The position numbers and the translations under genes were made by a program. 64,000 nucleotides of DNA from Alkalicella caledoniensis (GTDB lineage Bacteria > Bacillota > Proteinivoracia > Proteinivoracales > Proteinivoracaceae): contig NZ_CP058559.1 of assembly GCF_014467015.1 (NCBI RefSeq), positions 2,790,001 to 2,854,000 of the forward strand, read 5' to 3'. How positions within the stretch are numbered: position 1 is the first letter of the stretch; every line of letters begins with the position of its first letter. Shown here piece after piece: positions 1 to 64,000 of the stretch. The notes under the pieces were generated by a model. The model was not told the DNA's origin and did not search any database. It saw only the letters and a list, made by a program, of their open reading frames with translations.

Positions 1-1
1 C

Positions 2-1921
2 TGTAATCCCTTGAAAATAAAGGGTTTGTAGGCTTTAATTTTTGTCAAAAAAGTGAATAATGTTTTTTACTTCTTTGTATCTTTTAGAATCTTTTTCATC
101 TTGCTTTTTGTTACAATTTGGTAGTCTGTGCGAAAGTCAAAGGCTTCATGTAAAGCATCGGTAAAATCGGTTCTAGTATATAAGGGCTCATATCCTTCTC
201 CCTTAATTTCTTTGAAATTCATATCTCTTAATTCACTAATAATTTCATGACAGGTAAATTCCTCTTTAAGTCGCTTTTCTAGCATTCTATAGATGACTAA
301 AGATATAAAGCATGTGCTGAAATGTGCTTCAATACGGTCATCTTTTTTTAAGAATACAGGTCTTGCTTTGAATTCACTTTTCATAATCCTAAAGCATTCC
401 TCGATTTCCCATCTCCTGTGATTTACCTTAATTATTTCAGGTACATCATCCTCAAGATTTGTACAAACTCCATAAAAACCATCAAAAGCTTCTTCTTTTT
501 GGATGATAGCTTGATCAATGCTGTATATTTCTTTCTTTGCAATTTCACCATCAGGAGTATAGCTCGTTTTATGAATAAATCTTTTGTAATCGTTAGCATT
601 ACATTTCTTGATTTTTGTCGGGTTTGTATCTATAGTCTTTTGAGCACGTTCTATTTGTGAGTTGCGGATTTTGCGCTGATAATCCCTGTATTTGATCGAA
701 TAAGTTACAATCAATCTTTGTTCAAAGCCATTTTCTTTGATCCAACGTTCTTTGAAATAGACCTTTGCACTTATTTTTGCTTTATCTTCAGGAGTAGCCT
801 TATCTATCATTTCATCGAGTTCAGAAATATCATAGTTTTTTTTGCTGCCTGGAAGTTTCCAGCCATCAGGATCAAGAGCCCATTTCTTCAGGTGTGCTTT
901 TAATTTTTTAATAGATTGTGTGGTAATAAAAGCTCGACCATCCTTGTCGTTAAACTTTCGATTAGCTTCTGAAGCCAACCCAGCATCTGTGCACACGATA
1001 AATTTAGAAAGCTCAAAATCAGAAACGATTTTCTTTTCCAATGGTTTTAGAGTCAGTTGCTCATTCATATTCCCCCTGTTAATGCTAAAAGCCAGAGGAA
1101 TGCCATCCCCGTCCATGAATAGCCCCATTTGGACTATCGGGTTTGGTCTGTGTTCTTTTGACGGACCATACTGCTTTATACCATCTCCCTGCTCTATTTC
1201 AAAAAAGTAATTGGTGCAATCATAGTAAAGAACGCCGGTATTTCTTTTGGAGACCTTCAAGCTATTTTTGTACAAGGAGGACTGGATAAAGTCTGTCTCC
1301 TTAGCAAGAATTTCAAGAGCTCTGTATATTTGATGCAAATCATATTTGGGTTGTTCTATAAACTTTTTAGAAAGCTCATATGTAGCAAGTTTTGAAGAAG
1401 GGAAGATAATTCTACCGTAAATAAGCCTGGAAAGAATCGAGTCTAAATCAAAATCAAACTTATATTTTTGTGATATTTCCATACAAATCTTGTGTAGCCC
1501 AAGATCATGATATATTTTTTGCAGGAATAGGTAACCGCCGTTAAACAAGCGTGGTTCACCTTTATCAATAAGTTTTGAGGGGGAGTACTTTACAAGAACT
1601 TCCCTTTTTTCTTCCTTTTCTTTTTTGTTAAGTTCTTCTACGTAATTTTTTGCCCATTCTATGGGATCTTGGTCGATTAATTTTTTTTCTAAATCAGCAA
1701 CGGTACCGAGCTTTTCAACAACTTTAGAAGAGCGCTTTCCATTTTCGTAAATAGACTTAACCACATATAAAGATGCGGCATTTTTTGAACTAACAATTTG
1801 TAGTCTCATTTTTTTACACCACCCTTACAAACAACTACTTATATCATAACACATTGTTAAACATTGTGCACTAAAAATATGTAAAGTTTGACAAAAAAAT
1901 AAGCCTATATTAAGGCTTACA
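2..1921 (-). mobile_element. IS1634-type insertion sequence
   Basis: The element holds one long transposase gene. The two ends are related when read inward: the left begins TGTAATCC and carries GGCTTTAATTTTTGTCAAA, the right (reverse complement) begins TGTAAGCC and carries GGCTTATTTTTTTGTCAAA. They are imperfect inverted repeats with an indel. The left end lies at the window edge, so a target duplication cannot be tested and the left boundary is approximate. Confidence 0.7.
67..1809 (-). CDS. IS1634 family transposase (DDE)
   Basis: A 580-residue transposase of the IS4-like DDE superfamily, which would cut and rejoin the element ends. It has the expected length for the IS1634 family and appears intact. 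The segment YYDCTNYFFE near residue 195 fits the first catalytic Asp. A C-terminal HRRWEIEECFRIMKSEF stretch, near residue 470, fits the region with the catalytic Glu (YREK-like signature). It fills almost the whole element and is read toward the left end of the window. Family identity is by recognition of these motifs; the precise IS subgroup is not resolved. Confidence 0.9.
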   Translation of the reverse strand: MRLQIVSSKNAASLYVVKSIYENGKRSSKVVEKLGTVADLEKKLIDQDPIEWAKNYVEELNKKEKEEKREVLVKYSPSKLIDKGEPRLFNGGYLFLQKIYHDLGLHKICMEISQKYKFDFDLDSILSRLIYGRIIFPSSKLATYELSKKFIEQPKYDLHQIYRALEILAKETDFIQSSLYKNSLKVSKRNTGVLYYDCTNYFFEIEQGDGIKQYGPSKEHRPNPIVQMGLFMDGDGIPLAFSINRGNMNEQLTLKPLEKKIVSDFELSKFIVCTDAGLASEANRKFNDKDGRAFITTQSIKKLKAHLKKWALDPDGWKLPGSKKNYDISELDEMIDKATPEDKAKISAKVYFKERWIKENGFEQRLIVTYSIKYRDYQRKIRNSQIERAQKTIDTNPTKIKKCNANDYKRFIHKTSYTPDGEIAKKEIYSIDQAIIQKEEAFDGFYGVCTNLEDDVPEIIKVNHRRWEIEECFRIMKSEFKARPVFLKKDDRIEAHFSTCFISLVIYRMLEKRLKEEFTCHEIISELRDMNFKEIKGEGYEPLYTRTDFTDALHEAFDFRTDYQIVTKSKMKKILKDTKK

Positions 1922-1922
1922 A

Positions 1923-2051
1923 GAACTTTTCATCTATTCAACTGTCAAAGACCCGGGTTTAGAAAGTGGCCTAGATGATAAAGAACTTTCCATGAAACAT
2001 GGACTATCAACATCAGAAATTGAGCATCTAAAAAGAGATTTGTGGGCTTGA
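1923..2051 (+). pseudogene. 3' remnant of an unknown gene cut by the IS1634 element
   Basis: An open frame runs straight out of the right end of the IS with no start codon and ends at TGA 2049-2051. It encodes about 42 residues, ending in EIEHLKRDLWA. The first upstream stop in the frame, TAA 1911-1913, lies inside the IS end. This looks like the C-terminus of a gene disrupted by the insertion. I do not recognise the family, and the rest of the gene is not in the window. Confidence 0.45.
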
Positions 2052-2143
2052 TACTTACAAAGCGCGCCAAGAAATGATATGCTCCCCTTGTGGTAGACAG
2101 TTAAAATAATAAAAACTGTTTACAACAAGGAGGAGTATTTTTT

Positions 2144-2827
2144 ATGGGTCGGAAAAGTAAATTCTCACCAGAAGAAAAGTTAGAGTATGTTCTTATGTGT
2201 ATAGAAGGAAAAAATTCAGTTAGCCATGCAGCTAAGTTAATCGGTGTCAGTAAAGATACCATGAGGAGATGGGTCAGTAATTATATGTCGTTGGGTGTTG
2301 ATGGGTTGACTACTAGTGCAAAGAATACTAGCCATTCTTCAAATGCAAAGGAATTAGCGATAAAGGAATACCTTTCTGGTAAGGGTTCTTTGCATGATAT
2401 ATGTTTTCAATATGGAATACGCTCTACAGGGATACTTCATACATGGGTTATGAAGTATAATAGTCATGAGAAATTAAAATCTTCTGGTACTGGAGGAGTA
2501 TCTATCATGACTAAAGGAAGAAAGACCCATTTTGATGAAAGAGTAGAAATAGTAAAGTACTGTATTGAGAATAAATGCAACTATGTTGAAACAGCACAGA
2601 AGTTTAATGTATCTTACCAGCAGGTTAATTCATGGACTAATAAATACCTAAAAAAAGGTATAGAAGCCCTTCAAGACAAGCGAGGCAAAAGAAAGTCAGA
2701 AGATGACATGTCTGAAATGGACAAACTTAAAGCCCAAAACAAACTACTTGAAGCTGAAATTCGCCAGAAGCAAATGGAGATAGATTTTTTAAAAAAGTTG
2801 AAAGAAATAGAAAGGGGGCGGTTTTAA
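2144..2827 (+). CDS. IS3 family transposase OrfA
   Basis: A 227-residue DNA-binding subunit of an IS150-type transposase. It has two helix-turn-helix segments, near residues 10-45 (HAAKLIGVSKDTMRRWV) and 125-165 (TAQKFNVSYQQVNSW), and a leucine-zipper-like coiled coil near residues 195-222 (LKAQNKLLEAEIRQKQMEIDFLKKL in outline). The start is supported by AAGGAGG at 2128-2134. It is longer than the classic ~170-residue IS150 OrfA because of the doubled HTH region. Its 3' end overlaps orfB in the -1 frame, with a slippery heptamer at 2791-2797. Confidence 0.88.
   Translation: MGRKSKFSPEEKLEYVLMCIEGKNSVSHAAKLIGVSKDTMRRWVSNYMSLGVDGLTTSAKNTSHSSNAKELAIKEYLSGKGSLHDICFQYGIRSTGILHTWVMKYNSHEKLKSSGTGGVSIMTKGRKTHFDERVEIVKYCIENKCNYVETAQKFNVSYQQVNSWTNKYLKKGIEALQDKRGKRKSEDDMSEMDKLKAQNKLLEAEIRQKQMEIDFLKKLKEIERGRF
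2791..2797 (+). promoter_or_regulatory. Programmed -1 frameshift site A_AAA_AAG
   Basis: In the orfA frame the codons read TTA AAA AAG, so the heptamer A AAA AAG sits exactly in the phase needed for tandem -1 slippage. The orfB frame is open across this point and has no convincing start codon until deep inside the catalytic domain. This is the standard IS3-family way to make the OrfAB transposase. Slippage itself is inferred. Confidence 0.75.
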
Positions 2828-3717
2828 GCCAAGTAAGATATGAGACGATCTATCTTACGATACAGGAACTTAAAAAGACTAAAGGTTATTCAATCACAAA
2901 ACTCTGTGTTTTTGCGAAGGTTCAACGTTCCTCATATTACAAATGGTTAAACAGAGAAGCAAGTACTAATGAACAATTTAACAAAACTTTAATACCATTA
3001 ATCAGAGATGCATATGAAGAGAGAGGCGGTATACTTGGGTATCGTCAGATGACAATCAAGTTAAACAGAGAGCAAGAATTCCATGTAAACCATAAGAGAA
3101 TCTACAGACTGATGAAAATACTAGGTTTAAAATCTGTATGCCGTAGAAAGAGAAAGAACTACATCAAATCCACACCAGAAATAACTGCAAAAAACGTACT
3201 AAGCAGGAACTTTAATGCAAATGGATTTGGGGAGAAATGGCTTACTGATGTAACAGAGATGAAATATGGAATCAGTGGAAAAGCCTATCTAAGTGCCATA
3301 CTTGACCTCGGAGATAAGAGCATAGTGTCCTTTGTCTTGGGTCATTCAAATAACAATGCACTGGTATTTAGAACGTTTGACATTGCCCATGAGCAGCACC
3401 CTGATGCAAAGCCAATTTTCCACAGTGATAGGGGATTTCAATACACCTCAAAAATGTTCAAAAACAAGTTGGATAATGCGGGTATGACACAGAGTATGTC
3501 TAGAATCTCCCGTTGTATAGATAACGGCCCTATGGAGGCATTTTTTGGTACCCTTAAGTCAGAAATGTACTATCTCAACAAATTCAGCTCATATCAGGAA
3601 TTGGAATCTGCTGTCATTGAATACATAGAGTATTACAATAATCATCGTTATCAGAAGAGGCTTGAATGTATGACTCCAATGGAGTATAGGCAACACCTTT
3701 TAAGTAAGGTAGCATAA
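2797..3717 (+). CDS. IS3 family transposase OrfB (made as OrfAB by frameshift)
   Basis: The integrase-core half of the transposase, about 306 residues in the -1 frame relative to orfA. An HTH_21-like region (GILGYRQMTIKLN) precedes the rve/DDE core. Catalytic candidates are Asp in KWLTDVTEMK, Asp in HSDRGFQYTS and Glu in NGPMEAFFGTLK, in the usual order and spacing. The ATG at 3049 would lack the N-terminal third, so expression by frameshifting from orfA is more likely than independent initiation. The core appears intact. Confidence 0.85.
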   Translation, partial: VERNRKGAVLSQVRYETIYLTIQELKKTKGYSITKLCVFAKVQRSSYYKWLNREASTNEQFNKTLIPLIRDAYEERGGILGYRQMTIKLNREQEFHVNHKRIYRLMKILGLKSVCRRKRKNYIKSTPEITAKNVLSRNFNANGFGEKWLTDVTEMKYGISGKAYLSAILDLGDKSIVSFVLGHSNNNALVFRTFDIAHEQHPDAKPIFHSDRGFQYTSKMFKNKLDNAGMTQSMSRISRCIDNGPMEAFFGTLKSEMYYLNKFSSYQELESAVIEYIEYYNNHRYQKRLECMTPMEYRQHLLSKVA

Positions 3718-3751
3718 GCTTTTATGCCGCGAAAGCCTGTTTATATGGGGT

Positions 3752-3836
3752 GTACCCTCTGGTAAAATGTGTGTGGCGGAAGCCAAATATTTGTCAAGTA
3801 TCAACTTCCGCCCAAGAATGGGAGTCCAGAGGGTAC
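3752..3836. repeat. Long nested hairpin downstream of IS3 orfB
   Basis: GTACCCTCTGG (3752-3762) is exactly complementary to CCAGAGGGTAC (3826-3836). Inside it GGCGGAAG (3775-3782) pairs with CTTCCGCC (3805-3812). The segment lies between orfB and the right inverted repeat. Its role is unknown; it could protect the element from incoming transcription or be a separate palindromic insertion. Confidence 0.6.
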
Positions 3837-4091
3837 AGGGGCCCCCATGTCAACAGGACCGTGGAATAAATGCGGGTAAAATAAATAAAACCTTCAAAAA
3901 AATAACGCCAATCAAATTAATGATTGACGGCATAGTATTTTTTGTTTTTTCTACTGTCTACTTGACAGGGGCATGTTCAGAAATTGGCGCTTTTTTAATA
4001 TATGAAAACAAATTTCACAAGATATATTGCTTAGTATAACGAAGTAATATATTATAGAATATATATTCTGTTTTTCCTTGGAGGGGTTTAG

Positions 4092-5327
4092 TTGAAAAAG
4101 TTGGGGGACTATTTTAACGGTAATAAATTTATGGATATTTTGTTGGAATGTACTGCGGTGTATGTTCTCTTAACACTTTTTGAGTACAATACTAGCAATT
4201 TTAGTAAAATAATATTCAGTATGATAATCATAGGAATATTAAATACCATAATAAACAATAAAAATAATAAATTTGAAAAAGAGAAAAGACACCAAGAGAA
4301 TAGCAAAAAGATACTGGAAAGTATTATCGAACTGAATGACACTTTATTAAAAGTCGAAAAGACAGAAGAACTATTCCAGTTAATTATGGAAAGTGCTGTG
4401 GGGATTATTGAAAATGCCCAGATGGGTAGTCTTATGATACTAGATCAAAAAACTCAAAAGTTAGAATACAAGGCTGCTGTGGGTTTTGAGATGAGTACAT
4501 TAAAGCAGATAAACTTAAAGCTTGAGGACACGTTTCTCTGGCGGAGTAACAATGGTAATATAACAAACGCCTGTATTGTAAATGATGTGGAAGTATTTAA
4601 TCAGGTTGTCATAGATAAAAAGACTTTCAACAAAATGAAGGATACTGATTTTCATAGTACCATGTCTGCTATAAGTGCTCCTATAATCATAAACGAAGTA
4701 CTATATGGTATGATCAATGTGGACAATACTAGCTTAGAGGTTTTTAATGAGTCTGATTTATTATTACTGGAATTTTTCGCTTCCCAGGTAGGAGCCGTGA
4801 TTCAAAGACATCAATTGCTAGAAAAAATGTTATTTTTATCCCAGTATGATAGTTTGACAAATGTATATAACCGTAGCTACTTTGAAGAAGTCTTTTTGAA
4901 AACATGTAAAAAGCTAACCCCTGAGAGAGACCATTTCTCACTGGTTTTATTCGACTTAGATAACCTTAAAACAACAAACGATACATATGGGCACTATGTT
5001 GGGGATTTATTATTAAAAGAATTTGCTGATAGACTTGAAAGAACGTGCTCCCCAGACCTGTTTGCTCGCTATGGGGGAGATGAGTTTATCGCTGTTTTCT
5101 TTAATAAGGATGAAGGTACCGTTGGGGCTAAGCTTCAGGATATTATAAAAAGCTTTGCAAACTCACCCCTTAAATATAAAGAACACCACCTACCAGTTAA
5201 ATTTAGTTACGGTATATCTTCTTACCCAAAAAACTCAACGGATCTAAAAAAGCTCATTTCGAAGGCAGATAAGAGAATGTATGTCTCTAAAAACAACAGA
5301 AAATCAAAAGAAGGCTCAAGTTTCTGA
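4092..5327 (+). CDS. GAF-GGDEF diguanylate cyclase-like membrane protein
   Basis: A 411-residue signalling protein predicted to make cyclic di-GMP. The N-terminus has about two hydrophobic segments (residues ~14-55), followed by a charged linker, a GAF sensor domain (~residues 75-235) and a C-terminal GGDEF domain with ARYGGDEFIAVFF, so the catalytic signature is intact. The allosteric I-site (RxxD five residues before GGDEF) reads CSPD, so product inhibition through that site is probably absent. The start is TTG with GGAGGGG at 4080-4086. A terminator overlaps the stop codon. Nothing nearby indicates what the GAF domain senses. Confidence 0.85.
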   Translation: MKKLGDYFNGNKFMDILLECTAVYVLLTLFEYNTSNFSKIIFSMIIIGILNTIINNKNNKFEKEKRHQENSKKILESIIELNDTLLKVEKTEELFQLIMESAVGIIENAQMGSLMILDQKTQKLEYKAAVGFEMSTLKQINLKLEDTFLWRSNNGNITNACIVNDVEVFNQVVIDKKTFNKMKDTDFHSTMSAISAPIIINEVLYGMINVDNTSLEVFNESDLLLLEFFASQVGAVIQRHQLLEKMLFLSQYDSLTNVYNRSYFEEVFLKTCKKLTPERDHFSLVLFDLDNLKTTNDTYGHYVGDLLLKEFADRLERTCSPDLFARYGGDEFIAVFFNKDEGTVGAKLQDIIKSFANSPLKYKEHHLPVKFSYGISSYPKNSTDLKKLISKADKRMYVSKNNRKSKEGSSF

Positions 5328-5342
5328 GCCTTCTAGTTTTTT
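5309..5342 (+). terminator. Intrinsic terminator after the GGDEF gene
   Basis: The stem AGAAGGCTC / GAGCCTTCT is followed by AGTTTTTT. The stop codon of the upstream gene lies inside the hairpin. Confidence 0.8.
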
Positions 5343-5424
5343 ATCAATAAAGTCAGTGCAATTTGCAATTTGACTATCCATTAAGTAAACTTAAGTTATA
5401 ATACTAAGTATGAGGTGTTTTATT

Positions 5425-6834
5425 ATGCGAATAAATTGTAATGTAAATCCCCAGTATATTAAGTATATCGATGAGTTAATTCTCTTAGTTACGTCTAGGG
5501 AAGAGTTAACATTTAATGAAAACTGGGCTGAGATGAATATAGAAATCATTGATGAAGGATTAAAATCTGTTACTTGTTATGTTGAGCATGAAGGTAAAAA
5601 ATATGTAATTGAAGAAAAGAACGATGAACTAAAGCTTTTGCTCAAACGTGGGGTTTTTAAAGGTATTAGTCAAGCTTTAGGACAGCAAATCAGTCCTTGG
5701 GGTATTCTGACAGGTGTGCGTCCAACTAAAGTTATCCAAGGCTTTATAGATGACGGGCTAACTAAGGCCGAAATAATTGGCCAATTAAAGGATAATTACT
5801 TAGTAGACCAAGAAAAGATAGATATTATGTATAAAATAAGGAATGAACAAGACATAGTAAACAAAAAAAATGAAAATAAATTACACATATACATAGGCAT
5901 ACCTTTTTGTCCAACAAGATGCAGCTACTGTTCATTTACTTCCTATACAATTGAAAAAAGTAAGTCCATGATAGAGCCTTATGTAGAAGGGCTTTTGAAA
6001 GAAATAAAACTATGGGGAGACCTAATAAAAAAATATAATTTAGAGATTGCTTCGTTATATATAGGAGGGGGTACACCTAGCAGCCTGAGCCCAAGTCAAA
6101 TGGAAAGTGTATTGAAATCTATTAAGGAATCTATTGATATAGAAGGTTTGCTAGAATACACCTTTGAAGGTGGTAGACCAGACACCCTTACTATTGAAAA
6201 ACTTGAGCTAATAAAGAAATATGGTGTCACAAGGCTAAGCATAAATCCACAAACTATGTCTGATGAAACCCTTAAGGCAATTGGTCGAACCCATACAAAG
6301 GATGAGTTTGTTAGTATATATAAAACTGCAAAAGAGATGGGTTTTGAATGGATAAACACGGACTTAATAATAGGATTAAACCATGAAACCATGGCTGACT
6401 ATAAGGGATCACTAGAGCAAATAGTAAAGCTAAACCCTGAAAATATAACAATACATGCATTGGCATTAAAAAGAGCAGCTCTTCAAAAGGCAAAATCTAA
6501 GCTAGATTATCTTGAAGCAAAAAAAATAATGGACTTTACCTATGAAATCATGCAAAAGAATAACTATATACCTTACTATCTTTATAGACAAAAATCCATG
6601 GCAGGAAACCAAGAAAATGTTGGCTTCTCAAAAAAAGGCTACATAAGTCCATACAATATAATAAGCATAGAAGAAACACAATCGGTGATAGCAATGGGTT
6701 GTGGTGGAATATCAAAAATTATAAATGAAGATGAAATAATCCGCTATTCAAACCCAAAAGACCCCAACCAATACCTAGAAAAACTAAAAGGAAACGACCA
6801 ACTTAAAGAAATAGCAAAACAGATACTAACTTAG
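5425..6834 (+). CDS. hemZ: HemZ, coproporphyrinogen dehydrogenase-like radical SAM protein
   Basis: A 469-residue radical SAM protein of the HemN/HemZ family, which in known members acts in oxygen-independent haem or related tetrapyrrole synthesis. The [4Fe-4S]/SAM motif CPTRCSYC (CxxxCxxC) lies near residue 165, after an N-terminal extension typical of clostridial HemZ. GGGTPSSL and a C-terminal HemN region follow. An in-frame ATG at 5410 is less likely as the start because GAGGTG (5412-5417) lies seven bases before ATG 5425. No other haem genes are in the window, so the substrate is inferred from family only. Confidence 0.85.
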   Translation: MRINCNVNPQYIKYIDELILLVTSREELTFNENWAEMNIEIIDEGLKSVTCYVEHEGKKYVIEEKNDELKLLLKRGVFKGISQALGQQISPWGILTGVRPTKVIQGFIDDGLTKAEIIGQLKDNYLVDQEKIDIMYKIRNEQDIVNKKNENKLHIYIGIPFCPTRCSYCSFTSYTIEKSKSMIEPYVEGLLKEIKLWGDLIKKYNLEIASLYIGGGTPSSLSPSQMESVLKSIKESIDIEGLLEYTFEGGRPDTLTIEKLELIKKYGVTRLSINPQTMSDETLKAIGRTHTKDEFVSIYKTAKEMGFEWINTDLIIGLNHETMADYKGSLEQIVKLNPENITIHALALKRAALQKAKSKLDYLEAKKIMDFTYEIMQKNNYIPYYLYRQKSMAGNQENVGFSKKGYISPYNIISIEETQSVIAMGCGGISKIINEDEIIRYSNPKDPNQYLEKLKGNDQLKEIAKQILT

Positions 6835-7034
6835 TTAACCAATGGACACCAAATCTCCCATGAATATACACTAATAAAGATATTTTACCACTACCTAACA
6901 CTAAATTAAAAGCAAACTTAAATAAATACATACAAATCAAGGTTTCAGAATCTCGTACGCTTTTTATAAGCACTTTTGTGAAAAGTAGTGGTAATAAAAT
7001 ATGTTTGCACTTAGACCAAATATAGTGTAATATC
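6835..7034. other. Intergenic region with a long-range inverted repeat
   Basis: ATATTTTACCACTAC (6880-6894) and GTAGTGGTAATAAAATAT (6985-7002) are inverted copies apart from a small indel, separated by about 90 bp. No gene is visible. It may be a degraded mobile palindrome. Confidence 0.4.
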
Positions 7035-7063
7035 TTGACACAATGTGGTAAATACTATAAAAT
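7035..7063 (+). promoter_or_regulatory. Sigma-A promoter of the aspS T-box leader
   Basis: The -35 box TTGACA (7035-7040) is perfect and the -10 box TAAAAT (7058-7063) follows after 17 bp. It sits just upstream of the T-box leader. Confidence 0.75.
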
Positions 7064-7069
7064 AAGTTC

Positions 7070-7352
7070 AAATATATTTAAAGCGTTGAAAGGGAAGAGT
7101 AAAAAGCACTTACTGTACAGAGAAAAACCCCTAGGTTGAAAGGGTTTTCAGAAAAAGACTTTTGAAAGATAGCCCCAGAGTATTGCCAAGCCAAGCCAAG
7201 GTTTGAAGGTGAAGCAGTCGGTTTAATACCGTTAACATTAACCTAAAGAGGCTATTAGCATTAGCTGTAGCAACTAGGGTGGTACCGCGGATATAAATCC
7301 GTCCCTTAAAGTAGTGCGTGTTTGCATTACTTAAGGGACGGATTTTTTTGAT
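7070..7352 (+). promoter_or_regulatory. T-box leader, aspartate specifier
   Basis: The T-box sequence AACTAGGGTGGTACCGCGG is at 7272-7290. It is followed by a terminator whose arms contain AATCCGTCCCTTAA and TTAAGGGACGGATT and a T run ending near 7349. Stem I shows the GGGAAGAGTA loop-E strand near 7092 and a distal GGTTGAAAG. In the specifier region the triplet GAC (7157-7159) matches the Asp codon, which fits aspS downstream. Uncharged tRNA-Asp would stabilise the antiterminator. Confidence 0.9.
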
Positions 7353-7356
7353 ATTA

Positions 7357-7480
7357 GCTACTGTTGAAAAGCCTCAATCTACTTCGTTGCTTCACCATCT
7401 TGGCATCCTCACGTATTTCAATACGCTCCGGTGACCAAGCTGTCTCGAGCCTAGTATCTCAAGACTTTTAAACAGTCGAA
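7357..7480. repeat. Palindromic insertion between T-box and aspS
   Basis: The ends are imperfect inverted repeats: left CTACTGTTGAAAAGCC (from about 7359) and right, read on the other strand, CGACTGTTTAAAAGTC. The insert of about 125 bp has no ORF and resembles a MITE or intergenic palindromic unit. It lengthens the leader between the T-box terminator and aspS. Confidence 0.5.
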
Positions 7481-7569
7481 GACGGTTAACTAAAAGCTAT
7501 AAACTAATAGCTAACAACTAACTGCTCTAACAAAACTAACTCACAAAAACATAAAAGGAGTCGATCAAA

Positions 7570-9318
7570 ATGGAAAGAACACATTATTGTGGAAACGTAA
7601 CTGAAGAGTTTATTGGCCAAAAAGTAAGTATTAAAGGATGGGTAGCTAAACGACGTGACCTGGGAAGCCTAATATTTTTGGACCTAAGGGACAGAGAAGG
7701 AATAGTGCAATGTGTAATAAACAACGATAACCCAGAGGCATTTCAAGTAGGAGAGAAAATTAGGGGAGAATATGTCGTAGAAGTTGTAGGGGAAGTAGTG
7801 GAAAGAAGTTCTGCAAATCCTAACATCAAAACAGGAAAAATAGAGATCATCGTTGAAAAAATTAACATTCTAAACACCGCAAACACAACTCCATTTTATA
7901 TAACTGATGAGTCAGATGTAGACCCTAACCTAAGGTTGAAACATCGTTACCTAGACCTAAGAAGGCCGAAGATGCTCAACAACCTCATGGTCAGAAGTAA
8001 AACCGCTAAAGTTATGAGGGACTACCTAGACAACCATGGCTTTGTTGAAGTAGAAACACCTATCCTAACTAAAAGTACTCCAGAGGGTGCTAGGGATTAT
8101 GTTGTACCAAGTCGTATTTCCCCAGGTTCTTTTTATGCCCTACCTCAATCCCCACAATTATTTAAACAATTACTTATGGTATCTGGTTTAGACAGGTACT
8201 ATCAAATAGCTCGCTGTTTCAGGGATGAAGACCTAAGGGCTGATAGACAACCTGAATTTACTCAGGTCGATATTGAGGTATCTTTCCCTTCAAGGGATAG
8301 CTTCTTCACCTTAATGGAAGGATTAGTGAAAGATGTCTTTAGTAAAGTAAAAGGTGTGGAAATTCAAACACCATTTAAACACATGGACTATCAAGAGGCC
8401 ATGAACAAATACGGTTCTGACAAACCAGATACACGTTTTGGTTTAGAGATAAACGACATATCAGAAATAGTTAAAGGTTCAGAATTCAAGGTATTTGCTT
8501 CACCCCTATCATCAGGAGGTACAGTTCGAGCAATAAAAGCATCAAGCACAGAAGGATTTAGCCGTAAGGAAATAGATGAGTTAACAGATTTCGTAAAAAG
8601 GTATGGTGCCAAAGGACTAGCTTGGATTGCAATAAAGGGTGGAGAAGTAAAGTCTCCAATAGCTAAATTCCTATCAGAAGAAGAGCTACAAGGAATTATA
8701 ACCCAAATGGAAGCAACAGATGGAGATACTATTCTAATAGTTGCAGATACCATTAAAGTAACCTTACAATCCCTAGGGGCGTTGAGAATACACATAGCTA
8801 AAAAGCTAAATCTGATTGACAACAAATTAATGAAGTTCCTATGGGTGGTAAACTTCCCAATGTTTGATTACGATGAAGAAGAAGATAGATATGTTGCTGC
8901 ACATCATCCATTTACATCACCATTGGCAGAAGATGTCCACCTATTGGACACAGACCCTACAAAAGTAAGGGCAAATGCGTATGACATGGTATATAACGGA
9001 CAAGAGATAGCTGGAGGAAGTATAAGGATTCATGAAGATGAAATTCAAAAGAAAGTATTCAAAGCCATAGGTCTAACTGAAGAAATGGCACAAGAGAAAT
9101 TCGGTTTCTTACTTGAAGGCTTAAGCTTTGGAGCTCCCCCCCATGGAGGAATTGCCTTCGGTTTTGATAGACTAATAATGGAAATGGTAGACACAGAAAA
9201 TATAAGGGACGTAATAGCATTTCCGAAAACAACAAGCGCATCAGACCTAATGACCCAGGCACCATCAACAATAGATGAAAAACAACTGGAAGAATTGAAG
9301 ATAGAGACGGTAAAGTAG
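7570..9318 (+). CDS. aspS: Aspartyl-tRNA synthetase
   Basis: A 582-residue class II synthetase that charges tRNA-Asp in the cytoplasm. It has the N-terminal OB-fold anticodon-binding domain (residues 1-105), the motif 2 segment FRDEDLRADRQPEFTQ, a GAD insertion domain (about 290-420) and motif 3 GIAFGFDRL near residue 535. This is the full bacterial-type architecture. ATAAAAGGAG lies ahead of the ATG. It is controlled by the upstream Asp T-box. Many Clostridia have hisS just before aspS; none is present here. Whether the enzyme also charges tRNA-Asn cannot be told from the sequence alone. Confidence 0.97.
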   Translation: MERTHYCGNVTEEFIGQKVSIKGWVAKRRDLGSLIFLDLRDREGIVQCVINNDNPEAFQVGEKIRGEYVVEVVGEVVERSSANPNIKTGKIEIIVEKINILNTANTTPFYITDESDVDPNLRLKHRYLDLRRPKMLNNLMVRSKTAKVMRDYLDNHGFVEVETPILTKSTPEGARDYVVPSRISPGSFYALPQSPQLFKQLLMVSGLDRYYQIARCFRDEDLRADRQPEFTQVDIEVSFPSRDSFFTLMEGLVKDVFSKVKGVEIQTPFKHMDYQEAMNKYGSDKPDTRFGLEINDISEIVKGSEFKVFASPLSSGGTVRAIKASSTEGFSRKEIDELTDFVKRYGAKGLAWIAIKGGEVKSPIAKFLSEEELQGIITQMEATDGDTILIVADTIKVTLQSLGALRIHIAKKLNLIDNKLMKFLWVVNFPMFDYDEEEDRYVAAHHPFTSPLAEDVHLLDTDPTKVRANAYDMVYNGQEIAGGSIRIHEDEIQKKVFKAIGLTEEMAQEKFGFLLEGLSFGAPPHGGIAFGFDRLIMEMVDTENIRDVIAFPKTTSASDLMTQAPSTIDEKQLEELKIETVK

Positions 9319-9319
9319 G

Positions 9320-9416
9320 ATTTAGGAGTTAGGAGTTAGGAGTTAGGGGTTAGGGTGAGTAATAAGAAATAAGCAACGAACCAACTAATTAACTCACCAA
9401 CTCACCACTAACTAAA
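9320..9416. repeat. Short tandem AGGAGTT repeats with inverted continuation
   Basis: Three to four imperfect 7-8 bp units of the TTAGGAG/TTAGGGG type run from 9321 to 9357. About 25 bp later comes CTCACCAACTCACCACTAAC, roughly the reverse complement of the same motif. Low-complexity intergenic DNA; no function is evident. Confidence 0.5.
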
Positions 9417-9423
9417 GTAATTC

Positions 9424-9452
9424 TTGCTTTTTGCCAGCATTTGGTGTAAAAT
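9424..9452 (+). promoter_or_regulatory. Probable promoter of the zinc-ribbon gene
   Basis: TTGCTT (9424-9429) and TAAAAT (9447-9452) are separated by 17 bp, about 115 bp before the start codon. Confidence 0.5.
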
Positions 9453-9569
9453 ATATAAGGGTTAATATCTAAGGCTCTTTTCGTAGGATAACATTATGAA
9501 TCTCTTGTACTCGTAAAGCCCTAAGTCCAAAGCCGAAGTTAATCCAACAATTATAAGGAGGGTTTTCCG

Positions 9570-9866
9570 ATGTACAATGACAAAAACCTAGCATGTAAAG
9601 ATTGCCAAGCAGAATTTGTTTTCTCAGCTTCAGAACAACAGTTTTATGCAGAAAAAGGTTTCGAAAATGAGCCAGCACGCTGCCCACAATGTAGAGCAGA
9701 GAAAAAAGCTCAAAGAAACAACAGAAACTCTAGACCACAAAACAACAGCAGAGGTCAAAGAGAATTATTTGACGTAGTTTGTTCAGAGTGTGGAACAGAT
9801 ACAAAAGTTCCATTTAGACCAACTGGTGACAAACCAGTTTACTGTAGAGACTGCTTCAACAAGTAA
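9570..9866 (+). CDS. Small zinc-ribbon protein with CxxC-x17-CxxC domain
   Basis: A 98-residue cytoplasmic protein with two zinc-binding modules: CKDC...CPQC (residues 9-42) and CSEC-17 residues-CRDC (residues 73-96). The linker is rich in Asn, Arg and Gln. This fits the family known only as probable zinc-ribbon or CxxC-x17-CxxC proteins. AAGGAGG precedes the ATG, and it has its own promoter and terminator, so it is a monocistronic gene. Function is unknown; binding to RNA, ribosomes or protein is possible but not shown. Confidence 0.85.
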   Translation: MYNDKNLACKDCQAEFVFSASEQQFYAEKGFENEPARCPQCRAEKKAQRNNRNSRPQNNSRGQRELFDVVCSECGTDTKVPFRPTGDKPVYCRDCFNK

Positions 9867-9874
9867 ATATTAAA

Positions 9875-9905
9875 CTAAAGTAGGCCATTGGCCTACTTTT
9901 TTTTA
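9875..9905 (+). terminator. Intrinsic terminator
   Basis: AAGTAGGCC / GGCCTACTT with loop ATT, followed by a run of eight T. Confidence 0.85.
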
Positions 9906-9950
9906 TGTCTCTATTTTGTTGTAAAAATTAAAAGACGCCCTAAGCGCCTT

Positions 9951-10232
9951 TTAAACAAAACTTGTTTTAATCTTTTTCATTAAGTCATGTACAATATTTG
10001 ATCCCCTAGAAATAATCAAACCAGTAATGAAAAAATCCAAAACTGGGACACTAGTATGTATTTCTAAAACCTTTAAAATACCAGTATTTGTTGTGAAACA
10101 AACCACTAGACCTAAGATTATGGAGACAAACTGAGTCCTAGAACCCCTTATAAAAGGAATAGAAGATTTAATAATTTCAGTTGTTAACTCAACCAATAGG
10201 GACAATATCAACACTGTGGATATGGTTTCCAC
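9951..10232 (-). CDS. Small integral membrane protein, unknown function
   Basis: A 93-residue hydrophobic protein with about three membrane segments (residues ~5-22, 33-52 and 62-76) and a basic C-terminus (MKKIKTSFV). The start is GTG with AAGGTGGTGG upstream on the minus strand. I do not recognise the family; the size and topology resemble holin-like or other small membrane proteins, but there is no specific motif. It stands alone between the zinc-ribbon gene and the peptidase operon. Confidence 0.6.
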   Translation of the reverse strand: METISTVLILSLLVELTTEIIKSSIPFIRGSRTQFVSIILGLVVCFTTNTGILKVLEIHTSVPVLDFFITGLIISRGSNIVHDLMKKIKTSFV

Positions 10233-10352
10233 AAAACCACCACCTTCTAATATTTTCCCTATATCTTTATTCTAGTAGCATAACAAATATGACATATCAA
10301 AGATTATCCCAATGATATCAAAATCCAGACAAAAAAGGATAAGCACAGTGGC

Positions 10353-11501
10353 TTATCCTAACAAATCTTGTATAACATCAATATAAATCTTAGTACAATC
10401 CAAGATCTCGGAAATCAGTCCAAACTCATTAGACTGATGTAAATTCTTTCCTGAAGGCCCAAAGGTAATAGTAGGAATATTGCCGATGGTAACTAGAAAG
10501 TTACTATCGCAAACTGACTTATCGTAGGATAATTCAATTTCTTTACCTGTAACATTTCTAAAATTTTTCACTACACTTTTCACAATAGGCAAATTCTCGT
10601 CGATAACAAAACTTTCCATATAAGGAAGGGGTCTATGGACTAATGTTACTTCAACCTTACCCTGAAGGCCAATAGACTTAGCAGCATTTAGTATTTGATC
10701 CCTACAGGTATCAAAACTCTCACCAGGCACCACATATCGATCAACTAAAAGATCACATTTATCTGGTACACTTAAAGTATTTTTTATACCACCTTCAATA
10801 TGCCTGATACACCAGGTACCTTCACCAATTTTAGGATGAACTAAAGTTGGTAGCTGCTCAATAGCTATAGCTAGCTTAGATGCACTTATAACTGCGTTCT
10901 CACCAACATTTGGATATCTGCTGGCGTGCCCAGTTTTACCTTTAACTGAAACATTAATACTATACCTACCTCTAAAGCCAACGGCTGCATCTGTAAACCT
11001 GCACTCTGCCATAATAGCCATATCAGCTTTTAATCCATGTTCAGTAAGCAGATTATAAGTACCCCTAGACTGAACCTCTTCATCGGAAACAAAGGCCACA
11101 GTTATATCACCTTGAAGCTTAACATTGTTCTCTTTAATATAACGCAAAGTTTCGATGATAGATGCTAGGCCACCTTTCATGTCACAGGCCCCCAAACCAT
11201 AAACCTTATCGCCTTCTATTGTGGGAGTAAAAGGATCAGTGTTCCAGCCACTAGCCACATCAACTGTGTCCATATGCCCTGTTAGAAGTAGAGTAGGACC
11301 TTCGCCCAAGCCTTGGCCTTTCAGCACAGAGTAAATGGAAGGGCTATTTTTGCTATTTTCATAATAAGTATATTTTACCTCTAGCCCTAGATCCTTAAGA
11401 CACTTTGCAAGATAATCAGCTAAAGCTTGCTCGTTCCCACTAACGCTTTTAACTCTAATCAACTCATAATAAGTTTCCAGCAGTCTTGTTTGATTAAGCA
11501 C
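10353..11501 (-). CDS. M20 family metallopeptidase / deacylase (ArgE/DapE type)
   Basis: A 382-residue cytoplasmic hydrolase of the ArgE/DapE/ACY1 family, which removes acyl groups from amino acids or cleaves small peptides with two metal ions. The metal and catalytic motifs TGHMDTVD (~residue 77), GACDMKGG (~107) and DEEVQSRGT (~143) are present, with a dimerisation domain (~185-290) between the two catalytic parts. The gene overlaps the upstream carrier gene by 8 bp and so belongs to the lysine-riboswitch transcript. That suggests a substrate linked to lysine or diaminopimelate, such as an acylated or peptide-bound lysine. This is inference; the family alone does not fix the substrate. Confidence 0.85.
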   Translation of the reverse strand: MLNQTRLLETYYELIRVKSVSGNEQALADYLAKCLKDLGLEVKYTYYENSKNSPSIYSVLKGQGLGEGPTLLLTGHMDTVDVASGWNTDPFTPTIEGDKVYGLGACDMKGGLASIIETLRYIKENNVKLQGDITVAFVSDEEVQSRGTYNLLTEHGLKADMAIMAECRFTDAAVGFRGRYSINVSVKGKTGHASRYPNVGENAVISASKLAIAIEQLPTLVHPKIGEGTWCIRHIEGGIKNTLSVPDKCDLLVDRYVVPGESFDTCRDQILNAAKSIGLQGKVEVTLVHRPLPYMESFVIDENLPIVKSVVKNFRNVTGKEIELSYDKSVCDSNFLVTIGNIPTITFGPSGKNLHQSNEFGLISEILDCTKIYIDVIQDLLG

Positions 11502-12906
11502 TTAAAGTATCCACCTCCTGATGAGTTTCTACAGTAGCTATTTTAAAGTTAGTAACAATATAGATTAATCCGAAAACTAAGCCCAAGTAGGTCATTGGAG
11601 CATATAAGAAAAACTTACCAGTTTCTACACCAAGGGTATCAACTATAAAAACACCTGTAACACTCCAAGGAACAATAGGTGCCAAAGCAGTTCCAGTATC
11701 CTCTAAAGTACGGGAAAGATTTTTCGGATGTAAACCAAAACGACTATATAGAGGTTTTAAAATAGGTCCTAAAACTGAAAATGTTACGTAGTAACTACCA
11801 GTTACCAAGAACATCAGACCATGTAAAGAGAAACTCGATAACATAATTGCTTTGCCGCTTTTGGCAACGGACTTAATATAGTTAATCAATATGCCAATAA
11901 CCCCTGCAGTTCTTAAGGGAGAGCCAAAGATAACTGCACCAATTAACAATGCAACTGTTCCTAACATACTTCTTAACCCACCGCGTATTAACATGCTATC
12001 AACAATACCAACACCAGTACTTTGAGAATAGCCACCATTTAAAGCAGATGCGATAGTTAGAAGTCTATCACTAAAAGAGCCAGTGGTCTGAAATATAAAA
12101 GCTAGAACTGACCCGAAAATTATACCAACTGCAAAAACCGGTAAAGTAGGGTACTTTTTATAAATCAAGAACAGTACCAAAATAGGTGGTAGTAGTAAGA
12201 CAGGGTTTAAAGTAAAAGTATTTTCCAGTGTGGATAAAATCAAGTCAAGGCTTTCTCCAGATACACTACCACTGCTAAAACGAAAACCCAATATGGTATA
12301 TAGACCCAAGGATATAACAAAACCAGGAATTGTTGTGTAAAGCATATATTTAATATGATCAACGAGTTCAACGTCTGACACTGCTGCAGCTAAGACAGTT
12401 GTATCTGAAAGAGGAGATAACTTATCCCCGAAAATAGCACCCACAACTATTGCCCCTGCTGTCATGTGTAAGGGAACACCTAAACCTGTAGAAACACCCA
12501 TAAGGGCAACACCTACTGTGCTAATAGTTCCCCAAGATGTTCCTGCCATAACTGACATGGCTGCACAAATTAACGCTGCAGAGATTAAAAAGGTAGATGG
12601 AGTAAGAATTTTCAAACCATAATAAACCATCAAAGGAACAGTGCCAGCTAATATCCAAGCACCAACCAACATACCTACTGATAATAATATTAAAATAGCT
12701 GGGAACATAGATCTTAAATTATCATATATATCATTTTGTATATCATCCCACTTTATCCCCCAAGCCATGGACAAAGCAATGGTAACCATACCTGCGAAAA
12801 TCAATACAATGACAGATGGGGCTTTGACAACTAAAACACCTGTGAAAATAATGAAGAAAGATAAAAATAATAAGGTTAAAGCTTTAGCAACATTTAATTT
12901 AGACAT
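11494..12906 (-). CDS. NhaC-family antiporter, probable lysine carrier
   Basis: A 470-residue membrane protein with about eleven hydrophobic segments and the conserved NhaC-family stretches MAGTSWGTISTVG and FGDKLSPLSDTTVLAAA. The family was named for Na+/H+ antiport. Members behind lysine riboswitches have been predicted in comparative studies to carry lysine (LysW type). Here the gene is the first one after an L-box leader, so lysine or a related amine is the likely substrate. ATG 12906 is preceded by AAAGGAGTG; an upstream in-frame ATG at 12942 lies in the terminator region and is unlikely. It is followed by the overlapping M20 peptidase gene. Confidence 0.85.
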   Translation of the reverse strand: MSKLNVAKALTLLFLSFFIIFTGVLVVKAPSVIVLIFAGMVTIALSMAWGIKWDDIQNDIYDNLRSMFPAILILLSVGMLVGAWILAGTVPLMVYYGLKILTPSTFLISAALICAAMSVMAGTSWGTISTVGVALMGVSTGLGVPLHMTAGAIVVGAIFGDKLSPLSDTTVLAAAVSDVELVDHIKYMLYTTIPGFVISLGLYTILGFRFSSGSVSGESLDLILSTLENTFTLNPVLLLPPILVLFLIYKKYPTLPVFAVGIIFGSVLAFIFQTTGSFSDRLLTIASALNGGYSQSTGVGIVDSMLIRGGLRSMLGTVALLIGAVIFGSPLRTAGVIGILINYIKSVAKSGKAIMLSSFSLHGLMFLVTGSYYVTFSVLGPILKPLYSRFGLHPKNLSRTLEDTGTALAPIVPWSVTGVFIVDTLGVETGKFFLYAPMTYLGLVFGLIYIVTNFKIATVETHQEVDTLSA

Positions 12907-12931
12907 TAACAACACTCCTTTTTTATTGTAA

Positions 12932-12962
12932 TAAAAAAGCACCTAACGAAAAGTTAGGTGCT
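12932..12962 (-). terminator. Terminator of the lysine riboswitch
   Basis: On the minus strand AGCACCTAAC / GTTAGGTGCT form a stem followed by six T. This is the expression platform, located 26 bp before the carrier start codon. Confidence 0.85.
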
Positions 12963-12974
12963 AAAATAGCACTT

Positions 12975-13197
12975 ATAAACCCCTCCCTAATCTGCCCATG
13001 ACGAGATAGCACTCCAACGTGTAACTGGCAATCACTACGTTGACAGCCCTACACCTTTTCGATGTAGGTCCAGCTTGAGGTTTTGGTTCCTCAAACTTCG
13101 GCGATGGCTCCTTTTACCTAAAATCATAAGCTTCCGACTTCATTTGGGTTACTTATAGACATCGCGCCTCTACCTCACCCAGTGGGATGAGGATTTA
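12975..13197 (-). promoter_or_regulatory. Lysine riboswitch (L-box)
   Basis: Read on the minus strand the leader contains the L-box landmarks in order: GGTGAGGTAGAGGCGCGA, AGTAACCC, GAAGTCGGAAGCTTATG, GGAGCCATCGCCGAAG, AGCTGG, GGGCTGTC and TTGGAGTGCTATC. It ends in an intrinsic terminator. High lysine is expected to stop transcription of the carrier and M20 genes. Confidence 0.92.
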
Positions 13198-13218
13198 ATA
13201 TTTAATTGTATGTTAACA

Positions 13219-13248
13219 AAAATATCACAACACTACTTTCTTTGTCAA
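13219..13248 (-). promoter_or_regulatory. Promoter of the lysine-riboswitch operon
   Basis: On the minus strand TTGACA (13243-13248) and TATTTT (13219-13224) are separated by 18 bp, just upstream of the L-box. Confidence 0.6.
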
Positions 13249-13291
13249 TACTAAATTTTCAATTTAATATTAAACTTTCCTCAGATTTCCC

Positions 13292-13321
13292 TTGGATATT
13301 ACCCAACAGTTATGATAAAAT
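13292..13321 (+). promoter_or_regulatory. Promoter of 6S RNA
   Basis: TTGGAT (13292-13297) and TAAAAT (13316-13321) are separated by 18 bp. A start about seven bases downstream falls at the predicted 5' end of the RNA. Confidence 0.6.
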
Positions 13322-13327
13322 ATAGTT

Positions 13328-13505
13328 AAGAGCCCTACTGTGTTCGAAAAAATCGTATGTTTTGAGCCAACACTAATTTTGCGGGACTGATGCTCCTTTT
13401 ATGGCATATACGCCCCTTTTTAAGGGGACATATAAAGTAAGAGGGCAAAGACCCACCTGCTGAGGCAGGTTCAAAACTGCGATCAACCCGGCATGGTGGG
13501 GAATT
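13328..13505 (+). ncRNA. ssrS: 6S RNA
   Basis: About 178 nt. The ends form a terminal stem: CCCTACTGTGTTCG (from 13333) pairs over at least twelve positions, counting G-U, with CGGCATGGTGGGG (13489-13501). The 3' half contains TTCAAAACTGCGATCAACCCGG, close to the conserved AAAACTGCGA segment of known 6S RNAs; a GC-rich hairpin ACCTGCTGAGGCAGGT lies before it. A promoter and terminator bracket it and no ORF is credible. 6S RNA binds the housekeeping RNA polymerase holoenzyme. Confidence 0.8.
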
Positions 13506-13522
13506 TTTGAGTAAATCCACCC

Positions 13523-13555
13523 CCACAACTTGCTGTGGGGGTTAGATTTTTGTAA
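13523..13555 (+). terminator. Intrinsic terminator of 6S RNA
   Basis: CCCCCACAA / TTGTGGGGG-type stem (CCCCCACA with TGTGGGGG, loop ACTTGC), followed by TTAGATTTTTG. Confidence 0.75.
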
Positions 13556-13873
13556 AGAACACACCTCAAGCTACGGAAAGTTTCCCCAAAGTTTCAGCTA
13601 TGGAAACCCACATAAGTACAGGAGTTCAATGTTTAATCATTTGTAGGGGGTGTGCCTCGTGCCACCCTGACCAACAAAACGTGTCCAAAATCTCCACTAA
13701 TTAAATTTTTTTATACACAAGAGAACACAAATATATGACACTGATAACACGGAAAATATTTATAAAAAGATGTCACTGAAGGGTTTAAGCCACAAAAAAA
13801 CCAGATAAATAAAAGAATCTGTCTTCACTGTACTAAAAAATAACTATAACAAATAAAAAGGTGGTGCCGATAT
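13556..13873. other. Intergenic region with one GTAG palindrome
   Basis: No gene is seen. It holds a GTAG-headed imperfect palindrome (13643-13672, listed separately) and a short stretch near 13740-13755 (GATAACACGGAAAA) that recurs in two other intergenic regions of the window. Confidence 0.5.
13643..13672 (+). repeat. GTAG-headed REP-like palindrome, second family, copy 1
   Basis: GTAG is followed by GGGGTGTGC-CTCGT-GCCACCC-TGACC, an imperfect palindrome. The same plan (GTAG, GGGG, loop with a CCGT/TTGT/TCGT core, CCTGACC-like end) recurs at 36686 and 49604. Confidence 0.6.
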
Positions 13874-14632
13874 ATGAAACAACATAGATTTGCAAGAACT
13901 GAAATGCTAATAGGAACAGAAAACCTAGAAAAACTTAAAAACAGCGCTGTTATAATATTTGGTGTGGGAGGAGTAGGATCATACAGTGTAGAAGCCTTAG
14001 CTAGGGCAGGAGTGGGAAAACTTCGTCTAGTGGACTTTGATGATATCTGTCTAACCAACAGCAACAGGCAACTACATGCCCTTAAAAACACCGTTGGCAA
14101 AATAAAAGTAGACGTAATGGCAGAAAGAGCAAAATTAATAAACCCAGATATTGAAGTAGAAGCAGTGAAAGAATTCTACACCATAGAAAATGGAGAAGAA
14201 CTGCTTTCAGGTGAATTTGATTATGTAATAGATGCCATAGATACAATAACAGCAAAGCTACACCTCATTGAAACATGTGTAAAAAGGGGGGTGCCTGTTA
14301 TATCTTCAATGGGAGCTGGTAATAAACTACGCCCAGAACTTCTTGAAATTGTGGATATATCTGAGACATCATTTTGTCCCCTTGCAAGGGTTATGCGTAA
14401 GGAATTAAAAAAACGTGGAATCCACAAAGGTGTAGAAGTAGTGTACTCTCAAGAATTTCCCAGAAAGCCAATTATGGAGGGAGATTGTAAAAACAACTGT
14501 ATATGCCCCGGTGGTGATGGGCACTGTACTAAGAAAAGACAGATACCAGGCAGCATATCATTTGTACCCTCAACTGTTGGACTTCTAATGGCAGGAAGAG
14601 TAGTAAACAGAATCATAGGCGAAATTGACTAA
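13874..14632 (+). CDS. tcdA: tRNA threonylcarbamoyladenosine dehydratase (TcdA)
   Basis: A 252-residue E1-like protein of the ThiF/MoeB superfamily. Known TcdA (YgdL/CsdL) uses ATP to cyclise t6A37 to ct6A in tRNAs. The nucleotide-binding motif GVGGVGSYSVEALARAG is near residue 31, then DFDDICLTNSNRQ, and a Cys-rich loop CKNNCICPGGDGHC near residue 205. Length matches the family. AAGGTGGTG precedes the ATG. It stands as the first gene of a short plus-strand run with the RseC-like gene, about 70 bp apart. Confidence 0.9.
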   Translation: MKQHRFARTEMLIGTENLEKLKNSAVIIFGVGGVGSYSVEALARAGVGKLRLVDFDDICLTNSNRQLHALKNTVGKIKVDVMAERAKLINPDIEVEAVKEFYTIENGEELLSGEFDYVIDAIDTITAKLHLIETCVKRGVPVISSMGAGNKLRPELLEIVDISETSFCPLARVMRKELKKRGIHKGVEVVYSQEFPRKPIMEGDCKNNCICPGGDGHCTKKRQIPGSISFVPSTVGLLMAGRVVNRIIGEID

Positions 14633-14702
14633 TATAATAAGATTTGATAAACTTTGATTATATAAAATTTAATCAAACAGTTTAAATGGAGGGAGAGTTT
14701 CC

Positions 14703-15146
14703 ATGAAACAAGTTGGAATAATAACTAACCTTGAAGGGGAATTAGCAGAGGTAGAAGTACAAAGACATACTGCATGTAAAAAATGTGGGGGTTGTGGCCT
14801 TGGAACTAAAAACTCCAATAAAGTAAAGGTGAAAAATCCTGTTAACGCAGAAATAGGAAATAAAGTATATATAGACATGGCAGACATAGGGGTACTAAAA
14901 GCGGCGGCTATTATGTATATGATTCCTTTGGCAGCACTGGTTATAGGATTTATGTTTTCATATTACGGAGCTCAACACTTCGGTTACGTAGATACAAAAG
15001 AGCTATGGGGCTTAGGCTTTGGATTTGCCTTCCTAATAGGCTCATTCATACTGATTCGCAAGTTTGAGCCTAAACTAAGTCTAAACACCTTATACGGTCC
15101 TAAGATTCTAAGGGTAATAGGTGACGAAGAAATAATAGAAGAATAA
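14703..15146 (+). CDS. RseC/MucC-type membrane redox protein
   Basis: A 147-residue protein with an N-terminal soluble part containing CKKCGGCG (~residue 24), followed by two membrane segments (~residues 65-85 and 95-115) and a short cytoplasmic tail. This is the layout of the RseC/MucC (SoxR-reducing) family, in which the Cys cluster probably carries an Fe-S centre and members help keep redox sensors or Rnf-linked systems reduced. GGAGGGAG precedes the ATG. No rnf or sigma-E genes are nearby, so the partner is unknown. Confidence 0.85.
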   Translation: MKQVGIITNLEGELAEVEVQRHTACKKCGGCGLGTKNSNKVKVKNPVNAEIGNKVYIDMADIGVLKAAAIMYMIPLAALVIGFMFSYYGAQHFGYVDTKELWGLGFGFAFLIGSFILIRKFEPKLSLNTLYGPKILRVIGDEEIIEE

Positions 15147-15149
15147 CAA

Positions 15150-15186
15150 AAAGAGAGTAATTCCACATGGAATTACTCTCTTTATT
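15150..15186. terminator. Terminator between RseC-like gene and tupC
   Basis: AGAGAGTAATTCC / GGAATTACTCTCT with loop ACAT, followed by TTATT. It sits between two convergent genes and could serve the plus strand. Confidence 0.75.
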
Positions 15187-15221
15187 ATCCCTTTTTCACA
15201 TGACACGGAAGACACGTCCCC

Positions 15222-15932
15222 CTAAAGTATCAAATCCCCGCCAACAAATCTACGTGTAATCTCATTAGTTGGGTTTTTCAGCACCATCTCTGCCCCCCCA
15301 GACTCGACGACCTTACCCTGATGCATGAAAATTACCTTATCTGCAGTACGCCTAGCCTGACTAATATTATGGGTAACCCACACAAAAGTGGTTCCATAAT
15401 TCTTATTTGTCTGGGTCACTAACTTCTCCATAAGTAAAGTAGAAACAGGATCAATACTTGCCGTGGGCTCATCAAGTAATACTAGTTCGGGTCTAAAAAC
15501 TAAACCCCTAGCTAGAGCAACCTTTTGAGCTTCACCACCAGACAAAGTAGAGGCCCGCTGACTCTTAATATCATGTAAATCCAAAATACCCAACAGTTCA
15601 TCCACCCGTGAACCAATATCCCACTTGCTGAACCCCCGAATTTTTAAGGGGTAGGCAATATTTTCGTAAACATTCAAGTTCATCATATAGGGTTTCTGAA
15701 ATAAAAGAGTGATTCTTTTCCTCACATCATCGTCAAATACAGAATCATTGTATAGAACTTTACCAGAAGATGCATTATCAATACCAGCTAGTATCCTTAT
15801 TAAAGTGCTTTTACCTGCACCATTTGGTCCAATAATTGAGTATATACTGCCACTTTTAATATTAGCTTTTGGTAAATCCAAAACTTTTTTGTCATTATAT
15901 ATTCTAGTCAAATTTAATATAGATAAGTTCAT
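15222..15932 (-). CDS. tupC: Tungstate ABC transporter, ATP-binding protein
   Basis: A 236-residue ABC ATPase that powers uptake through TupB. It has Walker A GPNGAGKST (~residue 35), signature LSGGEAQKVALARGL (~residue 129) and Walker B LVLLDEPTASID. It lies a few bases after tupB and is the last gene of tupABC. The family assignment rests mainly on TupA; the ATPase alone could equally be molybdate- or phosphate-type. Confidence 0.88.
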   Translation of the reverse strand: MNLSILNLTRIYNDKKVLDLPKANIKSGSIYSIIGPNGAGKSTLIRILAGIDNASSGKVLYNDSVFDDDVRKRITLLFQKPYMMNLNVYENIAYPLKIRGFSKWDIGSRVDELLGILDLHDIKSQRASTLSGGEAQKVALARGLVFRPELVLLDEPTASIDPVSTLLMEKLVTQTNKNYGTTFVWVTHNISQARRTADKVIFMHQGKVVESGGAEMVLKNPTNEITRRFVGGDLIL

Positions 15933-15935
15933 TTT

Positions 15936-16628
15936 TTATACCCCTCGAGCCCGTTGATAATTATAAATAATAGAATTGATTATAAACGAAATAAGTAGTA
16001 GAACTAACCCCAAAGCTATAGCAGTCTCATAGTCACCCATACTCCTCAACATTGCAATAGATGTTGTCATAACCCTCGTGTGGCCCCTTATATTACCACC
16101 TACGATCATAACTGCGCCAACTTCAGATATGGCTCTTCCATATCCCGTGGTAACTGCAACCAGGATATTACTCCTAAGCTCGTTAAGAAGTAAAACCAAT
16201 GTTTGTAGCTTATTGGCACCTAAAGTGAAGGCCATATTCCTGATATTACTACCCTTTTCAACAACATTATTAAATACTAAACCCACTACAATGGGAGTTA
16301 CCAGCACAACCTGGGCTATTACCATGGCAGGGGGAGTATAGGTCAAGCCCAAAAAGCCAAGGGGGCCTTTCCTTGCAATAACCAGAAACACCGCCAAACC
16401 TACAATAACAGGGGGAGTACTCATTAGGGAATAAATAATCCTAATGAGTACTTTTTTACCCCGGAAATCCTTAAGTCCTAGGAAAATTCCCAACGGAACA
16501 CCCATAATTGTGGAAATAACTGTAGATGATAATGAGACATACAAAGAAAGAAGTATTATCTCGTAGACTCCCTTATCAAATTCAAAGATTAGCTGAAAAG
16601 CTCGTACGAAGCTATTTATTATTTCCAC
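15936..16628 (-). CDS. tupB: Tungstate ABC transporter, permease
   Basis: A 230-residue inner-membrane permease with about five to six membrane segments. The cytoplasmic EAA-type loop reads GRAISEVGAVMIVGGN (~residue 165), typical of TupB/CysT-like permeases. It lies between tupA and tupC with gaps of 17 and 3 bp, so one transcript is likely. Confidence 0.88.
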   Translation of the reverse strand: MEIINSFVRAFQLIFEFDKGVYEIILLSLYVSLSSTVISTIMGVPLGIFLGLKDFRGKKVLIRIIYSLMSTPPVIVGLAVFLVIARKGPLGFLGLTYTPPAMVIAQVVLVTPIVVGLVFNNVVEKGSNIRNMAFTLGANKLQTLVLLLNELRSNILVAVTTGYGRAISEVGAVMIVGGNIRGHTRVMTTSIAMLRSMGDYETAIALGLVLLLISFIINSIIYNYQRARGV

Positions 16629-16645
16629 TTATATCACTTCCGATC

Positions 16646-17479
16646 TTATTTTGCATTAGGTATGAATAAAGAATCTCCGAATTCCTCCACACCAAACTCT
16701 TTGATAAGCTCTTGCCCCTTTTCAGATAACATCCACTCAATAAACTTAATTGCACCTTCATTGTTTATCTTATCATTTTTATCTGGGTTAACAGCGATAA
16801 TACCATACTGGTTAAACATCTTCGTGTCTCCCTCAGTTATTATAACAGAATCAAGGTTTCCCACCATAGAAAGATAAGTTGCTCTATCAGTAAGTGTATA
16901 GCCCTGTAACTCTTCAGCCATAAGGATTGTTTCACCCATACCAGCACCAACTGACTTATACCATTCTCCTTCAGGTTCAAGCCCTAGTTCTGCCCAAAGT
17001 TCTAACTCTTTTTTATGAGTACCAGATTCATCACCCCTAGAGATAAAAGCTCCCTCACCGGAGTTTTTTATGATTTCTAAAGCTTTAACAATATCATTAC
17101 CTGCTAGACCCTTTACATTTAGTGGGTCACTATCTGGACCGATAAGAACAAAATCATTATACATAACATCAAATCTCTCAACACCGTGTCCTGCAGCAAC
17201 AAAAGCCTCCTCGGATGCTTTTGCATGGGCTAATAAAACATCGGCTTCTCCGTCTTCTCCAAGCTTAATGGCCTGACCAGTACCTACTGCGATAACCTTC
17301 ACTTCAATACCAGTGTCCTCTTGAAAAATAGGAAGTAGGAAGTCTAGCAAACCACTATTTTCTGTGCTAGTGGTTGTGGCTAAAATAATGCTACTCTCCT
17401 CAGACGAACCTGTCCCACAGCCAACAAGGAAAAATACTACTAACAACATGATTGAGAAAAACTTAACAAACCTTGACAT
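16646..17479 (-). CDS. tupA: Tungstate-binding lipoprotein TupA
   Basis: A 277-residue solute-binding lipoprotein. The signal peptide ends in the lipobox FLVGC (Cys ~21). The mature part begins ILATTTSTENSGLLDFLL, the TTTS oxyanion-binding signature of TupA proteins, and later has SRGDESGTHKKELELW, also typical. It captures tungstate (possibly molybdate) outside the membrane for TupBC. It is the first gene behind a Moco/Tuco-type riboswitch and a good promoter, which supports tungsten use. Confidence 0.92.
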   Translation of the reverse strand: MSRFVKFFSIMLLVVFFLVGCGTGSSEESSIILATTTSTENSGLLDFLLPIFQEDTGIEVKVIAVGTGQAIKLGEDGEADVLLAHAKASEEAFVAAGHGVERFDVMYNDFVLIGPDSDPLNVKGLAGNDIVKALEIIKNSGEGAFISRGDESGTHKKELELWAELGLEPEGEWYKSVGAGMGETILMAEELQGYTLTDRATYLSMVGNLDSVIITEGDTKMFNQYGIIAVNPDKNDKINNEGAIKFIEWMLSEKGQELIKEFGVEEFGDSLFIPNAK

Positions 17480-17540
17480 AAAATAAATCCCCTCTCTCGT
17501 ATGTATTAAATTTACCTAATTAAAACCAAAAAGAGGAATA

Positions 17541-17569
17541 AAAAAGCATCTTCATAAGAAGATGCTAAA
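17541..17569 (-). terminator. Terminator of the Moco/Tuco-type riboswitch
   Basis: On the minus strand AGCATCTTC / GAAGATGCT with loop TTAT, followed by six T, about 65 bp before tupA. Confidence 0.85.
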
Positions 17570-17572
17570 AGG

Positions 17573-17688
17573 CTAAGCCTTAACAAGCACTCCTTTCCAC
17601 ACTGGGAGGCACCACCGTTTCCAGTGACACCCTGGTCTTAGATCCATGGAATTCTTTAGGAAAAAAGACTCGGAGTTTCAATTAGGTT
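17573..17688 (-). promoter_or_regulatory. Moco/Tuco-type riboswitch ahead of tupABC
   Basis: On the minus strand the leader contains ACTCCGAGTC, a pairing region, ACCAGGGTGTCACTGG, and the 3' conserved segment GGTGCCTCCCAGTGTGGAAA-GGAGTGC. This matches the Moco RNA motif ending (GCCTCCC..GGAAAGG). A terminator follows. Known members sense molybdenum or tungsten cofactor; control of a tungstate transporter here suggests the tungsten form. Confidence 0.85.
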
Positions 17689-17695
17689 TGTTTTC

Positions 17696-17724
17696 AGTAT
17701 ATTTGGAAATTGCCACTGTGTCAA
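17696..17724 (-). promoter_or_regulatory. Promoter of the tup operon
   Basis: On the minus strand TTGACA (17719-17724), 17 bp, TATACT (17696-17701). Transcription would start at the 5' end of the riboswitch. Confidence 0.8.
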
Positions 17725-17884
17725 GATGCAAAAATAAATAACAAAAGACAAAACATTTTGAAGCTCCAAGCTCATTTAAAGAACAAATGTTTTGTGGTAT
17801 AATACTTTAAGAAAAGAACAATACAAGTTGATGAATTAAGTGGGATTTTAAACTTAATACGGTTTAAAAGGAGTGGAATAATAA

Positions 17885-19201
17885 ATGGACTTATTCAGTA
17901 TGGCAAACCAGGACAAAGGGCAACCCTTAGCCGCAAAGTTTCGCCCAAAAACCTTAGATGACTTTATGGGTCAAAAACACATAGTAGGAGAGGGAAGCCT
18001 ACTCAGACGAGCTATCGTAGCTGACAAAATATCATCCATGATTTTTTATGGTCCTCCAGGCACAGGCAAAACAACCCTTGCCACTATTATAGCAAATACA
18101 ACAAACTGTGATTTTAAAAAAATAAATGCAGTAACAGCTGGTATATCTGATATACGTGAAGTTATAAAAGATGCAAAGAACACCAAAGATATGTACTTAA
18201 AAAGAACCATACTATTTATAGATGAAATACATAGATTCAACAAAAGCCAGCAAGATGCACTACTGCCAGCGGTGGAGGACGGAACTATTATCCTTATAGG
18301 TGCCACAACAGAAAACCCATATTTTGAAGTTAACTCTGCGTTGATATCCCGTTCTACCATATTCCAACTCCAACACCTAAAAGAAGAGGACCTCGAAGAA
18401 CTCATCAGTAAAGTTTTAATGGACAAAGAAAAGGGTCTAGGGAATCTAAACATAGAAATAACACAAGAAGCAGTTAAACACTTAGTTTTCGTTTCCGGTG
18501 GTGATGCCAGAGTATTACTCAATGGCCTTGAACTTGCAGTACTAACAACTCCCCCCAACGAAAAAGGGGCTATTAATATATCCCTACAAGAAATAGAACA
18601 ATCTGTACAAAAGAAAGGATTTCTATATGACAAAAATGGTGACAATCACTATGACACCATTTCAGCCATGATTAAATCCATAAGGGGTTCAGACCCTGAT
18701 GCTGCACTCTACTGGCTAGCTCGCCTTTTAGATTCAGGAGAAGATCCGAAATTTATAGCAAGAAGGCTTGTGATCTCAGCCTCAGAAGATATAGGCAATG
18801 CAGATCCCAACGGATTAAACGTGGCCGTTTCTGCTTTCCAAGCTGTAAACCTTATTGGAATGCCAGAGGGAAGACTTATCCTGGCTCAATGTGCAACATA
18901 TCTCGCGTCAGCACCAAAAAGCAATAGTAGCTATGTGGGTATAGCTGAGGCACAAAAAGATGTGACAACTAAGAAATTCCCAGGAGTACCTATACATCTA
19001 AAAGATGCACATTATAAAGGAGCTTCAAAACTAGGACATGGGGTAGAATACAAATACCCCCATTCATACCCAGGAAACTACACTCCACAACAATACCTCC
19101 CTGAAGGGCTAGAAGGCCAACGCTACTATAGACCAACAGAAAACGGCTACGAGAAAAACATAAAAGAATACATTAAAAAGACTAAAGGGACTTGGGAGTA
19201 A
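17885..19201 (+). CDS. rarA: Replication-associated recombination protein RarA (MgsA)
   Basis: A 438-residue AAA+ ATPase that acts at stalled replication forks with SSB and RecA in known bacteria. Walker A is GPPGTGKTTLA (~residue 56), Walker B LFIDEIHRFNKSQQDALLPAVE (in outline, ~109), and sensor 1 is GATTENP. A C-terminal tetramerisation domain (AAA_assoc_2/MgsA_C) ends with YPHSYPGNY. Length is typical. GGAGTGG lies ahead of the ATG and a possible -10 TATAAT is at 17798-17803. It ends one base before the convergent CPBP gene. Confidence 0.95.
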   Translation: MDLFSMANQDKGQPLAAKFRPKTLDDFMGQKHIVGEGSLLRRAIVADKISSMIFYGPPGTGKTTLATIIANTTNCDFKKINAVTAGISDIREVIKDAKNTKDMYLKRTILFIDEIHRFNKSQQDALLPAVEDGTIILIGATTENPYFEVNSALISRSTIFQLQHLKEEDLEELISKVLMDKEKGLGNLNIEITQEAVKHLVFVSGGDARVLLNGLELAVLTTPPNEKGAINISLQEIEQSVQKKGFLYDKNGDNHYDTISAMIKSIRGSDPDAALYWLARLLDSGEDPKFIARRLVISASEDIGNADPNGLNVAVSAFQAVNLIGMPEGRLILAQCATYLASAPKSNSSYVGIAEAQKDVTTKKFPGVPIHLKDAHYKGASKLGHGVEYKYPHSYPGNYTPQQYLPEGLEGQRYYRPTENGYEKNIKEYIKKTKGTWE

Positions 19202-20068
19202 TCAAAGGTTAACCGATGAAGTAATTTTTTTAAGAAACAAAAACCCCAACCCAATAATAAAAGTGACAATTAGGCCACCTTCAGGACCAAAGGCTCCTCC
19301 ACTTAGTATGTCATGTTTTACTACTTGGGAAGATATGATGCTTGAAGTGTCTAACCCACTTACAGGGAGCCCCAGGATATTGCCTTGGAAATAATTCCAG
19401 GTTATGTGATAACCAATTGGCATCCATAAACTTTTAGTTTTAATAAACATCTGGGCAAACAAAATACCTACAAATCCAATATTAATAAGCCCTAAGGTTG
19501 TCAGATTGGGGTTGCCTATATGGGCCAAGGAGAAAAGCACAGAAGAAAAAAATACTGTTGCCCAGGGTTTTTTAAATATATCAATCACATGCATAATATA
19601 TCCTCTAAATAATACCTCTTCACTAAAGCCAACCACAAGAAAAAGTATAAGTCCTACTAACAAGTCATTGCTATTTTTGAAACTTACTTCAATTACTTCG
19701 ATATGACCAGACAACAGAAGAACAAAATAAACTGAGCTAATTGATACAGCACCGAAAACTAAACCAATTGCCATTTGGGAAAGACTATTTTTAGACCTAT
19801 GTAAACCTATATCTCTAAAAGGCCTTCTGAAAAAGATTTTAAATGCAAACAAGGAACCTAACAAAAAGCCAGTTTGACTTATGATAGCCATGAAAAAATA
19901 ATTGGCCTGGAAATCCACAACAGAATAACCAAATACCAATAAAGATAGAGAAATAACTAAAGAAATCAAATTAGTAGCTACCAGTGCAAAAATAACCACA
20001 AGCACAATGGCAAGTATTACCTTCCATCCCGGCAGTAACTCCCCAAGGCGATTTTTAAATAATCCCAT
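19202..20068 (-). CDS. CPBP family intramembrane metalloprotease
   Basis: A 288-residue membrane protein with about eight hydrophobic segments. The CPBP (Abi/CAAX-protease-like) signature EEVLFRGY is near residue 163, followed by a second motif with His (FSLAHIGNP, ~205) and a third (GYHITWN, ~245). Such proteins cleave prenylated or other membrane substrates, or act in bacteriocin self-immunity; the substrate here is unknown. ATG 20068 is preceded by AAGGGAGG; a longer frame from 20122 lacks a ribosome binding site. Its stop codon abuts the rarA stop on the other strand. Confidence 0.85.
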   Translation of the reverse strand: MGLFKNRLGELLPGWKVILAIVLVVIFALVATNLISLVISLSLLVFGYSVVDFQANYFFMAIISQTGFLLGSLFAFKIFFRRPFRDIGLHRSKNSLSQMAIGLVFGAVSISSVYFVLLLSGHIEVIEVSFKNSNDLLVGLILFLVVGFSEEVLFRGYIMHVIDIFKKPWATVFFSSVLFSLAHIGNPNLTTLGLINIGFVGILFAQMFIKTKSLWMPIGYHITWNYFQGNILGLPVSGLDTSSIISSQVVKHDILSGGAFGPEGGLIVTFIIGLGFLFLKKITSSVNL

Positions 20069-20247
20069 GTACTTAACCTCCCTTAAAAGACTATATAACA
20101 ATATTATCACATAAAAGCTCAATTAAGAACTTCAAAAGGGAATAGTGGTTAAATGGCATTTGTTTACTAAAAGTTTATAAATATAAAACAGGAATAATAA
20201 GTACACTAATAGAAATGTAATAAGATATGTTAAAGGAGGAGAAAACA

Positions 20248-21099
20248 ATGGGGAAAATTAAAATATTCACCGACAGTACCAGCGATTTGTCCAAAGAGAT
20301 TATTGAAAAAAACAATATATCAATTGTCCCCTTGGGTGTAATATTTGGAGATGATCTTTACAAAGACGGTGAAAATATAACAACTGTTGAACTATATAAA
20401 AAAGTTGGTGAGCTAAAACAGCTACCTAAAACAAATGCACCAGCCCCAGGAGATTTCCATAAAGCTTTTGAGCCCTTTGTAAATGACGGATATGATATAG
20501 TTTATATATCCTTATCTTCCCATCTCTCTGCCACATACCAAAATGCTCTACTTGCGAAAGATATGTTCCCCCAAGGAAGGATAAATGTTGTGGATTCTGG
20601 CAACCTATCTACTGGGATAGGTATACTAGTTTTAAAAGCAGTAGGGTTTGCAAATCAAGGCTTGTCTGCATTAGAAATAGTAGATAAGATAACTGCACTG
20701 GTACCGAAAGTGAGAACGGAGTTTGTTATTGACACATTAGAGTATTTGCACAAAGGTGGGAGATGTAGCACAGTTCAAAAATTTGCAGGTGGTTTATTAA
20801 AAATTCAGCCTGCTGTAAAAGTAGTTGAAGGAAAAATGCAGCCTTCCCAAAAATTTAGAGGCAAAAGAGTAAAAGCATTAAACGGAATTATATCTACCAT
20901 TTTAAAAGATAAAGGGAATTTGGATTTGGATTATGTACTAATACCTCAATCCTTAGCCAAAGAGGGGGCACAGTATGTAGTTGAAAAAATACAACAAGAA
21001 TTACCTGAGATAAAACAAATTATAACAACAGAAGCAGGTTGCGTAATCTCCAGTCACTGCGGCCCTAATACAGTTGGGCTATCGTACATAGTGAAATAG
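20248..21099 (+). CDS. DegV family fatty-acid-binding protein
   Basis: A 283-residue cytoplasmic DegV/FakB-type protein. Known family members bind a fatty acid for phosphorylation by FakA. The N-terminus IFTDSTSDLSKE and the sequence TNAPAPGDF (position of the usual TSQPSP loop) fit the family, as does EYLHKGGRCS near residue 170. The first ATG at 20227 is too early; AAGGAGG (20233-20239) places the start at 20248. No fakA-like kinase is in the window. Confidence 0.88.
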   Translation: MGKIKIFTDSTSDLSKEIIEKNNISIVPLGVIFGDDLYKDGENITTVELYKKVGELKQLPKTNAPAPGDFHKAFEPFVNDGYDIVYISLSSHLSATYQNALLAKDMFPQGRINVVDSGNLSTGIGILVLKAVGFANQGLSALEIVDKITALVPKVRTEFVIDTLEYLHKGGRCSTVQKFAGGLLKIQPAVKVVEGKMQPSQKFRGKRVKALNGIISTILKDKGNLDLDYVLIPQSLAKEGAQYVVEKIQQELPEIKQIITTEAGCVISSHCGPNTVGLSYIVK

Positions 21100-21210
21100 T
21101 TAGTCTTGTGTTTAACTAAATTTTATTGACTTGATTTGATAAATTTAACAATATAATATCTTCTTTTTTTGCTAACAATATACTTAGACAGGCAAAACGG
21201 AGGTGATACT

Positions 21211-21312
21211 ATGCTTTGTCCATCATGTAACTGTAAAAACGACAAGGAAAGCAAAGTATGTTCTAACTGTAACTGTAATTTAAGTACTAAGAAAAACAAA
21301 AAAGACTGTTAG
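21211..21312 (+). CDS. 33-residue zinc-ribbon microprotein
   Basis: A short gene with a strong ribosome binding site (CGGAGGTGAT, 21199-21208) and an intrinsic terminator just after it. The product, beginning MLCPSCNC, has six Cys in three CxxC/CxC groups (CPSCNC, CSNCNC) plus a C-terminal Cys, and a Lys-rich tail. This fits a single zinc ribbon. The coding case rests on the RBS, Cys spacing and independent terminator; function is unknown. Confidence 0.65.
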   Translation: MLCPSCNCKNDKESKVCSNCNCNLSTKKNKKDC

Positions 21313-21330
21313 TTACTCTCCAAGTTTGTC

Positions 21331-21362
21331 TAAAGACCTCTTTTTTAGAGGTCTTTTTTTCG
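21331..21362 (+). terminator. Intrinsic terminator
   Basis: AAAGACCTC / GAGGTCTTT with loop TTTTTTA, followed by a T run. Confidence 0.85.
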
Positions 21363-21580
21363 TGTTTTTCCTCGCGGCTTTAATGGGAAAAACTATCTTA
21401 TTGTAATATTAGTGAAGGGTTATTAAACATATTAATAAAAATATTAATAATTTCTTCCATAATAATTAAATAGTTTAATAAAAAGGGTTGCAATTATAAT
21501 AATAATGAGTATAATTAAATTAAAGATTAACTATATTAATGTTTAAATTAAAATTATAAATTAAAAGGGGGCGACATTTT

Positions 21581-22861
21581 ATGAATGTTGCAGAGGTTGA
21601 TAACGTAATCGTTGATACAACAAAAAAAGAGAAGCTATGGAATAAAAACTTTTTTTTACTATGGCAAGGTCAACTGGTGTCATCACTAGGAGATCAGGCT
21701 TACTCCTTAGCCCTAGGATTTTGGATACTTGCAATGACCGGTTCAACGGCAATAATGGGAACACTGATGGCTTCTTCCACCATTCCTAGAGTAATAATAT
21801 CGCCCTTTTCTGGAGTGATAGTTGATAGATTAGACAGAAAGAAAATGCTTATTTGGACTGACTTTATAAGGGGAGTACTTGTCACAACTGTAGCAGTAGG
21901 TGCATATAGAGGATGGTTAGAAATATGGATGGTTTTTGTGACAGGTATTATCCTAGGACTATGCGCCGCTTTTTTCGGTCCAGCAGCCACTTCTTCTATA
22001 CCAGACTTAGTGCCAAAAAGCAAATTAGTACCTGCCAACTCATTTTTTCAGATGATCTACTCAACTACTCAAATGTTAGGGAACATGATAGGTGGTATAG
22101 TATATGCAATGGTAGGAGCACCTTTTCTTTTCTTATTCAATGGACTTTCTTACCTTTTTTCAGCCGGTACAGAAACTTTTATAGATATACCAAAAGTAGA
22201 AAGAAAGGATGCAAAGATAACCTTTATACAAGATTTTAAAGCTGGCCTAAACTTTGTTTGGAAGTTTACAAGTCTGAGAAATCTGTTTTTAACCGCCGCA
22301 GTAAGCAATTTCTTTGGATCAATGTCCTTTGTACTTATGATTCCTTTATTCACATTAGTAAGAGGTTTTGATTCAGCACAATATGGTTTTGCCATGGCAG
22401 CTATGGGGTTAGGGATGCTAACGGGGATGACATATACCTCCATTATGAAAATACCCCCCTCACAAAGGTACAGATACTTCTGTATAGGTGGATTACTATC
22501 CACCACAAGTTTTATGATATTCCCCTTTATGACTAACATAGCAGTAATCTCCTTTATTTTATTCGTCGCTGGAGTGGGTAACGCCCTGATAAATATATTT
22601 ATCGGATCCATCGTCCAAATGACTACACCTGTGGAAATGAGAGGAAAAGTATTTGGCCTACTTTCCACACTATCACAAGGACTAACCCCCATAGCCATGG
22701 CACTAGGTGGTATACTAGGAGGAATACTGCCCATACAGCTTGTACTAGTAGGATGTATGACATTTAGCGCCATGTGTTTCATGCCAGTAGTACTATCACC
22801 TAATTTTAAAGCATTCATGAACTTTAACCCCGAACAACATACATTAAAAGATGTCATGTAA
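21581..22861 (+). CDS. MFS transporter, MefA-like efflux type
   Basis: A 426-residue permease with about twelve membrane segments. The N-terminal segment NFFLLWQGQLVSSLGDQAYSLAL (first TM) and the loop VDRLDRKKMLIWTDFIRG (motif A, ~residue 85) are typical of the macrolide-efflux-like MFS_3 group. The substrate is unknown; family members export drugs. AAAGGGGG precedes the ATG. The 200 bp upstream is very AT-rich without a clear leader peptide. A terminator follows directly. Confidence 0.85.
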   Translation: MNVAEVDNVIVDTTKKEKLWNKNFFLLWQGQLVSSLGDQAYSLALGFWILAMTGSTAIMGTLMASSTIPRVIISPFSGVIVDRLDRKKMLIWTDFIRGVLVTTVAVGAYRGWLEIWMVFVTGIILGLCAAFFGPAATSSIPDLVPKSKLVPANSFFQMIYSTTQMLGNMIGGIVYAMVGAPFLFLFNGLSYLFSAGTETFIDIPKVERKDAKITFIQDFKAGLNFVWKFTSLRNLFLTAAVSNFFGSMSFVLMIPLFTLVRGFDSAQYGFAMAAMGLGMLTGMTYTSIMKIPPSQRYRYFCIGGLLSTTSFMIFPFMTNIAVISFILFVAGVGNALINIFIGSIVQMTTPVEMRGKVFGLLSTLSQGLTPIAMALGGILGGILPIQLVLVGCMTFSAMCFMPVVLSPNFKAFMNFNPEQHTLKDVM

Positions 22862-22862
22862 A

Positions 22863-22898
22863 CAAAAGCGAGCCAATAAGCAAGGCTCGCTTTTGTTT
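22863..22898 (+). terminator. Intrinsic terminator
   Basis: AAAAGCGAGCC / GGCTCGCTTTT with loop AATAAGCAA. Confidence 0.8.
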
Positions 22899-22999
22899 AT
22901 CTAAAAATCAACAACATTATAAAAATCTATAAAAAGTTAAAAATCGTAGTGGATTTGGTTTTTATGTTATAATTCAATTAGCAATAGGAGGTGCTTACT

Positions 23000-23797
23000 G
23001 TGATACACCTTACAAAAATAACTATTAGAGAGTCCAAAGAAGATAAATATCCCTTCAATATACCCTTGGTAAAAAACATTAGAGAAATGGATTTTATAAG
23101 CCCTGTTACAATATTAGTTGGTGAAAATGGTACAGGTAAGTCAACTTTTCTAGAAAGTTTAGCAGTTGCAGTTGGCTCTGTAACTGTTGGTAGTGAAAGT
23201 ATTATGACAGATACGACCCTGAGTCATGCTAGGGAGCTAAGTGATTATATCTCTCTTAGCTGGAAGGTAAAAACTAGAAAAGGTTTCTTTCTTAGGGCTG
23301 AAGATTTTTTCAACTTTGCAAATAAAATGGCACAAATGGCACAAGAATTAAAAGATGATCTTAAAAAACTAGAATTAGAATATAAGGGAAGAACAGCCCA
23401 TGCATTAAAACTAGCCCAAATGCCCTATGTAGGATCATTACAGGGTATAAAGCAAAGTTATGGGGAAGGACTCAATGTTAGGTCACATGGCGAAAGTTTC
23501 ATGGATCTTTTTCAGTCTAGATTAGCGCCAGGTGGTTTATACATACTAGACGAGCCAGAAACACCCCTATCACCAACAAGACAGTTAGCTTTTATTTCAC
23601 TAATAAAAGAGATGGTTCAAAAGAACTGTCAGTTTATAATAGCAACACACTCTCCAATACTTATGGCTTATCCAAATGCCACAATTTATAACCTAGACCA
23701 GTTTCCACTGAAGAAAACCAATTTTCAAGACTTAGAACATGTGAAGCTAACTAAAGATTTCCTAAATAACCCTGAGCTATTTCTTAGGCATCTGTAA
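23000..23797 (+). CDS. Stand-alone ABC-type ATPase (COG3910-like)
   Basis: A 265-residue predicted soluble ATPase with Walker A GENGTGKSTF (~residue 39), a signature-like SHGESFMDLF (~165) and Walker B GLYILDEPETPLSP (~183), with HSP as the switch His (~220). It has no membrane domain. Similar proteins are annotated only as predicted ATPases. AGGAGGTG (22986-22992) favours the GTG at 23000; an in-frame GTG at 22991 overlaps the RBS. An unknown 239-residue gene follows 63 bp later and may be functionally linked. No nuclease or other defence partner is visible. Confidence 0.8.
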   Translation: MIHLTKITIRESKEDKYPFNIPLVKNIREMDFISPVTILVGENGTGKSTFLESLAVAVGSVTVGSESIMTDTTLSHARELSDYISLSWKVKTRKGFFLRAEDFFNFANKMAQMAQELKDDLKKLELEYKGRTAHALKLAQMPYVGSLQGIKQSYGEGLNVRSHGESFMDLFQSRLAPGGLYILDEPETPLSPTRQLAFISLIKEMVQKNCQFIIATHSPILMAYPNATIYNLDQFPLKKTNFQDLEHVKLTKDFLNNPELFLRHL

Positions 23798-23860
23798 AAA
23801 GGGAATTTTTCTCGTTGAGGCGAATAATATAACATAGTATAAACAAGTGGAGGTGGTTTT

Positions 23861-24580
23861 ATGTCAGTAATAGAAATGGATAAATACAGAAATAAAGGTA
23901 AAAAATACACCCTGTCAACCTACGACAGTTACTATGAATGTACATTTATGAAAGACTACCAACACAAATACTCCCAAAGTCAAATACAAGGGATAGAAAT
24001 TGGGGGAGTGTATGCAATTATTTTGAAGACCAACAAGGGCAAATACTATTTTGCCGCCATCCACTTTTTCAAAGGAGACTTCACATTACCTGAATCCCTT
24101 GATTGGCTAGATAAATACGGCATAATTTTAATGGAAGAGGGTAAGGAGCAGCAAACCATCAAAAACTGTGAGCGTGTAATAGATATCGTACCATTTAAGA
24201 AAAACCACCTAATCTTATATAAAAAAGGAACAGAAACTTTAAAATTAGATTATACAGAACTAAATCAGGGTCAACAAAGTGACAAATTTGACAGGAAAAC
24301 AAAGATAGTACTTGTACTTAATGGAGAAAAACTTGATTATATCCCACGAATTAACTTCAACAAACAAAGGGATGTGGTGGTTTGCAACGGGAACTGCGTA
24401 GTAGCAGACTATATAGACGAATATAACGGGAACATCGGCTTTTTCCAAGACACAAATCCTACCCTACCCATATCCTTTATATTTACTGAGAAAACCACAG
24501 TTTATATCGATATAGTTGAAAAAGAAAAAAGTAAAATCTACATTGTTGAATATGACTACGAGATCTTTATAGACGACTAA
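23861..24580 (+). CDS. Hypothetical protein, no recognised family
   Basis: A 239-residue soluble protein, rich in beta-forming and charged residues, with many Tyr and Lys and an acidic C-terminus (YEIFIDD). No signal peptide, membrane segment or catalytic motif is evident. It has a good ribosome binding site (GGAGGTGG). It follows the stand-alone ATPase, and the 63-bp gap has no obvious terminator, so co-transcription is possible. Confidence 0.65.
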   Translation: MSVIEMDKYRNKGKKYTLSTYDSYYECTFMKDYQHKYSQSQIQGIEIGGVYAIILKTNKGKYYFAAIHFFKGDFTLPESLDWLDKYGIILMEEGKEQQTIKNCERVIDIVPFKKNHLILYKKGTETLKLDYTELNQGQQSDKFDRKTKIVLVLNGEKLDYIPRINFNKQRDVVVCNGNCVVADYIDEYNGNIGFFQDTNPTLPISFIFTEKTTVYIDIVEKEKSKIYIVEYDYEIFIDD

Positions 24581-24701
24581 AGTCACTATGACCAAAGCCT
24601 CCCTGTACGCATATACTAAAACAGTCTAAAATTAAACAAGACATTCATATAAGGGCTGAGGAATAAACATTTGTCAACGGCCCACATCAAGGAGGCAAAA
24701 A

Positions 24702-25568
24702 ATGAAATACAATAAAAAAATACTATCACTTGTTTTAATTCTTGCATTATCTTTTATTCTTGTAAGTTGTGACATCATACTTGACTCTGAAGATAGTAAG
24801 ATGCCAACTACGGACCTCAAAGTACACTTTATAGATGTTGGTCAAGGTGACTCCATTCTAATCCAGCACAGTGAAAAAACTATCCTCATAGACGGTGGTG
24901 ATAGGAGATATGGCGACACTGTGGTAGGCTACCTAAATAACAATGGAGTTGAACATATAGACATAGTCATATCAACACATCCCCATGCGGACCATATAGG
25001 TGGATTAATTGAAGTGTTAAATAGACTAACCGTAGATGAAGTCATAGACCCAGGAGTTATCCATACAACAAAAACCTTTGAAGACTACCTAACCCTTATA
25101 GATCAAAAAGAAATAATATTTACCCAGGGCAGGGCAGGTATGTCTAGGGAACTAGCTGAAGGAATGAAAATGGAAATACTACATCCGACAAAACCTTCCC
25201 CACGTCACCTAAACGATGCATCCATTGTAGTGAGGATAACCTTTGGTGACATCTCATTTATGTTTACAGGGGACGCCGAAAACCCATCTGAACTTCAAAT
25301 GCTAGAAAGAAATAATGATTTTTCAAGCCAAATTTTAAAAGTAGGACACCATGGTTCTTCCACATCAACCAGCGATGAATTCCTGCAAAAGGTGTCACCG
25401 GAAATAGCAATTATTATGGTTGGAGAAGGCAACAGTTATGGTCATCCCCATAAGGAAACCTTAGAAAAACTTGGGGAATTAAACATAGATGTTTATAGAA
25501 CGGACATAAATGGTACAATAGTAATAACAACAGACGGAACCGAATATCAAATAGATACGCAAAAGTAG
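24702..25568 (+). CDS. ComEC/Rec2-like metallo-beta-lactamase-fold lipoprotein
   Basis: A 288-residue secreted hydrolase anchored as a lipoprotein: signal peptide with lipobox LVSC (Cys ~24). The MBL fold shows HFIDVGQGDSILI, STHPHADHIGGL (HxHxDH metal site, ~residue 92), FTGDAE and VGHHGSSTST. These are hallmarks of the free-standing ComEC C-terminal-like domain, a possible extracellular nuclease or phosphodiesterase. AAGGAGG precedes the ATG. The DUF3006 gene follows 10 bp downstream, a pairing common in Firmicutes. Confidence 0.88.
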   Translation: MKYNKKILSLVLILALSFILVSCDIILDSEDSKMPTTDLKVHFIDVGQGDSILIQHSEKTILIDGGDRRYGDTVVGYLNNNGVEHIDIVISTHPHADHIGGLIEVLNRLTVDEVIDPGVIHTTKTFEDYLTLIDQKEIIFTQGRAGMSRELAEGMKMEILHPTKPSPRHLNDASIVVRITFGDISFMFTGDAENPSELQMLERNNDFSSQILKVGHHGSSTSTSDEFLQKVSPEIAIIMVGEGNSYGHPHKETLEKLGELNIDVYRTDINGTIVITTDGTEYQIDTQK

Positions 25569-25578
25569 GAGGTATACA

Positions 25579-25797
25579 ATGAAGGCAGTAATAGATCGCT
25601 TTGAAGGAGAATACGCAGTACTTCTAATAGAACAAGAAGAAGTGCAAATAGACTTTCCCAAAAGAATGCTACCAGAAAATGTAAAAGAAGGGGACATACT
25701 AAGATTTAACATTGAACTGGACCCAGACGAGACATCCGCCCAAGAAGAGAGGGTAGGTAACCTACTTGAAAAACTAAACAGGAAAAATAAAATATAA
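25579..25797 (+). CDS. DUF3006 family protein
   Basis: A 72-residue protein starting MKAVIDRFEGEYAVLL, the characteristic DUF3006 opening, with FPKRMLPENVKEGD in the middle. It is probably a small beta-barrel. It is translationally close to the MBL lipoprotein gene (10 bp gap, AGGAGG within it). Function unknown; the family is often next to ComEC-like hydrolases. Confidence 0.85.
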   Translation: MKAVIDRFEGEYAVLLIEQEEVQIDFPKRMLPENVKEGDILRFNIELDPDETSAQEERVGNLLEKLNRKNKI

Positions 25798-25806
25798 GAT
25801 TATTAA

Positions 25807-25840
25807 AACAAGCTGTCGTTGGATGGCTTGTTTTTTTCTT
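25807..25840 (+). terminator. Intrinsic terminator
   Basis: ACAAGC / GGCTTGT stem (loop TGTCGTTGGAT) with preceding A run and following T run. Confidence 0.7.
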
Positions 25841-25844
25841 GTCA

Positions 25845-25985
25845 AAGCTGGTAAGAACCGTGAAAGAATCTATTCTGCCGGCAACAGTGGGCCGAAAGTC
25901 CTGGCTGTTAAAAGGTCTGTGTCCATGCTCCAAGCAGGAAAAGAACTCCTCTATGTCAAATACACTAAATATAAACAACTAGGGG
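25845..25985 (+). other. GC-richer leader ahead of the sigma-54 activator, possible structured RNA
   Basis: Between the terminator and the activator start lies about 140 nt with several short complementary segments (AGAAT/ATTCT, GCCGG/CCTGGC, AACAG/CTGTT) and a GTGAAAGA...CTGCCGGCAACAGTGG stretch that vaguely recalls cobalamin or other riboswitch cores. I cannot assign it to a known class. The same stretch is open in the activator frame but lacks a credible start. Confidence 0.3.
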
Positions 25986-25993
25986 GAGTAACC

Positions 25994-27403
25994 ATGTCTG
26001 AAACAACAATTTCCACACAAGAGACTGAACTACAAAAACTCAAAGAAAGTATGGCAATGATGGACGAACTTTGGGATAATGCATCCTATGGCATGGTACT
26101 TGTAGATGAAAAGGGCGCTATCGTAAAATGGAACTACGAAAAGTTCCTAGGTATTTCCGAAAAAGATGTATTAGGAAAGCCTGTTCAAGACGTCATTCAA
26201 AACACTCGCCTTCACATAGTAGTTAAAACAGGAAAAAAGGAAATATGCGACGTGCAAGAAATAAATGGTCATAATGTTATCACATCAAGAGTTCCAATTA
26301 AAAAGGATGGCAAAATAATAGGAGCTGCTGGTACCATACTATTTAGCGACACCAGTGAACTCCACTCACTAGCTAAAAAAATGCAAACCCTTGAAGATAC
26401 TTTAAGTAAGTATAAAGGTGAACTAAGTAAGCTATTAGAAGCTAAATTTTCATTTGAGGATATAGTAACTAGCAACCCCAAAATGATGGAACTGAAAAAT
26501 ATAGCTAAAAGGGTAGCAAAAACAAACTCTACGGTACTAATACAAGGAGAAAGTGGGACAGGTAAAGAACTTTTTGCCCATGCTATACATAAAGAAAGCT
26601 TAAGGAGATACGGAAACTTTGTAACATTAAACTGTGCAGCAATTCCTAAAGAACTACTAGAAGCAGAACTATTTGGATATGAAGAAGGAGCTTTCACAGG
26701 AGCAAAAAAAGGCGGAAAGATAGGTAAATTTGAGCTTGCAGCAGGGGGCACTATCTTACTAGACGAAATTGGTTCTATGCCCTATGAAATGCAATCAAAG
26801 TTACTAAGGGTATTAGAATCTAAAGAGTTTGAACGTGTAGGAGGAACAAGGCCCATAAAACTAGATGCTAGAATAATATCCTCCACAAACGAAAATCTTG
26901 AAAACGAAGTACAAAGGGGAGAATTCCGTAGGGACTTATACTATAGACTAAACGTAATAAAGATAGATATTCCCCCCCTTAGGAACCGTTTAGAGGACAT
27001 AGAGCTACTTTCTAAAAACGTAACTCAAAAACTGGTGTCTGACCTTCAAGTAAACAAAAAAATTCTAGCCCAAGAAACAATTGATAATCTTAAAAGCCAC
27101 CACTGGCCAGGTAATGTAAGGGAACTGAGGAATGTACTAGAGCGAGCTATAAATTTTGCCCCAAAAACAGTGATTTTACCAGAAAATCTTCCAGAATATA
27201 TTATCAGAAACAATAAAAAAACCAGTACAACCACTACAAACAAAACCCTCAAAGAAATAGTAGAAAAAACGGAAATAGAAGCAATAAAACAAGCCATAAC
27301 AAAAGCTCAAGGGAACAGAACCCTAGCAGCCCAACAGCTAAACATACATAGAACGTCATTATACAAAAAGATGGAAAAATACGGAATGCAAATTGAAGAT
27401 TAG
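25994..27403 (+). CDS. Sigma-54-dependent transcriptional activator with PAS domain
   Basis: A 469-residue bacterial enhancer-binding protein. A PAS sensor (about residues 15-120) and short coiled coil precede an AAA+ domain with Walker A GESGTGKELFA (~residue 182), the sigma-54-contacting loop GAFTGA (~235), Walker B ILLDEIGS and an arginine-finger region. A C-terminal Fis-type HTH (GNRTLAAQQLNIHRTSLYKKM) follows. AGGGGGAG lies before ATG 25994; the longer frame from 25823 runs through the leader. The only clear -24/-12 promoter in the window is ahead of the ato operon 3.4 kb downstream, a plausible target. Confidence 0.93.
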   Translation: MSETTISTQETELQKLKESMAMMDELWDNASYGMVLVDEKGAIVKWNYEKFLGISEKDVLGKPVQDVIQNTRLHIVVKTGKKEICDVQEINGHNVITSRVPIKKDGKIIGAAGTILFSDTSELHSLAKKMQTLEDTLSKYKGELSKLLEAKFSFEDIVTSNPKMMELKNIAKRVAKTNSTVLIQGESGTGKELFAHAIHKESLRRYGNFVTLNCAAIPKELLEAELFGYEEGAFTGAKKGGKIGKFELAAGGTILLDEIGSMPYEMQSKLLRVLESKEFERVGGTRPIKLDARIISSTNENLENEVQRGEFRRDLYYRLNVIKIDIPPLRNRLEDIELLSKNVTQKLVSDLQVNKKILAQETIDNLKSHHWPGNVRELRNVLERAINFAPKTVILPENLPEYIIRNNKKTSTTTTNKTLKEIVEKTEIEAIKQAITKAQGNRTLAAQQLNIHRTSLYKKMEKYGMQIED

Positions 27404-27436
27404 CCCCCGCAAGCCCACCCATTCCCCACCCCCATT

Positions 27437-27722
27437 GTAGCCAAGGCTTCAGCCTTGTGCGACTTTCGTAAGCCACCCAAGCAGGTCCACCCACGGTAAA
27501 CCATGGGCTACAACAGCTATTTCGGTGGCAAAAATTCACCCATCTCCAACCCGTCGTAGCCAAAGCTTTAGCCTTGTGCGACCCCCGTAAGCGTCCAAGC
27601 AGGTCGACCCACGGTAAACCATGGGCTACAACAGCTCATTTCGGTGGCAAAAATTCACCCATCTCCAGCCCATTGTAGCCAAGGCTTCAGCCTTGTGCGA
27701 CTCCCAAATGACCCCGCGGTAA
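27437..27722. repeat. RAYT-associated BIME array, upstream block (3 units)
   Basis: Units start with GTAGCC at 27437, 27556 and 27675, a 119-bp period. Each full unit has one REP, GTAG plus palindrome CAAGGCT-TC-AGCCTTG, and about 55 bp on an inverted REP, GTAG plus CCCATGGTTTACC-type palindrome on the minus strand ending GGGCTAC. The third unit is cut after its first REP by the transposase gene. Confidence 0.9.
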
Positions 27723-27734
27723 AGGAGGAAATAC

Positions 27735-28208
27735 ATGGCTAAATTAAAAAGATACTATGAAGAAGGAGCAGTCTACTTTGTTACAACCACAACTCATAAT
27801 AGAACCCCCATATTTAATGATGAAGAAACATGCAATATGCTAATAGAAGTGATTCTGCAAAAAAAGGAGTCCCTTGACTTCGATGTATATGGATTTGTAA
27901 TAATGCCTGACCATGTACATGTGATGATACAACCCCAGGGTACGAAGAACCTATCAGAAATAATTGGACAGATAAAAGGATTATTTAGTAAACAATACAA
28001 AGAAAGAAAAAATACAACACAGCAAATATGGCAGAAAAGGTTTTACGATTACGGAATAAGGAATTTGAAATCAGCCAAACAATCTCTAGATTATATACAC
28101 AAGAACCCATTGGAAGAAGGACTGAAGTTAGCCTTGAAGTATTCCAGCTACAGCTATTATTACCAAGGTGACGAAAGCTTCAAAAGATTATTAACACCAC
28201 TTACATAG
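27735..28208 (+). CDS. REP-associated tyrosine transposase (RAYT, IS200/IS605-related)
   Basis: A 157-residue Y1 transposase-like protein. It has the HUH motif in MPDHVHVMI (~residue 57-65) and a later DYIHKNPLEEG segment (~residue 118) typical of RAYTs. The catalytic Tyr is probably in the YDYGIRN or SLDYIH region; I cannot say which. Known RAYTs nick single-stranded REP DNA at the GTAG tetranucleotide. It is embedded between repeat units carrying GTAG-headed palindromes. AAAGGAGG precedes the ATG. No IS ends flank it, consistent with a domesticated single-copy gene. Confidence 0.9.
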   Translation: MAKLKRYYEEGAVYFVTTTTHNRTPIFNDEETCNMLIEVILQKKESLDFDVYGFVIMPDHVHVMIQPQGTKNLSEIIGQIKGLFSKQYKERKNTTQQIWQKRFYDYGIRNLKSAKQSLDYIHKNPLEEGLKLALKYSSYSYYYQGDESFKRLLTPLT

Positions 28209-28265
28209 CAGTTAAACGCCACACTTCGCTGATCTAATTTGTGTCACCCATTCCCCAACCCCATT

Positions 28266-29300
28266 GTAGCCAATGCTTCAGCCTTGTGCGACCCCCGTAA
28301 GTCACCCAAGCAGGTCCACCCACGGTAAACCATGGGCTACAACAGCTATTTCGGTGGAAAAAATCCACCCATCTCCAGCCCATTGTAGCCAAGGCTTTAG
28401 CCTTGTGCGACCTCCGTAAGCGTCCCAAGCAGGCCCACCCATGGTAAGCCATGGGCTACAACAGCTATTTCGGTGGCAAAAATCCACCCATCTCCAGTCC
28501 ATTGTAGCCAATGCTTTAGCCTTGTGCGACCCCCGTAAGCGTCCCAAACAGGTCCACCCATGGTAAACCATGGGCTACAACAGCTATTTCGGTGGCAAAA
28601 ATCCACCCATCTCCAGCCCATTGTAGCCAATGCTTCAGCCTTGTGCGACCCCCGTAAGCGTCCCAAGCAGGTCTACCCACGGTAAACCATGGGCTACAAC
28701 AGCTATTTTTGGTGGCAAAAAAATCCCACTCCCCAACCCCATTGTAGCCAATGCTTTAGCCTTGAGCGACCCCCTTGCGCAACCCAAACAGGTCCACCCA
28801 TGGTAAACCATGGGCTACAACAGCACATTTCGGCGGCAGAAAACTCCCGCTCCCCAGCCCCAATGTAGCCAAGGCTTAAGCCTTGTGCGACCCACGCAAG
28901 CACCCAAGCAGGTCCACCCATGGTAAACCATGGGCTACAACAGCACATTTCGGCGGCAGAAAACTCCCGCTCCCCAGCCCCGTTGTAGGCAAGGCTTTAG
29001 CCTTGTGCGACCCGCATAAGCGTCCCAAGCAGGTCCACCCATGGTAAACCATGGGCTACAACAGCACATTTCGGTGGACAGAAAACTCCCACACCCCAGC
29101 CACATGTAGCCAAGGCTTTAGCCTTGTGCGACCCACATAAGCGTCCCAAGCAGGTCCACCCATGGTAAACCATGGGCTACAACAGCACATTTCGGTGGAC
29201 AGAAAACTCCCGCTCCCCAGCCCCATTGTAGCCAAGGCTTCAGCCTTGTGCGACCCACAAGCCACCCAAGCAGTTCAACCCACGGTTAACCGTACCACAA
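28266..29300. repeat. RAYT-associated BIME array, downstream block (9 units)
   Basis: GTAG-headed units begin at 28266, 28385, 28504, 28623, 28744, 28865, 28985, 29106 and 29228, a period of 119-122 bp. The first REP is GTAGCCAAGGCTTCAGCCTTG with scattered changes; one copy reads GTAGGC. The opposed REP ends ACCATGGGCTAC. The intervening 44-bp spacer (ACAGCTATTTCGGTGGCAAA and on) is also conserved. The last unit has a decayed second REP. Frames open in the minus direction across these units come from repetition, not coding. Confidence 0.92.
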
Positions 29301-29452
29301 GTAACAGCGGTTTTAAGTATAAATATTACACCTCTTCAAATTCATGCAATATATTAACAAATCATTAACAAGTAACTTGAGAAAAGGGAAACTTAATCAT
29401 ATGGCGAATACAACTGTATGTATAATATAAGATAAAAAAGGTGGTGGTGAAC

Positions 29453-29560
29453 ATGATTAGCGACATTAGTGATATCGGCGGCATTAAATTCATTTTAAGA
29501 TTAAAATTTAGGAGGAGTAATCATGTTGTTACCATTTACAAAGGAAGGAAAGGTACTTAA
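29453..29560 (+). CDS. Possible 35-residue leader ORF overlapping the GNAT gene
   Basis: ATG 29453 has a very strong RBS (AAAGGTGGTGG, 29437-29447). The frame starts MISDISDIGGIKF and ends at TAA 29558-29560, overlapping the first 38 bases of the GNAT gene in another frame. It may couple translation or be a relic. No family is recognised. Confidence 0.35.
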   Translation: MISDISDIGGIKFILRLKFRRSNHVVTIYKGRKGT

Positions 29561-30326
29561 TGAAAAGCCATTTATTGACTATGAGGTTCAATTCAATCTA
29601 ATTCATAGGATAGCAGATGACGAAGGAGCATTTCTGCTACGCTCAGAAGACAATAGCTTAATAATAGCCCAATCAAATATAAAGTTTCCAATGTGGGTTT
29701 GGGTAAACCCAAAGGCTAAAATAAATATACAGAAAGTTATCAAAAAGGTTCATGAGGTTTTTCAGAAACAAGAGAGTTTCAAAATTGTAAGTACACCAGA
29801 ATTTATGAGTTTATTTTTTGAAAAATATAAATGTCAGCACAGGATAGAAATGGAAATGGAATCATATCAGTGTAAAGGGGTTGTAAATCCTAAACACACA
29901 CAAGGAGAACTAACTCTGCCTACAATGGATAATTTGGAAACTATAGCAGAATTTTGTGTAGGATTTATATACGATGGATTTGGTAAAAATGTTTCTAAGG
30001 AAAGTCAAATGGAAAGTGGAAAGAGACTAATACAGTCTGGCAATCTATACACACTTAAAGTAGATGATGAGATTGTTTCCATGGCCAACATTGCACATCG
30101 ATCTCCAAGGCATGGAAGAATTAACAATGTCTATACTCCGCCAACTCATAGAAAAAAAGGATATGCCAGTAAGCTGGTTGCAGATTTAAGTAAGTTGATT
30201 CTAGAAGAGGGACTCACCCCGATACTGTTTACTGATCTAAGCAATCAAACATCAAATAAGGTTTATAAAGATATTGGTTACACAGAGTGTGGCAAAGTAG
30301 TCAACTATGAAGTAAAAAAGCATTAG
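29523..30326 (+). CDS. GNAT family N-acetyltransferase
   Basis: A 267-residue protein whose C-terminal half is a GNAT fold: VYTPPTHRKKGYASKLV (acetyl-CoA pyrophosphate loop R/Q-x-x-G-x-A type, ~residue 203-219) and LFTDLSNQTSNKVYKDIGY. The N-terminal half is a divergent domain, as in several Firmicute GNATs of this length. AGGAGG (29511-29516) precedes the ATG. The substrate is unknown. It is separated from the ato operon by a REP unit and a terminator-like hairpin. Confidence 0.82.
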   Translation: MLLPFTKEGKVLNEKPFIDYEVQFNLIHRIADDEGAFLLRSEDNSLIIAQSNIKFPMWVWVNPKAKINIQKVIKKVHEVFQKQESFKIVSTPEFMSLFFEKYKCQHRIEMEMESYQCKGVVNPKHTQGELTLPTMDNLETIAEFCVGFIYDGFGKNVSKESQMESGKRLIQSGNLYTLKVDDEIVSMANIAHRSPRHGRINNVYTPPTHRKKGYASKLVADLSKLILEEGLTPILFTDLSNQTSNKVYKDIGYTECGKVVNYEVKKH

Positions 30327-30403
30327 ATTAGAACCTTATTAGAGTACAGTGAAGATGTATTTAAAAAGGCTAAGTTAACAGCAAGGAATAGAGATAGTGC
30401 GGA

Positions 30404-30523
30404 GAACCATGGGATACAACAGTACATTTCCGTGGCAGAAAACTCCCACTCCCCAGCCGTTGTAGCCAATGCTTTAGCCTTGTGCGACCCTCGCAATCAA
30501 ACACTGTAGCCATATGGCTACAG
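30404..30523. repeat. Orphan BIME unit and perfect GTAG palindrome
   Basis: A decayed unit end (ACCATGGGATACAACAG), the conserved spacer and a REP starting GTAGCC at 30462 are present. It ends with CTGTAGCCATATGGCTACAG (30504-30523), a perfect 20-bp palindrome with GTAG at both strands' 5' ends. Confidence 0.8.
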
Positions 30524-30566
30524 CACAAAAAAGAGTGTAGATTTTTTTCTACACTCTTTTTTGTGC
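30523..30566. terminator. Perfect 19-bp hairpin, terminator or activator site
   Basis: GCACAAAAAAGAGTGTAGA and its exact complement flank a T6 loop. With T runs on both strands it can terminate transcription. It also holds TGTAGA...TCTACA, similar to a second inverted repeat at 30615-30633, so it may double as an enhancer-binding site. Confidence 0.65.
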
Positions 30567-30614
30567 CTATATAGCAGTGCTTGATTTATCAGAAAATTAA
30601 ATAACTGAACATGA

Positions 30615-30635
30615 ATGTAGAAAAAATGCTACACT
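30615..30635. promoter_or_regulatory. Possible upstream activator site for the ato promoter
   Basis: TGTAG-AAAAAATG-CTACA is an inverted repeat about 130-145 bp before the -24/-12 promoter, the usual distance for enhancer-binding proteins. A related inverted repeat (TGTAGA..TCTACA) lies at 30536-30553. Confidence 0.4.
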
Positions 30636-30760
30636 CATGAAAATAAACCATTATCATCTCAAGTTAATTTTATGCACTACTACACTACAACAAAGAGGAA
30701 GAGACTAATACCACTGGCCTCAACGAACTTAGCTAGAAAAAAATCTAATTACCATAACCC

Positions 30761-30777
30761 TTGGCACAGTACTTGCA
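30761..30777 (+). promoter_or_regulatory. Sigma-54 (-24/-12) promoter of the ato operon
   Basis: TTGGCAC-AGTAC-TTGCA matches the consensus perfectly: GG at 30763-30764 and GC at 30775-30776 with 10 bp between. It lies 39 bp upstream of the thiolase start. Confidence 0.9.
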
Positions 30778-30815
30778 ATATCTATCACAAATGAATTAAT
30801 AGGGGGTAAGAAAAG

Positions 30816-31997
30816 ATGAGAGAAGTTGTTATTGTGGGAGCTGCTAGAACACCCATCGGTAATTTTGGAGGAGCTCTTTCAAGTGTTTCGGCCATAGATC
30901 TAGGTGTAGTAGCAGGTAAAGAAGCAATAAAAAGAGCAGGTATAACACCTGATATGGTAGATGAAGTGATAATGGGTAACATCTTGTCCGCAGGACTTGG
31001 ACAAAACCCAGCAAGACAAGTGGCCATTGGGTGTGATATCCCTGATACGGTACCATCATTGACCCTAAATAAACTTTGTGGATCGGGCTTAAGGGCTGTA
31101 AGTATGGCAGCACAGTTTATAATGCTAGGTGATGCAGATGTTGTATTAGCAGGTGGAATAGAAAGCATGAGTAACGCTCCATACCTAATGCCTAAGGCAA
31201 GATGGGGACAAAAGATGGGCAACGGCGAAATAGTCGATAGCATGATTCAAGACGGTCTAATGGATATATTTAACAACATCCATATGGGTATAACTGCAGA
31301 AAATATTGCAGAAAAATGGAACCTAACCAGAGAAGAACAAGACCAGTTTGCTTTAAATAGCCAACTAAAAGCTGAAGGGGCACAAAAGGCAGGAAAATTT
31401 AAAGATGAAATAGCACCAGTTATTATTCCTCAAAGAAAAGGTGATCCAGTGGTAGTTGACACTGACGAATATCCAAAACACGGTCTCACCATGGAAAAAC
31501 TTGCAAAACTTAGACCAGCCTTTAAGAAAGATGGAACAGTAACAGCAGCTAACGCATCAGGCATAAACGATGGAGCTGCAGCTCTTGTGGTTATGTCCAA
31601 AGAAAAAGCAGATGAACTGGGGTTAGAACCTTTAGTTACTATAAAATCATACGCTTCTGCTGCCCTAGACCCTAAAATCATGGGTTACGGACCAGTTCCT
31701 GCAAGTAGAAAAGCCCTTGCAAAGGCAGGATTGACTGTGGAGGACATTGACCTTGTGGAAGCAAACGAGGCTTTTGCTGCACAATCCCTTGCCGTTGTGA
31801 AAGATTTAAAACTAAATCCCGATAAAGTAAATGTAAATGGTGGAGCAATAGCCCTAGGACATCCCATAGGAGCATCTGGAGCAAGAGTTCTAACAACACT
31901 TATTTATGAGATGGAAAAAAGAGATAGTAAAACAGGGTTAGCTACATTATGTATCGGTGGCGGTCAAGGTGTCGCCATGATAGTAGAACGAAAATAA
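30816..31997 (+). CDS. thlA: Acetyl-CoA acetyltransferase (thiolase)
   Basis: A 393-residue biosynthetic/degradative type II thiolase that interconverts two acetyl-CoA and acetoacetyl-CoA. The nucleophilic Cys is in [12 protein letters not shown] (~residue 88), the His in [15 protein letters not shown] (~347) and the second Cys in LCIGGGQG (~378). The length and NEAFA motif fit a tetrameric thiolase. AGGGGG precedes the ATG. It is the first gene of the sigma-54-controlled operon with CoA-transferase and AtoE, so the likely direction in vivo is cleavage of acetoacetyl-CoA made from imported acetoacetate or butyrate-derived acids. Confidence 0.95.
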
Positions 31998-32012
31998 CGG
32001 AGGTGGTATTAA

Positions 32013-32666
32013 ATGGCTAAAATCATATCCATAGAAGAAGCGGTACAACTAATTAAAGAAGGCTCATCAGTAATGATAGGTGGATTCATGGGCTGTGGTT
32101 CACCACACAGCATTATAGATAAATTAGTGGAAAAAGGAACTAAAAACCTAACTGTTATTGCAAATGATACTGCAACTACGCAATACGGTTTAGGAAAACT
32201 CATAGCCACAAAACAGATAAGCAAAGTTATTACTTCTCATATAGGAACAAACCCAGAGACAGGTAGACAAATGAACGCAAAAGAAACAGAAGTAGATTTA
32301 GTTCCACAAGGAACCCTAGTTGAAAGAATACGCTGTGCAGGTGCTGGACTTGGTGGATTTTTAACACCAACTGGGATAGGCACAGTTGTGGAAGAAGGAA
32401 AAGAAAAAATAACAGTAGGAGGCACCCAGTATCTATTAGAGTTACCTCTAAAAGCAGATATAGCACTACTAGCAGGAGCTAAAGTAGATAAAAAAGGAAA
32501 TGTCTACTACGAAAAATCCACAAGAAACTTTAACCCTATCATGGCAACTGCTGCAGACTTAGTTATAGTGGAAGCAAAGGAAATAGTTGAAGTGGGAGAA
32601 ATAGACCCTAACCATGTTATGACACCAGGAATTTTTGTTGACTACATTGTAGGAGGTGGCAACTAA
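32013..32666 (+). CDS. ctfA: CoA-transferase subunit A (acetate/acetoacetate type)
   Basis: A 217-residue alpha subunit of a family I CoA-transferase (AtoD/ScoA/CtfA). It has VMIGGFMGCGSPHSIID (~residue 20) and the oxyanion-region TPTGIGT (~109). It moves CoA between acetoacetate or short fatty acids and acetyl-CoA or succinyl-CoA. It overlaps subunit B by one base (TAATG). Either atoD or ctfA naming would fit; substrate range is inferred from operon context. Confidence 0.93.
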   Translation: MAKIISIEEAVQLIKEGSSVMIGGFMGCGSPHSIIDKLVEKGTKNLTVIANDTATTQYGLGKLIATKQISKVITSHIGTNPETGRQMNAKETEVDLVPQGTLVERIRCAGAGLGGFLTPTGIGTVVEEGKEKITVGGTQYLLELPLKADIALLAGAKVDKKGNVYYEKSTRNFNPIMATAADLVIVEAKEIVEVGEIDPNHVMTPGIFVDYIVGGGN

Positions 32667-33325
32667 TGGATAAAGGAAGAATCAGAGAAGTAATCGCCAA
32701 AAGGGTATCCCAAGAACTACAAGATGGAGATGTTGTAAACTTAGGTATCGGCTTACCAACACTTGTAGCTAACTATGTTCCAGATGAAATCGATATAATC
32801 CTACAATCTGAAAATGGTTTTTTAGGACTAGGACCAGCTCCTGACTCAGATGACATAGATATGGATCTAACTAACGCTGGAGGTCAACCAGTATCAATTA
32901 AACAAGGAGGCGCGTTCTTTGATAGTGCCACATCCTTTACAATCATAAGGGGTGGGCATGTGGATGTTACAGTACTAGGTGCCCTTCAAGTTGACGAAAA
33001 AGGCAACTTGGCCAACTGGATGATACCAGGGAAAATGGTTCCGGGTATGGGTGGGGCCATGGACTTGGTAGTTGGAGCAAAAAAAGTTATTGTGGCCATG
33101 GAACATACAGCTAAAGGTAATCACAAAATATTAAAGGAATGTTCTCTGCCACTTACTGCAGCTAATCAAGTAAACCTAATAATAACTGAGATGGCCGTTA
33201 TAGAAGTAACAGAAAAAGGCCTACTACTAAAAGAACTAGGACCAGAAACCACAGTGGAAGAAGTAATAGCAGCAACTGAAGTTGAACTAATTATTCCCGA
33301 AAGTATCAATATAATGGACGTTTAA
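32666..33325 (+). CDS. ctfB: CoA-transferase subunit B (acetate/acetoacetate type)
   Basis: A 219-residue beta subunit carrying the catalytic Glu in QSENGFLGLG (~residue 51), the SENG signature of family I CoA-transferases, and GIGLPTLVANY near the N-terminus. Together with subunit A it forms the active enzyme in the cytoplasm. The coding regions overlap by one base, indicating coupled translation. Confidence 0.94.
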   Translation: MDKGRIREVIAKRVSQELQDGDVVNLGIGLPTLVANYVPDEIDIILQSENGFLGLGPAPDSDDIDMDLTNAGGQPVSIKQGGAFFDSATSFTIIRGGHVDVTVLGALQVDEKGNLANWMIPGKMVPGMGGAMDLVVGAKKVIVAMEHTAKGNHKILKECSLPLTAANQVNLIITEMAVIEVTEKGLLLKELGPETTVEEVIAATEVELIIPESINIMDV

Positions 33326-33328
33326 ATT

Positions 33329-33358
33329 TTAGGGGCTGACCTCAGCCCCTAAATAAAA
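33329..33358 (+). terminator. Weak hairpin between ctfB and atoE
   Basis: TTAGGGGCTGA / TCAGCCCCTAA with a very short loop. It is followed by ATAAAATAAA rather than a T run, so it may stabilise mRNA or only partly terminate, lowering atoE expression. Confidence 0.5.
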
Positions 33359-33382
33359 TAAACTCAAGGAGGAATATATTTC

Positions 33383-34735
33383 ATGTTTAGAAAGTTTACA
33401 AACGGTTGTGTAAACCTAGTAGGTAAGTATCTACCTGACCCCTTCTTATTTGCAGTTATTCTTACCATCTTAGTTTTTGCCATGGGGATTTTTTCAACTG
33501 GTCAAACTCCCTTGGATATGATTGGACACTGGAGTGGCGGCTTTTGGAGCCTTTTAGCATTTTCCATGCAGATGGCCCTAGTTTTAGTAACAGGCCATAC
33601 ACTTGCTCAAGCACCTATCATAAAAAAAGGCTTAAGAAACTTAGCTGGTATTCCTAAAACCCCTGGAGCTGCAATTTTTGCAGTAACATTAGTTGCACTT
33701 ATAGCCTCTTGGATTAACTGGGGTTTTGGACTTGTAATCGGTGCCCTATATGCCAAAGAGTTAGCTAAAAAAGTAAAAGGTGTTGATTATCGCTTACTTA
33801 TCGCATCAGGGTACTCAGGCTTTGTTATTTGGCATGCAGGTTTTTCTGGTTCAATCCCCCTAACATTGGCTACAACAACAGCTGACCTAGCTGGAATGAC
33901 AAGGGGAGCTGTTAATGCTGCAATACCAACTAGCGAAACCATTTTTGCATTATTTACTGTTGTTCCAGTTTTGGTACTTATCGCCACTATTCCATTACTT
34001 AATAAAGCTATGCATCCAAAAGCAGAAGACGTAGTCTCTGTTGATCCAAAAATCTTTGATGACGAAGAAATCGAAGTAGCTGCAGCAAAAGCAGATATGA
34101 CCCCTGCAGAAAAAATGGAAAATAGCCCTGTATTATCTATTGCTATCGGACTTATGGGACTAACCTTTATAGTAAAACATTTTATAGATAAAGGCTTTGA
34201 CTTAAACTTAAATGTAGTTAACTTTATATTCCTATTTGTAGGAGTACTTTTACATGGTACACCAAGAAGATTCTTAAACGCTGTCACTATAGCTGCAAAA
34301 GGTACAGGGGGAATAATTATTCAGTTCCCATTTTACGCAGGTATCATGGGTATGATGACAGGAGCCAACGTAGAGGGGGTTTCTTTAGCAGCACAAATGT
34401 CCAACTTCTTTGTAAACATCTCCAACACAACAACATTCCCATTCTTCAGCTTCATCAGCGCTGGTATAGTAAACTTCTTCGTACCATCAGGTGGTGGGCA
34501 ATGGGCAGTACAAGCACCTATTATGATGCCAGCAGGTGCTGAGTTAGGTGTAGACGCAGCTAAAACAGCCATGGCAATAGCATGGGGTGATGGCTGGACA
34601 AACATGATACAACCTTTCTGGGCACTACCAGCCCTAGGAATCGCAGGACTAGGAGCCAAAGATATAATGGGCTATTGTCTGGTAAATCTTATCTATGTAG
34701 GTATCGTAGTAAGTTTATTCTTACTAATTTTGTAA
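33383..34735 (+). CDS. atoE: Short-chain fatty acid transporter AtoE
   Basis: A 450-residue membrane carrier with about eleven to twelve hydrophobic segments, of the AtoE family that takes up short-chain fatty acids such as acetoacetate or butyrate. Family landmarks include YLPDPFLFAVILT at the N-terminus, ASWINWGFGLVIGAL (~residue 113) and VPSGGGQWAVQAPI (~368). CAAGGAGG precedes the ATG. Position after the thiolase and CoA-transferase genes makes an uptake-activation-cleavage route for acetoacetate likely. Confidence 0.93.
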   Translation: MFRKFTNGCVNLVGKYLPDPFLFAVILTILVFAMGIFSTGQTPLDMIGHWSGGFWSLLAFSMQMALVLVTGHTLAQAPIIKKGLRNLAGIPKTPGAAIFAVTLVALIASWINWGFGLVIGALYAKELAKKVKGVDYRLLIASGYSGFVIWHAGFSGSIPLTLATTTADLAGMTRGAVNAAIPTSETIFALFTVVPVLVLIATIPLLNKAMHPKAEDVVSVDPKIFDDEEIEVAAAKADMTPAEKMENSPVLSIAIGLMGLTFIVKHFIDKGFDLNLNVVNFIFLFVGVLLHGTPRRFLNAVTIAAKGTGGIIIQFPFYAGIMGMMTGANVEGVSLAAQMSNFFVNISNTTTFPFFSFISAGIVNFFVPSGGGQWAVQAPIMMPAGAELGVDAAKTAMAIAWGDGWTNMIQPFWALPALGIAGLGAKDIMGYCLVNLIYVGIVVSLFLLIL

Positions 34736-34769
34736 AAAATAAGAGTATCAAAATAAGGTATATACTAAA

Positions 34770-34817
34770 AAAACAGCTAGACTATATAGAAACCTATGTA
34801 GTCTAGCTGTTTTTAAA
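34770..34817 (+). terminator. Terminator of the ato operon
   Basis: AACAGCTAGACTA / TAGTCTAGCTGTT with an internal loop, followed by TTTT. Confidence 0.8.
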
Positions 34818-34860
34818 AGCAGTACTGTGTGCTTTTACTTACTTTTTTTAATTGACTTCA

Positions 34861-34906
34861 TAGTACTATTTAGAAGAAAATGTTATAATTTACCTAAATA
34901 GTACTA
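34861..34906. promoter_or_regulatory. 13-bp inverted repeat around a -10 box
   Basis: TAGTACTATTTAG (34861-34873) and CTAAATAGTACTA (34894-34906) are perfect inverted copies. Each arm contains the 8-bp palindrome TAGTACTA. TATAAT (34884-34889) lies between them. This looks like a repressor operator for the small membrane-protein gene. Confidence 0.5.
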
Positions 34907-34953
34907 TATATGTTATTAAGTTAATTAGCTAAAATTTACGGGGGCGAGGGTTA

Positions 34954-35148
34954 ATGAAAATTAGAATGCTAAATATAATCTTTATACTATTAGGAGTTGT
35001 ATACATTGCCTTACCAATTATATTCAATATTGACGGTATACTAGGTTTTCTGTCAGTATGCCTTGGTGTAGCGTTTTTAGTTATAGGTCTTTTTAAAGGT
35101 AACAAACCCAGCGAGGTTATATGTGACATCTTAGATTTATTAGTCTAA
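34954..35148 (+). CDS. Small two-TM membrane protein, unknown
   Basis: A 64-residue hydrophobic protein with two membrane segments (~residues 5-22 and 27-46) joined by a short turn and a C-terminal tail (KPSEVICDILDLLV). GGGGGCGAGGG precedes the ATG. It has its own -10 box within an inverted repeat and a downstream terminator, so it appears to be a real single gene. No family is recognised. Confidence 0.6.
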   Translation: MKIRMLNIIFILLGVVYIALPIIFNIDGILGFLSVCLGVAFLVIGLFKGNKPSEVICDILDLLV

Positions 35149-35187
35149 ATAATCTAAAATAGTTTAAACAGCATTTTTATATAGCAA

Positions 35188-35219
35188 AGGGATAGACCTT
35201 AAGGGTCTGTCCCTTTTTA
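35188..35219 (+). terminator. Intrinsic terminator
   Basis: AAGGGATAGACC / GGTCTGTCCCTT with loop TTAAG, followed by TTTT. Confidence 0.85.
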
Positions 35220-35370
35220 TATGACTAATCATAACTATACTTTTTTAATTGTTACATTTCCTGTGAAATGACTATTATTACTTTGAATTAAAATAGTTAA
35301 ATTTACAAAAACTAATTATTAACAAAGAAGAAAGATTATTGAATCAAACAAAAATTAGGAGGTGAATTCC

Positions 35371-35511
35371 TTGGAAAAAGAAAACAAACTGGATCAAATC
35401 CCCTTAGCACATCTACAACAAAAGGAATTAGACATGATAAAGGAACTAGAGGATAAAATCAACAACCAAAGGGCAGACAGGATATATTTAATGGCATTAG
35501 TTAGAGACTAA
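35371..35511 (+). CDS. 46-residue hypothetical protein (TTG start)
   Basis: A short gene with a very strong RBS (AGGAGGTG, 35357-35364) seven bases before TTG 35371. The product is charged and probably helical, beginning MEKENKLDQIPLAHLQQKEL and ending LMALVRD at TAA 35509-35511. No family is recognised. The coding case rests on the RBS, spacing and amphipathic composition. Confidence 0.5.
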   Translation: MEKENKLDQIPLAHLQQKELDMIKELEDKINNQRADRIYLMALVRD

Positions 35512-35574
35512 GTGCGGTTTTTAATAATTTAATTTATTTGAGATACAATATGTAGAAATAAGGGGTGAATGAAA

Positions 35575-36042
35575 ATGTCAGAAGCTGCGCAAAAATTAAG
35601 GGCCTGTGGTACCTGTGGATCCATGATAGTAGAGGGATGTAAGTGGTGTAAAGACAACAAAGTAATTGCATTACCTAAATACGCTGGCTTTTGGCTCAGG
35701 GTAGCAGCATTTATAATCGACTTAGTGGTAATAACCCTGTTTATTGAACTAATATCAAGCTTTATAGGATATAACTATTACCTAAACGTAGTAATGATAT
35801 ATTTTTACAGAACAGTGCTAGAATGTTCCAAATATCAAGGTACTATTGGTAAAGGTATTATGGGACTGAAGGTAACAGATTTAGATGGAGAAAAAATCGA
35901 TTTTAATAAAGCTAACTTTAGATATGTAATTATGCTTTTATCATCATTTGCATTGGGTATAGGATTTCTCATGGCTTTGTTTACTAAAAAGAAACAAACT
36001 TTGCATGACACTTTAACTAAAACACTTGTTGTAAAAGGGTAA
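35575..36042 (+). CDS. RDD family membrane protein with N-terminal zinc ribbon
   Basis: A 155-residue protein. The N-terminus has CGTCG...CKWC (residues ~10-24), a zinc-ribbon-like pair of CxxC motifs. After that comes an RDD domain with three membrane segments: YAGFWLRVAAFIIDLVVI (Arg and Asp of the RDD signature, ~residue 38), a middle segment, and LLSSFALGIGFLMALF. GTIGKGIMGLKVTDLDG is also typical. AGGGGTG at 35561-35567 favours ATG 35575 over 35569. Function of RDD proteins is mostly unknown; some affect ion or compatible-solute transport. Confidence 0.82.
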   Translation: MSEAAQKLRACGTCGSMIVEGCKWCKDNKVIALPKYAGFWLRVAAFIIDLVVITLFIELISSFIGYNYYLNVVMIYFYRTVLECSKYQGTIGKGIMGLKVTDLDGEKIDFNKANFRYVIMLLSSFALGIGFLMALFTKKKQTLHDTLTKTLVVKG

Positions 36043-36048
36043 AAATAA

Positions 36049-36080
36049 TAGCGTGCAGTAAGCACGCTGTTATTTTTTTG
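36049..36080 (+). terminator. Intrinsic terminator
   Basis: AGCGTGC / GCACGCT with loop AGTAA, followed by a T run. Confidence 0.8.
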
Positions 36081-36135
36081 TCAAATAAGAGTTAAATAAT
36101 ATATAATAAAATAAAACAATATGGGAGGTATTGAA

Positions 36136-36654
36136 ATGTTAAACACACTAATTAAAAGAAGAAGTATCAGGAAATATAAAACCCAAAAAATAGAGCAAGA
36201 AAAAATTGATGTACTAGTTCAAGCAGCCCTTTTATCCCCATCATCAAGGAGTATTCGTCCTTGGGAGTTCATCATAGTCCAAGAACCTCAAACCCTACAA
36301 AAGCTCTCCGAAGCAAAAACCCATGGAGCATCTTTTTTGAAAGACGCACCATTAGCCTTTGTAGTATTAGGTGACTCATCAAAAAGCGACGTATGGGTAG
36401 AAGACACATCCATTGCTTCAATAATAATCCAGCTAACAGCAGAACAAATGAACCTAGGTTCCTGCTGGATCCAAATCCGCAACCGTCAAAACCAAGAAAC
36501 AACAGCAGAAAGCTACATACAAAACCTACTAAACATCCCTGAACACCTAAAAGTAGAAGCAATAATCTCCCTAGGCTACCCAGACGAACAAAAACAACCC
36601 TATGAATTAGATAAATTACCGTACGAAAAAGTAAAACAAGAGACTTATAACTAA
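36136..36654 (+). CDS. Nitroreductase family protein
   Basis: A 172-residue FMN-dependent oxidoreductase. It shows the family opening LIKRRSIRKYKTQKIEQEKID and PSSRSIRPWEFIIVQ (FMN-binding Ser/Arg region, ~residue 38), and a late ISLGYPDE (~residue 148). GGGAGGT precedes ATG 36136; an earlier in-frame ATG at 36121 overlaps the RBS. Substrate unknown. Confidence 0.9.
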   Translation: MLNTLIKRRSIRKYKTQKIEQEKIDVLVQAALLSPSSRSIRPWEFIIVQEPQTLQKLSEAKTHGASFLKDAPLAFVVLGDSSKSDVWVEDTSIASIIIQLTAEQMNLGSCWIQIRNRQNQETTAESYIQNLLNIPEHLKVEAIISLGYPDEQKQPYELDKLPYEKVKQETYN

Positions 36655-36655
36655 A

Positions 36656-36684
36656 AGACCCTGCATGAGCAGGGTCTTTGTTTT
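36656..36684 (+). terminator. Intrinsic terminator
   Basis: AAAGACCCTGC / GCAGGGTCTTT with loop ATGA, then GTTTTTG. Confidence 0.85.
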
Positions 36685-36685
36685 T

Positions 36686-36713
36686 GTAGGGGATGGTCTT
36701 GTACCATCCTGAC
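36686..36713 (+). repeat. GTAG-headed REP-like palindrome, second family, copy 2
   Basis: GTAGGG is followed by GATGGT-CTTGT-ACCATC-CTGAC. The arms GGATGGT and ACCATCC are perfect. See also 13643 and 49604. Confidence 0.65.
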
Positions 36714-36750
36714 ATTCACAACATATAAAAACACTTCCCTTTAAGTCACC

Positions 36751-37263
36751 CTACTCCACAGCAGTATCCTTATGCAATGGCGGTGGCACAACCCACCCTT
36801 TATCCTTCTTCATTCTCAATAATCTAGCCCCGTACTCAATCTTACTAGCATGGAACTTTGTAAACATCATAGCTATATCTTCCCTAATACACTGTCCAAT
36901 GACTGTACTACAAGTAACTAAACCCGCAGCAATATCAGCACTTAAAGAAACTGCTATTTCTGGATCTGATACCCTAGCACCGGCAGGGATCTGCTCTAAA
37001 TCAGCTTGAGGGCGATCAGCAGCAGAAGGAGGGAGCTCAACGCCATTGACCTTTAGAAGCTCTTCAAGTTGTTGAATCTCAGGCTTTATCACATTCTTAA
37101 TGCCATCTTCAATAAATCTTTTTAAATCATCATCGCCCACATGATTTAACCAAACCTGATAACCACCTAACAAACCATTTGACACGGCTAAATATCCCCA
37201 AACCTTATAAACCTCACCATAATGCATTGGTTCTTTTTTCGGATTTCCATTAAGAATTCCCAT
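36751..37263 (-). CDS. DUF3231 family protein
   Basis: A 170-residue soluble protein of the DUF3231 type, which is related to spore-coat CotF-like and other four-helix proteins of Firmicutes. GYQVWLNHVGDDDLKRFIED (~residue 40) and ISLSADIAAGLVTCSTVIGQC-like stretches are visible. It is probably a ferritin-like helical bundle; no metal ligands are certain. AAAGGAGTG places the start at ATG 37263, not at the upstream 37296. It stands alone and its role is unknown. Confidence 0.75.
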   Translation of the reverse strand: MGILNGNPKKEPMHYGEVYKVWGYLAVSNGLLGGYQVWLNHVGDDDLKRFIEDGIKNVIKPEIQQLEELLKVNGVELPPSAADRPQADLEQIPAGARVSDPEIAVSLSADIAAGLVTCSTVIGQCIREDIAMMFTKFHASKIEYGARLLRMKKDKGWVVPPPLHKDTAVE

Positions 37264-37375
37264 TACAACACTCCTTTTGGATAATTTGTTTTTCATATTT
37301 AGTTTTACATAATCAAAGAATTTCTATGTTGTATAAATTAAACCAAATCATCAATATATTTGATGAAAAGAATCA

Positions 37376-37403
37376 TTGAAAATGTTAAATAAAATGGTAA
37401 AAT
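37376..37403 (+). promoter_or_regulatory. Promoter of the attenuated MFS gene
   Basis: TTGAAA (37376-37381), 16 bp, TAAAAT (37398-37403), about 40 bp before the leader-peptide start. Confidence 0.5.
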
Positions 37404-37442
37404 AAACCTAAAGAAGAAAATATTCCGAAAGGAGCAAATAAA

Positions 37443-37469
37443 ATGTACAAAAACAAAGGTAGCTGTTAA
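37443..37469 (+). CDS. 8-residue leader peptide MYKNKGSC
   Basis: ATG 37443 has AAGGAG (37429-37434) eight bases before it, and the frame ends TGT TAA. It is followed by CTCCTCCTA complementary to the Shine-Dalgarno of the MFS gene. This arrangement is typical of translational attenuators of resistance genes. Confidence 0.55.
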   Translation: MYKNKGSC

Positions 37470-37558
37470 CCCTATAAATTGATGAGTCTTAGTTCCCGAC
37501 CTCCTCCTAGACAGGAAATAAAGTAACGTGGCTGACTAAATTTAGGAGGATGACAAAA
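37470..37558 (+). promoter_or_regulatory. Translational attenuator: anti-SD stem for the MFS gene
   Basis: TCCTCCTA (37502-37509) is exactly complementary to TAGGAGGA (37543-37550), the ribosome binding site of the MFS gene. A ribosome stalled on the leader peptide could refold the RNA and expose the site. The releasing partner for the anti-SD is not clear from inspection. Confidence 0.5.
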
Positions 37559-38785
37559 ATGGAACAGACAAAATTCAAAAACAATATTATCAAAATATTT
37601 ATCATTAGCTTTTTTAATTCAATGATATTTGCCTATGTAGTGGAAAGAGTATTCGCTTTAGAGAGAGGACTCTCGTTACTGCAGATCCAGTATATCATCA
37701 TAATTTACGCTTTAGTTTCACTTATATTAGAGGTGCCTTGTGGGGTACTAGCCGACAAATGGAAAAAGAAATATGTCTTGGCACTGGGGCTGTTTTTCAG
37801 AGCTTTTGAGTTCTTTGTATGTATATTTGCATATAGATTTGGGACTTTTGCCTTGGCATTTTCCTTGGCAGCAGTTGGTGGTTCTTTAAAATCTGGCAGC
37901 ATAGACTCTCTTATATATGAATCACTAGATAAAACAAACAAAAAAGACTCTTTTGAAAAGTATATGGGTATGATCAAACTACTGAGATACAGTGTAACTG
38001 GAACAGCAAGTATTGCCGGGGGCTTCTTAGCCCATAAATATGGCTTGACCATAAATTACTGGCTCTCACTTATAGGGACACCTATATCCATATTACTTTC
38101 CCTGACGATCTATGAGCCTGCAGTACAAAGGGCAAGTAAAATGAAGTTTAAGATGTTTGAACATGTATCTAAATCTGTAGATATAATTAAAAAGCATCCT
38201 GGTATAGGTCAGGTAATATTATATAGCGGACTAACAGGGGCAATCCTTTATGGACAACTCCATGAGATGCCATCTGCTGCTTACCCTTCTTTAGGGATCC
38301 CTGTGTATATGTTTGGGTTTATTACTTTTACAATAACACTTACAGGTGGATTAGCAGGGATGCTAAGTGGTATACTGACTATAAAATACTCCCATAGAAC
38401 TATTTTTAACACAATACTAATTACATCTTCAATTGCCATATATCTGTTTAGCCTCTCAACAAATTGGCTAGGTATTATATATTTGATAATGGCTATATTT
38501 ATTATGGAGATCATATCACCTATAGCGCAGGGATATATCCATAAAAAAATAGAAGATGAATACAGAGCAACTATAAGCTCCATGCAAGCATTCATCCTAC
38601 AAGGTTTAACAATTGCAGTGAGCCTAGTTTTCGGTTTCGTGGCAAACAAACTTGATATCTTCGGCGGATTCAAAGCCATGACCCTAATCCAAGGCTGCTA
38701 CACAATCTATTTCCTAAAAACATGGAAAGAAGGAAAACAACTAATAACAAGTAAAAAAGTAGCAGCAAAAACCCTCAAGATCTAA
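37559..38785 (+). CDS. MFS transporter, probable drug exporter with leader-peptide control
   Basis: A 408-residue permease with about twelve membrane segments. EVPCGVLADKWKKKYVL (~residue 58) is motif A of the major facilitator superfamily. The start at ATG 37559 is eight bases after TAGGAGGA; ATG 37550 overlaps that site. The short leader peptide and sequestered Shine-Dalgarno suggest induction by a ribosome-targeting drug, which the protein may export. Substrate is unknown. It is followed by a strong terminator and then by an ABC-F gene with its own leader. Confidence 0.85.
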   Translation: MEQTKFKNNIIKIFIISFFNSMIFAYVVERVFALERGLSLLQIQYIIIIYALVSLILEVPCGVLADKWKKKYVLALGLFFRAFEFFVCIFAYRFGTFALAFSLAAVGGSLKSGSIDSLIYESLDKTNKKDSFEKYMGMIKLLRYSVTGTASIAGGFLAHKYGLTINYWLSLIGTPISILLSLTIYEPAVQRASKMKFKMFEHVSKSVDIIKKHPGIGQVILYSGLTGAILYGQLHEMPSAAYPSLGIPVYMFGFITFTITLTGGLAGMLSGILTIKYSHRTIFNTILITSSIAIYLFSLSTNWLGIIYLIMAIFIMEIISPIAQGYIHKKIEDEYRATISSMQAFILQGLTIAVSLVFGFVANKLDIFGGFKAMTLIQGCYTIYFLKTWKEGKQLITSKKVAAKTLKI

Positions 38786-38803
38786 CAATCTTGAGGGTTT
38801 TAT
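38768..38803. terminator. Terminator after the MFS gene
   Basis: AAAACCCTCAAGAT / ATCTTGAGGGTTTT with loop CTAACA; the gene's stop codon lies in the hairpin. Confidence 0.85.
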
Positions 38804-38856
38804 ATTGCGAAATTCTAACATGTTAAAAAGTTAACAAACTGTTAATCTTTTACACC

Positions 38857-38886
38857 TTGAATAATTGCCTGAAAATATCGTAAAAT
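38857..38886 (+). promoter_or_regulatory. Promoter of the ABC-F leader
   Basis: TTGAAT (38857-38862), 18 bp, TAAAAT (38881-38886), about 45 bp before the leader peptide. Confidence 0.55.
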
Positions 38887-38930
38887 ATAATTGTAAATGC
38901 AATAAAAGCCAATGTAAGGAGATGACTGTT

Positions 38931-38990
38931 ATGAAAACACAGTTAATGAAAACATTGGCACTTAGCCACGGCATTTGCTCCGCACATTAG
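38931..38990 (+). CDS. 19-residue leader peptide of the ABC-F gene
   Basis: ATG 38931 with AAGGAG (38916-38921) upstream encodes MKTQLMKTLALSHGICSAH and stops at TAG 38988-38990. The coding sequence itself pairs downstream: TTGGCAC (38954-38960) with GTGCCAA near 39046-39052, and GCTCCG with CGGAGC near 39025. Ribosome position on the peptide would therefore set the fold of the leader. Confidence 0.65.
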   Translation: MKTQLMKTLALSHGICSAH

Positions 38991-39320
38991 ACCAAAGAGC
39001 ATAAAAATCGGTGATGCTTTGTTCGGAGCTAAATTAGCCAGTAGCCGGTGCCAAAAAGAAGTGGGAATATAAATAGGACTATATTATATATAGTTGTCCC
39101 TTTGTATTTTTACAAATAGGGTTTATTTCTTATTACCTTTTTGCACCACAATGTTAGCTAATTTGTAAATCATCATACCTTACTAAAAGTAAGGTATGTT
39201 TAAGCTGCGACCAAAATAAACCCATGGTCGTGGCTTTTTTAGATATAAGGGGATACTCATACTCTTTCCAACCCTTTTAACTAAGGCCACAGCCTGATTG
39301 CTTGTGGTCTTTTTTGTTAC
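38991..39320 (+). promoter_or_regulatory. Transcription attenuator region with several terminators
   Basis: Downstream of the leader peptide lie three terminator-like hairpins: 39076-39111 (GGACTATA..TAGTTGTCC, then TTTGTATTTTT), 39202-39240 (AAGCTGCGACCA..TGGTCGTGGCTTTTTT) and 39282-39315 (AAGGCCACAG..CTTGTGGTCTTTTTT). A further hairpin ATACCTTAC/GTAAGGTAT is at 39176-39198. Together they imply drug-induced read-through into the ABC-F gene 350 bp further on. Confidence 0.6.
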
Positions 39321-39666
39321 CCAGAATCAAAAAAACAAAAACATCGACATCAACGACACCACAAGACTTTCGCCAACCTTACCAAAAACACAAAACTCAT
39401 AACCTAACACGGATAACACAGAAAAATATGATTATCCCCGGATACAAAAGATAAAGAGAACTTTCTAATGGTTAATGGCTAATTATTTTTCTTAAGTTTG
39501 CTATTAATAGTGTGTGCATTTTAGTGCAAGGTAGTGGTAAAGGGTCTAGGATTTTGTAAAAGATTTTATCTCTATGAACTTTTGGTGAAAAATGGTGAGG
39601 TTTTATTTGGTGTCAATGGTGTCCCAAGGTTTTAAGAATTATATGTAAAAATAAGGAGGAAAAAAT
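39321..39666. other. Non-coding stretch before the ABC-F gene
   Basis: No ORF or clear hairpin is seen. It contains ACACGGATAACACAGAAAAA near 39398, a short motif also found near 13740 and 45755. The ABC-F ribosome binding site AAGGAGG lies at 39653-39659. Confidence 0.4.
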
Positions 39667-41541
39667 ATGAGTTTATTAACCTTAGAAAATATACAAAAAG
39701 AATACGGTTCCAGGGAATTACTAAAGGGAGTTAACCTTACTGTCCATAGGGGTGAAAGAATTGCCCTAGTTGGAGATAACGGCACAGGAAAAACAACTCT
39801 TCTGAGAATAGCAATGGGTGAAGAGTCTGCAGAGAAAGGTAAAGTAATCATAGGGAAAGGGATAAAGGTGGGTTACCTTACACAAAAATTAAATGAAACC
39901 ATACCAGATAAACCCTTTGAAACCGCATTAAATTATGAAAAAGTAGCTATTATGGAAAGAAGGCTGCGAAAATTAGAAGAATCAATGTCCGAGGCTAAGG
40001 ATGATCAATTAGATGAAGTCATGAGAAAGTATTCAAATCTCACCCGTGAATATGAAGCAATAGACGGATACAACATCGAAGTGAAGATTAAGACCATATT
40101 GTTAGGACTAGGGTTAAGGGAAGAGGCCCTAACTATCCCCATAAGCAAACTAAGTGGGGGAGAAAAAATGCGAGTTGCTCTAGCTAGAATATTACTAGAA
40201 GAACCAGAGTTGCTTATACTAGATGAACCAACTAACCATTTAGACATTAAAGCAGTAGAATGGCTAGAGAATTTCCTAAAGAAATTCAGTGGAGGAGTAT
40301 TGATAGTATCCCATGATCGCTATTTCTTAGACCAAGTTGCCACAAGGGTTGCGGAGCTCCATGGAGGCATAACCACAGAAAAAAGCGGAAACTACTCCAC
40401 CTATCTAGAACAAAAACGTATCCGAAAGGAATTTATATTAAAGGAGCAGAAAAGATTAATAAGAGAAATGCAACAAACAGAAGAATTAGTGCAAAAATTT
40501 ATGAGTATGCGTAAAATAAAGGCTGCTAGAAGTAGAGAAAAGGTAGTAGATAGATTAAAGGTAGAATTGAAACAGCAACAAAGTATCGAAAAGGAAGAGC
40601 ACTTAATCAATAAAACCATGCCTATGTTGCACTTCAAAAAAGCAGGCCACATAAGTAAAAACATAGCTTGGGCCAATGATCTTGATAAATCATTTGACAA
40701 TGTAAACATATTCTCCAAAGTAAGCTTCCAAATTAACGGTGGAGAAAAGATAGGAATCATAGGGCCAAATGGTTGTGGAAAAACAACCCTAATCAATATA
40801 CTACTAGGCAAGGACAAAGACTTTCAAGGTGAAGCCATACTTGGTAACTGGGTAAAATTTGGATACCTCGGTCAAGAAATAACCTTTGAAGATGAAACAA
40901 GATCCATTATACAAGAGGTACAATATAAGAAAGAAATGTTAGAAAAAGAAGCAAAAAGGTACCTTTCTCGCTATCAGTTCTTTGGAGACGAAGTGCACAA
41001 GAGCATTGATGTGCTAAGTGGAGGAGAGAGGGTTCGTGTCTACCTTGCAACACTTATGTTAGATGAGCCATACTGTCTTATCATGGATGAGCCAACAAAC
41101 CATCTGGATATGGCAGCTAGAGATGTACTTGAGAAAGCTATTATAGAATTCAAAGGAACAGTAATAGCCATCTCCCATGATAGATACTTCTTAAATAGAT
41201 GTATCACTAGAATTATGGAAATAGAAAACAGCAAAATAAACTCATACATGGGCAATTATGATAAACATCGGAACTCAAAAGCTAAACTTCAAGAAGCAAA
41301 CAAACAAGAGCTCAAAGAAAAGTCTAAAATGCCCATATTACCTAAGAACCTAGATGGAAATAATGCAAAAGACAATGAAAAAACAAAGGAAATTGAAGCT
41401 GAGATAAACAGCTTGGAAGAAGTAATAAAAGAGTTAGAAAAATCCTTTGATACCCACACTGACTATAAGGAATATCTAAATTACCAAGAACTAACAGACA
41501 AACTCAACCAACAATATGCAAGATGGGAACAATTACAGTAA
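39667..41541 (+). CDS. ABC-F family ATPase, probable ribosome protection protein
   Basis: A 624-residue protein with two ABC domains and no membrane part. First domain: Walker A GDNGTGKTT (~residue 37), signature LSGGEKMRVALARI (~162), DEPTNHLD. Second domain: GPNGCGKTT (~residue 367), LSGGERVRVYLATL (~450), DEPTNHLD. The interdomain linker (~residues 240-330) is long, basic and helical, and the C-terminus ends in a coiled coil (SLEEVIKELEKSF). ABC-F proteins of this layout release antibiotics from ribosomes or tune translation. The leader peptide and attenuator upstream favour a resistance role. The drug class cannot be read from the sequence. Confidence 0.9.
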   Translation: MSLLTLENIQKEYGSRELLKGVNLTVHRGERIALVGDNGTGKTTLLRIAMGEESAEKGKVIIGKGIKVGYLTQKLNETIPDKPFETALNYEKVAIMERRLRKLEESMSEAKDDQLDEVMRKYSNLTREYEAIDGYNIEVKIKTILLGLGLREEALTIPISKLSGGEKMRVALARILLEEPELLILDEPTNHLDIKAVEWLENFLKKFSGGVLIVSHDRYFLDQVATRVAELHGGITTEKSGNYSTYLEQKRIRKEFILKEQKRLIREMQQTEELVQKFMSMRKIKAARSREKVVDRLKVELKQQQSIEKEEHLINKTMPMLHFKKAGHISKNIAWANDLDKSFDNVNIFSKVSFQINGGEKIGIIGPNGCGKTTLINILLGKDKDFQGEAILGNWVKFGYLGQEITFEDETRSIIQEVQYKKEMLEKEAKRYLSRYQFFGDEVHKSIDVLSGGERVRVYLATLMLDEPYCLIMDEPTNHLDMAARDVLEKAIIEFKGTVIAISHDRYFLNRCITRIMEIENSKINSYMGNYDKHRNSKAKLQEANKQELKEKSKMPILPKNLDGNNAKDNEKTKEIEAEINSLEEVIKELEKSFDTHTDYKEYLNYQELTDKLNQQYARWEQLQ

Positions 41542-41547
41542 TATAAA

Positions 41548-41578
41548 AAAGGGAATCACGTTTTGTGATTCCCTTTTT
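41548..41578 (+). terminator. Intrinsic terminator
   Basis: AAAGGGAATCAC / GTGATTCCCTTT with loop GTTTT. Confidence 0.9.
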
Positions 41579-41639
41579 GTAGACAAATCTAAGACAAAGT
41601 CATTGACCCTAGATGTGTATATTAAAAAGCAGTACAATT

Positions 41640-41876
41640 AATTCGAGGAGATAGACTTAAGAGCTGTATATCTAAACGGAAGAAGGGGCGAGAAACAGGA
41701 CGTTTCGAGAGCTCCACTGAACCATGGACGGTGAATTGGAGCGGTACCCTTCTGGAGTTTAGATAGAAGCCTTAAGTCTCGACGGAGAATTTTGTACAGC
41801 GTTTAATATGCGACATTCCTAAAAAAATGACTTTGTCATCAGTCTGAGGAATCGCATTTTTCGATTCCTTTTTACA
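41640..41876 (+). ncRNA. Highly structured ncRNA, possibly raiA-type
   Basis: Nested complementary segments define a multi-stem RNA: AGACTTAAG (about 41654) with CTTAAGTCT (41790), TATCTAAAC with GTTTAGATA, AGAAGGG with CCCTTCT, CGAGAAAC with GTTTCG, and GCTCCA with TGGAGC. It ends in the terminator GGAATCG-CATTTTT-CGATTCC-TTTTT at 41849-41875, with TACAAT (41633-41638) as possible -10 box. There is no ORF. The CGAGAAACAGGACGTTTCGAG segment recalls the clostridial raiA RNA motif, but I name it with low certainty. Confidence 0.6.
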
Positions 41877-41887
41877 TATCTGTTCCT

Positions 41888-42418
41888 TTAGAATCTTTGT
41901 GCCTTAGATTTCTTATCCAAGTAAAGAAGTGCATAACCTAGTATGACCGTGGCTAATGTAGTTAGAGCACCTATTATAAAGTAATGAGTCGATCTAAAAC
42001 GTACCATGTGAATTATACTCAAAACAGCTTGAAAGAAATTCACCATGAAAATAACGAAGATTATACCGTAAAGACTTTTATACTTAAAAACTCTGGATTC
42101 TTCATCGGTATAAAGATCTAAAACTTCCCCTTGGATGGCTTCTTTCTTAAAATACTTCCAGCCATTAAAAATTTCACAGATATACTCCCAGCCAGATTCT
42201 TCGATAAAACTCACATACTCGTTCAGTTCATACCCCTTTTTAGTGTTGTGATCTAAGCGATACACCAAATCCTTAGGTTCACCCTTTTGGAAGATATACA
42301 CAAACCCTGCCACAACACTTACTAAATGCCACCCTAACTTTGATTGAGAAGTTAACCAGTGCTCCTCTTTTTCTTCCTCCCAAACCATAAAGGGCTTAAA
42401 AATTTTTTTTGTTTTCAT
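41888..42418 (-). CDS. DUF2812 domain membrane protein
   Basis: A 176-residue protein with an N-terminal DUF2812 domain (FKPFMVWEEEKEEHWLTSQS at the start, KGYELNEYVSFIEESGWEYI near residue 75, both typical) and two C-terminal membrane segments (~residues 122-140 and 150-168). DUF2812 genes almost always lie behind a PadR repressor, as here, with start and stop overlapping by one base. The function is unknown; it is thought to respond to envelope or drug stress. Confidence 0.85.
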   Translation of the reverse strand: MKTKKIFKPFMVWEEEKEEHWLTSQSKLGWHLVSVVAGFVYIFQKGEPKDLVYRLDHNTKKGYELNEYVSFIEESGWEYICEIFNGWKYFKKEAIQGEVLDLYTDEESRVFKYKSLYGIIFVIFMVNFFQAVLSIIHMVRFRSTHYFIIGALTTLATVILGYALLYLDKKSKAQRF

Positions 42419-42750
42419 TAAAAACCAACCCCCTTTGCCAGTACACTATTAGCATTAGAAACCAATCTATTTAACCTCGCCAACTCTTTTTCCAATAAAT
42501 ATCTTCCATTTTCAGTTAAAATATAAGATTTTTTACGGTCAACTTCAGCATATATTTCAATAATTTCCTCTTTTTCCAACTTACCTAAAATCCCATACAG
42601 AGTACCAGCACCTAGCTTAACAGCACCACCACTTAAATTTTCAACAAACTGCATGATAGCATAACCATGCATAGGTTTAGTAAGAGACAACAGAGTATAA
42701 AAAGTTGCTTCGGAAAGAGGAAGATACTTTTTTAGCATTTTATCATTCAT
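42418..42750 (-). CDS. PadR family transcriptional regulator
   Basis: A 110-residue winged-helix repressor. PLSEATFYTLLSLTKPMHGYAIMQ (start of the wHTH), GTLYGILGKLEKEEIIE (recognition helix and wing, ~residue 45) and a short C-terminal dimerisation helix are typical. It is followed directly by the DUF2812 gene. The inverted repeat at 42778-42800, just upstream of its start, is the likely autoregulatory operator. AGGTCGTTAT is the weak RBS region. Confidence 0.93.
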   Translation of the reverse strand: MNDKMLKKYLPLSEATFYTLLSLTKPMHGYAIMQFVENLSGGAVKLGAGTLYGILGKLEKEEIIEIYAEVDRKKSYILTENGRYLLEKELARLNRLVSNANSVLAKGVGF

Positions 42751-42777
42751 ATAACGACCTCCAATATAACGGTAATT

Positions 42778-42800
42778 GATATATCGATAAACGATATATT
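42778..42800. promoter_or_regulatory. PadR operator candidate
   Basis: GATATATCG-ATAAA-CGATATAT is an inverted repeat with 8-bp arms located 28 bp upstream of the padR start, next to AT-rich -10-like sequence on the minus strand. Confidence 0.6.
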
Positions 42801-42923
42801 GTTTATCTATATATTATATGCAAATAATGGAAAAGTCAACACCTCAAATCTTTAAATCATATTAATTATTAAAAGCTTCTTAACTCTAAAATTCCCACTG
42901 CTAAAATATTTTTTTAGCTCCTA

Positions 42924-42952
42924 TTTACAAATATACTTTAGCATGCTAAAAT
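42924..42952 (+). promoter_or_regulatory. Promoter of the S-box operon
   Basis: TTTACA (42924-42929), 17 bp, TAAAAT (42947-42952). Confidence 0.7.
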
Positions 42953-42977
42953 ATCAATAAATCAAAATTAAATAACA

Positions 42978-43095
42978 AACTTATCCAGAGTGGTGGAGGG
43001 ACTGGCCCTATGAAACCCGGCAACAGCTTTTGAGGCAACTCAAAAAGAAATGTGCTAATTCCTGCAAGCATAAGCTTGAAAGATAAGGAGAGCCT
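42978..43095 (+). promoter_or_regulatory. SAM-I riboswitch (S-box)
   Basis: The canonical blocks are present: CTTATCCAGAGTGGTGGAGG, GACTGGCCCTATGAAACCCG, GGCAACAGC, GTGCTAATTCCTGCAAG and GAAAGATAAGG. A terminator follows at 43116-43152. SAM would switch off the downstream methionine-synthesis gene. Confidence 0.96.
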
Positions 43096-43115
43096 TTATG
43101 ATTTCTCACGCAATC

Positions 43116-43152
43116 AAAGCCACTTCTTATTTTAAGAAGTGGCTTTTTTATC
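43116..43152 (+). terminator. Terminator of the S-box leader
   Basis: AAAGCCACTTCTTA / TAAGAAGTGGCTTT followed by TTTT. Confidence 0.9.
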
Positions 43153-43202
43153 TGCTACTAGGCAACCTTAATAAAACCCAAAGACGAAAGGAGAAATAAA
43201 AA

Positions 43203-44483
43203 ATGACAAAGAAACTAGGCTTTGAAACATTACAAATCCACGCAGGACAGGTGATTGATAGTGTAACAAAATCAACATCTGTGCCCATCTATCAAACAGC
43301 AGCTTATGAGTTTGACAGTCAACAACACGCCGCAGACTTATTTAGTTTAAAGCAAGAGGGAAACATCTACACCAGATTAGGTAACCCAACAACGGATGTG
43401 CTAGAAAAAAGGATAGCTGCCCTTGAGGGGGGAGTAGGCGCAGTGGCAACATCCTCTGGTATGAGTGCCATAACCTACGCAGTGTTAAATATAGCTAAAC
43501 CAGGTGACGAGATCGTAACTGTATCCACTTTATATGGCGGTACCTATACACTATTTGTTAACACATTCAAAAGGCTAAACATAGGTGTGACATTTGTAGA
43601 TCCAATAAACTATGAAGAACTACAAAATGCCATAAACCCTAGAACAAAAGCGTTATTTATCGAAACAATCGGAAATCCTGGGATTAATATAATTGATATA
43701 GAAAAATATGCAGAGATTGCACACAGAAATGGTATCCCACTAATAGTTGACAATACCTTTGCATCACCATATCTTTGTAAACCATTTGAGCACGGTGCCG
43801 ACATAGTAATCCACTCCACAACAAAGTATATTGGGGGCCACGGTAACACCATAGGCGGTGTAGTGGTTGATTCTGGAAAATTTCCATGGGACAACGGTAA
43901 TTTCCCAGAGTTTGTAGAACCAGATCCAAGTTACCACGGGCTATCATTTTGGGAGACATTTGGAGAAGCTTCCTATATCGCTAAATTGCGTACAAATCTT
44001 TTAAGGGATATAGGTGCATCTATTTCGCCATTTAATTCATACCTACTACTTATTGGCTTAGAAACACTATCCCTTCGCATGGAAAGACATGTACAAAACG
44101 CCATTGCAGTGGCTAAATTCCTAAAAGACCATCCTAAAGTAGAGTGGGTTAACTACCCTGGGCTTGAAGATAACAGTGACTATGAGCTTGCTCAAAAATA
44201 CCTTCCTAAGGGACCAGGTTCCATATTCACCTTTGGTTTAAAAGGTGGTTATGAAGCAGGTAAAAAGATAATTGATGATTTAGAGATATTCACCCATGTA
44301 GCAAATGTAGGTGATGCAAAGTCACTTATAATTCATCCCGCTTCAACTACCCATCAACAGCTAACTAAGGAGCAACAAAAATCAGCAGGAGTGTTCCCAG
44401 AACTAGTACGTGTATCCATAGGTCTAGAGAATATAGAAGACATAATCTCGGACCTAGAAACAGCACTACAAAAAATAGAATAA
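43203..44483 (+). CDS. metY: O-acetylhomoserine sulfhydrylase / aminocarboxypropyltransferase
   Basis: A 426-residue PLP enzyme of the Cys/Met metabolism family, which makes homocysteine from O-acetylhomoserine and sulfide. The N-terminus [10 protein letters not shown] and [29 protein letters not shown] (in outline) are the MetY signatures. The PLP Lys lies in [12 protein letters not shown] (~residue 207). The C-terminal [11 protein letters not shown] is also diagnostic. The S-box leader controls it. AAAGGAG precedes the ATG. Confidence 0.95.
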
Positions 44484-44488
44484 GCCAA

Positions 44489-44525
44489 ATCCCCTGAGCA
44501 GTTCAAGCAGCCCAGGGGATTTATT
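44489..44525 (+). terminator. Terminator after metY
   Basis: AAATCCCCTG / CAGGGGATTT with a loop containing GTTCAAGCAGC, followed by ATTATT. Confidence 0.75.
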
Positions 44526-44592
44526 ATTTATTATCTATTATCTAATATATATTATCTATTATTTATTATCTATCATCTATCATCTATCATCT
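44519..44592. repeat. Low-complexity ATTATCT / ATCATCT heptamer tract
   Basis: About ten imperfect 7-bp units (ATTATCT changing to ATCATCT near 44570) lie between metY and the convergent small membrane-protein gene. It is a simple repeat likely to vary in length. Confidence 0.7.
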
Positions 44593-44599
44593 CTTTATT

Positions 44600-44878
44600 T
44601 TACTCATTACACACCTTTTCACTATCAATGTCACTTTTAGTTTCTGTCCTAAGTTTCATAAGTCTCTTAATAATAATTGACTGTCTTCTAATAGAGTAGT
44701 ACCTGTAAATAAAAGCTCCTATTATATAAAAAATCAGAAGTCTATCCAAAGTAGTTGGAAAACCCTCTGCAAAAATTATCCTGGCAAATAAAAATATTAG
44801 CCCTATATAATGAACCCTAGCCAGAAAAAAACGCAAAAAAATAGTACCTACACCAAGGTCTTTAAGCAGTTTCAGCAT
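44600..44878 (-). CDS. Small membrane protein, unknown
   Basis: A 92-residue protein with two hydrophobic segments (~residues 22-38 and 46-62) and a strongly charged C-terminal tail (RRQSIIIKRLMKLRTE...). The ATG at 44878 is preceded on the minus strand by TAGGAGTTG. No family is recognised. It is isolated between metY and a nitroreductase gene. Confidence 0.5.
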   Translation of the reverse strand: MLKLLKDLGVGTIFLRFFLARVHYIGLIFLFARIIFAEGFPTTLDRLLIFYIIGAFIYRYYSIRRQSIIIKRLMKLRTETKSDIDSEKVCNE

Positions 44879-45098
44879 ATATTCAACTCCTAATTAGTTT
44901 TCATTATTTTGTCACACAACAAGATTAACTATACACAATTCACCTAGAGATGTGAAAAAGAAAACTTTCTCCTTATCAGTAATAACTTGCAATAAGAAAA
45001 AAGCTATGGTAAAATGTAGTTAAAGTTACACTAATAAATATATTCAAAAAAATCTAGGAAAACTAATAATATATAATTAATAAATGGAGGGAAAGATA

Positions 45099-45698
45099 AT
45101 GACACAACAGTTTTTAAGTGACATAGAAAAAAGAAGATCTATTTACCACCTAAATAGAGAAATAAAAGTAAGTGACCAAAAAATAATGGAAATAGTAAAC
45201 CATGCAGTTAAACACACTCCATCAGCCTTTAACTCACAAAGCGCTAGGGTAGTAGTATTAATGGGAGAGCAACATGAAAAGCTTTGGAACCACACTGAAG
45301 ATGTACTTAGAGGGATAGTCCCAGCGGAAAGTTTTAAGACAACTCAAGATAAAATGGAATCATTTAGAAAAGCTTATGGAACAGTACTATTTTTTGAAGA
45401 TCAAGCTACAGTTGAAAGCCTTCAAAAACAATTCGACCTATACAAAGACAACTTCCCAGTGTGGTCACAGCACTCATCGGGAATGCTACAATTCGTTGTT
45501 TGGACTGCGTTAGCCAACGAAGGTATCGGAGCATCACTTCAACACTACAATCCCCTTATAGATGAAAAGGTAATAAAAGAGTGGAATGTACCAGTTACGT
45601 GGAAACTTATTGCTCAAATGCCATTTGGGAACATAGGAACACCAGCAGGGGAAAAAGAGTTTTCGCCATTAGAAAACAGAGTAAAACTATATAAGTAA
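45099..45698 (+). CDS. Nitroreductase family protein, Frm2/Hbn1-like
   Basis: A 199-residue FMN oxidoreductase. The opening DIEKRRSIYHLNREIKVSD, TPSAFNSQSARVVVLMG (~residue 43) and SSGMLQFVVWTALANEGIGASLQHYNPL (in outline) are typical of the fatty-acid-repression-mutant type nitroreductases. GGAGGGAAAG precedes ATG 45099; the earlier in-frame ATG at 45084 overlaps the RBS. Substrate unknown. Confidence 0.88.
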   Translation: MTQQFLSDIEKRRSIYHLNREIKVSDQKIMEIVNHAVKHTPSAFNSQSARVVVLMGEQHEKLWNHTEDVLRGIVPAESFKTTQDKMESFRKAYGTVLFFEDQATVESLQKQFDLYKDNFPVWSQHSSGMLQFVVWTALANEGIGASLQHYNPLIDEKVIKEWNVPVTWKLIAQMPFGNIGTPAGEKEFSPLENRVKLYK

Positions 45699-45704
45699 GC
45701 CCCC

Positions 45705-45742
45705 CAAAAGCATCTCGTGAAACTGCGAGGTGCTTTTTTTGT
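45705..45742 (+). terminator. Intrinsic terminator
   Basis: AAGCATCTCG / CGAGGTGCTT with loop TGAAACTG, followed by a T run. Confidence 0.85.
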
Positions 45743-46004
45743 GAATAATCATAGGACACGGATTACACTGAAGAATCAAAACTACTAGATTTACAGGGAA
45801 GAAGACTATTAGTATTCACCATTGATTCTTACATTGTTGTATATTAAAGATTTTCAGTGATTTCAGGCATAGAATTCACCAGTGTATCAGGTCCATGTAT
45901 TTAACAAGAAATATTTGGTGGCTAAAGACTTGACTCTATTGCAGGATAATCCCCTCTATAAGTAGAATTTAATTAAAGAGAAGACAAATAGGGGGTAAAG
46001 AAAT
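45743..46004. other. Non-coding region before the SbcD-like gene
   Basis: No ORF or strong hairpin is seen. GGACACGGATTACACTGAAGAA near 45753 resembles short stretches at about 13735 and 39398. AGGGGGT precedes the gene at 46005. Confidence 0.4.
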
Positions 46005-47150
46005 ATGGAACTTAAAATTTTCCTAACTGGCGATAATCACATCGGGCTAAAATACACTAGCTACCCAGACCACATAAAACAAGACCTCGTAGAGGCAAGG
46101 ATAAACAATCTAAAGAACTTAGTAGAAGCTGCAAACAAAAACAATTGTCAACTATTTGTCATAGCAGGCGACCTCTTTGACAAAGTGAACATAGCAAAAA
46201 AAGATATAGAGAAAACAGCAAAGATACTTGGAGAATTCTCAGGAACTGTGGCAGTTATGCCAGGGAACCATGATTTCTATGATGAGATGCTTGATCTTTG
46301 GAAAGAGTTCAGCAATCACAAAGGGGAAAACACCATATTACTGAACAAATGGGCTAAGTACAATCTTAGGGACCACCATCAAGGGCAAGGGCAAGAGCAA
46401 GATTTAGAAGTAATCTTGTATCCCGCTTATTGTAACCAAAAACATTCAACACAAAACTGCCTTGACTGGATAAAACAACTACCCCAAGACGAGAAAGACA
46501 AAAACATATGGCACATAGGTATCGCCCATGGGTCCCTGCAGGGGCTGTCACCTGATATGGAAAATAAATACTACAATATGAGTGAAAGGGAATTAGAAAA
46601 TATAGGCTTAGACTTATGGCTATTAGGTCATACCCATATACCTTATCCCCAAGAAAAACAAGTAAGAAACAAGAAAGTATTCAATGCAGGGACACCAGAA
46701 CCAGATGGCCTAGACTGTCGCCATGGTGGAAACGCTTGGATAATAACCATAGACGAAAATAAAGAGGTAAATGCTGAACTCATTGAAACAGGTCAATATC
46801 GCTTTTATGACATAGAAAGACCTGTAACAGATGAAGAATCCGTAGAAAAAATTAAAAGAGAGCTTATTAAAGAGAACCCTGAAAATAAGATTGTAAGACT
46901 TACTTTAACAGGTAGAGTGGAAAAATCACTATTAGAAAACCTTGAAAATTTATACCACCATTTAACTAGCAAACTTGCTTACTTTGAAGCAAGGGAAACA
47001 ATAAAGCTTAGAATAAATCAACAGGATATAGAAAAAGAATACACAAAGGGTTCGTTCCCATATCAGATACTAAACCAGTTGCTAGAAGAAGATGAAGATG
47101 CACTGCAACTAGCATATGACCTAATCAGGGGGTGTAAAGATGCTAATTAA
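46005..47150 (+). CDS. SbcD/YhaO-like DNA exonuclease (metallophosphoesterase)
   Basis: A 381-residue calcineurin-like phosphoesterase of the Mre11/SbcD type. Metal-binding motifs are in order: TGDNHIG (~residue 8), AGDLFD (~51), GNHDFYDE (~87), AHGSL (~171) and GHTHIP (~205). The C-terminal capping region is short and distinct from classical SbcD, closer to Bacillus YhaO. It overlaps the next gene by 11 bp, so the two proteins are made together and probably form a nuclease-ATPase complex acting on DNA ends. Confidence 0.88.
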   Translation: MELKIFLTGDNHIGLKYTSYPDHIKQDLVEARINNLKNLVEAANKNNCQLFVIAGDLFDKVNIAKKDIEKTAKILGEFSGTVAVMPGNHDFYDEMLDLWKEFSNHKGENTILLNKWAKYNLRDHHQGQGQEQDLEVILYPAYCNQKHSTQNCLDWIKQLPQDEKDKNIWHIGIAHGSLQGLSPDMENKYYNMSERELENIGLDLWLLGHTHIPYPQEKQVRNKKVFNAGTPEPDGLDCRHGGNAWIITIDENKEVNAELIETGQYRFYDIERPVTDEESVEKIKRELIKENPENKIVRLTLTGRVEKSLLENLENLYHHLTSKLAYFEARETIKLRINQQDIEKEYTKGSFPYQILNQLLEEDEDALQLAYDLIRGCKDAN

Positions 47151-49548
47151 AAGTTACCAATGTAGCCAATTTGGTGGATTAAAAAATAAGAGAATTGATT
47201 TAACCAGTGGACTAAATGTAATCTTAGGTCCTAATGAAGCTGGAAAAAGTACCATGGTGGAAGGCATATATTCCACAATATTTAAACAGCATAAGTTAAA
47301 AAACAATCTATCCACTGATAAAGAATTCAAAAATAGGTTTATGCCAAAACCATCTGGTGACTTCATAGATGGTAGTTTGTCTATAGATATGGACGGCAAA
47401 GAATTCGAAATAAATAAAGCATGGGGCAGCATTTCTCAAGTGAAAATGACACTACCCGACGGGTCGATAATTCAAGATGATAAAACCATAGATGAAGAAC
47501 TCGGTAAAATTTTAAGTTTTGGTGAAAAAACATACGGAAATATCATATTCTCAAAACAACAAGATCTAAAAAAAGCCATAAATCTAATTTTGGAAGATAG
47601 TGAAACAACATATGATATAAGTGCATTACTTAGGAAAGTAGTCATGGAGTTAGATGGTATATCCATAGAAAAGCTACAGGATAAAATACAAACTCAATAT
47701 GATGACTTATACAAAAGATGGAACGTGGAAAGTGATAGACCAGAGAACCCTAACCAACAATACAAGGTTGGGCTAGGGGAGATAATAAAGCAATATTATC
47801 AACTGACAAACAAAAAACAAGAAATCGCCCGTTGTAAGTCCATTGAACAACAACTAGACCAAGTGCGAACTCAACTTAAAAACATAGAAGAGAAAAGAAA
47901 GATAATTAATCAACAGGTAGAAACCTATAGTAAAATTGAACTAGAAGTGAACAAAAGGGCTGCCATAGAGCCAAAGCTCATTCACATACGAGAAAACGAA
48001 GTCAAAGCAAAAGAGATTGCCTCAAACTGGCCTAAAGCAGAAGTAAAAATAGAAATCCTAGAAGAAGAATTACTAGGAACCCAAAAAAACATAGAGAAGC
48101 TAAATATGGACCTAGCCAATGCAAATAAGCTGAAAGAAAAAGATAGACTGACAAAAATCATTACCAAAGTTGAAAAAAATCATGAAGAAATAAGAGAACT
48201 AAAAGACAAGGTATCTGCCATAGCTACAATTACTAAAACACAGATTAAGACTTTAGAGGGACTAAAGCAGACCATAGATTCATCAGAGACAGCTATAAAG
48301 GCTGGAAAAATGCAAGGGAAAATAATCCTTCAAAACACCAATATCTGGGTCACAAAGGATTTTGATGACAAAGAGCAAATTATAAATGACACAAACATAA
48401 CTGCCAACGGTTATATAAAAATAGAAATGGAAGATAAAGTAGCAATTGAGATTCAATCAGGTGAATTTGACTTCCAAGAGCTTAAAGAGAACCTGACTCA
48501 AGCTCAACAACGACTTAAAGAAAACCTAGATAGTCTCAATGTTGCTAGCATAGAAGAAGGTAAGCTTAACCTTGAAAAACTCGAAAAATATACTAGGGAA
48601 ATAGAAAGTCTAAAAAAAGAGACACTGAGTATACTAGATGGTAAAACCTATGAAGACCTAAAAGCAGCCCTAGAAGAGCTAGAGAAGATTAGCATAACAA
48701 AAAGCGTAGAAGATATAGAGATAGAAATTAGGCAAATGAGAAGTAGGGAAATGAAGTTAAGTACAGAGCATCACTCCCTTAAAGAGAAGATAACTGACTG
48801 GACTGCTACATACCAGGCAGCAGATAAATTGTTTGATAAAATGGCAGAATACAAAATGGAGCTAAACTTATTAGAAGGGCAGATCAAAAACCTTGCCCCT
48901 CTACCAGAGGAGTTTAGCACCACAGAAGAATTTTCTTACTTACTCTCAAAGTTAAGAAGAGAGCTAGAGGAGTACCAGCTACAGCACAACAAATTAAAGG
49001 ATAAATACTATGAACTAGAAAAAGAAATGCCCGAAACCTCCACAGAAGAAATGTCAACAGAGCTTAAAGTCATGGAGGCTGACCTAGGGAAATTAAAGGA
49101 AAAGGGAAGAAGCCTATGTAAAGTAAAGAAGATCTTTGAAGAAAAATTAGCAGCAATGGACCAAGGCCAAAACTCCTTCGAACCACTAATCCAAGCATTT
49201 AGCAAATACCTAAACATCCTGACACAAAACAACTATAATATAAACGATTTAGACCATACATTTAAACTTGAGCTTCACAAAGGCAGTACACCAATGCCCA
49301 TAGAGCTACTCTCATCTGGAACAAAAGACTGTGTAGCACTGGCCCTCAGACTTGCCATTATTGAAGTACTATATGATCAAAAGCCAGGAATAATAGTTCT
49401 AGATGACTGTCTAGTGGACCTAGACCCCCAAAGAAAAGAAAAGGCTATAGAATTAATACAGCAATTCGCAGAGAAAAACCAAGTAATCTTCACAACCTGT
49501 AATCCACAAACAGCAGAGCAACTTGGAGGCAAAACCATAAATCTATAA
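47140..49548 (+). CDS. SbcC/YhaN-like SMC-type ATPase
   Basis: An 802-residue Rad50/SbcC-like ATPase. Walker A LGPNEAGKST (~residue 30) and the nearby GDFIDGSLSIDMDG follow RecF/YhaN-type N-terminal lobes. Long coiled-coil segments span about residues 215-660. The C-terminal lobe has the signature ELLSSGTKDCVALALRLA (~727) and Walker B IIVLDDCLVDLDP (~748). I see no CxxC zinc hook in the coiled coil, and the protein is shorter than E. coli SbcC, which supports a YhaN-like assignment. It partners with the overlapping phosphoesterase. Confidence 0.87.
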   Translation: MLIKSYQCSQFGGLKNKRIDLTSGLNVILGPNEAGKSTMVEGIYSTIFKQHKLKNNLSTDKEFKNRFMPKPSGDFIDGSLSIDMDGKEFEINKAWGSISQVKMTLPDGSIIQDDKTIDEELGKILSFGEKTYGNIIFSKQQDLKKAINLILEDSETTYDISALLRKVVMELDGISIEKLQDKIQTQYDDLYKRWNVESDRPENPNQQYKVGLGEIIKQYYQLTNKKQEIARCKSIEQQLDQVRTQLKNIEEKRKIINQQVETYSKIELEVNKRAAIEPKLIHIRENEVKAKEIASNWPKAEVKIEILEEELLGTQKNIEKLNMDLANANKLKEKDRLTKIITKVEKNHEEIRELKDKVSAIATITKTQIKTLEGLKQTIDSSETAIKAGKMQGKIILQNTNIWVTKDFDDKEQIINDTNITANGYIKIEMEDKVAIEIQSGEFDFQELKENLTQAQQRLKENLDSLNVASIEEGKLNLEKLEKYTREIESLKKETLSILDGKTYEDLKAALEELEKISITKSVEDIEIEIRQMRSREMKLSTEHHSLKEKITDWTATYQAADKLFDKMAEYKMELNLLEGQIKNLAPLPEEFSTTEEFSYLLSKLRRELEEYQLQHNKLKDKYYELEKEMPETSTEEMSTELKVMEADLGKLKEKGRSLCKVKKIFEEKLAAMDQGQNSFEPLIQAFSKYLNILTQNNYNINDLDHTFKLELHKGSTPMPIELLSSGTKDCVALALRLAIIEVLYDQKPGIIVLDDCLVDLDPQRKEKAIELIQQFAEKNQVIFTTCNPQTAEQLGGKTINL

Positions 49549-49603
49549 TTGCACCAGGCCAGACACCCCTTTGCTGTCTAACAAAAGCGCAGTGGCCATT
49601 GTT

Positions 49604-49634
49604 GTAGGGGCTGGGCTCCGTACCTGCCCGGACC
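49604..49634 (+). repeat. GTAG-headed REP-like palindrome, second family, copy 3
   Basis: GTAGGGGCTGGGC-TCCGTA-CCTGCCCGGACCC has the same plan as the copies at 13643 and 36686, with more mismatches in the stem. Confidence 0.55.
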
Positions 49635-49721
49635 CACAAAGTGACTAATGATGGTTTAATCTCAGTAGACGTAAATACCTGAAGTTACAAACGAATCTAT
49701 CAAAGAACAGAAGGAAGAAAA

Positions 49722-49752
49722 AGCCCCGGAAAAAGGGGCTTTTTCTTCCCCT
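49722..49752 (+). terminator. Intrinsic terminator
   Basis: AAGCCCC / GGGGCTT with loop GGAAAAA and a following TTTC run, 170 bp after the SbcC-like gene. Confidence 0.7.
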
Positions 49753-49768
49753 AACCCCTAATATAGTT

Positions 49769-49786
49769 GTAGCCAAGGCTTAAGCC
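49769..49786. repeat. Solo first-family REP
   Basis: GTAGCCAAGGCTTAAGCCTTGG: GTAG followed by the perfect palindrome CCAAGGCTTAAGCCTTGG. It is 20 kb from the main array. Confidence 0.75.
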
Positions 49787-49909
49787 TTGGACCCAACAAA
49801 ACTATCCTAAATAGTACATAAGTAACAACAAGCAGGAAAAACAGCCTTTGAAATCGAAATAACTATATAAATACCACTTGTTTGCACTAAGCTAAGGGAG
49901 GAAAAATTA

Positions 49910-50203
49910 TTGATATACATACTTTACACAATGTTCTGTCTGATAATACTAGTACCGGTTATAGAATATTTAATACCTGGGGTAAAAAAGTCCTTCAACT
50001 TTTTGATATATACAATCACCATAAAAATAGTAACACTTATGCTTTTGCCCCTTGGCCTAAACATACCAATAGAAGAATTACTTCTAAGCATAAACCCAAT
50101 AACAATAACAACGCCAGTAATAATGACTGTGGTAATAATTTACCACTACAAGCGGTTTAAACAGTTCACAACGAAACGTAGCCAAATTATATCTGGGAAA
50201 TAG
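49910..50203 (+). CDS. Small membrane protein, unknown
   Basis: A 97-residue protein with about three hydrophobic segments (residues ~3-22, 30-50 and 65-82) and a basic C-terminus (YKRFKQFTTKRSQ). The start is TTG with GGGAGGA at 49895-49901. No family is recognised. A terminator follows, making it a single-gene unit. Confidence 0.55.
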   Translation: MIYILYTMFCLIILVPVIEYLIPGVKKSFNFLIYTITIKIVTLMLLPLGLNIPIEELLLSINPITITTPVIMTVVIIYHYKRFKQFTTKRSQIISGK

Positions 50204-50206
50204 ATG

Positions 50207-50240
50207 CTTTTAGCCCCTTTGTAAAGGGGCTAATTTTTTT
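50207..50240 (+). terminator. Intrinsic terminator
   Basis: TTAGCCCCTTT / AAAGGGGCTAA with loop GTA, followed by seven T. Confidence 0.9.
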
Positions 50241-50277
50241 AATATGGACTGAATCTAGCATTATATTAAAGTAACAC

Positions 50278-50314
50278 ACCAAGTCTTTGCCACTTCAAGT
50301 GGCAAAGACTTGGT
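50278..50314. promoter_or_regulatory. Perfect 18-bp-arm palindrome upstream of the ABC/PTS cluster
   Basis: ACCAAGTCTTTGCCACTT and its exact complement flank a single C. There is no T run, so it is not a normal terminator. It lies about 100 bp before the first binding-protein gene and may be a regulator site or RNA structure. Confidence 0.6.
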
Positions 50315-50381
50315 ATGGTTTTAGGCACCTTTGTACTTTAAACTTAAGGTGTACAATAAATGAATTCGAGGAGGAGTTACT

Positions 50382-51395
50382 ATGAAAAAGTTCTTTATTA
50401 GTATTATGGTGATGGCCATAATGGTAGTATCCTTAACAGGATGTGGATCGTCTAGTGAAGATGTATTAACAGTTTATATTGGGTTCCAAGAAGACCATGC
50501 TGTTGCAGCACTAGATCAATTTACTCAAGATACAGGTATCAAAGTTGAAATGATACGTATGTCAGCTGGTGAAATTCTTGCAAGAATTCGTTCAGAGAAA
50601 GGTAATCCACAAGCATCAGTTTGGTACGGTGGACCTGCAGATACATTTGTTGCAGCTCAACAAGAAGGACTTCTAGAAGCTTATGTTTCTGAAAATGCTG
50701 ATGTTATAGATCCAGCGTTCAAGGACAAAGATGGTTTCTGGACAGGTATCTATGTAGGTGCATTGGGATTTGCATCTAACAAAGACTTTTTAGAAAGAAA
50801 CGGATTAGAAGCACCAACTAGCTGGGAAGACTTACTAAACCCAGCATTCCAAGATGAAATTATCATGGCTCACCCAGGATCATCTGGTACAGCTTACGCG
50901 ATTCTTTACACAGTTCTTGAAGTATTTGGTAGCGAAGACGCTGGATTTCAGTACTTAGAAAAACTTCATCCACAAGTACAACAATACACCACAAGTGGTT
51001 CAGCACCTGGTAGAATGGTTGGAATGGAAGAAGCTGGAGTTGGACTGCTTTTTGCTCACGATATCATCAAGTACCAAGAAGAAGGCTTTGACAACCTTAT
51101 ATTAACAATCCCTTCTGATGGAACAGGTTATGAGACTGGTGCAGTAGCTCTGATCAAGGATGCTCCAAACCAAGATTTAGCTAAAGCATTTATCGACTGG
51201 ACTTTAACAACTTCAGCACAAGAAGTAGGTCAAAGAACAGGAAGTTACCAAAACTTAACTAACCCTGATGCTCAAGAACCAGAAAAAGCAGTACGTTTAT
51301 CAGACATCAATGTTATCAACTATGATCCTGTAAAGGCTGGTTCAGAACGTCAAAGACTATTAGACAAATGGGACGCTGAAATCTACAACAAATAG
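50382..51395 (+). CDS. ABC transporter substrate-binding lipoprotein, AfuA/FbpA-like (1)
   Basis: A 337-residue binding protein with signal peptide and lipobox LTGC (Cys ~21). The fold is the FbpA/AfuA (Fe3+-type) class: VYIGFQEDHAVAALDQF, SGGE/SAGEILARI, QASVWYGGPADTF. LLFAHDIIKY and GYETGAVALI provide His-Asp and Glu residues about 24 apart, which recalls the sugar-phosphate site described for AfuA rather than the paired Tyr of ferric-binding proteins. With PTS genes downstream, a phosphorylated sugar is a better guess than iron. GAGGAGG precedes the ATG. A close paralogue lies at 54372. Confidence 0.85.
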   Translation: MKKFFISIMVMAIMVVSLTGCGSSSEDVLTVYIGFQEDHAVAALDQFTQDTGIKVEMIRMSAGEILARIRSEKGNPQASVWYGGPADTFVAAQQEGLLEAYVSENADVIDPAFKDKDGFWTGIYVGALGFASNKDFLERNGLEAPTSWEDLLNPAFQDEIIMAHPGSSGTAYAILYTVLEVFGSEDAGFQYLEKLHPQVQQYTTSGSAPGRMVGMEEAGVGLLFAHDIIKYQEEGFDNLILTIPSDGTGYETGAVALIKDAPNQDLAKAFIDWTLTTSAQEVGQRTGSYQNLTNPDAQEPEKAVRLSDINVINYDPVKAGSERQRLLDKWDAEIYNK

Positions 51396-51402
51396 AAAAT
51401 AA

Positions 51403-51473
51403 ATTGACATTATTTTTTAAAAATAAATAAGCGGATAATGTCAAAGGTTATTAAAATCTTTGACATTATCTGT
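51403..51473 (+). promoter_or_regulatory. Mutually exclusive hairpins between binding protein and permease
   Basis: TTGACATTAT (51403), ATAATGTCAAAG (51436) and CTTTGACATTATC (51460) allow either the first-second or the second-third segment to pair. The second hairpin has 13-bp arms. This may set the ratio of binding protein to permease or act as an attenuator. Confidence 0.5.
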
Positions 51474-51491
51474 TTGAAAAGAGGTGTTAAT

Positions 51492-53198
51492 GTGAATAAA
51501 TCTAAAAAGAAAATAGCTCAAGACCCCATACTTATACTAACCATCATTTTAGTAGTGAGTTCCCTTGCCGTATTTATAGTATATCCTCTGTTTCAAATAG
51601 CGAAAGCAAGCTTTTTCAATATCCATGGTGAGTTCTCAATAGCAGGCTATCAAAGGGTATTAAGGGGAGGAAATCTTCTTAGAGCTCTAACTAACTCACT
51701 AAGGCTAGCCGCAATAACAGCAACACTTTCCACTATAATCGCCTATATATTCGCATATACCATTAACTATGTGAATGTACCATTTAAGAAAATGTTTAGC
51801 GGGATGGCCATATTGCCAGTTATCTCACCACCATTTGTAATATCCTTATCGGCAATTTTATTATTTGGTCGTAGAGGTTTTGTAACCTATCACTTTTTAG
51901 GAATGCAAAACGCAAACATCTATGGATTAAATGGACTTATACTTGTACAGACCCTAACTTATTTCCCTATTGCATTTATGGTGTTAGCAGGATTGTTAAA
52001 ATCCCTTAGCCCAGCCCTAGAGGAAGCCAGTGAAAACCTAGGAGCAAGTAAACTAGAAACATTCCTTAAGGTAACTCTACCTCTTACAGTACCGGGCATT
52101 GCCAATGCATTTTTGTTAGTTTTTATTCAGTCAATGGCAGATTTCGGAAATCCAATGACAATAGGTGGAAACTACTCTACCATAGCAAGGGAAATATATC
52201 TTCAGGCAATTGGTAGTTACGATATGCAAGCGGGAGCTACCTTAGCTATGTTACTATTAACCATAACCTTGATAGTGTACGCCCTTCAGAAATTTTGGAT
52301 TGGAAATAAAAGCTATATAACAGTAACAGGAAAGCCAACAGGTGTAAGAAAACTTGTTGAAAAAGGATTGTTTAAAAACGTAATGTTTGGTATATGTTTT
52401 GGGCTTTCAGCCATGGTAATGTTATTTTACCTACTAGTACCCATTGGATCATTCATTAGACTGTGGGGTGTAAATAATTCCTTTACAACAGACCATTATA
52501 AATACGTTTTTTCCATTGGTAGGAAACCACTGATGGACTCCCTAAAACTATCCCTGTATGCAACACCTATCTCAGCATTTTTAGGTATGATAATAGCATT
52601 TTTAACTGTTAGGAAGAAATTCTTTGGAAAAAGGTTCGTAGAATTAGTCAGTATGTTGGCAATAGCTATACCTGGTACAGTTATAGGTATTTCATATATA
52701 CTATCCTTTAATGTTCGTCCACTAGCCCTAACAGGAACAGCAACAATTATAGTTGTTGCACTTGTGGTAAGAGCTATGCCTGTAGGTATGAGATCAGGTA
52801 TAACAGCACTTCAACAAATTGACCCTGCCTTAGAGGAAGCTGCTATAAACTTAGGTGCAAGCCAGGCAAAGACATTTTTCAGTGTTGTAATACCACTAAT
52901 AAAACCAGCATTTTTTAGTGGATTAGTATATAGCTTTGTAAAAAGTATGACTGCCATGAGTGCTATCATATTCTTAGTTTCAGCAAGGTACAACCTTGTT
53001 ACTGCATCCATCTTGTCTCAAGTGGAATCAGGACGTCTAGGAGTAGCCAGCGCTTATAGTACTATACTGATTATCATAATGATTTTCTCGTTAGTGATAT
53101 TAAATACTATCGTGAGAATATTCGGTGGCCACGAAAAAACTAACTCTCCTAAAATAAATAAGAAAAAACCCATAAATCTAAATCAAGGGGGTATGTAA
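51492..53198 (+). CDS. ABC transporter permease, fused two-domain FbpB/AfuB type
   Basis: A 568-residue inner-membrane permease with about twelve membrane segments in two homologous halves, each with an EAA loop: EEASENLGASKLETFLKVTLP (~residue 195) and EEAAINLGASQAKTFFSVVIP (~residue 465) in outline. GAGGTG (51481-51486) supports GTG 51492 as start; the upstream ATG 51438 lies in the hairpin region. It works with the adjacent ATPase and lipoproteins. Confidence 0.9.
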   Translation: MNKSKKKIAQDPILILTIILVVSSLAVFIVYPLFQIAKASFFNIHGEFSIAGYQRVLRGGNLLRALTNSLRLAAITATLSTIIAYIFAYTINYVNVPFKKMFSGMAILPVISPPFVISLSAILLFGRRGFVTYHFLGMQNANIYGLNGLILVQTLTYFPIAFMVLAGLLKSLSPALEEASENLGASKLETFLKVTLPLTVPGIANAFLLVFIQSMADFGNPMTIGGNYSTIAREIYLQAIGSYDMQAGATLAMLLLTITLIVYALQKFWIGNKSYITVTGKPTGVRKLVEKGLFKNVMFGICFGLSAMVMLFYLLVPIGSFIRLWGVNNSFTTDHYKYVFSIGRKPLMDSLKLSLYATPISAFLGMIIAFLTVRKKFFGKRFVELVSMLAIAIPGTVIGISYILSFNVRPLALTGTATIIVVALVVRAMPVGMRSGITALQQIDPALEEAAINLGASQAKTFFSVVIPLIKPAFFSGLVYSFVKSMTAMSAIIFLVSARYNLVTASILSQVESGRLGVASAYSTILIIIMIFSLVILNTIVRIFGGHEKTNSPKINKKKPINLNQGGM

Positions 53199-53199
53199 G

Positions 53200-54264
53200 A
53201 TGACAAAAGGAGTTACTTTAAATAAAACAACAAAAATTTTCGACCAAGAAACAAACAATCCTGTATATGCAGTCAACAGTATAGACCTTGATATAAAAGA
53301 AGGTGAATTTGTCACTTTGCTAGGCCCATCTGGCTGTGGTAAAACCACTACTCTACGTATGATTGCAGGATTTGAAGAAATTTCAGAAGGTGAGATATTA
53401 TTTGGCACAGAAAATGTAAACCAGATTCCACCTAATAAAAGGGATTGTACAATGGTTTTCCAGTCCTATGCACTTTTCCCCCATTTAAATGTATTTGATA
53501 ATGTAGCATATGGACTAAAGCTTAAAAAAACTCCCATGGATGAAATAAAGAAAAAGATAGAAAGTATTTTTTCCATCATGGGTCTAGAAGGCTATAGTAA
53601 TCGTATGCCAAGTCAGCTGTCAGGTGGACAACAACAAAGGATAGCCCTAGCAAGAGCCCTAGTTATGGAACCAGGAGTACTACTGTTTGATGAGCCTTTG
53701 TCCAATCTTGATGCTAAACTTCGTCTGGTTATGAGGGATGAAATCCGTAAAGTACAAAAAAAGGTTGGAATCACCGCTATTTACGTAACCCATGATCAAA
53801 ATGAGGCCATGGCCATGAGTGATAAAGTAGTAGTAATGAACAAAGGAAGAATAGAGCAAGTAGGAACTCCCATGGAAATATATCAAAAACCTAAGACTTT
53901 ATTCGTAGCTGACTTTATAGGTGTAGCTAACTTCCTAGATGGAGAAATTAGGGAAGTAAATGGAAAGGATGTCACCGTTAAAATAGGTGAATCCTTAGTA
54001 AAAGTACCAGACATTGAAAATGTTGTAGTTGGTCAAAAGGTTACAGTAGTTCTCAGACCAGAAGCTATCCAACTTGCAAAAGGTGATGAAAACCAAGGGG
54101 TAGTAACAAAGAGTGTTTTCATGGGACAACATCAAGAATACGATGTGGAATTCCAAAATAAAAAGTTCCAAATAACTCAAGGAAACCCTGTTGCCCACGA
54201 GGTTTTCAATGAAGGAGATAAAGTATCCCTTAAGTTCTCTTCAGTACACATAATAACTGAATAA
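53200..54264 (+). CDS. ABC transporter ATP-binding protein, FbpC/AfuC/PotA type
   Basis: A 354-residue ATPase of the CUT1/spermidine/iron group. Walker A GPSGCGKTT (~residue 44), signature LSGGQQQRIALARAL (~142), Walker B VLLFDEPLSNLD, and a C-terminal TOBE regulatory domain (~residues 280-350). It begins one base after the permease stop. A terminator follows, but read-through to the second lipoprotein is possible. Confidence 0.92.
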   Translation: MTKGVTLNKTTKIFDQETNNPVYAVNSIDLDIKEGEFVTLLGPSGCGKTTTLRMIAGFEEISEGEILFGTENVNQIPPNKRDCTMVFQSYALFPHLNVFDNVAYGLKLKKTPMDEIKKKIESIFSIMGLEGYSNRMPSQLSGGQQQRIALARALVMEPGVLLFDEPLSNLDAKLRLVMRDEIRKVQKKVGITAIYVTHDQNEAMAMSDKVVVMNKGRIEQVGTPMEIYQKPKTLFVADFIGVANFLDGEIREVNGKDVTVKIGESLVKVPDIENVVVGQKVTVVLRPEAIQLAKGDENQGVVTKSVFMGQHQEYDVEFQNKKFQITQGNPVAHEVFNEGDKVSLKFSSVHIITE

Positions 54265-54269
54265 TACAC

Positions 54270-54314
54270 AGCAAAGCATAGTAGTCATAATTGGTGACAT
54301 TTACTATGCTTTTT
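54270..54314 (+). terminator. Terminator inside the ABC/PTS cluster
   Basis: AAAGCATAGTA / TACTATGCTTT with a long loop, followed by a T run. Confidence 0.7.
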
Positions 54315-54371
54315 TTCCTTGCTAGTATTGGGATGTAAGCTATAATAGAATATAGAGGAGGAGAAACTTTC

Positions 54372-55391
54372 ATGGGTAAAATTTCTTCTATAATTTTGAT
54401 AATAGTTTTGATGACTTCAGTTGTATTATCTGGTTGTTCAGATAGGGATAACCAAACACAAGTATTAACAATATATGCTGGACTTTACGAAGATCACGCT
54501 ATAAAAGCCATAGAAGCATTTGAAAAAGAGACTGGAATAAAAGTGAATTTTACCCGTTTGTCTGGAGGAGAGATTTTAAGAAGGATAAGGGAAGAAAAAG
54601 AAAATCCCCAAGCCAGTGTGTGGTTTGGAGGACCTGTTGATACCTTTATACATGCTAAGCAAGAGGAACTTCTTATGCCTTACTACTCCGAAAACAGAAA
54701 ATTCATAGATGATATATATAAAGATGAAGAAGGACACTGGACAGGTATCTATGCTGGTTCCCTTGCTATAGTAAGCAATCGTACATGGCTGCAACAAAAG
54801 GGATTACCTGTGCCTCAATCCTGGGAGGAGTTGCTTCAATCTGACTATACTGGAATGATTGCAATGCCAAATCCCACAACATCAGGAACAGGATATACAT
54901 TTTTAGCCACCATGGTTCAATTACTTGGCGAAGAGGAAGCCTATGATTATCTAGAAAAAATGCATAAGCAGACAGGCTTATATACAACATCTGGTAGTAC
55001 TTCCGGGCGTTTAGTTGGAATGAGAGACTTAGGGGTAGCAATTTTGTTTGCCCATGATGCAGTGAAATTCTTTAAAGAAGGGTTCAATGACATAGTTATA
55101 TCATTTCCTAAAGAAGGGACAGGCTATGAAATCGGCGCTGTAGCCATAATTAACAACGCACCAGAACTAGAAGCAGCCCAAAAATTCGTAGACTGGACTT
55201 TAACCAAACACGCTCAAGAGATGGGAAAACAGGTGGGTAACTATCACATTTTAACTAACAGTGATGCAGTATCACCCCTAGAGGCTTTTCCCCTATCCGA
55301 ACTAAATGTGGTTAACTATGATCATGAATGGGCAGGTGTTCATAGACAAAGACTTCTAGAACGCTGGAAAAACGATATTTTTAGAAAATAA
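54372..55391 (+). CDS. ABC transporter substrate-binding lipoprotein, AfuA/FbpA-like (2)
   Basis: A 339-residue paralogue of the protein at 50382, with lipobox LSGC (Cys ~22). IYAGLYEDHAIKAIEAF, RLSGGEILRRIREEKENPQASVWFGGPVDTF (in outline), LFAHDAVKFF and GYEIGAVAII match the first copy segment by segment. It may widen the substrate range or act as a sensor for the regulator that follows 48 bp later. GAGGAGG precedes the ATG. Confidence 0.87.
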   Translation: MGKISSIILIIVLMTSVVLSGCSDRDNQTQVLTIYAGLYEDHAIKAIEAFEKETGIKVNFTRLSGGEILRRIREEKENPQASVWFGGPVDTFIHAKQEELLMPYYSENRKFIDDIYKDEEGHWTGIYAGSLAIVSNRTWLQQKGLPVPQSWEELLQSDYTGMIAMPNPTTSGTGYTFLATMVQLLGEEEAYDYLEKMHKQTGLYTTSGSTSGRLVGMRDLGVAILFAHDAVKFFKEGFNDIVISFPKEGTGYEIGAVAIINNAPELEAAQKFVDWTLTKHAQEMGKQVGNYHILTNSDAVSPLEAFPLSELNVVNYDHEWAGVHRQRLLERWKNDIFRK

Positions 55392-55439
55392 ACAAGGAAT
55401 ACACAAAGAAAATACACTGCATACAATAGAGGTGTTAAT

Positions 55440-57551
55440 ATGATTTCCAGTAGACAAAAGACCATACTAGAACAACTAGTCCAGCAACAGGACTTCTTCA
55501 CTGTAGACCAACTAGCCATTAAACATGAGGTATCTAACCGTACCATCAGAAATGATATATTAAATCTGGAACTATTCCTTAAAGATAATGGAATTGAAAT
55601 AACTAGACATAGAAAAAATGGACTCAAAATAGAAATTTCCGACGAAAAGTGGCAGGAAATACAAACCACTTTACAAGAAAATTTCGTATACCTCTCCCCT
55701 GAGAACCGGTTTAAAGTAATAGCCAAAACACTTCTAAAAAAAAGTGAAATGAATTTTGAAGACTTAATGGAAGAGTTTAAAATCAGTGACAAAACATTGA
55801 TAGCTGACTTAGCTGAGCTTAAACCTTGGTTTAAAAGAAACTCCTTAGATATAGTAAGGGAAAGAGGTAAAGTAATAGTGAAAGGTAGAGAGCTTGCAAA
55901 AAGACAAGCATACTTGCAACTAATCAAAGAGGAAACAACAGGTGAAAAAATCCTTGATTATATTTTAAATGATAAATCGAAGATTATGAACATACTACAG
56001 TGGAAAGAATGGTTTCAACCCAAAGAGATTAACTTCTTATTTGAAGTGGTACTAGAAATAGAAGATGCCTTAGCCATCGGATTTACAGATGATGGTTATG
56101 TGGCCTTAATTCTGCATATGTATCTATCCACTGAAAGACTAAAAAAAGAGTTTTTTGTTTCCATGGATGATAAGACCCTTAATGAACTGCTAAAAAGCAA
56201 AGAGTTTCAAACTGTAGAAAAAATAGTAAAAATGCGTGTGGAACCACACTTCAACATAAAACTACCACCATCTGAAATTGGGTATATAACACAACATGTT
56301 CTAACAGCACAAAGAAGTTATGAAAGGGACAAAGAGGATGAGGAATGTTTAGAACTTGCTAAACAGATAGTTATTGAAGTGGAAAAGGTTTTTTCCAAAC
56401 CCTTGTTGGCAAATAACCAGATAATCAATAACTTGGCTATGCATCTAAAACCAGCAATCTATAGATTTAAGTATAATAAAAAAATATTCAATCCACTATT
56501 TGAAGAACTGAAGAAGGAATATGGCCCCTTACTGAAAATTATTAAAGAAAAGACAGATGAACTTCTTCATGAAAAAGGAATTTCCTTTGATGAACACGAA
56601 ATAAGCTATATCGCCATGCACATAGGAGCAGGCCTTAGACACAATAAGAGCACACCAATCCAACACAATAAAAGGATAGCCATTGCCTGTAGTTCAGGAA
56701 TAGGCACAGCAAATATTTTAAAAAGAAAACTACAAGATATGTACCCTAATATAAACATAGTAAAAAAATGTTCCTATAAAGACTTAAAGGATTTGACACG
56801 GGATAATGTGGATATAGTTATCTCAACCATAGATATATTTTATAACCTTTCAATTCCTTGGCTAAAAGTCTCACCACTTCTGACATCCGAGGATGAACAA
56901 AGAATAATCAATGCCCTAGGAAACCCTGAAAAAAACATTGATATGGAATACGATGTGATCCACTCTGTTAATGAGATAATAAAAATAGTTGAAGAACATG
57001 GTAAAATAAACAATCGTTTGGAATTATCAAAAAAACTACTAGGTTTTTTTAAAGGATCACCTAGAAATCAACTAACCTCCCATTATTCAAAGGGCATAGA
57101 GGAAATTCTAACTGAGGACTCTATCATACTGCAACAAAGCTTGCCTAGTAGTGTTGAAAACATGATTCGCATAGGTACAACACCTTTGGCTAAGCGAGGT
57201 CTCATCGGACTAGAATATGAAGAAAAACTAATAAAGATGATAAAAAAACCTAACCATCACTTTATGATAACAAATGGAGTTATTTTCCCCCATGCATCAA
57301 ATGAAACAGGGGTATGGGGAACAGGAATGAGTCTTGTGACCTTTCAAAAACCTGTAAAGTTTACTGAGGTGGACAGGCCCTTATGGCTTATGATCACTTT
57401 AGCTGCAGAAGACGGAGAAAAGCATGTAGATGCGTTGGCCCAATTGATTGATGCACTAAATGATGAAGAATTTATAAGTATGCTTTCAATATGTAATAAT
57501 CCAAAACAAATAATTAACTGGTTTCAAAAAAGAGAGGGTAGTTTACAATGA
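55440..57551 (+). CDS. PRD-containing transcriptional regulator with PTS EIIB- and EIIA-like domains
   Basis: A 703-residue regulator of the BglG/MtlR (LicR) activator type. In order: HTH_11 (RQKTILEQLVQQQDFFTVDQLA, ~residue 4), a second HTH (~100-150), PRD1 (~190-295) with LILHMYLS, PRD2 (~300-405) with ISYIAMHIGAG, an EIIB-like domain with IACSSGIGTANILKRKL (~418), and a C-terminal EIIA-2-like domain with NGVIFPHASNETG (~620). The PTS would phosphorylate PRD and EIIA His residues. It overlaps the IIB gene by 4 bp, so it is probably the local regulator. The C-terminal EIIA domain may also feed the IIB, as no separate IIA gene is present. Confidence 0.9.
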   Translation: MISSRQKTILEQLVQQQDFFTVDQLAIKHEVSNRTIRNDILNLELFLKDNGIEITRHRKNGLKIEISDEKWQEIQTTLQENFVYLSPENRFKVIAKTLLKKSEMNFEDLMEEFKISDKTLIADLAELKPWFKRNSLDIVRERGKVIVKGRELAKRQAYLQLIKEETTGEKILDYILNDKSKIMNILQWKEWFQPKEINFLFEVVLEIEDALAIGFTDDGYVALILHMYLSTERLKKEFFVSMDDKTLNELLKSKEFQTVEKIVKMRVEPHFNIKLPPSEIGYITQHVLTAQRSYERDKEDEECLELAKQIVIEVEKVFSKPLLANNQIINNLAMHLKPAIYRFKYNKKIFNPLFEELKKEYGPLLKIIKEKTDELLHEKGISFDEHEISYIAMHIGAGLRHNKSTPIQHNKRIAIACSSGIGTANILKRKLQDMYPNINIVKKCSYKDLKDLTRDNVDIVISTIDIFYNLSIPWLKVSPLLTSEDEQRIINALGNPEKNIDMEYDVIHSVNEIIKIVEEHGKINNRLELSKKLLGFFKGSPRNQLTSHYSKGIEEILTEDSIILQQSLPSSVENMIRIGTTPLAKRGLIGLEYEEKLIKMIKKPNHHFMITNGVIFPHASNETGVWGTGMSLVTFQKPVKFTEVDRPLWLMITLAAEDGEKHVDALAQLIDALNDEEFISMLSICNNPKQIINWFQKREGSLQ

Positions 57552-57850
57552 AAAAAATTCTAGTTGTTTGTACCAGTGGCTTAGGAACAAGTTTAGCTTT
57601 ACGTCTAGTTATAGAAAAATTTGTTAGGGAAAATAACATTAAGGCAACTGTAGAACATACTGATATAGGATCTGCAAACTTCATGGGTGCAGACTTAATA
57701 GTGGGTGCCAAACAAGTTGTAAACTGTCTGCCTATACAAAATCATGCAGAAACTGTAGCTTTAGAAGATATAGTAAACCATAAATATATAAGGCAAATGT
57801 TAATGGACTGCAATACCATTAAAGAATGGATATGGGGAAAAGAGGAGTAG
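57548..57850 (+). CDS. PTS IIB component, ascorbate (SgaB/UlaB) type
   Basis: A 100-residue IIB protein with the phosphocysteine loop VVCTSGLGTSLALRLV (~residue 5-20). It overlaps the regulator gene (ATGA) and ends 3 bp before the IIC gene, so the three are co-translated. It transfers phosphate to the incoming sugar through IIC. The sugar is unknown; ascorbate-family PTSs also take other acids or pentitols. Confidence 0.9.
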   Translation: MKKILVVCTSGLGTSLALRLVIEKFVRENNIKATVEHTDIGSANFMGADLIVGAKQVVNCLPIQNHAETVALEDIVNHKYIRQMLMDCNTIKEWIWGKEE

Positions 57851-57853
57851 ACT

Positions 57854-59140
57854 ATGAATTTTTCAGATGCTATCAGTAGAGGCGTGTTAGGAGAACCTGC
57901 ATTTTTACTAGGGCTCATTGCCTGTTTAGGTCTAATAATACAAAAACATGGTATCGAAAAAATTATACAAGGAACCATAAGGACCATACTTGGCTATATA
58001 CTAATTCAAGTAGGAGCATCTGCTGCTGGGGTTTCTTTAGGTAACTTATCTTTACTGATCCAAAGGGGTTTTCAAGTTATTGGGATTATACCCCATAACG
58101 AAGTTATTGTTGCCTTGGCACAAATTAACTATGGAAGCTACATTGCCTGGATTATGCTTTTCGGTATGGTGATACACTTACTAATTGCACGGTTTAGTCC
58201 CCTTAAATATGTGTTTTTAACAGGTCACCATATGTTATTTATGGCTTCTATGCTTTCTGCTTTACTTGTTGTGTACCCTATGGAGAAATGGCAAATAATC
58301 ATTATAGGAAGTGGGCTGTTGGCTGTTTCCATGTCAGTTGGTCCAGCTATAATACAACCTTACGTAAGAAAAGTAACCAAGAGTGATGATGTGGCAGTAG
58401 GTCATTTTAACAGTTTTGGATTTCTTCTAGCAGGTCTAATTGCATCATGTTTCAAAATTAAGGACAAAGACAAAGAAGAAAAACTGCCTGCCTTTTTCAC
58501 AAGGATACAGGTTTTCTTCCAAGATCATATAATTTCAACAACTCTATTTATGGTAGGTTTATTTCTAACAGCCAGTTTAGTTGTAGGCTCAGAAAAAGTT
58601 GGAGAGCTTTTTATGGACCGACACCCCATAGTAATATCTATAATGCAGGGAACATGGTTTGCTGCTGGAGTATATGTGATACTCATGGGTGTAAGAATGC
58701 TTCTTTCCGAAATAGTACCTGCTTTCCAAGGTATCAGTGAAAAGATAGTGCCAAACGCCATAATCGCCCTAGACTGTCCCATACTATTTCCATATGCTCC
58801 AATAGCCTCCATATTTGGTTTTCTATTTAGCTTGCTAGGAGGACTATTAGCAATGCTAGTCTTTATATCCATACCTAATCAATACACTATAATCATACCA
58901 GGCATAGTTGCTCACTTTTTTTCAGGGGGAGCAGCGGGGGTAATAGCATACACCATCGGTAGAAAAAGAGGACTTGTTGTGGCAAGTATAATTCACGGTT
59001 TTGCCATCACTATCCTACCATATTATTTAGTGCGCATCCTTTCTGGATTAGGGTTCGTCAGAGCTACATTTGCTGACTCAGACTTTGCTATCTGGGGATT
59101 TATTGCAAAGTGGATACTAGAGAACATATTTAGGTTTTAG
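57854..59140 (+). CDS. PTS IIC component, ascorbate (SgaT/UlaA) family
   Basis: A 428-residue membrane carrier with about ten to twelve hydrophobic segments. LGEPAFLLGLIACLGLIIQ at the N-terminus, RTILGYILIQVGAS (~residue 42), FLTGHHMLFMASML (~residue 120) and HFNSFGFLLAGL fit the SgaT/UlaA group. GAGGAG precedes the ATG. It is the last gene of the cluster. Without a IIA gene beside it, the phosphate donor is either the regulator's EIIA-like domain or a distant protein. Confidence 0.88.
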   Translation: MNFSDAISRGVLGEPAFLLGLIACLGLIIQKHGIEKIIQGTIRTILGYILIQVGASAAGVSLGNLSLLIQRGFQVIGIIPHNEVIVALAQINYGSYIAWIMLFGMVIHLLIARFSPLKYVFLTGHHMLFMASMLSALLVVYPMEKWQIIIIGSGLLAVSMSVGPAIIQPYVRKVTKSDDVAVGHFNSFGFLLAGLIASCFKIKDKDKEEKLPAFFTRIQVFFQDHIISTTLFMVGLFLTASLVVGSEKVGELFMDRHPIVISIMQGTWFAAGVYVILMGVRMLLSEIVPAFQGISEKIVPNAIIALDCPILFPYAPIASIFGFLFSLLGGLLAMLVFISIPNQYTIIIPGIVAHFFSGGAAGVIAYTIGRKRGLVVASIIHGFAITILPYYLVRILSGLGFVRATFADSDFAIWGFIAKWILENIFRF

Positions 59141-59236
59141 GTGAAGCTTAAAACTTAACAGTAAATACATAATCTCGCATAAACTAGGGAAATAATATAC
59201 GATGTGTAATATATTATAAAACTGGGAGGTTATGGT

Positions 59237-59671
59237 ATGAAACTAACTAAAGAAGAATATCAAAAACTACTGGACATGGTCTATATAGGGGATTGGGTTA
59301 CTACAAACGATTCATCCGGTGAAGAAAGACCAGATACCCAAGAATATACTAATGCCATTAGCAAATTCCTTTCCTATGCAAAAGACTATGAATTAGAAGA
59401 ACTAGTGGAACATTATGAAGATGGATTTGAAGTGAGCAGGAAGTTCGAAGATCAGTCTCGGGCACATAACTACATCAACCAATACGAAAATGAAGTTTTC
59501 TGGGACGAACTAGTTGAAAGATTAGCAAGGCGTGATATGGCAGCAAAACATGGCAAATCGGTGATAACTAGAGTATATAAAGACGAAAATCTTTTTAATG
59601 AACTAGAAACAATCAAACAACAATATGCCCAAGAATTTGAAACCAATGGATTAAAGAATATAAAATTATAG
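59237..59671 (+). CDS. Hypothetical soluble protein
   Basis: A 144-residue acidic, helix-rich protein (starts MKLTKEEYQKLLDMVYIGDW). No membrane segment, signal peptide or known catalytic motif is visible. GGGAGG precedes the ATG. Similar-looking short proteins are annotated only as hypothetical in Firmicutes. It stands alone after the PTS cluster. Confidence 0.65.
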   Translation: MKLTKEEYQKLLDMVYIGDWVTTNDSSGEERPDTQEYTNAISKFLSYAKDYELEELVEHYEDGFEVSRKFEDQSRAHNYINQYENEVFWDELVERLARRDMAAKHGKSVITRVYKDENLFNELETIKQQYAQEFETNGLKNIKL

Positions 59672-59752
59672 CTACAAAGGATAGAGACAAAAACCTAAAA
59701 ACAATAAAATCAACTGGGTGATTTACTTACCAGTTGATTTTTTATTGCCAAT

Positions 59753-59875
59753 TTACATGTTTAACGTCATTTCTTTAACCTGGGCAACATCCTTATCACC
59801 TCTACCAGAGAGATTCACTATAATGATTTTTTCTTTCGGCAAAGTTTTAACTAAATCTATTATCCTAGCTTTTGC
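59753..59875 (-). pseudogene. trpB: Remnant of tryptophan synthase beta chain (trpB) 3' end
   Basis: On the minus strand about 40 codons end with KIIIVNLSGRGDKDVAQVKE and a stop at 59753-59755. IVNLSGRGDKDV is the very conserved C-terminus of TrpB. The rest of the gene is missing; sequence 5' of this point is unrelated and overlaps the Nudix-GNAT gene region. No other trp genes are in the window. Confidence 0.7.
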
Positions 59876-59943
59876 TCCTTTGAAGGAAATCCTAAAAAAG
59901 AAGCGAATACATATAGTGAAACTCCTTGAAAGGAATGAGGGAA

Positions 59944-60921
59944 ATGGAACTTTGGGATATATATGATGAGTACAGACAGAAAACACAAAAAAACCATGAA
60001 CGGGGAAAACCAATGAAACCAGGGGACTACCACTTAGTAGTACATATATGGATAACAAATGATAAAGGCCAATACCTAATTCAAAAACGTCAGCCATGGA
60101 AGGAAGGATATCCTGATACATGGGATTGTGCTGCAGCTGGATCTGCAGTGGCAGGGGATAGCAGCAAAGAAGCTGCAGTAAGAGAGACAATGGAAGAAAT
60201 AGGTGTTAGGATAGAAGAAAAAGACCTTGAACCTTTATTTAGTATAAAATTTTCTCGAGGCTTTGATGACATTTACTTGGTGCGAAAAAATATAAGTTTA
60301 ACAGAATTAACGCTACAGGAAGAAGAAGTAGCAGATGCTAAATGGGCTACGGAAGATGAGATTAAAGACATGATCAGTAAAGGTGAGTTTGTTCCATACC
60401 ACTACCTTGATGGGTTGTTGGATTTAGTTAATTCTAAAGTGATAATGAAAAATGCTACAATGGATGATTCTGATGTATTATTTGAACTGCAAAAAAAAGT
60501 TTTTATGCCATTGTACAAAAAGTACCAAGATCATAGCACAAGCCCTGCAAATCAGCCGAAAGATAGATTTTTAAGGAGATTTGAACTAGGGGAGTACTAC
60601 AAAATTTTTTACGAAACAGAGTTAGTTGGTAGCGTTTTTGTCTATTTGAAAGAACCTGGTTTGATGAAACTACATATTATAAACATCCTTCAAGATTATC
60701 AAAACAAAGGTATAGCCCAGCAAGTTATGGAACGCTTAGAATTATTGTACCCCCAGGCAAAACAATGGGAATTAGAAACCATAAAATCCGAGGAACGTAA
60801 CCTTTATCTATATGAAAAGATGGGATATGTCCAACAAGATAATAAGAAAATAATAAATGATAAGCTCCATATTGTCACTTATATAAAAGATAAAGGAATT
60901 AAAACAATACAAGGCTACTAA
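59944..60921 (+). CDS. Nudix hydrolase - GNAT acetyltransferase fusion
   Basis: A 325-residue two-domain protein. The N-terminal half is a Nudix hydrolase of the YfcD/IDI-like type (HLVVHIWITNDKGQYLIQKR, then a Nudix box AGSAVAGDSSKEAAVRETMEEIGV in outline, residues ~65-90); the first Glu of GX5E is Asp. The C-terminal half (~residues 170-325) is a GNAT domain with LQDYQNKGIAQQVMERLE. AAGGA upstream favours ATG 59944 over TTG 59926 or ATG 59935. Substrates unknown; the fusion suggests house-cleaning plus acetylation of a related metabolite. Confidence 0.85.
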   Translation: MELWDIYDEYRQKTQKNHERGKPMKPGDYHLVVHIWITNDKGQYLIQKRQPWKEGYPDTWDCAAAGSAVAGDSSKEAAVRETMEEIGVRIEEKDLEPLFSIKFSRGFDDIYLVRKNISLTELTLQEEEVADAKWATEDEIKDMISKGEFVPYHYLDGLLDLVNSKVIMKNATMDDSDVLFELQKKVFMPLYKKYQDHSTSPANQPKDRFLRRFELGEYYKIFYETELVGSVFVYLKEPGLMKLHIINILQDYQNKGIAQQVMERLELLYPQAKQWELETIKSEERNLYLYEKMGYVQQDNKKIINDKLHIVTYIKDKGIKTIQGY

Positions 60922-61031
60922 ACTGAGTTAATAGTACCCTTGTTATTTTTTGTGGAAATTTGTTGTATGGAGGGACTAAATAGGATATTATTAGGAATGG
61001 GAAATAAATTAGCAACGTGGGAGGCACTTAA

Positions 61032-62967
61032 TTGAACAGCAATATAATACTTAAATCCAAGTGGGGAATTTTCATGTATGTTTCTACTATCTTGATCCCA
61101 ATACTGACATCAATTTTACTTGCAATAGGAGTACTACCCAATTTTGATCAATGGGGGAACGGTGTCACAGGTTTATTTACTGTGATATCTTTTTTGGGTC
61201 TAATCCTTATCACCACTTCTATTATAAGCATAGTTAAGATATCAAATATTATTGAAAAAGCGTATGCAAATAGCTTATATAAACCAGAAACTCAATACAA
61301 TAAAAAGCGTTCTATGACTATCTTTCAGAAGATACTTAAGCTTCAAAGGCAAATGAGGATTATCAGTTTGGAAAACCAAATATTATACGATACAGCCTTG
61401 GCCATTCATACATCAACTTCTTTAAGTGAATTATTAGATACAGTTTTGGGAAGAATGAGAACCCACTTAGGTGGAGATTTTGCATATGTATGCATGCTTG
61501 AAGGAGGCAGTCTACATATAGAAAAAACTAATAGTTTTGACAAGTCTTCACTGCAAAAATCATCCTTTAGGGTGGGGGAAGGACTTGTAGGGGAATCACT
61601 ATTAAAAGATCACCCAATAATAACAGGTGATGTTTTAAAGGACCCTAGATATATTAAAGTGTTTGAGGAATGTAAATCCCAACTGACTATACCACTTAAA
61701 GTATATAATCAAAAAATAGGTGTATTGGTATTGGGAAGTTTTAAAAAAAATCATTTCAAAAATAAAGATTTACTATTATTAAAAACAATTTCTAGTGAAA
61801 TAGCTATAGCAATAAATAGTGCTAAATTAACTGAAGAACTTAGGTCTGAAAAAGATCAAATTCATACACTTTATAGTTCAGCTCAGGAAATAACATCTAG
61901 CATTGATATATCTGAAGTTATGGAAACAGGAATCAACACCATAACAGAACTTTCAGATGCATAAATTGCTCCCTTATGCTTTATGATGAGGATGAGAAGG
62001 TTCTAAAGATTAAAGCAGCAAGAGGGCTAAATCAAGAAAGCATAGATCAAGTCAAACTGAAGATAGGAGAAGGAATAGCAGGAAAGGCCTTTGAGCAAAG
62101 TCGCTCAATGGTAGCAGAAAACGGTGATGAGGATCTGCAGTTTCAAAAGATACCGGGACAAAAAGAAAGGTTTAAGAGTATGTATTCCATACCCTTGTTA
62201 ACAAAAAAAGGATGTATAGGAGTATCAATATCTCCACAAAGGAACCTTTGCTTGCTCAGAAATACAAGCTCATAGAGACTGTAACTAGTCAGTTGGCTAA
62301 AGCCCTAGAAAATGCTATAATTCATCACTCAGTGGAGGTCTTAGCAACAACAGACAATCTAACAGGGTTTTATAATAATCGCTACTTTTATGAGGCTTTG
62401 GAAAGGGAGATAATCAAAAGCCAAAAAAACAAAACTGAGCTAACACTGGTGACTTTAGATATAGATGACTTCAAAATATTCAATGACAGGTATGGGCACT
62501 TAATTGGCGATTATGTACTAAAAGAAATTAGTAATATAATTCATAAAGGTACTAGGGAAAGTGACATACTATGCCGTTACGGTGGTGATGAGCTCTTTAT
62601 AATTCTTCCTGAAACTGACTCAAAAAGTGCAGCAATTTTGATGAAGAGGATAGTTGAAAATATTGAAAAACACTCTGTAGAAATCGACCGGGAAATTGGA
62701 CTGGAGTATGAAAAAAACAACGAAAAAAATCAAAAGTCATCCCTTGGGCTTGGACATATCAAAAGCTGGCTAAGTAAGTTTAATACTAAGAAAAAGTTAA
62801 CAGGGAACATCCAAGTAACAGTTAGTGTGGGAATATGTAGCATAGAAAATATAGACTCAAAATACAGAAATAATAACGACTGTATTAAAACACAATTAAT
62901 AAAAAAAGCCGACAAAGCTATGCTTGGTGCTAAGCATAAAGGAAAAAACCAAGTGGTAAATGCATAA
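61032..62967 (+). pseudogene. GAF-GAF-GGDEF protein interrupted by two frameshifts
   Basis: Three consecutive frames make one protein. Part 1 (61032-61964, TTG start, GGGAGG upstream) has two membrane segments and a GAF domain. Part 2 (from about 61965) continues a second GAF, INCSLMLYDEDEKVL. Part 3 (from about 62220) continues INISTKEPLLAQKY and a GGDEF domain with CRYGGDELFIILPE and an RESD I-site. Joins near 61962 and 62222 each look like loss of one base. The GGDEF domain has a ~40-residue insertion and GGDEL instead of GGDEF. Sequencing error cannot be excluded. Confidence 0.8.
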
Positions 62968-62979
62968 ACATAAGACATA

Positions 62980-63021
62980 AAAAAGTAGCAGCCTAGTTAG
63001 CTAGGCTACTACTTTTTTTAT
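62980..63021. terminator. Bidirectional terminator
   Basis: AAGTAGCAGCCTAG / CTAGGCTACTACTT with a short TTAG loop and T/A runs on both sides, between two convergent genes. Confidence 0.85.
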
Positions 63022-64000
63022 TCGATCATGTAACTTAAAGAAAAATCCTTACCACTAATACCTTTGAACAACTCTCCGTATTTATACAAACCAGAAGGTT
63101 TGATTACTTCATCTATTATGAACTTACCGAATTCCTCAGGCTTATCAAATATATCTGCCTCATATTTTTCTTTAAACACCTTAGCCAACATTTCACAGGT
63201 TACATCGCCCATGAAGTAGTTATGATAATAAATTGGGTGTGTAGTATGGTGAATCAAAAATGCCCAAGGTGGCTCGCCGCCGAAAGGCTCTTCCCCTAGA
63301 AGCTCCTTACGGGTGTTCCAGTATAGTTCATAAATATCTTCTAAGCTTTCAACATCGTGCTTATATAGATTGTGATCAAAGAAGATAGTATTTATAGTCC
63401 TAAGGGAGTTAAGCCCCTTATACTCCTTAAGCATGGTAAACTCCTTTTCAACCTTTTCTTTATCATCAAAGAACTTACCATAGAAATTAGGGTCATATAA
63501 AAATCCTCCAAACAAGTTGGCGATCCCCTCAGTAACAATACCACTTATACCACGGTTTAAAATCAACTCTTCAGGATCCTTTAAAAAGGAATGCACAGCA
63601 TGCCCAGTCTCATGTAAAAGCACACCATACTCAAAAAACTTGTTCTTTACATTGGCTAGGATCCTTGAATCCACACCAGTTTCGATGGTGAAGTTATAGC
63701 CCCACTCAGATTTATTTGCCCTCGGAAATAAATCATAAGTAATATTGTACTTTGATATATCTATACCAAAAACATCAAATAGCTCTTTAATATTCCCATG
63801 ATAGTTTGACATATCCACTGCACTATTTAGAGAAGGAGCAATTTTTGAGCTTATATACTGCTCATCCCAAGGCATTATAACATCATCATTTAAGAACTCT
63901 TTAGCATACTTTTGTCTCACTTCATTCATCTTAGGAAGAAGTTCATGAAGTTGTGATTTCCAACTATCAAAAATATCCTTATCTAGCTCATTTCGCTCAA
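63018..64000 (-). CDS. M3-like zinc metallopeptidase, 5' end beyond the window
   Basis: A gluzincin peptidase open through the window edge; at least 326 residues are visible, in frame with ERNELDKDIFDSWK at the edge. The zinc motif HETGHAVHSF (HExGHxxH of the M3 family) is followed by a probable third ligand Glu in GIVTEGIANLF, about 25 residues on. The C-terminal part contains HHTTHPIYYHNYF. It is probably an oligoendopeptidase-like enzyme of the cytoplasm. The N-terminal half is not in the window, so the subfamily is uncertain. Confidence 0.82.
   Translation of the reverse strand, partial: ERNELDKDIFDSWKSQLHELLPKMNEVRQKYAKEFLNDDVIMPWDEQYISSKIAPSLNSAVDMSNYHGNIKELFDVFGIDISKYNITYDLFPRANKSEWGYNFTIETGVDSRILANVKNKFFEYGVLLHETGHAVHSFLKDPEELILNRGISGIVTEGIANLFGGFLYDPNFYGKFFDDKEKVEKEFTMLKEYKGLNSLRTINTIFFDHNLYKHDVESLEDIYELYWNTRKELLGEEPFGGEPPWAFLIHHTTHPIYYHNYFMGDVTCEMLAKVFKEKYEADIFDKPEEFGKFIIDEVIKPSGLYKYGELFKGISGKDFSLSYMIE

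Follow-up and report, generated by a model that had tools for sequence, protein, structure and literature searches.

The RAYT gene and its enclosing array

The window analysed here, a 64,000-nucleotide stretch of the Alkalicella caledoniensis genome, carries a repeat array at 27437-29291 between a gene for a sigma-54-dependent activator (25823-27403) and one for a GNAT acetyltransferase (29523-30326). The array encloses a gene for a RAYT (TnpA-REP) protein and contains 12 GTAG-headed REP hairpins, all on the plus strand, with the REP sequence GTAGCCAAGGCTTYAGCCTTG; three of them precede the RAYT coding sequence and nine follow it, just as the initial annotation of this DNA had it. Within each block, the REPs succeed one another every 118-122 bp, and in 10 of the 12 units an opposed GTAG-headed palindrome on the minus strand, the iREP (GTAGCCCATGGTTTACC(A/G)TGGGT), is found about 30 nt past the REP hairpin. 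This alternation at regular spacing is that by which BIMEs are defined, namely regularly spaced REPs in alternating orientation (Nunvar 2010, PMC2817692).

27404-27436, plus strand: leader ahead of unit 1, ACCCATTCCCCACCCCCATT, which recurs ahead of unit 4
27437-27555, plus strand: unit 1, REP 27437-27457 (plus), iREP 27489-27511 (minus)
27556-27674, plus strand: unit 2, REP 27556-27576 (plus), iREP 27607-27629 (minus)
27675-27734, plus strand: unit 3, split by the RAYT gene, REP 27675-27695 and a half-iREP remnant
27735-28208, plus strand: RAYT/TnpA-REP gene, 157 aa, with HUH motif DHVH (H60, H62), WQ motif and catalytic tyrosine Y120 in YIHKNP
28244-28265, plus strand: second leader, ACCCATTCCCCAACCCCATT, 3' of the RAYT gene
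28266-29227, plus strand: units 4-11, REPs starting at 28266, 28385, 28504, 28623, 28744, 28865, 28985 and 29106
28318-28340, 28437-28459, 28556-28578 and 28675-28697, minus strand: first four iREPs of units 4-11
28796-28818, 28916-28938, 29037-29059 and 29158-29180, minus strand: last four iREPs of units 4-11
29228-29291, plus strand: unit 12, REP 29228-29248 and a decayed iREP
30420-30500, plus strand: outlying decayed unit past the GNAT gene, REP 30462-30482
49769-49789, plus strand: solo REP of the same family as the array, intergenic

The array had been described as one of twelve REP/iREP units, which holds for the REPs and their regular spacing, whereas the complete REP+iREP units number 10 in a strict count, units 3 and 12 being incomplete. 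The third unit is indeed cut right before the gene: the 474-bp RAYT gene splits it, leaving the REP intact and the iREP cut down to CCCGCGGTAAA ahead of the ribosome-binding site. Past the gene, the array resumes with the leader of unit 1 (ACCCATTCCCCAxCCCCATT). In unit 12 the REP is present and the partner iREP has decayed, and a thirteenth, decayed unit is located at ~30420-30500.

The units are 77-95% identical within the array, neighbours being most alike, and two spacer types were distinguished, one in units 1-6 and the other in units 8-11, with unit 7 intermediate. This is the pattern that successive duplications of adjacent units would leave. Tandem Repeats Finder gave scores of 450 and 1446 for the array. 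Moreover, the REP and iREP hairpins were found to be more stable than dinucleotide shuffles when folded as single-stranded DNA (z of about -2.6 to -2.8). A CRISPR-like array was ruled out, since the spacers are repeated rather than unique, as was a phage or plasmid origin, the array DNA being unmatched in phages and plasmids and a search of viral contigs yielding no relative. Elsewhere in the window, an IS1634-family transposase lies at the edge (67-1809), and two heptamers occur in tandem (TATTATC x10 at 44522-44592 and TAGGAGT x5.6 at 9316-9354).

The 157-aa product has Y1_Tnp as its sole Pfam domain (1.7e-15) and scores 125.6 bits against the NCBIfam model NF047646 (REP_Tyr_transpos), for which the cut-off is 80. 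Its best PDB match is 4er8, the E. coli TnpA-REP bound to a REP hairpin, both by sequence (3.7e-15) and by fold (Foldseek 2.5e-10 on an AlphaFold2 model with a pLDDT of 94.9); weak protoglobin matches in the PDB sequence search were taken as chance. Across a 25-sequence alignment, the HUH histidines H60 and H62 and Y120 show full or nearly full conservation, and N124 and P125 of the YIHKNP motif are also conserved among the aligned relatives. When motifs were compared, DHVH, WQ and YIHKNP appeared intermediate between Quentin subclasses 2.5, 2.6 and 2.7. PADLOC matched the RAYT to no defence gene. The gene is flanked on both sides by GTAG-headed palindromes, as befits a RAYT. By every feature that can be tested in sequence, the product is a RAYT, and its gene is apparently intact. 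The RAYT model and 4er8 confirm the pairing of a RAYT with opposed GTAG-headed REPs that was first proposed for this locus.

REP copies across the genome

Searching the 3.70-Mb genome with the REP pattern, allowing up to 3 mismatches, returned 62 matches, compared with 0 for a reversed-pattern control. These copies fall into 23 loci when clustered at 3 kb, nearly all of them intergenic. The initial annotation had taken further copies elsewhere in the genome as its test; they exist for the REP, whereas the iREP pattern gave 10 matches genome-wide, every one inside the RAYT array, indicating that no spread of the array unit as such has taken place. The REP+iREP pair is thus not dispersed according to the genome-wide iREP search, although dispersal is not required of every BIME. 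Outside the RAYT array, conservation is confined to TTGTAGCCAAGGCTTYAGCCTTGG and a short GACCCAC-like tail, with unrelated flanks, which points to the REP, and not the array unit, as the mobile or copied part.

Some of these copies form arrays of their own. Nine 68-bp units with the same REP are arranged head to tail, with no opposed partner and no RAYT nearby, at G000:C1:185097-185663 (locus L036; G000 being the A. caledoniensis genome). At 205 and 3110 kb, three units of ~131-134 bp each carry a different iREP as the opposed partner, again with no adjoining RAYT. Another abundant GTAG palindrome, GTAGGGTGCAGGGCTCCGAACCTGCCCGGACC, is often found 3' of the REP in the same orientation, so that head-to-tail pairs of two families result (in G000, around 691911-694703, 997601-1004071 and 2856677).

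GC skew and gene direction place the origin at ~1.9 Mb and the terminus at ~3.66 Mb. At 21 of the 23 REP loci, the sense of the GTAG strand is that of the leading strand, i.e., of the lagging-strand template (p = 6.6e-5), but the bias also follows gene direction and is therefore confounded, and it is absent in the relative G004 (10 of 17 clusters). For these reasons we do not regard the replichore bias as establishing a lagging-strand mechanism; the orientation at 21/23 loci fits IS200/IS605-type action on the lagging-strand template and is retained as weak support.

The same genome contains a second, different RAYT (G000:C1:2573106-2573760, locus L047:1607-2256) with the motifs NHIH and YIEENP. 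Its own GTAG palindrome, GTAGGGGGTCCCCTTGTGGGGCCCTGAC, is present on both flanks, with one base different on the far side, and has few further genomic copies.

Related RAYTs and the hairpin frame

We compared two genomes, G004 and G003, from another genus of the same family. In G004, a RAYT that is 38% identical is enclosed by a 19-unit array with 156 bp per unit, 4 units standing before the gene and 15 after it, and 11 of the unit sequences are identical. The opposed REPs of this array, GTAGCGGGGAATTCATTCCCCG and GTAGCAGGTAATTCATTGCCTG, are quite different from those of A. caledoniensis. This REP occurs 125 times in the G004 genome, often within additional arrays, vs 3 times in its congener G003, which is without a G004-type RAYT; RAYT and REP expansion thus co-occur in this relative. 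A second G004 RAYT, of another lineage, was also observed inside a tandem array, with units of 176-182 bp (L073:2752-7232) and unrelated opposed GTAG hairpins.

Further away in the phylum, G330 encodes a RAYT with 42% identity that has GTAG REPs on its flanks, including a 47-bp array of four, and in G037 a short RAYT lies between alternating GTAGGGGCGACC and opposed GTAGGGGCTGCC hairpins. The RAYT model was matched above its cut-off in 67 of 398 genomes of the phylum, and among the matches listed most are held by frames of 250-350 aa. No long arrays were seen around the other RAYT-model matches inspected in the phylum. Arrays with no RAYT nearby in relatives would have spoken against the pairing in the initial annotation. 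Some arrays, both in A. caledoniensis and in G004, do lack an adjoining RAYT, yet each lies in a genome with a RAYT, the three copies in G003 excepted. Long group-1-type Y1 proteins were also encountered (L040:1502-2443, 313 aa, and L041), the C-terminal part of which shows weak similarity to the DNA-binding end of DnaA; the surroundings of these two genes showed no GTAG REPs.

The REPs of three genera share GTAG followed by an 8-bp stem and a 2-nt loop, in the frame GTAGC-N6-TTYA-N6'-G. Stem pairs 2-7 vary among REP families in a complementary fashion and the apex TTYA is fixed; the three genera also have in common a C-G first stem pair, a T-A last pair and a T as first loop base, although the first stem pair is mismatched in array copies. 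T12, T13 and A15 are invariant in the 62 copies of A. caledoniensis, those within arrays not being independent, and position 14 is C, T or A. In the Marinomonas REPMb, with its loop T12T13T14A15, SELEX and mutation revealed a need for T12, T13 and A15, no constraint on base 14, and tolerance of changes at stem positions 2 and 3 (PMC8266576). The agreement of the TT.A apex with these determinants is, by analogy, the best pointer to how the RAYT may recognise its target. Many GTAG families have TY loops (PMC3733652), so that the TTYA apex is not unique to these REPs.

A probable REPtron and the rival explanations

We consider it very probable (about 0.88) that the locus is a REPtron, i.e., a chromosomal system of non-autonomous elements in which a domesticated IS200/IS605-type HUH/Y1 enzyme would act on its REP hairpins through cleavage and mobilisation, alongside array growth. 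The strand bearing GTAG and the hairpin would become single-stranded, most likely on the lagging-strand template, and the RAYT would bind the hairpin in this form, reading the GTAG foot and the TT.A apex. Y120 would then cut beside the hairpin and rejoin the DNA, so that REPs or REP pairs may be excised, copied or inserted elsewhere; such cutting and rejoining would have scattered solo REPs over intergenic sites. The alternating REP/iREP (BIME/REPIN) array probably arose for the most part as whole units of 119-122 bp were duplicated beside the gene. The identity of the enzyme, the cognate-type hairpins around its gene, the dispersal of the REP and the recurrence of the design in a relative all support the REPtron. 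Against it stand the array unit, which has not spread, its iREP being confined to the RAYT array, and the other REP arrays lying far from any RAYT in A. caledoniensis and G004.

A stronger version would have the RAYT make its enclosing array, cutting and rejoining at GTAG hairpins of the lagging-strand template so as to add or remove REP/iREP units; the array would then be a growing source of single REPs, and within the family this design would have arisen independently in different RAYT lineages whose REPs are unrelated. We regard this as rather unlikely, the local array being more simply explained by whole-unit duplication, homologous or replicative, whether or not RAYT cuts were the trigger. 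The array might instead be a passive satellite, its whole units multiplied by slippage or unequal crossing-over, in which the RAYT sits by chance. The close likeness of neighbouring units, long spacers included, the identical 156-bp units of G004 and the arrays lacking an adjoining RAYT in both genomes all favour such growth, but chance does not explain why two G004 RAYTs of different lineage also lie inside arrays, nor why further RAYTs are each flanked by their own, different REPs, and the REP core is scattered over 23 loci whose flanks are unrelated. We therefore hold the satellite explanation to be improbable, although an array that grows passively is compatible with REPs being spread by the RAYT.

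E. coli REPs are known to have roles such as terminator, mRNA stabiliser, gyrase site or IHF site, and the REPs described here lie between genes and are mostly oriented as the genes are, so that the array might mainly serve the host between the activator and GNAT genes, the RAYT being a relic. A relic agrees poorly with an intact gene and conserved catalytic residues; moreover, no T-run was found 3' of the hairpins, and an Rfam search returned no match, by which an Rfam RNA element was also rejected. This makes a mainly host function quite improbable. The shared enzyme superfamily might point to an ordinary insertion sequence of the IS200/IS605 type, the hairpins being subterminal; this reading was rejected on copy number and model scores and retains hardly any probability. 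The RAYT gene is single copy in its genome, where the other Y1 genes are 27-33% identical and where the multiple, nearly identical copies with defined ends on either side that typify such elements are lacking. The product scores 43.1 bits with the IS200 model, under the cut-off of 55, yet passes the RAYT cut-off. There is no TnpB-like ORF among the neighbouring ORFs, and the tyrosine motif is YIHKNP, not the Y[IV]ENQ of IS200 (PMC6006769).

RAYTs and REPtrons have been described already, as have BIMEs that alternate regularly and tandem REPIN clusters adjoining RAYTs. The initial annotation had set the regular tandem spacing apart from usual BIMEs, a view that published regular alternating BIMEs (PMC2817692) and tandem REPIN/REP arrays (PMC3116915) do not sustain. 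In E. coli and Xanthomonas campestris, BIMEs and clustered REPs likewise show regular alternation and two hairpin types, i.e., dimorphic REPs (PMC2817692, PMC3733652), and clustered GTAG families have been reported (PMC3733652); the hairpin sequences and the phylum differ from ours, and the stem here is without a bulge. In P. fluorescens SBW25, two REP types alternate in regular tandem REPIN/REP arrays, including arrays of 12 REPs with replichore-dependent orientation, and clusters adjoin each RAYT (Bertels and Rainey 2011, PMC3116915); there, however, the RAYT lies beside short clusters, the largest REPIN cluster having ~4 units, whereas here it lies inside a 12-REP array and in G004 inside one of 19 units. 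The REPtron Mb of Marinomonas sp. MWYL1 (group 3 TnpA-REP; PMC8266576) also combines a small TnpA-REP with a perfect, GTAG-preceded hairpin, an apex T-T-N-A with base 14 free and REPs concentrated near the gene. Its stem has 5 bp and begins 2 nt from GTAG, compared with 8 bp directly after GTAG here, and its host is a gamma-proteobacterium. Finally, the E. coli TnpA-REP (4er8) shares the fold, the HUH motif and the catalytic tyrosine at ~29% identity, but E. coli REPs need a stem bulge and the stems here are perfect.

What is fresh is the host lineage, the length of the array enclosing the gene, the recurrence of the design with unrelated REPs and the fixed hairpin frame. GTAG repeats have been listed for Proteobacteria, Cyanobacteria, Chloroflexi and the PVC group, Firmicutes being absent (PMC3733652), although a Firmicute case may have been published elsewhere, and a RAYT survey found REP-bearing subclasses mainly outside Firmicutes (PMC6006769). 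The unusual Firmicute setting claimed initially is thus upheld, though not for the regular array itself, and the locus adds a clear RAYT/REP system in a lineage outside the published GTAG REP listing. With unrelated REPs and related enzymes, the three genera are natural replicates, the frame being fixed and the stem changing in a complementary manner, which makes the recognition code of group-3-like TnpA-REPs testable; the G004/G003 pair offers a natural comparison of REP spread with and without a RAYT.
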